Shown here: piece after piece, positions 1-23,622 of the stretch
How positions within the stretch are numbered: position 1 is the stretch's first letter
Layout: each line of letters begins with the position of its first letter
Origin: a virus
Virus record (IMG/VR): IMGVR_UViG_3300006802_000586
Span: 1 to 23,622 of that record
DNA: 23,622 nt
Direction: 5' to 3' (one strand)
Translations under genes and position numbers: made by a program
The notes under the pieces: generated by a model
Database searches by the model: none
Told to the model about the DNA's origin: nothing
Seen by the model: the letters and a program-made list of their open reading frames with translations, nothing else

Positions 1-639
1 AAACAGCGCGAACCGGTCCGGGTTGGTTCCCATGGTAGCCGTGTCCAGCGCCTCCTCGTTGTGAACCAGTGTGTTGTTGACCCACGTCGATACCGTCGTG
101 CCGCTGAACACAACAGAGAGCACACATGCTGCCGTCAGCGTCCCCGCGTCCGTCGTCACAACAGCTCCGGTAGTTCTGCGGAACACGTTGAACCCGGCGC
201 CGGTCGGAGTCGCGACGCGCATCTTGTAGTTGGCCGCTTCGGTACTCGTAGCGAACCCGAGCGCGTTTGAAACGCTGCCAGTGCTAAGACGTTTCAGCGT
301 CGCGATCAACGTGAACGGAGTATCGTCCCCGCGCCCGAGCAGAGCGCCGAGAGTACCCGCACCCGCGGCTTCTGTGAGCCAATCGCTTGACCCGTCGCCG
401 GTGATTGACGGCTTGTTGCTGTAGGCCGCATCGGTCGCAGCGTATGCGGGCTGATCCGCCGCAGTCCCCTGAGCGAGGTCGTACCCGACCTTTTGGCCGA
501 GCCAACTTGACACGTTGGCACCGTTCAACGTGATCCCAAGGTCCGAACGCCACCACTCGACCGGTAACGACGGGATGACGACGCCGCCGCTGAGAGGCGG
601 TGCCGACCGTACTATGTTGATGCCATGCCCCGTGAACAT
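1..639 (-). CDS. Lectin-like (LamG/concanavalin-type) fibre or spike protein, 3' end beyond window
   Basis: The frame is open from an ATG at 639 to the window edge, giving 213 codons with no stop, so the C-terminus is missing. The start lies 4 nt after the stop of the preceding gene, with GGTGA just upstream. Residues 40-88 follow the pattern often seen in phage lectin-like domains: GANVSSWLGQ, then a run ending in QPAY, then NKPSITGDGSSDWL, matching the common 'sW.d.sG....q....rP.y......pal.FdG..d.L' signature. Later residues (VSTWVNNTLV) look like the next beta strands of a jelly roll. By family knowledge such domains bind surface glycans, so a receptor-binding fibre or spike, or a decoration protein, is likely. 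Its place after the ejection genes fits. The fold call is by eye, and what lies further downstream is unknown. Confidence 0.75.
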   Translation of the reverse strand, partial: MFTGHGINIVRSAPPLSGGVVIPSLPVEWWRSDLGITLNGANVSSWLGQKVGYDLAQGTAADQPAYAATDAAYSNKPSITGDGSSDWLTEAAGAGTLGALLGRGDDTPFTLIATLKRLSTGSVSNALGFATSTEAANYKMRVATPTGAGFNVFRRTTGAVVTTDAGTLTAACVLSVVFSGTTVSTWVNNTLVHNEEALDTATMGTNPDRFALF

Positions 640-643
640 GGGC

Positions 644-916
644 TCACCACATCACGATGATGTTGGTCACGTCCGACCCGGAGGCGACGAGCTCCGCGGC
701 TTTGATGGGCAAGACGACTCCAGCCTTCAGTCCGGCGAGCGTTCGCGTGTTCCCGCCGTCGTCCTTGACGACAAGCGTGCCGTCAGCGTCGCCCACATAG
801 ATCGCGCGGCACATGCGCTTGCGTCCGGTTGGGTCTACTGTGCGAAGGTTCGTATCGGAAACCGTCGCATACGGGATGAACTGACCCGATGACTGTACTT
901 CGCGCATTTCACTCAT
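644..916 (-). CDS. Small virion-associated protein, 90 aa, function unknown
   Basis: The ATG overlaps the stop of the 824-aa ejection-type gene by ATGA, with a purine-rich AGGGTTGGGAT stretch upstream. The 90-aa product has a short N-terminal tail, then probable beta strands (CRAIYVGDADGTLVVKDDGG) and a C-terminal segment GVVLPIKAAELVASGSDVTNIIVMW. This looks like small phage structural proteins whose C-terminus follows the pattern 'P..a..v.asGtta..iv.lw', often found beside tail-spike or fibre genes. There are no cysteine motifs beyond a single Cys, no signal peptide and no membrane span. It sits directly before the lectin-like gene, so a spike base, linker or fibre-associated role is an inference from position only. 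Confidence 0.75.
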   Translation of the reverse strand: MSEMREVQSSGQFIPYATVSDTNLRTVDPTGRKRMCRAIYVGDADGTLVVKDDGGNTRTLAGLKAGVVLPIKAAELVASGSDVTNIIVMW

Positions 917-3387
917 GATCCCAACCCTGCCATTCTGGCCTCCATGGCCTCAGTACCCGCCGCCACTTTGCCGGCTAGATTCGGGGCGCGAGCCGCGGCG
1001 CGCGGCTGCTCCTGCTCCTGCGTGAAACTGGCTTGCATCGTCCGAATGAACTCGGGCTCAAGCGTATAATGCCCTGGCAAATCCAGCAATAGCGAGAGCT
1101 GTAGGGTGGACGAATACGACGGGGGCGCCGTCGTGTCCGCGAGTTCCCGGAGCGCGATCTCTTGCACGCGGCCATACAGGTCCGGGTACACCGTACGAAG
1201 CGCCTCGACGTGCGTCCTGTTCAGCGTGCCGTCTTCCAGGTGGTCGAGCACCGAAAGCGGGTCCTGCACGACGCCCACCGCGTCAAAGTAGCGCGCGACC
1301 TCCGTGTCCGAAACGAACGGGCGTTCGAGGTGCGGTGTCAGCGAGTTCTCTTTCACCGCCCCCGCCGGAGCTTTGCCGGCGAGGTACTCCGCGCCGCGCA
1401 TCATCGCGGCGCCCACCGCGATCGCAACGGCCGGCGAGAGCCCGTCGATCGTCTGCTCGAGACGCCGCTGAGCTGCGGCCGGGTTCGTCGTGATCTCGCG
1501 GATCGTGTCCGTGTGCCGCTCGTACGTCGCGCGCCGTGCCGTGGACGTGGCGCCGAATTGCTGCGTTTTGGCCTCGCGCGCCTTGTTCGCGTCGACCCGG
1601 TGCGCGGCTTTCTCGCCGGTGATTACCCCGCCCTTGGTGGCGCGCTTCGCGGCTTTCCCGCCGGCCACGAGCGCGGCGGCGGCAACGTCAAGCACCGGGT
1701 CCTTCGATGTGCGTGCGATGTACTGCGACAGCTTGGTTTCGATCTTCGCGTCGACCCCGGCGAACCGCTCAGCGATCCGCGCGACGGTCGAACGCCCCCG
1801 CTCGCGCACGACCTTGTTGACCATCGACCCGACGGCGCCACCGACGAGACCACCGACCGGACCGGCTGCCATCGCGCCGATCGTCGCTCCAACACCTCCG
1901 ACGTAGTAATCGCTCGGCGACGCCCAGCGGTTCCCGAGGTTTTGCAGGTCTGCCTTCTCGGCCATCTTGCGCGCGTCCCGGAGCACACCCCATGTCTGCT
2001 TGGCTTTCAGGTACGCGCCCTGCAACTCCGCGGACCCGGTGGCGGAAAGCACGTTGTCCGTTTCCGTCGTGATGAAGTCTTCAAGGATCCGATTCGCCTT
2101 GCCGAGCTCGTCAGCGTGCTTCGCGGCGACTGCGATCCCCTGGCCAGGTGCCTTCGGCGGGTACACGACCTCGTCGACCTCGCGGCGCAACTGAACCAGT
2201 TCGTCGATCGAGTACCCGCGCCCCTCTTCTACGCGCTTGCGCATGGTGCCGAGAAATTCGCTCTCGATCATCTTCGCCTTCGCGCGCTGGCTCCGTGACC
2301 CGCTCATGCGCAGCGGATTCAATACCTGGTCGTCGATGCGGTCGATCGCTTCCTGTACCTGCACGCGATCGATCCGCTTCGCGATCGGCAAGTCCTTGAC
2401 CGCCTCGGACGCCTTGCGCCGCAGGTCCCCAATCACCTCCCCGACCTCGCGCTCGGCCTGCTGTAGCTTCGGGAGCACATCGTCCACGGAGTCCAGCGTC
2501 TCCACGATCGCGCGGCCGTCTTTTAGCCGGTACTCCGAGAGCACGTCGCCCATGGCGTCGACCTTGGCTTGGGTCCCGAGATTGCGGATATCTGTCCCCC
2601 GCGCGCCCGTGGCCTTGACCATGCTTTCGCGCTTGAGCTGCTGAGCCGCGCTCTCGAGACTCTCCCCGCCAGCCTCGCCGGCGAGCTTCCGCAGACTCGG
2701 CAAACCACCGTCGAACGCTCGCCGCGCCGCGCCAGACGCCTTGCCGACAGCCGACGCGGCGACACCCAGGCCGCCACCCACGACGCCACCGAACAGCGCA
2801 CCATGCCCGGCACCGGCGAGCAGTGCCTGCGCGGTCAAGTCAGTGTTCCCCAGCGACGCCTCGCTGATGGCCTCGCCAACGCCGAACGCTGTCCCCTCGA
2901 CAATCCCTTCTGCCGCGAGCGCTCCGACCTTCCCGAGCCGCGTTGCGCCCACAGCGTGCCCCACAGCGTGCCCGGCACGCGCGGCGAGAGCTGCCGGCGT
3001 GTAGCGTGCCGCGCCCGTGAGTGCGCCCCGTGCGCCGGTCGCAGCGGCGCCCCCGCCCCCGGTGGCGAGGATCGGAGCCACGCCGCCCACGATCTCCGTT
3101 GCGGTGGTCAGCGTCGGGTTTGCCTCGCGACGCCGGGTGGCGCCTGCCGAATAGGCGTCGCCCATCAGCTTGTTGAGAATCCAATCCGAACCGCCGAGCG
3201 TGGCGCCGCGCACGACTCCCTCGGCGCCGGCGATCACTTGCTGACCGGCTGTTTCGTGCTCCGCGAGCTGCTGCTCTTTGGCCACCTCATCTTCGCTTAC
3301 CGGGAAGTAGTCGAGCGGGTTTGCCTTCGCGACCTCGCTGTCGATCGTGCCAATCTGGCCGGCTCGGTTTTTGACGTAGACTTGCAT
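913..3387 (-). CDS. Putative ejection (internal virion) protein, 824 aa, glycine-zipper segments
   Basis: The start is an ATG fused to the upstream stop as TGATG. After a charged N-terminus the protein carries several Gly/Ala-rich hydrophobic stretches, at roughly residues 98-126, 183-213, 494-524 and 653-665, separated by long charged helical regions (about 230-480). Such glycine-zipper segments are typical of podophage proteins that leave the capsid and form a channel across the host envelope. The C-terminal part (about 690-770: VARYFDAVGVVQDPLSVLDHLEDG, then VEALRTVYPDLYGRV, then a Pro-Tyr-Ser region) has a pattern I recall in large internal proteins of other podophages. I see no lysozyme or transglycosylase motif. 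It is third in a cassette with the 454- and 601-aa genes. The ejection role is inferred from composition, size and location. Confidence 0.72.
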   Translation of the reverse strand: MQVYVKNRAGQIGTIDSEVAKANPLDYFPVSEDEVAKEQQLAEHETAGQQVIAGAEGVVRGATLGGSDWILNKLMGDAYSAGATRRREANPTLTTATEIVGGVAPILATGGGGAAATGARGALTGAARYTPAALAARAGHAVGHAVGATRLGKVGALAAEGIVEGTAFGVGEAISEASLGNTDLTAQALLAGAGHGALFGGVVGGGLGVAASAVGKASGAARRAFDGGLPSLRKLAGEAGGESLESAAQQLKRESMVKATGARGTDIRNLGTQAKVDAMGDVLSEYRLKDGRAIVETLDSVDDVLPKLQQAEREVGEVIGDLRRKASEAVKDLPIAKRIDRVQVQEAIDRIDDQVLNPLRMSGSRSQRAKAKMIESEFLGTMRKRVEEGRGYSIDELVQLRREVDEVVYPPKAPGQGIAVAAKHADELGKANRILEDFITTETDNVLSATGSAELQGAYLKAKQTWGVLRDARKMAEKADLQNLGNRWASPSDYYVGGVGATIGAMAAGPVGGLVGGAVGSMVNKVVRERGRSTVARIAERFAGVDAKIETKLSQYIARTSKDPVLDVAAAALVAGGKAAKRATKGGVITGEKAAHRVDANKAREAKTQQFGATSTARRATYERHTDTIREITTNPAAAQRRLEQTIDGLSPAVAIAVGAAMMRGAEYLAGKAPAGAVKENSLTPHLERPFVSDTEVARYFDAVGVVQDPLSVLDHLEDGTLNRTHVEALRTVYPDLYGRVQEIALRELADTTAPPSYSSTLQLSLLLDLPGHYTLEPEFIRTMQASFTQEQEQPRAAARAPNLAGKVAAGTEAMEARMAGLGS

Positions 3388-5192
3388 CAGCGGCGCACCG
3401 GTACGAAGCCGTCGACGTTCGTTGACGTGGGTGACCAGCCCTCGCTGGTCGGCGTATTGCGGTGGTAGTACTCACGGACCGCAGGCGGGTAGCTGCGATC
3501 GATATTCTCCTGAGAGTCTTTCAGCCGCCGCCCCATCATCTCTAGGCCGTAGCGTAGTTCAGCGTCCGATCCCCAGCGGCCTTCGATCAGCGCTTTGTAT
3601 GCTTCTTTCTCCTCAGTCGGCGCTGCGGCACCCGTCGCGAGACGTAGCGCGGACTCTGCCGCCGCTTTGACGCTGCGTTGGATCTTGCGCCCCTGGTCGC
3701 CGGAAAACAGGTATGAGACCGACTCCGGCACGACCATGTGCGCGCCGCCCACGCCGGGGATATCGCCCTTCGGGTCGCCACCCGTGGCCGCGAAAATCTG
3801 GTCTTGCAGTTCCCGCATGTTGGCGCCGTGAAGCGCGACGTTGTTCTGAGCTTTGCCGTACCGCTCCAATGACTTCGCACCCTCGGTCCCCGGCGCAAAT
3901 TCGCCGCTGATGTCGCCGGACATCAGGCGCCGGATCTTCTCGTTGGCTTCCAGCGTCTTGCCTTGCAGCTCAAGCATTTTCAATTGCTGCTCGAGCGTTG
4001 GCGGTCCGCCACCCGAAACGGTGCGCTGCGGAATCCACTGGTATTGTTCCGTGACGTCCCCTTGAATCTCGCGCTCCTGCTCGGCCTGTAGCTCGATCGC
4101 GCGTTGCTCGAGATCATTGATCGTGGCGTCGACCCCGGCGAGGATCTTCTGGGACCGGATCCCGCTCTTGCTCTTGTGGAGTTCCATCGCAGCGATCCGC
4201 GTGCCGATCATCTGCATCTCGCGCTCGGCTTGCTCCGGGCTGCCGTGTAGCGCGATGAAGTCCGCATAGGCTCCGCGCGCTCGTTCGGCCTTCTCGCCTC
4301 GCTGCCTGAACGAGTCCCGCTGCGCCGCGATGTCACGATCGATCGCGTTTTGAATGACCTTCGATGCGTGGTTTTCGCCGCCGAGCATCCCAGCCGAATA
4401 GGCGCCCATGGCCGACGCGATCGCGGCTAGCGCGGTCCGTGCCGGGCTGTTTTGGAAAATCCGGTTCGGGTCGACCTCGCCGCTGCCCAACTCCTGCACG
4501 CGCCTCCGCGACTCCTCCGCGAGCCGCTTGGCCTCGGTCTGAATGTCGATCTGCCGCTTGCGTTGCGCATCTTGCTCGGCGCGAGCGTTCGCGATCTCGC
4601 GCTCCTGCGCGGCGAGGTCTAGGCCCTCTTCTTTCAGCGCCACATCGCCTGCGGTCTGCGCGGCGAGCTTCCGATCGATGCTCAGGTCCGACTCCGCTGC
4701 CCGGACGTCCTCTGACTTCACGAAACCCGGCTTGACCACGAACCCGGTCCGCTGGTCTCGCTCGGGCGTCGTGTGCGACCAGCGCGGTCCCCACGGCGAC
4801 GGCGCCTCGGGTTGCGGCCTGCGGATCGACTCCGGCGGAAGCTGCTCAGCGGGGCGCACAGCGGCGACCGGTGCGCCATCGGTGGTCACGCCGAGGTCAG
4901 GCACGGGCGGTCGGGCATCCGTGGCGACCGGTGCGCCGATCGGAGTCCGTGTCCCCGGCCCGAGCGCGAGCGCTGCCCGGCTCGGGTCCGTGAGCCCGGC
5001 GGGTCGTGGTACCTGCGGTGCCGTCGCGGGTAGCTCGTCCATCGGCCGCCCCTGCACCGCGCTCGCGAGCCGTTGCGACTCCGGCAGGTCCCCGATCAGC
5101 CACAGCGGCTCGCCACCGTCTTTGCGGTCGAAAACCAACGCACCACCCTCTTGGCGCACGCCTGAGAAATCGTAGGGGTTGACCGCTGCCAT
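3387..5192 (-). CDS. Putative ejection (internal virion) protein, 601 aa, coiled coil
   Basis: The ATG at 5192 overlaps the upstream stop as TAATG. Residues about 60-150 are Pro-rich and probably disordered. Residues about 160-245 are highly charged and heptad-like (EREIANARAEQDAQRKRQ), which suggests a long coiled coil. A short hydrophobic patch (ALAAIASAMGAYSAGMLGG) is followed by NHASKVIQNAIDRDIAAQ, a pattern seen in internal virion proteins of other podophages ('aI.rDI.aQ'). More helical, Gln- and Glu-rich sequence follows. The tail of the protein (about 450-601) is less repetitive. No enzyme motif is visible. It lies between the S74-like 454-aa protein and the 824-aa glycine-zipper protein, all translationally coupled, so the three probably act in one ejection complex. 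That role is inferred. Confidence 0.7.
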   Translation of the reverse strand: MAAVNPYDFSGVRQEGGALVFDRKDGGEPLWLIGDLPESQRLASAVQGRPMDELPATAPQVPRPAGLTDPSRAALALGPGTRTPIGAPVATDARPPVPDLGVTTDGAPVAAVRPAEQLPPESIRRPQPEAPSPWGPRWSHTTPERDQRTGFVVKPGFVKSEDVRAAESDLSIDRKLAAQTAGDVALKEEGLDLAAQEREIANARAEQDAQRKRQIDIQTEAKRLAEESRRRVQELGSGEVDPNRIFQNSPARTALAAIASAMGAYSAGMLGGENHASKVIQNAIDRDIAAQRDSFRQRGEKAERARGAYADFIALHGSPEQAEREMQMIGTRIAAMELHKSKSGIRSQKILAGVDATINDLEQRAIELQAEQEREIQGDVTEQYQWIPQRTVSGGGPPTLEQQLKMLELQGKTLEANEKIRRLMSGDISGEFAPGTEGAKSLERYGKAQNNVALHGANMRELQDQIFAATGGDPKGDIPGVGGAHMVVPESVSYLFSGDQGRKIQRSVKAAAESALRLATGAAAPTEEKEAYKALIEGRWGSDAELRYGLEMMGRRLKDSQENIDRSYPPAVREYYHRNTPTSEGWSPTSTNVDGFVPVRR

Positions 5193-6556
5193 TAGTACAT
5201 CCTCGGCGTGATCATCGCGTTGCCAACTTCGATCGGATTCATCGACCGCTCGAGGTCGTCGACCTGGCTTTGCACTCCCGCGCGTCCAATGTACCGTGCG
5301 AGCTCGTCGATCTGCGCTTGCTGCCGGTCGATGGTCCGCTGCTGCTCGCCGACCACCGGCGCCGTCATCAGCGCGACCCGGCCCGCGTCCAGCGTCTTTG
5401 TACCGTCGCGCGCTTCCCCGACGACGGTACGTCCAGCCGGCGTGCGCTCGAACTGCTGCGCCATCGGACCCACGTACTCGCCGCGCCCGTGCCGCTCAGG
5501 GTCTCGGTACTCGTAGCGGCTGTTTTCCGTGGCCATGAGCGCGTTTGCTGCGTCCATCGCGTCCACGTCCGGCCGGCGCGTCTCGGGGTACGCGGTGGGC
5601 CGCTGGAGCGCCGCAAGCGCTTCCCTCGCTGAATCCTGCGCTGGCCGAATGTCGGTTTTCGCGCGGATGTCTGAGGCTTTCGGATCTTCCTCGATGGCCT
5701 CTCCAGCCGCGCTCCCGGCCGCGCCTCCCGCCATCGCGCCTGCCGGGCCACCGGCGACACCGCCAACAACGGCACCGCCGACCGCCAGCGCGGTTCCTAG
5801 CGCGCCAACATTGGCTGCGTATTCTCGGGCCGCGCGGTCTTCCCGAGCGCCTCGGAGCCCCGCTTCGATCTCCATTGGCCGGTACATCGAATCGACCCGC
5901 GATTGCTCGCGCCGCAGCCCGGCGTCTAGTCCTGTCTGCATCTGCTGAAAGCCAAACTGACGCGACGCCAATTGCTGTCCAGCAGTCTCGCCAGCCCAGT
6001 CGCCAACCTGCCCTCCGATCCCAGCGTACCCGGACCCGGCGAGCCCGTAGCCCTGTAGCGCCGATGCCCGTGCGGATTCGATCTCACGCTGACGCGCTTG
6101 CGCGAGCTCGGCGACCCCGCGCGCGTTGATGTCCCCCGCGCCATACTGAGCGCCTCGGAGCGCTGCCGCGGCATCCGACCCACGGGCACCGCCGGCAAGC
6201 GCGTATTGCTGCCGCGCTGCCGCGTCGATCCCCTGGCGCATCTGCATCTCTGCAATGCTCGGGGTGCGCCCAGCGGCCGCGGCCGCATACTTGCCGGCCA
6301 GCCCAGATACCTGCCGGTACTGGTTGCCACCTTGCTGCATGATGTCCGCAGCTTGCACGTAATCGGCTGTGATATCCGGCTGCAATATGCCGCGATTCCA
6401 CAGCGTATTACTCTGTGAGAGCAATCCGGACCCTGGATCATACGGATGCACCCCAAACAGATCGTTTCCTGGTTCTGCTGCGGGTGGCACGGGTCCAGCA
6501 TCTGGCTGGCTCCATGCTCTTGTTTGCCAGGTTTCTGCGCCAAATGGTTTTGCCAT
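5192..6556 (-). CDS. Putative ejection/internal virion protein with C-terminal S74-like chaperone domain, 454 aa
   Basis: The start ATG is 2 nt after the stop of the tail hub gene, with GAGGCGGG upstream as ribosome site. Residues 60-250 are helical and rich in Ala, Gln, Arg and Gly. Residues 251-287 form a Gly/Ala hydrophobic zipper (ALAVGGAVVGGVAGGPAGAM) able to insert in membranes. From residue 295 the sequence resembles the peptidase S74 intramolecular chaperone: SDIRAKTDIRP, later YEYRDPERHGRGEYVGPMAQ, then DGTKTLDAGRVALMT, and a terminal coiled coil (QQAQIDELARYI). In the S74 family the Ser of SD and the Lys five residues on are the self-cleavage dyad; here they are S295 and K300, both present. 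Cleavage would release the last 160 residues. It is the first gene of the three-gene ejection cassette. The S74 match is by eye. Confidence 0.7.
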   Translation of the reverse strand: MAKPFGAETWQTRAWSQPDAGPVPPAAEPGNDLFGVHPYDPGSGLLSQSNTLWNRGILQPDITADYVQAADIMQQGGNQYRQVSGLAGKYAAAAAGRTPSIAEMQMRQGIDAAARQQYALAGGARGSDAAAALRGAQYGAGDINARGVAELAQARQREIESARASALQGYGLAGSGYAGIGGQVGDWAGETAGQQLASRQFGFQQMQTGLDAGLRREQSRVDSMYRPMEIEAGLRGAREDRAAREYAANVGALGTALAVGGAVVGGVAGGPAGAMAGGAAGSAAGEAIEEDPKASDIRAKTDIRPAQDSAREALAALQRPTAYPETRRPDVDAMDAANALMATENSRYEYRDPERHGRGEYVGPMAQQFERTPAGRTVVGEARDGTKTLDAGRVALMTAPVVGEQQRTIDRQQAQIDELARYIGRAGVQSQVDDLERSMNPIEVGNAMITPRMY

Positions 6557-6558
6557 CG

Positions 6559-9558
6559 TTATCCCGCCTCTGCTGGGGCGACCCAGCCGTGCCGTGGTTG
6601 TGCCGTCACCCGTAGCGCGAGCGCGGTCAAGGATACCCCGGCGCTGCTCACGCCGCTATTCTGAAGATCACTGATCGCAAACCGCACGGAGTCGAGCCGG
6701 CTGTATGGCGGCGCGTACTCGCGGCGGATCGATGCGTCGGCGGTGCCCTGGCCGAGCGAGCGATCGCCTCCGGTGTCGATATCCCATTGCTTCGATTCCG
6801 TGAATGACGCCTCGCCGTTGTACGCGGTTTGCAGCGTCAGCGAGCACTCACCGAGCAGTCGACCGAGCACGGACACCGTGCGGAATCTCAGGTAGCGGTC
6901 GAGCCCGGCCGGGTTGATATCCCCGGTCTCCACGTACATCGTCACGAAGTTGTTGCTCGCCCCGTTCGTGTCCGCGTACGGGTACGCGTCTGAGGTGGTT
7001 TTCTGGACGTACACGTACCCGGTTGTCTGGTCGATCACGGCCAGCTTGTCGTTCCACACGGCCAACCTGCCGGGCACGATCGCCGTTGTCCGGATGGAGT
7101 CCACGCTCCACTGGTTCGCGCGGTAGTCGTACACTAGCAGCCGGCCCGCGGTGGGCGTGTCCAGGTCGTCGACAACGCTCCACACCACGAGCGAATCCGC
7201 AGGCACGGCCACCGCGTCCACTACGTCAGGGTACGTGGCCAGCGTGTCGCGCACCGCGTGCCCGATGAAGTCCACTCCGGGCTCCCCACGCGGCAGACGG
7301 CAGAGTCCGCGCTTGCTCTGGAAGAAAATGTCACCGCCAGGGCCGGCCATGACGATGCTGTCTTGGGCGATGCAGCCATCCGACACCGGGAGCTTGCGCG
7401 ACGGAAAAAACGAGCCCGTTGCCGCGCGCGTTGCACCCTGGCCTTCGATGATGTGGATCGACTCGGAACCGAACGCTATCAGCTTCCCATCGCGGCTCGC
7501 GAGCCCAGTCACCTCACGGCACCCGTCCACGCGCGCCTGCCGGATCTCGTTGTGCTCCAGCGCGAAGCCCGAGCGCTTCTCAAAAGTGAACCCGATGCGC
7601 GTCGGGTCCCGCGGGTCGACGTATGCGAACCCGCCTTGATGCTCGACCATGATGTTCGGGCTCGGAAGCGGAGCGTTTTCGAGCACGCCGCCCGTCGTCG
7701 GGAGCACCTCGTTATCAGCGATCGTCGCGTCCGCAGCGGTCGACACGTACGTCGCGTTTTCGTTGAACGCGTTTGAAGCGACGATCCCGTCGCGGTACAG
7801 AACCGACCCATCAGCAAGCGACCTGTACACCGCGATCACAACCGGCGCCGTGTTAGTGGCCCGCGTCGTCGACAGCGTCGGGATCGTGAGCGTCGTTTTA
7901 TTCGTGCCGGTGCCGCTCCCCGAATGGTCCGACTCCACGAGCGGGCTCGGCGCCGAGCGCAGCAGGTTACCGCGCGCGTCGATCCGCTCGTAGACGCACG
8001 CGAACTGATAGACAGCGTTCCCCAGAGATCCGCCCGTCGTGGCCTCCGCTGCGTCAGCGTCAACGATCGGCGGGTCGTAGTCGAACGCTGCTTCCAGCGC
8101 CATGTCTCCATCGTACGTGCATGGAGTCCCGCCGACGACCAGGCTCAGCGAGCCGGCCTCAGCCGTCCGCCACATGCGCGGCCCGCTGTCGCGGAACACC
8201 GCAGCGTTCGCGCCGTAGTTACCCGATACCGTGCCCGTGGCCGCGATCCGCGTCGGGTACCCGACTAAAAATCGACCGCTGCCCAGCGACTCGAGCGGGG
8301 ACCGGCGCGACGTTGACCCGGCCGTGACCGCTTCGATGAATACCTCACCGGCCGGCCCTGGGGCGTTCGTTCCAATGTTCGCTAGATCCATGCGCAGCAC
8401 GAACAGCGACGCCCGCTGCGTCATGAACGAACTGCGGATCAGGATGTACGCCTCCCCGTCCGTGACCACCGGGCGACTGATCGAGTGCAGGTGATACCGC
8501 GGGAACGCAAGCGTTACGGCCGCAGCCGTGTCGATCGTTGCCCATCGAAACGGGCCAAGATCCAGCGTCCCGTCGTCCAGCGACCACGCAACGATCGCCG
8601 TCGTCGCGTCATACACGCACGCGCTCAGCGAGTACAAATTCCCCGTGCTCAGCGCGTGGACCGCAGCGGCTGCGAAAAGCGGTGTGAGCGACGTGTCTGT
8701 CTCCCACCCGCGCACGCCGTTGGCGCCGTCGTGCGCGAAGATCCAAATGCGCGTCGAATCCGTCGCGATTGCTACCCGCGTGTAGGTTGCCGCCGCGAGG
8801 TCGTATGTCGCGACGCTGGCGAACGAGCTATTGCATTTCACGACCCGCACATCACCCGTGCGCACGTACACGAGCAGCGGCAGACCGCCGGATGTGATCA
8901 CCAGGTCCAGGTCACCGGTCGCGTCGCTCACCACCGTCGTTAGCGTTGCCCACCCGGCACCGTACGTCCACGCGGTGGCCCGGATGTCACCGGAGATTCG
9001 CATGAACACCACCGGGCGATCCGCGTTGCTGTCGTACGCGGCTTGCATGACAGACGCGGTGTAGCCGCTGCTGATCTGAGTCACCGGGTACAGCTGCGTT
9101 CCGGTGTTCCGGTCGACGATCACCGCGTACACGTCGCTGCCCGACGTACGCCACACGACGCACACCGCAGCGCCCCCGGTGGACTCGGCTTTCACGGCGT
9201 GGACGTCGACGACCAGGTCCGTGTCCGTGCGCCCCCCGACAACCACGCGCTCGAGAGCCCACTTGTTCACGCGCCCGCACGGCGTCAGCGCACCCGACAC
9301 GCTCGAGCGTGCGTTGATCGTGTCGTCGCCGATCCAAATGCGCTCGTCTCCCATCAGAGAAATCGCGTCGGCCGTCGTCGGTGTCGTGCCGTGAAGCGCA
9401 GTCGGCGCCGCGCGCTCGAACCCGAGCCGCTTGCGGATCGCGCCGTCGTCCGTGTAGCGCACGTTGCGCGCTGCCTTCAGCACGCCGGCCGGGAGTACGC
9501 GCGGGTCGATCCCCTCGTGGGGACCCTGCAGCGGGACGTCTACGATCGTGCTACTCAC
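6559..9558 (-). CDS. Large tail hub/stabilisation-type protein, 999 aa
   Basis: The start is a GTG at 9558 that overlaps the end of the preceding gene by 8 nt, with GAGG seven bases upstream. The N-terminus (LQGPHEGIDPRVLPAGVLKAARNVRY, then GAIRKRLGFER) has the pattern of podophage tail nozzle or 'stabilisation' proteins, in which the virion protein begins with a Gly-Gly/Arg strand motif about genes being 'rows of measured values'. The rest is almost entirely short beta strands with Thr/Val/Asp-rich loops, as expected for a beta-propeller or multi-blade hub such as the T7 gp12-type or P22 gp10-type tail proteins. No hydrolase motif is seen. It follows the adaptor and a 115-aa gene and precedes the ejection cassette, the usual place for the tail nozzle or hub. 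The exact family is uncertain. Confidence 0.75.
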   Translation of the reverse strand: MSSTIVDVPLQGPHEGIDPRVLPAGVLKAARNVRYTDDGAIRKRLGFERAAPTALHGTTPTTADAISLMGDERIWIGDDTINARSSVSGALTPCGRVNKWALERVVVGGRTDTDLVVDVHAVKAESTGGAAVCVVWRTSGSDVYAVIVDRNTGTQLYPVTQISSGYTASVMQAAYDSNADRPVVFMRISGDIRATAWTYGAGWATLTTVVSDATGDLDLVITSGGLPLLVYVRTGDVRVVKCNSSFASVATYDLAAATYTRVAIATDSTRIWIFAHDGANGVRGWETDTSLTPLFAAAAVHALSTGNLYSLSACVYDATTAIVAWSLDDGTLDLGPFRWATIDTAAAVTLAFPRYHLHSISRPVVTDGEAYILIRSSFMTQRASLFVLRMDLANIGTNAPGPAGEVFIEAVTAGSTSRRSPLESLGSGRFLVGYPTRIAATGTVSGNYGANAAVFRDSGPRMWRTAEAGSLSLVVGGTPCTYDGDMALEAAFDYDPPIVDADAAEATTGGSLGNAVYQFACVYERIDARGNLLRSAPSPLVESDHSGSGTGTNKTTLTIPTLSTTRATNTAPVVIAVYRSLADGSVLYRDGIVASNAFNENATYVSTAADATIADNEVLPTTGGVLENAPLPSPNIMVEHQGGFAYVDPRDPTRIGFTFEKRSGFALEHNEIRQARVDGCREVTGLASRDGKLIAFGSESIHIIEGQGATRAATGSFFPSRKLPVSDGCIAQDSIVMAGPGGDIFFQSKRGLCRLPRGEPGVDFIGHAVRDTLATYPDVVDAVAVPADSLVVWSVVDDLDTPTAGRLLVYDYRANQWSVDSIRTTAIVPGRLAVWNDKLAVIDQTTGYVYVQKTTSDAYPYADTNGASNNFVTMYVETGDINPAGLDRYLRFRTVSVLGRLLGECSLTLQTAYNGEASFTESKQWDIDTGGDRSLGQGTADASIRREYAPPYSRLDSVRFAISDLQNSGVSSAGVSLTALALRVTAQPRHGWVAPAEAG

Positions 9559-9898
9559 GCCACAGCCTCGCGCGGATGGTCTTTGTGCCGCTGCCGTTGA
9601 CTTTGATCTTCACCAAGCGCGCAGTCGGCGCCGTGCTCGTGTCGAACGCTGCGTTTCTGGTCCCGTCCTCTGCATAGACGGTCATCACGCGGTTGGGTAT
9701 CTCGCCGAGCCCATGCGCTACGACATACGATGACCCGCCGACCGCATCCTCGATCGTCACCTCGACCGACCTCAGAAACGGCGCGACCGTGCCCAGCCGC
9801 TCGAACGCTGCCAGCACGCGGGCCTCGAGCGCCTCCACGGCGCGCTCGTCGCCGGGTGCGAACCGCGCGCCACGCCCCATCACGTCGAGTTCAGGCAC
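9551..9898 (-). CDS. Small head-tail or tail protein, 115 aa, function unknown
   Basis: I place the start at the GTG at 9898: it overlaps the adaptor stop by 8 nt and has GGGAGG exactly seven bases upstream. An ATG at 9880 in the same frame is an alternative but lacks a good ribosome site. The protein has an N-terminal helical half (DERAVEALEARVLAAFERLG) and a C-terminal beta-rich half with YVVAHGLGEIPNRVMTVY, a pattern found in small phage proteins where 'v.HgLg..P..v.v' begins a beta sandwich. It ends in RLWRE. Its place between the adaptor and the tail hub suggests a tail or joining protein. No closer function can be supported. Confidence 0.72.
   Translation of the reverse strand: MPELDVMGRGARFAPGDERAVEALEARVLAAFERLGTVAPFLRSVEVTIEDAVGGSSYVVAHGLGEIPNRVMTVYAEDGTRNAAFDTSTAPTARLVKIKVNGSGTKTIRARLWRE
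9556..9575. repeat. Direct repeat copy 1 (gene-junction linker)
   Basis: This 20-nt sequence is repeated at 9896-9915 with 19 of 20 bases identical. Read on the minus strand it holds GAGG, a 7-nt spacer and the GTG start of the 999-aa gene, and also encodes RLWR near the end of the 115-aa gene. Confidence 0.85.
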
Positions 9899-10616
9899 GC
9901 CACAGCCTCCCGCGGCCGCTATGCCGCCCGGTGATGTGCTGAGGCCGCCCACGCGTGCGCTTCCCGCGCTTGTCCGCGATCAGCGCCGCCACCCGGTCCC
10001 GCTCGGCGACCAACATCGCATATTGATTCTGATCTCCCTCCGCGGCGCAGATCCCAGCAGCGGTGTCGAGAATCGGCCACGACTCCCAGCCCTCGCCGCC
10101 GTACATATCCATAGATTCCGCGACGTCATTGAGGCTAGGCAGAAACGTCACGAGCAGCGTGTACGCCTTATCTGGCCTCGGGATCAGATGCCCCGGATCT
10201 TTCGTGCCGCCCTCGCCGTCGTCGTAGATGCCGCCGAGCCGGTACGCTAGCGGCGTGCCCAGCGCGTGCGCGTAGGTCTGATACCGATGGCGCTCGCTCA
10301 TCTCATACTCGTCGAGCGGGTACCAGCCACCGTTGTGCTGGACGTCAATCGCGTACACACGGTGGCACGTACTCGGAAGCTCGAAATCGTAGTCCGGCGT
10401 CAGGTCGTTCCACGCGGTCGGCGTTTCGGTCGTGACCTCCTCGTGAGCCAAATAATACTCGTGGCCCCGGTCGCTGATCATCTCGCGGTACATCCGAACG
10501 GAGCGGTTCACACGCGCCGCGATGATCGCGTCTGTCCACTTGTCATCCATACCGCGGATATCGGCACTCTCGCGAACCGCTGCCGTGAGTTCCACGAGAG
10601 TGACGAACCGCGCCAT
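9891..10616 (-). CDS. Putative head-tail adaptor (connector) protein, 241 aa
   Basis: The ATG at 10616 directly abuts the TAG of the upstream 70-aa gene. The N-terminal helices (LVELTAAVRESADIRG, then DKWTDAIIAARVNRSVRMYREMI) followed by YYLAHEEVTTETPTAWNDLTPDYDFELPS, a short beta segment and a long helix (GICAAEGDQNQYAMLVAERDRVAALIADKR) match the general plan of podophage adaptor proteins that bind the portal: N-terminal helices recruiting the chain to the end of a DNA site, a central beta region, and a C-terminal helix with a basic tail. The C-terminus RGKRTRGRPQHITGRHSGRG is strongly basic. Position after the capsid genes and before the tail hub agrees. Family assignment is by pattern and context, not by a search. 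Confidence 0.68.
   Translation of the reverse strand: MARFVTLVELTAAVRESADIRGMDDKWTDAIIAARVNRSVRMYREMISDRGHEYYLAHEEVTTETPTAWNDLTPDYDFELPSTCHRVYAIDVQHNGGWYPLDEYEMSERHRYQTYAHALGTPLAYRLGGIYDDGEGGTKDPGHLIPRPDKAYTLLVTFLPSLNDVAESMDMYGGEGWESWPILDTAAGICAAEGDQNQYAMLVAERDRVAALIADKRGKRTRGRPQHITGRHSGRGRLWRA
9896..9915. repeat. Direct repeat copy 2 (gene-junction linker)
   Basis: Second copy of the repeat at 9556-9575, differing at one base. On the minus strand it gives GGGAGG, a 7-nt spacer and the GTG start of the 115-aa gene, and encodes RLWR near the end of the 241-aa adaptor. Confidence 0.85.
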
Positions 10617-10829
10617 CTACATACCTCCATAGCACGCCATGATGGCGCGCTTGAGTGCGTCGATCCTGCCTTGGTCGCCTTCCAGATCCGGAAAGGCTTC
10701 CGTGATGTTGGACACGAACGCCTCCGTGTCCACGTCATCCTCGTCATCCCCGTAATCCCCAGGAGCCCCGGACTTGCCGGGACCCCCGAGAACCAGGGCG
10801 AGATCCATCCCCTTAGATGGTTTTCGCAT
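10617..10829 (-). CDS. Small acidic protein, 70 aa, function unknown
   Basis: The frame runs from an ATG at 10829, overlapping the preceding gene by 17 nt, to a TAG abutting the adaptor start. A second ATG at 10808 (63 aa) follows the upstream stop directly, with AAGGGG immediately before it; neither start has an ideal ribosome site, so the true N-terminus is open. The middle is very acidic (DYGDDEDDVDTEAF) and the end forms a short helix (QGRIDALKRAIMACYGGM). It lies among head genes, between a probable decoration protein and the adaptor, so it is likely a head or head-completion protein. No family is recognised. Confidence 0.65.
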   Translation of the reverse strand: MRKPSKGMDLALVLGGPGKSGAPGDYGDDEDDVDTEAFVSNITEAFPDLEGDQGRIDALKRAIMACYGGM

Positions 10830-11214
10830 CGCCGAAGATCGTCACTTCGATTTCGTCCGCTGCCGTCACCAGGTCGGCGGCGACCGGAGCGTCCGCAACC
10901 AACCCAACAAGGATGACGATCGTCGTAGTCGAGCCCGACGTCGCTACCGAAACCGTGCGCACGGTGCGCGCGACTCCGGACGACTCGAGCAGACTGGTGA
11001 GCACGCTCACATCCGACAGAGCCGGCACGGTGATCGTGTACTTGCCCGCGCTGTTGCGCGTGACAGTTGCACCACGCGGCTTTTTATACCGCGCGCTCGT
11101 GGTAGCGATGGTTCCCGACGTGTCCGACACCGGGATCCGGACTCGCATCCGGATCGGTGCCGAACAGTCGATCTCCTTCACCGGCGAGCTGATGTGTTCT
11201 GAGACTGCGTCCAT
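10813..11214 (-). CDS. Small beta-rich head protein, 133 aa, possible decoration protein
   Basis: The ATG is 12 nt after the capsid stop, with GGCGGAC upstream. The 133-aa protein is rich in Val, Thr, Ser and Ile with few charged helices, suggesting a beta sandwich (GKYTITVPALSDVSVLTSLL; TTTIVILVGLVADAPVAADL). It starts with an amphipathic charged segment and has no Cys pair, signal peptide or enzyme motif. A gene directly downstream of the major capsid protein is often a capsid decoration, cement or head-fibre protein, and the size fits. This is a positional inference only; I do not recognise a sequence family. Confidence 0.68.
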   Translation of the reverse strand: MDAVSEHISSPVKEIDCSAPIRMRVRIPVSDTSGTIATTSARYKKPRGATVTRNSAGKYTITVPALSDVSVLTSLLESSGVARTVRTVSVATSGSTTTIVILVGLVADAPVAADLVTAADEIEVTIFGDAKTI

Positions 11215-11226
11215 GATGTCCGCCGA

Positions 11227-12471
11227 TCAGACCGCGCAGGTGCCGTTGGCGCCGGGGTTGTTGCAGCCGAGCTGCGGGTAGGCGACCGCGCGGACCGCGA
11301 AGTCATTCGTGGTGGCCTTGCGCAACATCTTGTTTCCATCCTTGTCGAGGATGTGCGGCGCCGCTCCGGTCGAGTAGAGTTTCCACGTCGACATGTCGAG
11401 CGCGAACGCCTTCGCGATCGGGCAGTGTCGGTCGGCCCACACGTTCACCTCGCCGCCACCGGCAACGAGCTTGAGCGCCTGATACCCGAAGCTCCCGACC
11501 TTTTCCTCTTTCGAGAAGATGTGCCGACTCTGGAGAGCGATCGCCAGGTTCTGCCACTTCTCGGGGTTCAGGAAAATGTCGGTCACTCCGTTCGACCCGC
11601 TGCCCACGCGCTGGATACGAGTGCACAGCCGCTGCAACCGCTCCTCAATCCCCATGCCCGCCACTTCGGCGGTTGTGAGTCGAACGCCCCCGAGCCTGGT
11701 GACGTTACCCGTGCGGTCGACCCCGAAGAACGCGGTGGAGCTCGGCGCAGACGCCGGAATCCACGCGCTCAGCCCATAGATCAGCTCAGCGCTCGCGGTC
11801 TGCCCGTGCGTGCCACGACGGAAAACGTGGTCGCTCGTGGTCGTGCCGGAAGGCGTCGCCGATATCGTGAACGTCCCCGCGACGTAGTCGACGTCTGTGA
11901 TGTACTCGCCGCCGACCGTGCGCAACGTGCCGGAGGTCGTGCCATCCGTCGTGTAGAACTCGACCTGCATCCCCTCCTCGAGGTTGATTGCGTCCTCGGG
12001 GTTGGTCAACGTGCAGACGTTGGCCGATGGGGCCCCGGACAGCACGCCGAGCGAGTTACCGCCGTTGCCGTACATCGCTTGACTCAGCGCGGTGCCGAAG
12101 TTTGCCAGCATGCCGTCGATCTCGACAAGCTCGTTCCGGATGAATGCGCCCTTGTCGTCGCGGCTGGACTCCAACACCTTGTTGCCGATCGAGACTTCCG
12201 ACTCGAGCGTGCCCGTGGTGATGTTGAACTTGTAGCCCTTGACGTTGCCGGATGCGGCCGTGTCGCTGACCGTCTGCGCGGTGGCGAGCGACAACGCGAT
12301 ACCTTGCGGGTTCGACGTGATCACCGGCAGCGGCATGACGTCGCCGCTAAAGCTCTCGTCCTTCGGGAGCTTGCTCAGCAGCACATGGTTTTTGAACGTC
12401 AGGTCTTGGACCTGCTGCCCGGTGTAACGCTCCTTGAGCGCGTACTGAAAGATTGTCTCTGTCGAGGCCAT
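11227..12471 (-). CDS. Major capsid protein, HK97-like, 414 aa
   Basis: The ATG at 12471 has a strong AGGAG seven bases upstream and is the first start after a 33-nt gap. This is one of few non-overlapping starts, which fits a highly expressed gene. The protein begins with an N-terminal helical arm (TIFQYALKERYTGQQVQDLTFKN), then VLLSKLPKDESFSGDVMPLPV, with a central region holding long beta strands and helix-forming segments (GIEERLQRLCTRIQRV, then GVTDIFLNPEKWQNLAIAL), and a C-terminal strand-rich end (FAVRAVAYPQLGCNN). That order of N-arm, extended loop, A and P domains suits an HK97-fold capsid subunit of usual length. The downstream 'iFlnP..w..l' pattern is common in such proteins. Gene order portal-scaffold-MCP supports the call strongly. 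Confidence 0.85.
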   Translation of the reverse strand: MASTETIFQYALKERYTGQQVQDLTFKNHVLLSKLPKDESFSGDVMPLPVITSNPQGIALSLATAQTVSDTAASGNVKGYKFNITTGTLESEVSIGNKVLESSRDDKGAFIRNELVEIDGMLANFGTALSQAMYGNGGNSLGVLSGAPSANVCTLTNPEDAINLEEGMQVEFYTTDGTTSGTLRTVGGEYITDVDYVAGTFTISATPSGTTTSDHVFRRGTHGQTASAELIYGLSAWIPASAPSSTAFFGVDRTGNVTRLGGVRLTTAEVAGMGIEERLQRLCTRIQRVGSGSNGVTDIFLNPEKWQNLAIALQSRHIFSKEEKVGSFGYQALKLVAGGGEVNVWADRHCPIAKAFALDMSTWKLYSTGAAPHILDKDGNKMLRKATTNDFAVRAVAYPQLGCNNPGANGTCAV

Positions 12472-12504
12472 TGGATGTCTCCTATGGCCGCTGTCTGCGC
12501 GTCG

Positions 12505-13494
12505 TTAGGCGTCGGCCTCACGCATCAATTTTCCGTACTTGGCGACAAGCTGGTCGATGCTGAGAGGCTCGGAGCGCTGTGGGCGCGCTTCCGCGGCGGT
12601 TGATTGCGTCAACGTGGCGGCACGCCGACGTGGCGCACCTCCGTCCGCGGGGAGTCCGCTGCCCTGCTCAGCTCTAGCGCGTCCGCCGGCGCTCACGGCA
12701 CTAGTGGATTGCCCGCCACTCTCGGGATCTGACTCCGCGAAAATTCCGCGGTAGTAGTCGAATGCTTTGCGCTGTCGGTCCAGCGCTCCGGTCACCAGGT
12801 CATCAAGATCGGCTTCTTCGCCGTACTCCTGGTAATGCCGCTGCTGCTCGGCGAAGATCATCTCGACGAACGCCGGGTTCGCGGCGAATTTCTGCACGTG
12901 CGGGTCCGCGTGGTCGGCCAGGCCCTCGGCGAGGCTCGCCTTGTACGCCTGAACCTGCGCCTGCCGCCGTGCGTGTTCCTCCGCTTGCTGCCGCTGCTCA
13001 CGCGCCTCTTGCTGCGCCTTTTTCAACTCGGCCAGTTCGGCCTGCATCCGCTGGACCTCCGGCGGGATATCCTGCTGCGCGGCGAGGTGCCGACGGGTCG
13101 CTTCGCTGAACGACATCCCGAACGCGGCTTTTGCGGCGGCGTCGATATCGCCTGACTCCAACGCTTTCAAGTGCGCGGCCCGCTGCGCGTCGTACTTCTG
13201 CCGCTCGGCTTCAAACGCCTGCCGCTGTTCCTCGAGCGCTCGCTGCTGCGCCACGATGGCACGGCGCTTCTCTTGCAGCTTCGCCCACGCGCCGCCGGTT
13301 ACCTTGCGCTCGCTCGAGTCGTTCGGCTTCTCTGCTGGCTCGGCATCGGAAGCATCACCGGCAGAAGGCGCCGCGCCCGAATCCACCTCGGGGGAGGAGG
13401 TCCCAGGGGCTTCTGACGCGGCAGCTTGTGCCGGCGATGCTTCCGCGGCTTCGGCCGCTGCCGTCGCCTTGCTCATGAGTTCCGAAAATTCCAT
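12505..13494 (-). CDS. Putative capsid scaffolding protein, 329 aa
   Basis: I use the ATG at 13494, which shares its A with the portal stop as TAATG; the longer open frame would overlap the portal by over 100 nt. The product is low-complexity at the N-terminus (Ala, Ser, Pro, Glu) and then strongly coiled-coil from about residue 70 (KLQEKRRAIVAQQRALEEQR; later PEVQRMQAELAELKKAQQEA with many Gln and Arg). The C-terminus ends in a helix with basic residues (LSIDQLVAKYGKLMREADA), as scaffold proteins use to bind the capsid subunit. Acidic low-complexity plus coiled coil, and placement directly before the major capsid gene, are standard for scaffolds. It should be absent from mature particles. 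Confidence 0.8.
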   Translation of the reverse strand: MEFSELMSKATAAAEAAEASPAQAAASEAPGTSSPEVDSGAAPSAGDASDAEPAEKPNDSSERKVTGGAWAKLQEKRRAIVAQQRALEEQRQAFEAERQKYDAQRAAHLKALESGDIDAAAKAAFGMSFSEATRRHLAAQQDIPPEVQRMQAELAELKKAQQEAREQRQQAEEHARRQAQVQAYKASLAEGLADHADPHVQKFAANPAFVEMIFAEQQRHYQEYGEEADLDDLVTGALDRQRKAFDYYRGIFAESDPESGGQSTSAVSAGGRARAEQGSGLPADGGAPRRRAATLTQSTAAEARPQRSEPLSIDQLVAKYGKLMREADA

Positions 13495-15398
13495 TACGCT
13501 GCTACTCCCATCGGCGCCGGTGCCATCGGACCCGCGGCGGGCAACCCCGGTGCCTGGGGCGGCGCCTCTTGCTGCGCGGCGCGCTTTAGCAGCTCGACGC
13601 ACGCTTCGATGAACGATCGGAAGCCCTCGAGCACGGTGTCCGGTGCATCGTCGATCCGCGCGAGCATGTACTCGCCAGCCATGCGTTTCATTGCCGCCGC
13701 GATGTTGATAAACGATTCAGGCGACTCGTACGGGAAATCCTCGCCTGGTTCCCACTCGAGGAATCGCTCCGTCACGCGGTCGAGCCACTCACGCTCGGCG
13801 TTCTCGCGCTGCTCGTGTCGCTCGATGTCCGGCCACGCGAGCAGCTCCCGCGCGGCGTCCGGGCTGATGAGCTGCGCGCCGATCATCTCCTGCACCGTCG
13901 CGAGACGACCAGCGGGCGACGACGGGAGCGAACTCACCGGGAACACCGTGAGCTTGTACATGTCCTCCTCGAGGTTGCACTTGCTCCACTTGTATTCACG
14001 CAGGTACGCGCCGCCGGGCCACCGTACCGCGAAGTCCGGATCTTCCTCGGCAAGCTCGCGCGTCGACGCGACCATCAGCCGCGCGATGTCCACCGCGAGC
14101 TGTTCGTATCTCCGCGCCACGACCGAAAACCGCTCGGTCTCCATGTCGTTCAACGTCCGCAGCGCCACGCCGGCGGTAACGCCGCTCTCCTTGCGCGACG
14201 TCGCCGAAGCCTGGCTCGCGCCGGTCTGCTCGAAAATCAACTGCCGGAGCCTGAACGTCAGGTCGACCTGCTGCGGGCTAACCGGGTTCGCGGCGACGGT
14301 CTGCGGCATCTCGGCGCCCACAGCGACGGGAACCATCGTCCCCTCGTACGTGTCATCAAGGTCCTTCGGGTCGATGCTCCCTTCGCGGTAGTAAACGCGG
14401 AAGTGAGAGCCGTTGTCGATCGCGCGATCCATCGAACGTAAGTGCTTGTTCACGGTGTCCTGCACCGCGCGCACCTCATCGATGATGCCCTTGCTCCAAA
14501 AGCCCGTGCGCTCGCGCTGCCACCGAATGAATGCGAACGGGAAGCTCGAGCGATGCCACGGCTCGTCGACAAGCACGGTGCCAGATATCGCGATCACATG
14601 CCGCCCGCCCATCCCGGTCGGTCCAGGCAGGTGCCACGCCTCGATCACGTCGACCATATCCGACAGATTGATCCCATGGTTCTCGTCCGTCTTCTCAGCG
14701 AACTGCGAATCGAACAGCGGCGACCCGGCGAGCGTGATCGAATGCGCTGATTCAGGGAACCGCGCGACGAGCAGGTCTTTGTCCACGCGCTGCCGCTGGA
14801 ACAGCGACCGCACCGCGCCTGTGCGCGCCTCTCTGGCGTCGACGGCTAGGTCCACGCACAACACGCGCTCGATACGACACCGGCCCGCGTCCGCGTCGGC
14901 ATAGCCCTTGATGCAGCCGGTGCCGAATACCTCCGCGTCGAGGAACACGTCGCACATCAGTTCCCAGGCGTTCGCATACTCGCCCTGCGGCTGATGCATC
15001 TGCGCCTCGACGAAGCGATCCATACGCCGCGCGCGCTGTCTCAGCGACCAGTCCGCACCGGTCGTGAGAAACTGTGGCTTGGGCCGCTGCCGGCCGGCGA
15101 TCTTCGCTTGCAGCGAGTGGCACACGTTGCGCGCATCGTTCAACGCGATCTCTTCGCCGCTCGGCAGCTCGTCGAAGTCTGGCAACGTCAAGTAGTCGCT
15201 GATCCAGCGCGCGCTTCCGCGGTCACCCTCGTACGCGCAGAGGTTCTCGTACGCGCGCCGCTCCCTGGTCACCTGCCCAGCGAACAGCGCTCGCGCCGTA
15301 CCCATGACGGCGTCGGCTGTCCCCTCAGCGGTGGCGGTGTGCCAGAGTTCCACTGGCAGAATACTGGCACGGGTGACGGGGTCCTGGCAAGGACTCAA
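13494..15398 (-). CDS. Portal protein (head-tail connector), up to 634 aa
   Basis: The dodecameric portal forms the DNA gate at one capsid vertex. Evidence is size, position between TerL and scaffold, and sequence style: N-terminal ERRAYENLCAYEG, then EEIALNDARNVCHSLQAKIAGRQRPKPQ, a helical crown region, and ERHEQRENAEREWLDRV near the end. At 634 aa it lies between T7-type and P22-type portals in length. The start is unsure: the longest frame begins with TTG at 15398 as a TTGA overlap with TerL, but has only a weak GGCGGG upstream; a GTG at 15353 and an ATG at 15305 are in frame. The C-terminal region (Pro- and Ala-rich) ends at TAATG shared with the scaffold. No other candidate portal exists in the window. 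Confidence 0.85.
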   Translation of the reverse strand: MSPCQDPVTRASILPVELWHTATAEGTADAVMGTARALFAGQVTRERRAYENLCAYEGDRGSARWISDYLTLPDFDELPSGEEIALNDARNVCHSLQAKIAGRQRPKPQFLTTGADWSLRQRARRMDRFVEAQMHQPQGEYANAWELMCDVFLDAEVFGTGCIKGYADADAGRCRIERVLCVDLAVDAREARTGAVRSLFQRQRVDKDLLVARFPESAHSITLAGSPLFDSQFAEKTDENHGINLSDMVDVIEAWHLPGPTGMGGRHVIAISGTVLVDEPWHRSSFPFAFIRWQRERTGFWSKGIIDEVRAVQDTVNKHLRSMDRAIDNGSHFRVYYREGSIDPKDLDDTYEGTMVPVAVGAEMPQTVAANPVSPQQVDLTFRLRQLIFEQTGASQASATSRKESGVTAGVALRTLNDMETERFSVVARRYEQLAVDIARLMVASTRELAEEDPDFAVRWPGGAYLREYKWSKCNLEEDMYKLTVFPVSSLPSSPAGRLATVQEMIGAQLISPDAARELLAWPDIERHEQRENAEREWLDRVTERFLEWEPGEDFPYESPESFINIAAAMKRMAGEYMLARIDDAPDTVLEGFRSFIEACVELLKRAAQQEAPPQAPGLPAAGPMAPAPMGVAA

Positions 15399-16813
15399 AT
15401 CCGCGCGGCCCGCCGGTTGAACTCCCGAGCCCGCTTTCTTGCGGCTTTTGCCGTCAATTCCTGCGCTGCCCGCTTCCGCGCCCGAGCCGCTTCGTTAGCC
15501 GCCTCGGCGCTTCCGGGCTCCGGCGGGACCTCCTCCGGCCTGTATGCGACATGGTGCGCTCTGTAGGAGTACAGGAGAGCATCCGAGCAGTCGTCCTGGT
15601 AATCCGGGTGATGGTCCCGGCGGTCGCTCGACCACGGCAGGACCGACCACTCCGAGATCACCGCCTCGCACCCAGGCGGGCGCAGCAGCAGCGTTCCGGA
15701 CTTGAGCGCGCCCCGCACGTTGTCGATCGCCTCGCGCTTGCCGGACTTCTCGGCCGGCTCACACGCGATCCCGTAGATCGTCAGCAGGTCGTGAGCGATC
15801 ATCTTCCCGCCGCCGCCGCGATCGATCACCGTGCGCTTCGGCTTGTACTCGCGCTGCAACTGCTCGATTCGGATCGCGCGCTCGGCCGTCGTCATCTCGG
15901 GCCGCTTCGTTGCGCTGACGATCGTCACTACCGGCGACCCCGGCACGTTGGCGGACACCACGAACGCGGTAGCGTCATCGTGGCCGACGTCCACGCCGAG
16001 ACAGTACCGCGCACCAGGTCCTGGCGCTTCGTACGTCGCGTTACGTGCCGCGTCGTAGTGATACACTAGCGCGTCGTCGTCGCGCACCCACCGCCCAAGC
16101 CACTCGCGTTGATACGTCGCATCGGTCTCGCTCCATCCGTACTTCGCGCGCTGCCGCTCAAGCCACGACGACGCGTGCGGGATGTGCGGGTTGTCGAGCA
16201 CGGTCCAATGGTACGTTGGCCACGCATGATCGCCGGCCGTCATGTCGTGCCACGTCCCGGCGGGCACCGCGCCCGGCGTACCCATCACGCAGAGCTCGCC
16301 CTGGTAGTCGAGCAGCGTCGGCTCGATCGCGTCGTCGATTAGCTCACTCAGATACGGGTCGAGTGATGCCGCCTCGTCGATCGCGACACGGTGCAGCGGG
16401 ATGCCACGGAATTTATCAATCTCCGATTTGTCCTTGCAGCCTGCCAACCAGATCCGATGCCCGTTCGGATGCTGCACCATCAGTTGGCCGTCAATCTCGC
16501 GGAACCAGAGGCCGAGCTTGCACTCGCGATCGATGCGCTCAAGCGTGCGCCACATAATCAAGCGCGCATTGTTCCGGCTCAGCGCGATGTACAGGCTCAG
16601 CCCGTTCGGCCGCTTCTCTGCGCCGTCGAGCAGCCACGACGCCGCGCCGTCCGTCTTGCCCGCGCGGCGTGAGCACAGCAGGCAGAATTTCGGCGGGCCG
16701 TCGACGACCCACTCGAGCTGCTTGTCGAAAAGACGCGTGATGTGTGGCCGTGCCCCCGCGGCCGGCGACGGGGCAGCAACGAGCCCCTCGAACGCGCGCG
16801 CTAGCTTACCCAC
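15395..16813 (-). CDS. terL: Terminase large subunit (TerL), 472 aa
   Basis: TerL is the ATP-driven motor that packs and cuts phage DNA. The ATPase half shows a Walker A-like SRRAGKT at 48-54, Walker B VAIDEA with D146 and E147, and coupling motif GTPG at 178-181. The nuclease half shows the RNase H-like acidic residues: GVDVGHDD (D275), VIDRGGGG (D331), and YQDDCSDALLYSY (D407, D408, D411). Length is normal for the family. The C-terminal 45 residues are very Arg/Ala-rich. The start is a GTG at 16813, overlapping the 43-aa ORF by 8 nt; a preceding GCGGCGG is the only weak ribosome site. It forms a typical packaging unit with the upstream TerS candidate and the downstream portal. Confidence 0.93.
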   Translation of the reverse strand: MGKLARAFEGLVAAPSPAAGARPHITRLFDKQLEWVVDGPPKFCLLCSRRAGKTDGAASWLLDGAEKRPNGLSLYIALSRNNARLIMWRTLERIDRECKLGLWFREIDGQLMVQHPNGHRIWLAGCKDKSEIDKFRGIPLHRVAIDEAASLDPYLSELIDDAIEPTLLDYQGELCVMGTPGAVPAGTWHDMTAGDHAWPTYHWTVLDNPHIPHASSWLERQRAKYGWSETDATYQREWLGRWVRDDDALVYHYDAARNATYEAPGPGARYCLGVDVGHDDATAFVVSANVPGSPVVTIVSATKRPEMTTAERAIRIEQLQREYKPKRTVIDRGGGGKMIAHDLLTIYGIACEPAEKSGKREAIDNVRGALKSGTLLLRPPGCEAVISEWSVLPWSSDRRDHHPDYQDDCSDALLYSYRAHHVAYRPEEVPPEPGSAEAANEAARARKRAAQELTAKAARKRAREFNRRAARI

Positions 16814-16937
16814 GCCGCCGCATTGCCCGCAGACAGAAGAACGCGACCAGCCCGACCTCGGGAAACAACACCTCGGGCGGGCGCGGCGGGTGGCATGTGC
16901 ACAGCGACGGGTATCGCCGGATGTGTCGCAGCCTCAC
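16806..16937 (-). CDS. Small ORF, 43 aa, GTG start, between the 87-aa gene and TerL
   Basis: A 43-codon frame starts at a GTG that overlaps the preceding stop as GTGA and ends with TAA inside the TerL start region (8-nt overlap). It fills an otherwise empty 120-nt interval, and both ends follow the overlap style of its neighbours. The peptide is basic (RLRHIRRYP), has a CTCH cluster, a Pro-rich PPRPPEV and a hydrophobic VGLVAFFCL before a basic end, so a membrane-associated or zinc-binding peptide is conceivable. No ribosome site is obvious. Function is unknown, and it may serve only to couple translation to TerL. Confidence 0.45.
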   Translation of the reverse strand: MRLRHIRRYPSLCTCHPPRPPEVLFPEVGLVAFFCLRAMRRRG

Positions 16938-17197
16938 CGACGGCCACGTTTCTTCTGCCCCTGCTGCAACGCCGGCGGCTGAGCCATCGGGCCACGTGGC
17001 ACCTCGGGCTCGGGGTCCTCTTGTCGCTCCGGCGCCTCGCGCATCGTCAACACGTTGCTCCACGGGACGATCACGCCAGGCGGGGTCACGCGCACGCCGT
17101 GCTCTGTCGTTTCGAGCCCGTACCGCGGCGCGGCCAGTGTGGCGCTACCGCTCAGCATCACGGACGCTGTCCGCAGTTCGACATAATCCAGCTTCAT
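16934..17197 (-). CDS. Small protein, 87 aa, function unknown
   Basis: The ATG overlaps the TerS-candidate stop as ATGA, with GGAAGGAACCGAGG as ribosome site. The N-terminal 55 residues look like a compact beta-rich domain (YGLETTEHGVRVTPPGVIVPWSNVLTM). The 'gv.v.p.g..vPwsNV' end of this stretch is a pattern I recall from small phage proteins near packaging genes. The last 30 residues are Pro/Gln-rich and end in a basic KKRGRR, which could touch DNA. It lies between TerS and TerL, so a packaging accessory role is possible. That is inference. Confidence 0.7.
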   Translation of the reverse strand: MKLDYVELRTASVMLSGSATLAAPRYGLETTEHGVRVTPPGVIVPWSNVLTMREAPERQEDPEPEVPRGPMAQPPALQQGQKKRGRR

Positions 17198-17694
17198 TCC
17201 TCGGTTCCTTCCGTTTCTACCACGAGCCGCTTTCCGTGCCGAGTGTACCCCAGTTCGTCCAGTATGCGCGCGGCCGCTGCCGATGGTTGGTCACACACGC
17301 GATAGAACGCCTGCGCATCCTTGTCGTCGTTCAGTGTTTCGACCGTGACTGTCTGCCGCGCGCCGAACGAGCCCGGGTGCAGCTTCTCGAGGAACCACCG
17401 CAGCTGATTCAGCTTCTCACCTGGCTTTAGGTCCGGGTCGTCCATGACGCCCCACACCATGTCGATCAGCTTGCCCCCGTGGCCGGCTAGCGCTTGGGTA
17501 ACGGCGTCATCGAACGCTGGGCTGATCTGCCGCCACCGATGCACTGTCTCGTACGACAGATTGGCGTGGGCCGCTGCGGTGGAGAGCTCCCCGCGCCGGG
17601 CGATGCCCTCGAACAGTCGCGCCAGCGTCGGCTCGTCGGCTCGGATAGCGCGCTCGAGGCCGGGGTAGCGGTGGGTCGTAATGGCTTGGGTCAT
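17194..17694 (-). CDS. terS: Putative terminase small subunit (TerS), 166 aa
   Basis: TerS binds the packaging site on phage DNA and presents it to TerL. The ATG at 17694 is preceded by GGAGG and overlaps the stop of the 14-codon mini-ORF as ATGA; a longer reading from 17775 would intrude on the upstream gene. Residues about 20-65 form a likely helix-turn-helix (LARLFEGIARRGELSTAAAH, then ANLSYETVHRWRQISPAF), the common TerS layout in which 'a...agvs..tv.rW...' recognises DNA. A second helical part (PGEKLNQLRWFLEKLHPGSFG) would form the oligomer core. 'WfLek..p..fG' is frequent in phage TerS. The acidic C-terminus (VVETEGTEE) is usual for TerL contact. Two genes separate it from TerL. Confidence 0.72.
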   Translation of the reverse strand: MTQAITTHRYPGLERAIRADEPTLARLFEGIARRGELSTAAAHANLSYETVHRWRQISPAFDDAVTQALAGHGGKLIDMVWGVMDDPDLKPGEKLNQLRWFLEKLHPGSFGARQTVTVETLNDDKDAQAFYRVCDQPSAAAARILDELGYTRHGKRLVVETEGTEE

Positions 17695-17735
17695 TCGGTG
17701 GCCTCCGAACACGCGCGCGCTAGGCTGTAATTCAT
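17691..17735 (-). CDS. 14-codon mini-ORF between the 95-aa gene and TerS
   Basis: An ATG at 17735 overlaps the 95-aa gene's stop as ATGA, and the 14-codon frame (MNYSLARACSEATE) ends in a TGA that overlaps the TerS ATG, again as ATGA. The upstream linker carries AGGAG at a suitable distance. Its codons also hold the GGAGG of TerS. It may be a coupling relay with no functional peptide, or a chance frame; both ends matching the local overlap style argue mildly for the former. Confidence 0.4.
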   Translation of the reverse strand: MNYSLARACSEATE

Positions 17736-17748
17736 GGCGTCGGCTCCT
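17732..17748. repeat. SD-ATGA linker copy A
   Basis: On the minus strand this 17-nt box reads AGGAGC, a GACGCC-type spacer and ATGA. It encodes the last residues of the 95-aa gene (EPTP then stop) and the start of the mini-ORF. It differs at one base from the box at 18180-18196. Confidence 0.8.
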
Positions 17749-18019
17749 GCTCCGCGAACGCTGCTCGCACGGCATCGTCCACCGGCGTGATCCCGCGCAG
17801 TCCGTATGACCAGCGCTTCACCAGTCGCTCGGGGATGAAGTAGTCAGGCTCAGACTCGTTCTCTTTCCGGACACGAAACACGCCCTCGCTCGGGTGCCGT
17901 GCGATGCCATCGGGGTACGGTGCGATGCCGTCTTGCCCGGCGATGATCGGGCCGCTGGCGATGTTGATTCGAGTGCATGGTGAGCCTGGGATTTCCTTCA
18001 CTTCCATCGGTTGGCTCAT
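17732..18019 (-). CDS. Hypothetical protein, 95 aa
   Basis: I use the ATG at 18019, which overlaps the preceding stop as ATGA and has GGAGGAG upstream; an earlier ATG at 18037 is less suited. The protein holds an N-terminal part with SPCTRINIASGPIIAGQDG, a central VFRVRKENESEPDYFIPERLVKRW and a charged C-terminus ending in EPTP. There is one cysteine and no membrane span or known motif. The second half (predicted strand-turn-strand then helix) could be a small alpha/beta domain. It belongs to the run of small coupled genes between the putative origin/promoter and TerS. Function is unknown. Confidence 0.7.
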   Translation of the reverse strand: MSQPMEVKEIPGSPCTRINIASGPIIAGQDGIAPYPDGIARHPSEGVFRVRKENESEPDYFIPERLVKRWSYGLRGITPVDDAVRAAFAEQEPTP

Positions 18020-18183
18020 GGCTCGCTCCTCCACCACCGCCGCAGCGCTTTCAGCAGTCCGCGCAATGTACGCGGTTGCACGACCGGCGTGTAGTCCTCG
18101 CTCAGGCGGCGCACGTTGGCGTCACGCTTGGTCCCGTAGAACGCGGGCGCATCGTCGTCCGGTGCCCAGTCTTTGAGGCTCAT
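18016..18183 (-). CDS. Hypothetical small protein, 55 aa
   Basis: This frame is below usual length cut-offs, but it starts at an ATG that overlaps the 96-aa stop as ATGA with AGGAGC upstream, and its TGA overlaps the next start as ATGA. It fills the interval exactly. The peptide begins MSLKDWAPDDDAPAFYGTKRD and ends with a very basic, Trp-rich helix (LRGLLKALRRWWRSEP) that may be amphipathic, suggesting nucleic acid or membrane contact. The WAPDDDA..F..TK segment resembles the C-terminus of the 96-aa neighbour. Function is unknown. Confidence 0.7.
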   Translation of the reverse strand: MSLKDWAPDDDAPAFYGTKRDANVRRLSEDYTPVVQPRTLRGLLKALRRWWRSEP

Positions 18184-18196
18184 GGCGTCAGCTCCT
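18180..18196. repeat. SD-ATGA linker copy B
   Basis: Same box as 17732-17748 with one base changed (16 of 17 identical). It ends the 96-aa gene (ELTP then stop) and starts the 55-aa gene. AGGAGC serves as ribosome site for the ATGA start. Confidence 0.8.
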
Positions 18197-18470
18197 TCGT
18201 GGGTACGAACGTCAGCGCATCGTCATCCGGCCTCGGACCCCAAGATAGCTTTTCCAGAATCAGCTTCGCCGTCAAATCAATCGACGCGCGGACCTGTTCC
18301 AGCCGGTCCTCGACGTCCTTCTCGGCGACCATAAACCACCCGGCCTGCCCCGATGGCCGGTGCGTCAGCGAGACCCGCACCAGACCGGACGCTGGCTCAC
18401 GGAGCGCTTTCGTATCCCACGGGCTCCGGCAATACACGCAGGACGCGCCGTTGCAGTAGATGCACGTCAT
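18180..18470 (-). CDS. Small CxxC zinc-binding protein, 96 aa
   Basis: The ATG at 18470 overlaps the 188-aa stop as ATGA; a longer reading to 18539 would sit inside that gene. The N-terminus has four cysteines spaced as CxxC-x4-CxxC (CIYCNGASCVYC, residues 3-14), a compact zinc-knuckle or rubredoxin-like site. A beta segment with SGLVRVSLTHRPSGQAGWFMV follows, then a helix (EKDVEDRLEQVRASIDLTAKLILEKLSW) and a C-terminal PRPDDDALTFVPTKELTP. No enzyme family is recognised. Zinc site plus helix suggests binding of nucleic acid or a host protein, which is inference. It lies in the small-gene run before TerS. Confidence 0.72.
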   Translation of the reverse strand: MTCIYCNGASCVYCRSPWDTKALREPASGLVRVSLTHRPSGQAGWFMVAEKDVEDRLEQVRASIDLTAKLILEKLSWGPRPDDDALTFVPTKELTP

Positions 18471-18483
18471 GGTCTCGGCTCCC
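18467..18483. repeat. SD-ATGA linker copy C (diverged)
   Basis: Related to the boxes at 17732 and 18180, with 14 of 17 bases matching the first. It ends the 188-aa gene (GEPRP then stop) and starts the 96-aa gene, with GGGAGC as ribosome site. Confidence 0.6.
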
Positions 18484-19033
18484 CGAAGCTCGCGGTAACA
18501 TACTGCGCCCCGTTCTCGATCCACACATCGACAACGCACACGGTCGCGCCGGTTTGCTGGATGCGCCCAAGGTCGCCAGCCATGACCGTAGTGTCAGACG
18601 GGTCCACGAATCGCGCGGTCAATTCCCCGGCCTCTCGGTCAACGCTCGTCACGACCATCGCGGTGCCGTAGTCCGTGAACAGCAAGTCGTCCGGTTGCGG
18701 GTCCCGGTGCTGCGCGCACGATGTGATCGTCGCGACACCCGGCTCCGACTCCCCCCGCTGCGCCATCGCGAGCACGTCGGCGAACGTGAGGCTGACCGAG
18801 CTTGTGACTCTGCGCGCCGGGATGACGATGCACTCGACCACCCTATCAGTCTGCCACAACTCGCCGACCGTCATCGCATCGTAAGCTGTCACGGCTCGCC
18901 GCACGGGCCGAACGTCGTGCAGCGCTAGCCCGCCGCCGTCGCCGAACTCGACACACCCGGCCGCATACGCCCCCTCGCCCTCAATCGTCACGACCGATGG
19001 CCCAAGATCCTCGAACTCTTCATTATCTTCCAT
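18467..19033 (-). CDS. Hypothetical protein, 188 aa
   Basis: First gene after the intergenic region. The ATG at 19033 has an excellent GGAGGA site with an AAATC spacer, so it is probably well translated. The N-terminus is acidic (MEDNEEFEDLGPS). The rest is mainly beta: TIEGEGAYAAGCVEFG, VVECIVIPARRVTSSVSLTF, DYGTAMVVTSVDREAGELTARFV, TGATVCVVDVWIENGAQYVTASF. The pattern 'dyG.a.VvtsVdreagel.arf' resembles SH3-like or KOW-like barrels, and a similar stretch ends the 80-aa protein encoded at 21944-22186. No catalytic motif, signal peptide or membrane span is seen. As leader of the small-gene operon it may be an early or regulatory protein. That is inference. Confidence 0.75.
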   Translation of the reverse strand: MEDNEEFEDLGPSVVTIEGEGAYAAGCVEFGDGGGLALHDVRPVRRAVTAYDAMTVGELWQTDRVVECIVIPARRVTSSVSLTFADVLAMAQRGESEPGVATITSCAQHRDPQPDDLLFTDYGTAMVVTSVDREAGELTARFVDPSDTTVMAGDLGRIQQTGATVCVVDVWIENGAQYVTASFGEPRP

Positions 19034-19189
19034 GATTTCCTCCGCTTGTCTCAGGGTCGGCTAGGTTCGCCAGGTCGGCAACCAACCTTTTCCTGAATGA
19101 TTTCGTGAGCCTGCCTACCTGGTAAACCTATTCTATATGAATGATATGTATATATAGTAGTACTAGAGAGATTGGGGAAAAGGTGAGAC
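19034..19189 (-). promoter_or_regulatory. AT-rich intergenic region: candidate promoter and/or replication origin
   Basis: This is the only gap above 100 nt without a gene. About 40 nt at 19124-19165 are far richer in A and T than anything else in the window and hold TATATATA and, on the minus strand, TAGAAT at about 19132-19137, a fair -10 match for transcription towards the 188-aa gene (leader of about 95 nt). I find no matching -35, so a sigma70-like call is weak. The patch lies between 19109-19120 and its inverted copy at 19204-19215. Also on the plus strand GGTCGGC occurs twice at about 19055 and 19073. An easily melted patch next to the primase gene and flanked by repeats suits an origin. 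No terminator hairpin is apparent. Confidence 0.5.
19109..19120. repeat. 12-bp inverted repeat, left arm
   Basis: GCCTGCCTACCT here is the perfect reverse complement of 19204-19215, with 83 bp between the arms; the AT-rich patch lies in between. An 11-bp third copy is at 19192-19202. Confidence 0.8.
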
Positions 19190-21340
19190 TTAGGTAGGCA
19201 GGAAGGTAGGCAGGCAATACCGCACCTCACGGACCCCTGCGACCATCACTCGACGGCTCGTGTACCCCAACCGGCGAAGAACCATACCCACCCGCGTCTG
19301 GTCTCCTCTGGTCCACCGGCCGGGCTCGATTCCGAGCGCGTCTGCCATCACGGAACCCAGCGTAAACTCAGACCTTTCCGCCGCCCATGCTGCGATGCGA
19401 GGCTCCCAAGCGTCGGCCGCAAATCGTTCGTCTTGGGCCTCCGTTAGCGCTGGCACGAATGTTGCCGATGGGTGCCATTGCTCTCCCGCTTCGTACCGGG
19501 CGACGGCCTCAGCCCAGAGCTGATCCCTGGCAGACCTCAGCCCGGCGGCGTCGATTGCCGATACCCGTATCGGCCAGAATCGTCTAGCGCCACTGGAATC
19601 CTGTAGGTAGGTGTGCTCGTTTGTCGTCCCTATGAACACACACTGCCTCGGCCTCCGAACCGTGGACCGACCGTAGGCCGGCCGGTAGGAATCCACTGTG
19701 CGTGTAATATAGTCCTTCACCCTGGTCATCGCCGCCCCACGCAATGCGTCCAGCTCGCCCATTTCGACCAGCCACGAGCCTTGCAGGATCTGACTTGCGT
19801 CCTTTGAACCGAGGTCGGGGAGGCTTGCGAGGTACCAGTCCCCGCCCAGGATGCGGACGGCAGTGCTCTTTCCCGCGCCCTGATCGCCCTCGAGAACGAG
19901 GATGTGGTCAGCTTGGCACCCGGGGCGCATGACGCGCGCGACGGCTCCCACGAGCCACCAGCGGCTCACGGCTGCGACGTATCCGAGCGCGGGGTCTGCG
20001 CCGAGGTAGTCGACCAGCCACGAGTCGAGGCGCAGCGTTCCGTCCCACTCGAGCCCGGTGAGGTACTCGCGTACCGGGTGGACTGTGTTTTGCCGCGCTG
20101 CACTCTCGACCGCGTCGTGGACGGACTGCTTTGGGAACGCCACGTCATGATGGCGCGCTAGCCAGTGTTGGACATACGTGACGTGATGATCGGCCAAGTC
20201 TGCGCCCACGTCCGGAGGTGCGAATCCGGCGAGCGACGGCGCCGGCCTTGCCCATCGGATCTGATCGGCAAACTCGTCGTATTGCAGGCAGCCCCGCCAC
20301 TCGTCGAGGTTCGCTACCAAGAGCGCTGCGTTGCCTGGTTCGCGCGTGAGCGTTCCAGACTGGTTCCGGCGCAGCGAGCTCTCCCACGCACCCTCTCCCG
20401 TGAGCGGTGTCGGCACGGCCTCCTGCTCCGGCGACCAACTGGGCGATATCTCGAGCGCTGCGCGGGCCTCGGCGACGACGGGCGCTGGGATGATCGCGAG
20501 CACGTCTTTCGCGGTGCGGTGCTGACAGTGCGAGTGCAGGCAATAGAGCCACCCGACGCGAGACCCAGGGCGCGGTGCGTAGACGACGGTGGACGAGTCG
20601 TGGCGCTTGCCGCTGGTGTGCTCGTCCTCCCACGGGCATCGAGCGGTCATGCGGTCCGGTCCGACCGCGCGCCCGAGCCAGCCCAGCAGCTCGAACGCCT
20701 TCCCGATGACGCCGTCCGTGACCGCGCCGGTAGCGGGCTCGTGTTTCGTCGTCGTGGGCTGCGCGAGCCGCCTCACGATCCACTCGGGGCACGGGGCAAG
20801 CTCGGCGTCGCCGGGATGGGCGCCGGCATCCCACTCATACGTTCCGCCGCTCGAGTGCGTCGACGGCGCGGCGATCACGTATCCACCGTGCGCCTTGATG
20901 TCCACGCCGTCCGCGATGACCCGCGACGGAACGCGAGGCACGTCGGGCGCGGCGAACAGCTCGTGAGACCCGCCGCCGCCGGTGACCGCGCGGATCGTAT
21001 CGGGGAGGCGACCGTGCTCGGTCTCGAGATCGCGCATGGATTCGTCGCCGCCGTTGCGCGGGTCGACGTCGACGACGACGAGCCTGCTTGCGCCGGTAGC
21101 GATCGCGACATTGGCGCGCGGCCAGCGTGTCCACCACTCGCGGATCTGATCCGGGTCGGTGGTCGCGGCTTTGAATCCGGTGGACACGCGCGGGTGCTTG
21201 CCACCGTTGCCGCAGCTGGCGCCGTCATCGCACGCACACCGGTCGCCGGCCCACTCGTAGCACGGGAAAACGTGCCACCCGCGGCGCGCGTAGGCGAGAG
21301 CGTATGCGAGCGGGGTGTGCGTCGGGGATGGTTGGGGCAT
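19190..21340 (-). CDS. Primase-helicase: prim-pol domain, zinc motif and VirE/VapE-like P-loop ATPase, 716 aa
   Basis: I start at the ATG at 21340, joined to the upstream stop as TGATG; the longest frame adds 29 Arg-rich residues inside that gene. Residues about 8-195 match bifunctional primase-polymerase (AEP) domains: HVFPC (23-27), GKHPR (47-51), catalytic VVDVDPRNGG with D91 and D93, GGGGSHELF (121-129), and HGGYVIAAPS. Residues 235-272 form a CHC-like zinc motif (CPWEDEH ... CLHSHC). From about 380 a VirE/VapE-type helicase follows, with Walker A GDQGAGKST (485-493), Walker B WLVEMGELD (523-531) and a sensor FIGTTNEHTYLQD (569-581). The C-terminus resembles a winged helix. It likely primes and unwinds DNA at the phage origin. 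No phage DNA polymerase is visible here. Confidence 0.9.
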   Translation of the reverse strand: MPQPSPTHTPLAYALAYARRGWHVFPCYEWAGDRCACDDGASCGNGGKHPRVSTGFKAATTDPDQIREWWTRWPRANVAIATGASRLVVVDVDPRNGGDESMRDLETEHGRLPDTIRAVTGGGGSHELFAAPDVPRVPSRVIADGVDIKAHGGYVIAAPSTHSSGGTYEWDAGAHPGDAELAPCPEWIVRRLAQPTTTKHEPATGAVTDGVIGKAFELLGWLGRAVGPDRMTARCPWEDEHTSGKRHDSSTVVYAPRPGSRVGWLYCLHSHCQHRTAKDVLAIIPAPVVAEARAALEISPSWSPEQEAVPTPLTGEGAWESSLRRNQSGTLTREPGNAALLVANLDEWRGCLQYDEFADQIRWARPAPSLAGFAPPDVGADLADHHVTYVQHWLARHHDVAFPKQSVHDAVESAARQNTVHPVREYLTGLEWDGTLRLDSWLVDYLGADPALGYVAAVSRWWLVGAVARVMRPGCQADHILVLEGDQGAGKSTAVRILGGDWYLASLPDLGSKDASQILQGSWLVEMGELDALRGAAMTRVKDYITRTVDSYRPAYGRSTVRRPRQCVFIGTTNEHTYLQDSSGARRFWPIRVSAIDAAGLRSARDQLWAEAVARYEAGEQWHPSATFVPALTEAQDERFAADAWEPRIAAWAAERSEFTLGSVMADALGIEPGRWTRGDQTRVGMVLRRLGYTSRRVMVAGVREVRYCLPTFLPT
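19192..19215. repeat. Tandem right arms of the inverted repeat
   Basis: AGGTAGGCAGG at 19192-19202 is followed directly by AGGTAGGCAGGC at 19204-19215. The second is a perfect inverted match to 19109-19120, and the first matches 11 of 12. They overlap the last codons of the primase-helicase gene, which encode LPT twice. Confidence 0.8.
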
Positions 21341-21702
21341 CACGGGGTTTGCTCCGGGTCGCGATACGGGTTCGGTGTCACGGCGCGCCCGCCGTCGTCG
21401 AGGCCGGCCTGATAGGCGTCGTCCCACACGTCAGCGAGTGATGGGCTCCCGGCTAGTGCGGCTATGAAGCGCGCGTTTTCGGCCATGTTGTTGCACACGC
21501 TTTGCATGTCCGCGAGTACGTCAGCGGCCGACCGTCCAGCAAACCAGGCGTGCTCGCCGTCACCGTGGGCAATCTCAAACCCGACCCATCCACCATCTTC
21601 TAGGCCTATCGTCAACGTGAGCCCCCCACCGACGTACGCCCACCGCCCGCTTGGGTCCGGGCGCAGCGTGATGGTTCCTACTTCGATCGTGTCGTATGTC
21701 AT
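21340..21702 (-). CDS. Hypothetical protein, 120 aa
   Basis: The ATG at 21702 overlaps the preceding stop as ATGA with GGAGG upstream; the longest frame (from 21741) would overlap that gene by about 40 nt. The product starts with beta strands (YDTIEVGTITLRPDPSG, then GGGLTLTIGLEDGGWVGFEI), then a helix (RSAADVLADMQSVCNNMAENARFIAALAG) and an acidic end. It is soluble and lacks cysteine pairs or catalytic motifs. It is translationally coupled to the primase-helicase via TGATG, so it may act with it or be co-regulated. I do not recognise a family. Confidence 0.72.
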   Translation of the reverse strand: MTYDTIEVGTITLRPDPSGRWAYVGGGLTLTIGLEDGGWVGFEIAHGDGEHAWFAGRSAADVLADMQSVCNNMAENARFIAALAGSPSLADVWDDAYQAGLDDGGRAVTPNPYRDPEQTP

Positions 21703-21947
21703 GGCCACAGGGCCTCCGCTGCATAAAGCCCGCTGCGGCATCTGTCGGCTTCTACTTCGCTGAGCAAACCGGCTTCAAGCATGACGAATTGCGGGCACAA
21801 TACAGAGCTCACGACCCCGCTATTCATGATGATGAGACTCCCGACGCCTTCATAGTCTGGTGCCTTCACCGATCGAATCGAGTGGACGTCGATGAACATC
21901 GGGCGCCACTTCCAATCTGGGATCTCGATAAAGTGTTGAGCGCTCAT
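21699..21947 (-). CDS. Hypothetical protein, 82 aa
   Basis: ATGA overlaps at both ends and GGGGGAGG before the ATG support this frame. The middle (PMFIDVHSIRSVKAPDYEG, then SLIIMNSGVVSSVLC) reads as three beta strands with an internal turn, resembling small phage proteins whose strand pairs are joined by 'd..sI..V......g..v.l.sG..v'. A hydrophobic helix (MLEAGLLSEVEADRCRSG) follows. No function can be named. It belongs to the small-gene group between the nuclease and the primase-helicase. Confidence 0.7.
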   Translation of the reverse strand: MSAQHFIEIPDWKWRPMFIDVHSIRSVKAPDYEGVGSLIIMNSGVVSSVLCPQFVMLEAGLLSEVEADRCRSGLYAAEALWP

Positions 21948-22186
21948 GGATTCCTCCCCCGCGATTCGAGCGTTACCACCCCAGCATCCCGGTCAACGTG
22001 CGTGACCACAGCCGTCGGGCTGTTCGGGTCAAGCCGCAAGCGTGGCTTGTGAACCTTGCGCGCCTTCGCTCGGTACTCATGCACGACCAGCCACCGGCCG
22101 CGCTTCGGCTCGGGCTTCGGGCGCTGCGCCACGTACTCGGCCCACTCACGCTGTTTCTGTCGGTACCATTCGATTACGTTGCTCAT
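21944..22186 (-). CDS. Hypothetical basic protein, 80 aa
   Basis: The ATG overlaps the 35-aa ORF's stop as ATGA and has GGAGGAG upstream. The N-terminal part is an amphipathic helix (MSNVIEWYRQKQREWAEYVAQ). A very basic segment (PKPEPKRGRWLVVHEYRAKARKVHKPRLRL) then leads to a C-terminal beta hairpin TAVVTHVDRDAGVVTLESRG. That hairpin resembles VVTSVDREAGELTARF in the 188-aa protein (18467-19033). Basic charge and SH3/KOW-like hairpin suggest nucleic acid binding, by inference. No family is recognised. Confidence 0.7.
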   Translation of the reverse strand: MSNVIEWYRQKQREWAEYVAQRPKPEPKRGRWLVVHEYRAKARKVHKPRLRLDPNSPTAVVTHVDRDAGVVTLESRGRNP

Positions 22187-22290
22187 AACTCCTCCACTTC
22201 CACCTGCAGAATCTCACCGCGCCATTCTAGGATCGCGAAGCCGGCGGTGTGCCAGCAGATCATTCGGACTAGGGACACCATGTCGATCAT
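22183..22290 (-). CDS. Small ORF, 35 aa
   Basis: The ATG overlaps the nuclease stop as ATGA, and its TGA overlaps the next ATG as ATGA; GGAGAGGGGAG lies upstream. It fills a gap of about 100 nt exactly. The peptide begins MIDMVSLVRMICWHTAGFAI and ends with acidic EILQVEVEEL: a short hydrophobic stretch, then a probable strand. The codons for its last residues carry the GGAGGAG of the downstream gene. A real product is likely but unproven, and its function is unknown. Confidence 0.6.
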   Translation of the reverse strand: MIDMVSLVRMICWHTAGFAILEWRGEILQVEVEEL

Positions 22291-22619
22291 TCCGTCTCCC
22301 CTCTCCTGGCCCGCTCAATCGCGGATCTCGCATCCTGCACGGACCGAACGATCGCGGCAAACCCCCCGCGGGACCGTACGAGATCCAAGAACATTTTCTG
22401 TGCGGTTGCCGCGCGCCCCGTCGGCGTCTTGACCTCGAGCGCGACTAGCCTGCCGGTCGGTGCGAGGATTCCGATCAGGTCCGCCGAGCCAACGCTGAGC
22501 CCGTAGCGCACGCGTCGCCCGCGGTGCTCGGCCACGCCGGTGTTGTTGCGCCATAGCGTGAGGTCCGGTTCGCGGCCGAGCGCTAGGCGGATGTCTGTTT
22601 GGATGTCGGTTTCGGTCAT
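22287..22619 (-). CDS. VRR-NUC family nuclease (PD-(D/E)xK fold), 110 aa
   Basis: The ATG overlaps the preceding stop as ATGA. The short protein has the VRR-NUC layout: N-terminal helix with an acidic residue (TETDIQTDIRLAL), a conserved WRNNTGVAE, a strand with GSADLIGIL (D47), then the core LEVKTPTGR (E62, K64), and a helical segment with Q74 (ATAQKMFLDLVRSRGGFAAIVRS). D47, E62 and K64 form the expected PD-(D/E)xK metal site. Stand-alone VRR-NUC proteins are common in phage replication modules and can act on branched or flapped DNA. Here it lies between a helicase and a primase-helicase, so a role in resolving replication or packaging intermediates is inferred. Confidence 0.9.
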   Translation of the reverse strand: MTETDIQTDIRLALGREPDLTLWRNNTGVAEHRGRRVRYGLSVGSADLIGILAPTGRLVALEVKTPTGRAATAQKMFLDLVRSRGGFAAIVRSVQDARSAIERARRGETE

Positions 22620-22870
22620 CGTATCGGTACCAGTCTACGGCGCACGCCGCGCCAAGAAAACCGCACCTCAGCGCGGCGGGTGGCGTGGTAGCCGATGTGC
22701 GGCCAGTGTGTGAACTGCGCCTGCCGTGGCATGTCGGCCCGTGTCGGAGGTGACGCCGGTGCGCTGTCGAGTCGCAGCACGCGGAACATGCACGGCCCGC
22801 ACAACTGCCGCACCGCACCGATGCGAACGCCCACTAGCGGTCCCCGGTGACCGCACAGCCAACAGTTCAC
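22616..22870 (-). CDS. Small zinc-binding protein, 84 aa
   Basis: I use the GTG at 22870, which overlaps the helicase stop as GTGA and has GAGGGGG a few bases upstream; the longest frame would start inside the helicase gene. The N-terminus has C3-x2-C6 and C24-x2-C27 (CWLCGHRG ... LCGPC), a CxxC-x17-CxxC zinc-ribbon pattern. The rest is Arg-rich and basic, ending WRGVRRRLVPIR, which would suit nucleic acid binding. It is coupled to the SF2 helicase and the VRR-NUC nuclease, so it may be an accessory to them. No family is recognised. Confidence 0.7.
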   Translation of the reverse strand: MNCWLCGHRGPLVGVRIGAVRQLCGPCMFRVLRLDSAPASPPTRADMPRQAQFTHWPHIGYHATRRAEVRFSWRGVRRRLVPIR

Positions 22871-23622
22871 CCCAACCCCCTCGGCCAAACGCCGAACGCT
22901 TGCCGGTACCGGTGCGCCGCCCATCCGGGCGCGTATCCCTTGCTCGCAGCGAACTTCCGCAGGTGCGCCAACTCAGCGGCCTTCTCTGCCCGCGTCACAT
23001 CGCCCAACCGCGGCGGCTCGTCGAACAGCTTGCGATACTCCCGCACAACCCAACCGATAGACCACCCGCGATCGCGAGCCAGCGCGCGTAGCCTCTGGTA
23101 CTCGGCCATCTTGGCGTCGCGCGCGGTGCTCGGCCCGTCGTAGACCTGCCGCAGTTCGAGCGAGTAGATTCGTGGCCGCTTCTCGTCGATCGGGTGCTCG
23201 TAGCCGCACTCTGGACACTTGCGTTTCCACGCCTCGGCCACGGCGCCGCACTTGAGGCACTGCCGTACCGGTGTCGCCGAGGTGCGCGTGATCCCGTCGC
23301 CGTCGAGCGAATAGATCCGGTCCTCGGTCGGCAGCCCGTGCAGGTGCGTCGCGCCGCTCAGGTCGATCACCGTCGCGGTGGTCTTGCCCGGCGCAGGACG
23401 GAGCACGCGCCCGACCATCTGCAGGTAAGCGCCGGCGTGTCCGACACCGCGCGCGAGCAGACACACCGACGCTGCCGGCACGTCGACACCCTCGGTCAGC
23501 GCGTAGACGTTCGTGAGCACGCGCGTGGTCCCGGCCTTGAACCGGCGAAGCGCCTCGAGCCGGTCGCGCCCGGTCGACCGTGCCGAGACGACCTCGGCGT
23601 GCGGGAGCTTGGCGGCGAGCTC
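22867..23622 (-). CDS. SF2 (DEAD/DEAH-type) helicase, C-terminal 251 aa, 5' end beyond window
   Basis: The frame is open to the right window edge, so the ATPase half (Walker A/B) is not visible. What remains is the second RecA-like domain: VSARSTGRDRLEALRRFKAG, then motif V VLTNVYALTEGVDVPAA and motif VI YLQMVGRVLRPAPGKTTATVIDLSG with the arginine fingers. A four-cysteine zinc ribbon follows (CLKCGAVAEAWKRKCPECG). The C-terminus carries two related 30-residue motifs, one with RGWSIGWVVREYRKLF and one with KGYAPGWAAHRYRQAFG, spaced about 43 residues apart; phage helicases often carry one such 'kgy..gWa..ry...fg..P' unit. GTGA overlap couples it to the zinc protein. Confidence 0.88.
   Translation of the reverse strand, partial: ELAAKLPHAEVVSARSTGRDRLEALRRFKAGTTRVLTNVYALTEGVDVPAASVCLLARGVGHAGAYLQMVGRVLRPAPGKTTATVIDLSGATHLHGLPTEDRIYSLDGDGITRTSATPVRQCLKCGAVAEAWKRKCPECGYEHPIDEKRPRIYSLELRQVYDGPSTARDAKMAEYQRLRALARDRGWSIGWVVREYRKLFDEPPRLGDVTRAEKAAELAHLRKFAASKGYAPGWAAHRYRQAFGVWPRGLG

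What the first reader, a model, noticed from the sequence alone, without database searches (positions are those of the whole stretch)
5192..5674. S74-like self-cleaving chaperone domain on a probable ejection protein
Peptidase S74 domains usually end tail fibres and spikes. Here a domain with the same order of motifs (SDIRAKTDIRP; GPMAQ; DGTKTLD; terminal coiled coil) follows a Gly/Ala membrane-zipper in the first protein of a three-gene ejection cassette. Ser295 and Lys300 correspond to the catalytic pair. If active, a roughly 160-residue piece would be cut off and the zipper would become the mature C-terminus, perhaps arming the protein for membrane insertion.
Basis: partly seen in the sequence, partly recalled or inferred. 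Interest (0 to 1): 0.55.

Follow-up and report, generated by a model that had tools for sequence, protein, structure and literature searches.

The report
Probable self-cutting cap, phage ejection protein
A virus of bacteria carries, on a protein that probably helps push its DNA into the host cell, a domain known from tail fibres that assembles in threes and cuts itself off; the same combination turns up in many related viruses, where the cut would leave a greasy, glycine-rich tail exposed.

Summary
The 454-aa protein at 5192-6556 (-) ends in a genuine Peptidase_S74 (intramolecular chaperone) domain: it passes Pfam's cut-off narrowly (22.7 vs 22 bits), relatives pass more clearly (8 of 9), a family profile finds solved S74 domains of tail fibres, GA-1 and, weakly, MyRF, and the predicted fold matches the 3gw6, MyRF, GA-1 and T5 chaperones above everything else compared. 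Ser295 and Lys300 form the SDxxxK pair, present in 67 of 69 non-redundant proteins. The gene follows a ~1000-aa protein and precedes two large ones, an order kept in 25 of 30 testable loci. Unlike the 11 fibre-type S74s examined, these follow a Gly/Ala-rich segment. The domain also sits on P22-gp7-type 'DNA ejection' proteins and, in cultured Sulfitobacter and Sinorhizobium podoviruses, directly before large internal-protein genes; the phiM5 record says its protein was detected in particles. Annotators had thus seen the domain there; my ten paper searches found none discussing it. Cleavage, trimerisation and membrane insertion are untested. Verdict: new variant of a known kind.

The parts
5192..6556 (-). 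S74-tailed cassette protein, 454 aa (P0001)
6044..6271 (-). N-terminal core, residues 96-171 (GPSxAQ..RG..R.A..RxxE motif), shared with 51 other non-redundant S74 proteins
5705..5809 (-). Gly/Ala-rich hydrophobic segment, residues 250-284
   Evidence: weak Pfam C19orf12 match below its cut-off
5192..5674 (-). Peptidase_S74 domain, residues 295-454, with stop codon
5672..5674 (-). Ser295, predicted nucleophile; predicted cut just before it
5657..5659 (-). Lys300, predicted partner of the catalytic pair
5507..5515 (-). Tyr348-x-Tyr350, aligned by profile with the MyRF strand HYRYK (Tyr615/Tyr617 by my reading)
5456..5470 (-). GPMAQ motif, residues 363-367
5243..5386 (-). C-terminal helix 391-438, candidate trimeric coiled coil
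6559..9558 (-). ~1000-aa protein upstream in the cassette (P0006 family); 16 of 27 family members match phrog_511 'internal virion protein', the window's own copy only at E 0.015
3387..5192 (-). 601-aa protein, directly after the S74 protein
913..3387 (-). 824-aa protein, second after the S74 protein; weak match to part of a virion RNA polymerase family (phrog_2206, E 6e-4)

Best explanation
The protein is the first of three ejection proteins of a short-tailed phage, in the place held by gp14 in T7 and gp7 in P22, and it carries a working S74 chaperone at its C-terminus. After translation three copies meet through the S74 domain and its terminal coiled coil; the Ser295-Lys300 pair then cuts the chain before Ser295, releasing a 160-residue cap. 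The mature protein (residues 1-294) ends ten residues after a Gly/Ala-rich, membrane-compatible segment. The cap most likely keeps that sticky segment soluble and allows it to be exposed only after correct assembly, ready for envelope insertion during DNA ejection. Shown: the domain, the pair, the fold, the conserved gene order, the upstream segment. Inferred: ejection role in the window's phage, trimer, cleavage, shielding and membrane use.
For: S74 membership. SDxxxK kept in 67 of 69 non-redundant proteins; PMC8326128 (passages) reports that S587A and K592A abolish MyRF cleavage, equates these residues with endoNF S911 and K916, and that cleavage needs a trimer; PMC10769870 (passages) names an SDxxxK catalytic motif and shows S782A blocking cleavage. 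Gene order: protein of at least 800 aa upstream in 42 of 46, two large genes downstream in 27 of 31, both in 25 of 30 testable non-redundant loci of the window's kind. Ejection link: the same domain on phrog_598 'DNA ejection' proteins L042 (E 2e-29), PAE2_13 (6e-30), L048 (6e-22), L095 (3e-27); phiGT1_17 directly before two 'internal virion/injection' genes, phiM5_27 before internal virion proteins and noted in its record as detected in the particle. Upstream segment: Gly+Ala 0.44 in 67 cassette proteins vs 0.16 in 11 fibre-type controls, p 6e-7 (relatedness not corrected for); protein-wide hydrophobic maximum there in 19 of 66 (null 4.8%).
Against: No product was observed. The window's Pfam score is marginal and partial. 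The N-terminal core is not detectably related to gp7 (hhalign probability 0.1); the two downstream families match no known ejection family or structure convincingly. Several relatives (L042, PAE2_13, phiGT1_17) stop about 30-45 residues after the MAQ motif and lack an obvious terminal coil, so trimer-dependent cleavage is doubtful in them. In the review PMC8954989 (passages) T7 gp14 is a hexameric pore, gp15 an octamer or hexamer, gp16 a tetramer or six copies; the word trimer does not occur. Many gp7-type proteins have no S74 (five seen). In 12 of 69 proteins extra SD...K motifs exist whose use is unclear. The aligned region of the model (41-136) leaves out the catalytic strand, so active-site geometry is untested.
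Confidence: 0.5

Rival explanations
1. The domain is a true S74 fold but serves only as a permanent trimerisation or assembly domain; it is not cut off, and the SDxxxK strand is kept for folding.
For: Short members lack the coil that drives trimerisation in MyRF; extra SD...K copies without a complete domain around them show that the strand can be kept outside a catalytic context.
Against: Ser and Lys are kept in 67 of 69 non-redundant proteins while the Arg between them varies, as expected if the pair itself is selected; the K1F tail protein keeps Ser and Lys but not the Asp of this motif (SNGERK).
Confidence: 0.25
2. The protein is not an ejection protein but an external or axial trimer of the tail (needle, plug or spike), so S74 is doing its ordinary job.
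For: S74 is best known from fibres; the phiM5 record calls its protein a putative tailspike; the Pam1 record calls its gp7-type protein Pam1_12, which lacks S74, a needle protein; the window protein has no ejection-family match; S74 halves of L042, L048, L063 and PAE2_13 also match tail-fibre PHROGs.
Against: The segment before the Ser differs from that of fibres ([LIV]G at -20/-19 in 1 of 67 vs 11 of 11); S74 sits on phrog_598 ejection proteins in other phages; phiGT1 has separate fibre and spike genes further down.
Confidence: 0.2
3. Chance resemblance: the SDIRAK and GPMAQ motifs are accidental in an Ala/Gly-rich protein.
For: The window's own Pfam match is barely above cut-off and covers 24 of 58 positions; PHROGs gave no S74-bearing family for it at E up to 1.
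Against: Profile, fold and family evidence agree; 84 vs 5.85 expected motifs.
Confidence: 0.02

Closest known systems
Peptidase_S74 / intramolecular chaperone of endosialidase (endoNF 3gw6, GA-1 gp12 3gud, T5 fibre 4uw8)
   Same: Fold, SDxxxK-type pair, terminal helix, C-terminal position
   Different: Body is probably not a fibre; the 11 fibre-type S74s examined have [LIV]G 20 residues before the Ser, here a Gly/Ala-rich segment; long inserts after the catalytic strand in several members
MyRF ICA domain (7dc3)
   Same: S74 domain outside phage fibres, in a protein with a membrane segment; Z 5.9 to the model
   Different: In MyRF the domain lies between the DNA-binding and transmembrane parts (PMC8326128 abstract), so the membrane segment follows it; here the hydrophobic segment precedes it
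S74-tailed cassette proteins already on record: phiGT1_17, pCB2047-C_9, phiM5_27, PAE2_13
   Same: Gly/Ala-rich or hydrophobic segment, SDxxxK, S74 at the end; directly before large genes, named internal virion proteins in phiGT1 and phiM5
   Different: N-terminal bodies not related to the window's by the profiles used; no clear terminal coil; annotated as structural, tailspike or chaperone, without a stated mechanism in what the tool shows of the notes
T7 gp14 / P22 gp7 (first ejection protein)
   Same: Position before two larger proteins, whose sizes here (601 and 824 aa) fall in the range tabulated in PMC8954989 (passage)
   Different: 454 aa against about 196-240 aa in the rows seen; no sequence match

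Membership tests
Peptidase_S74 | Profile match above the curated cut-off | tested here: met
   22.7 vs 22 bits, partial; relatives 8 of 9 above, best 38.4 bits
Peptidase_S74 | Ser-Lys pair five residues apart (SDxxxK) | tested here: met
   S295, K300; motif named in PMC10769870 (passages)
Peptidase_S74 | S74 fold | tested here: met
   Model pLDDT 78.9; named BFVD hits at E up to 0.001 are S74, chaperone or tail-fibre proteins, prob 1.00; 3gw6 Z 6.1, 7dc3 Z 5.9, 3gud Z 5.1, 4uw8 Z 4.8, next 2.8. Moderate Z; aligned ranges start at 38-42; direct Foldseek PDB E 0.26 for 3gw6
Peptidase_S74 | C-terminal helix forming a trimeric coiled coil | tested here: inconclusive
   Helix 391-438 predicted; trimer not modelled
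Peptidase_S74 | Autocatalytic cut before the Ser | not testable with these tools
   Needs protein
S74 tail fibre / spike | Conserved [LIV]G segment 20 residues before the Ser, seen in the fibre-type controls | tested here: not met
   11 of 11 fibre-type controls, 1 of 67 cassette proteins, not in the window; controls are K1F and ten hits that I picked from 40 listed of 298 records, so K1F-like ones are favoured
P22 gp7-type DNA ejection protein (phrog_598) | Sequence match of the N-terminal body | tested here: not met
   No phrog_598 hit for the window protein; hhalign probability 0.1. Met by other S74 proteins: L042, L048, L095, PAE2_13
Podovirus ejection cassette | First of three genes after the tail-tube/hub genes | tested here: inconclusive
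   Gene order conserved in 25 of 30; the upstream family matches phrog_511 in 16 of 27, itself named internal virion protein; identity as tail hub not shown; downstream genes not named by PHROGs or Pfam
Podovirus ejection protein | Protein inside the virion and ejected | not testable with these tools
   Only indirect: phiM5_27 noted in its record as detected in the particle proteome

The most novel reading that the evidence does not exclude
A widespread way of arming ejection proteins: in many podovirus lineages, on at least two N-terminal bodies not detectably related, the first ejection protein carries a removable S74 cap fused behind a Gly/Ala membrane segment, so that trimer-checked self-cleavage both controls assembly and uncovers the segment that later enters the host envelope. 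S74 would thus be a general cap for hydrophobic C-termini, not only a fibre-folding tool.
Probability: 0.3. Interest if true: 0.75.

Novelty: new variant of a known kind. Interest (0 to 1): 0.5.

Why it matters
How the first ejection protein is kept soluble and harmless until infection, and how it enters the outer membrane, is to my knowledge poorly understood. A self-removing cap would give a concrete, easily tested answer (one serine, one lysine, one SDS gel) and would extend S74 from fibre folding to control of membrane-active proteins. It also gives a likely identity to a gene that is called hypothetical, tailspike or tail fibre in many records.

Tried and rejected
Direct relatives of the window protein: tblastn in phages gave none, viral contigs by single protein none; the way in was the capsid protein. 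The ~1000-aa protein gave no hits by single-protein search, and a relative of it none in phages. N-core versus gp7 family homology, suggested by eye, was not supported. Profiles of the three neighbours against the PDB gave nothing convincing (best 9vel Gp6.1, E 2e-5 over 93 columns of the ~1000-aa family, meaning unclear). Foldseek against the PDB gave only a weak direct hit (3gw6, E 0.26). Burkholderia phage DC1 'tail fiber' (a BFVD hit) lies in a block of fibre paralogues; in Vibrio phage 1.184 and Roseobacter phage CRP-823 S74 sits, judging by position or name, in a fibre-type gene: the domain is not on every ejection cassette. Gp7-type proteins of Vibrio D478, DSL-LC05, Pan3, Pam1 and EBPR podovirus 1 lack it. 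The genome-contig scan confirmed 2 of 89 stretches, both in MAGs. Papers: the ten searches listed none that, by title and abstract, treats S74 on an ejection protein; passages of PMC10386132 on phiGT1 hold no mention of S74, chaperone or endosialidase; PMC7139368 on the Ochrobactrum phages has none of the terms tried; PMC10783043 (passages) lists a 'chaperone of endosialidase' among proteins shared by some alphaproteobacterial phages without discussing it. The library lacks most subscription journals, and the phiM5 proteome paper was not seen.

Limits of my counts: the scan pattern required [GS][PV]MAQ[DQ], so MAQ conservation is by construction; SD...K was not required by it, but alignments A8/A9 were selected with that motif and a gap of at most 60, so their invariance there is by construction. 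80 of 110 confirmed loci were kept by the tool, and some of the 80 lie on contigs already found (for example L019 and L002). The non-redundant set (69, filtered by shared 5-mers) was made from 78 distinct proteins, the window and PAE2 included; five S74-less gp7 relatives were dropped before counting. L030 and L066 lack the motif (L030 is cut by the end of its locus). The nine gp7-type proteins were assigned by eye and by a profile built from them; four were checked against PHROGs. The ORF starts of L002 and L004 are uncertain. L006 (gene cut) and L097 were not scanned. Column labels in the printout are shifted; the E column is right.
Full report
What is there. The window is a 23.6-kb IMG/VR virus record. 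On the minus strand lie, in transcription order and with other genes between them, a terminase large subunit, an SU10-like portal, an SU10-like major capsid protein, a ~1000-aa protein (P0006), the protein of the finding (P0001, 454 aa), a 601-aa protein and an 824-aa protein. P0001 starts two bases after the ~1000-aa gene ends, and its stop codon overlaps the next start codon by one base. Its last 160 residues start at Ser295 in SDIRAK, with Lys300 five residues on.

Is it S74? Pfam scores 22.7 bits, just over the cut-off of 22, on the first 24 of 58 profile positions. That would be thin alone. Searching with the capsid protein gave 14 related loci. In the nine that hold the whole gene after the ~1000-aa gene, it ends in S74 as well: 9 of 9 reported, 8 of 9 above the cut-off, up to 38.4 bits (three of the nine are close copies). 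In an alignment of the window and seven relatives S, D, R, K of the motif, two tyrosines, MAQ and four other positions are invariant. A scan with that alignment brought 80 loci, some on contigs already seen. A profile of 44 compact domains finds a long tail fibre distal subunit (1.1e-7), GA-1 neck appendage (1.8e-7), another tail fibre (3e-5) and MyRF (0.014) in the PDB. The predicted structure of 290-454 (43 sequences, mean pLDDT 78.9) has S74, chaperone or tail-fibre proteins as its best named matches among viral models (E from 2e-4, probability 1.00). In a second-look alignment the four S74 chaperone structures 3gw6, 7dc3, 3gud and 4uw8 lead with Z 6.1 to 4.8, the next entry has 2.8. Direct Foldseek to the PDB ranks 3gw6 first but weakly, E 0.26. 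I take S74 membership as settled.

Is the catalytic pair there for a reason? Among 69 non-redundant proteins 67 have SD...K before the MAQ motif; 84 motifs were seen against 5.85 expected in shuffles. The Arg at the fourth position is replaced in several (SDKNQK, SDENMK, SDINAK). This is the pattern expected if Ser and Lys matter. PMC8326128 (passages) reports that S587A or K592A stop MyRF cleavage, that these equal endoNF S911 and K916, that cleavage needs the trimer and that the C-terminal helices drive trimerisation. PMC10769870 (passages) uses the term SDxxxK and shows S782A blocking cleavage in a Bdellovibrio fibre protein.

What carries the domain? (ii) The window's kind: a ~77-residue core (GPSxAQ ... 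RG ... R.A ... RxxE), in 52 of 69 non-redundant proteins. (i) P22-gp7-type bodies: L042, L048, L095 and Pseudomonas phage PAE2_13 match phrog_598 'DNA ejection' at E 6e-22 to 6e-30 in front of the S74 part; I counted 9 such proteins, by eye and by a profile built from them. Eight match neither (two of them, L024 and L030, are cut by a locus end); L055 and L063 of these match phrog_4287 'DNA ejection protein' (E 1e-4 and 5e-8). Cultured phages phiGT1, pCB2047-C and phiM5 have bodies that match neither profile. Profile comparison gives no support for homology between kinds (i) and (ii).

Where does the gene sit? For kind (ii) a protein of at least 800 aa lies directly upstream in 42 of 46 non-redundant loci with enough sequence, two large genes follow in 27 of 31, and both hold in 25 of 30; two of the four downstream failures (L046, L074) are due to an overlapping, probably spurious ORF. 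The upstream family matches phrog_511 'internal virion protein' in 16 of 27 members. In phiM5 the S74 protein is called 'putative tailspike protein/chaperone of endosialidase', noted as detected in the particle proteome, and followed by internal virion proteins. PAE2_13 is annotated as 'putative chaperone of endosialidase'. PMC8954989 (passages) tabulates the three-gene ejection sets of T7, P22 and others: a small outer-membrane protein, then two large ones. The window's set matches in order and, for the second and third, in size. The two downstream families themselves match nothing informative, except a weak match of the 824-aa protein to a virion RNA polymerase family (E 6e-4; 1 of 18 family members). 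The ejection role for the window is therefore an inference, in my view a good one.

What precedes the cut site? In 11 S74 domains of fibre type (K1F and ten picked from the 40 listed hits of a K1F search that matched 298 records; annotated as spike, fibre, tail, endosialidase or structural proteins, one record unannotated), the 20 residues before the Ser begin with [LIV]G in 11 of 11. In cassette proteins this holds in 1 of 67; instead Gly plus Ala make up 0.44 of the last 15 residues, against 0.16 in controls (Mann-Whitney p 6e-7, relatedness not corrected for), and 37 of 67 versus 1 of 11 show a [GA]xxx[GA]xxx[GA] repeat. The most hydrophobic stretch of the whole protein lies within 45 residues before the Ser in 19 of 66, against 4.8% expected. 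In the window it lies there too, separated from the Ser by further Gly/Ala and GEAIEEDPKA. Not all members fit: L016, L041, L063, L083 and others have polar upstream segments.

Mechanism. Most likely: trimerisation through S74, cut before Ser295, loss of the cap, and a mature protein ending just after a membrane-compatible Gly/Ala segment. The first two steps follow from the family's known chemistry; that they happen here is inferred. The last step, that cap removal readies the protein for membrane insertion, is a hypothesis that the upstream-segment statistics favour. Points against: short members such as L042, PAE2_13 and phiGT1_17 lack a clear coil, the T7 ejection proteins are described as hexamers, octamers and tetramers, not trimers, and 12 of 69 proteins carry spare SD...K motifs.

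Novelty. The domain and its chemistry are known; its presence on such proteins had been noted in GenBank records but, in the ten literature searches made, I found no paper discussing S74 on ejection proteins. New variant of a known kind.

Noticed in passing
L003, L009, L011, L012, L014, L021, L060 (S74 proteins): Extra SD...K motifs: in L003-type proteins one before and one after the Gly zipper and a third near the C-terminus; in L060 five, the last ending the protein. 12 of 69 non-redundant proteins have more than one.
   Followed up: partly
L011:15193-16209, L012:17644-18510, S74 protein of L083: A long insert between catalytic strand and MAQ half with a conserved module (DHPDSHYDYRGAYLAGEGR..GHFTDRFKQHGH.TFSTQSQYS in L011 and L012, similar start in L083); no Pfam match for it in L011 and L012.
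   Followed up: no
window:13494-15398 and 11227-12471: Portal and capsid proteins are SU10-like (PF23899 34.2 bits; PF17236 18.7 bits, below its cut-off); capsid relatives lie in 16 IMG/VR loci, while the terminase finds only distant matches, under 60% identity, in 72 cultured-phage records.
   Followed up: partly
window:913-3387: The 824-aa protein weakly resembles part of a virion RNA polymerase family (phrog_2206, E 6e-4) and carries its own Gly-rich hydrophobic stretches.
   Followed up: partly
window:644-916: 90-aa protein matching phrog_12296 'tail fiber protein' (E 2.4e-8).
   Followed up: no
window:19190-21427: Fused Prim-Pol and VapE-like helicase replication protein.
   Followed up: no
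PAE2, phiGT1, phiM5, pCB2047, Ochrobactrum and Rhizobium phage records: Similar S74 proteins carry differing labels: chaperone of endosialidase, putative tailspike, tail fiber domain-containing, virion structural protein.
   Followed up: partly
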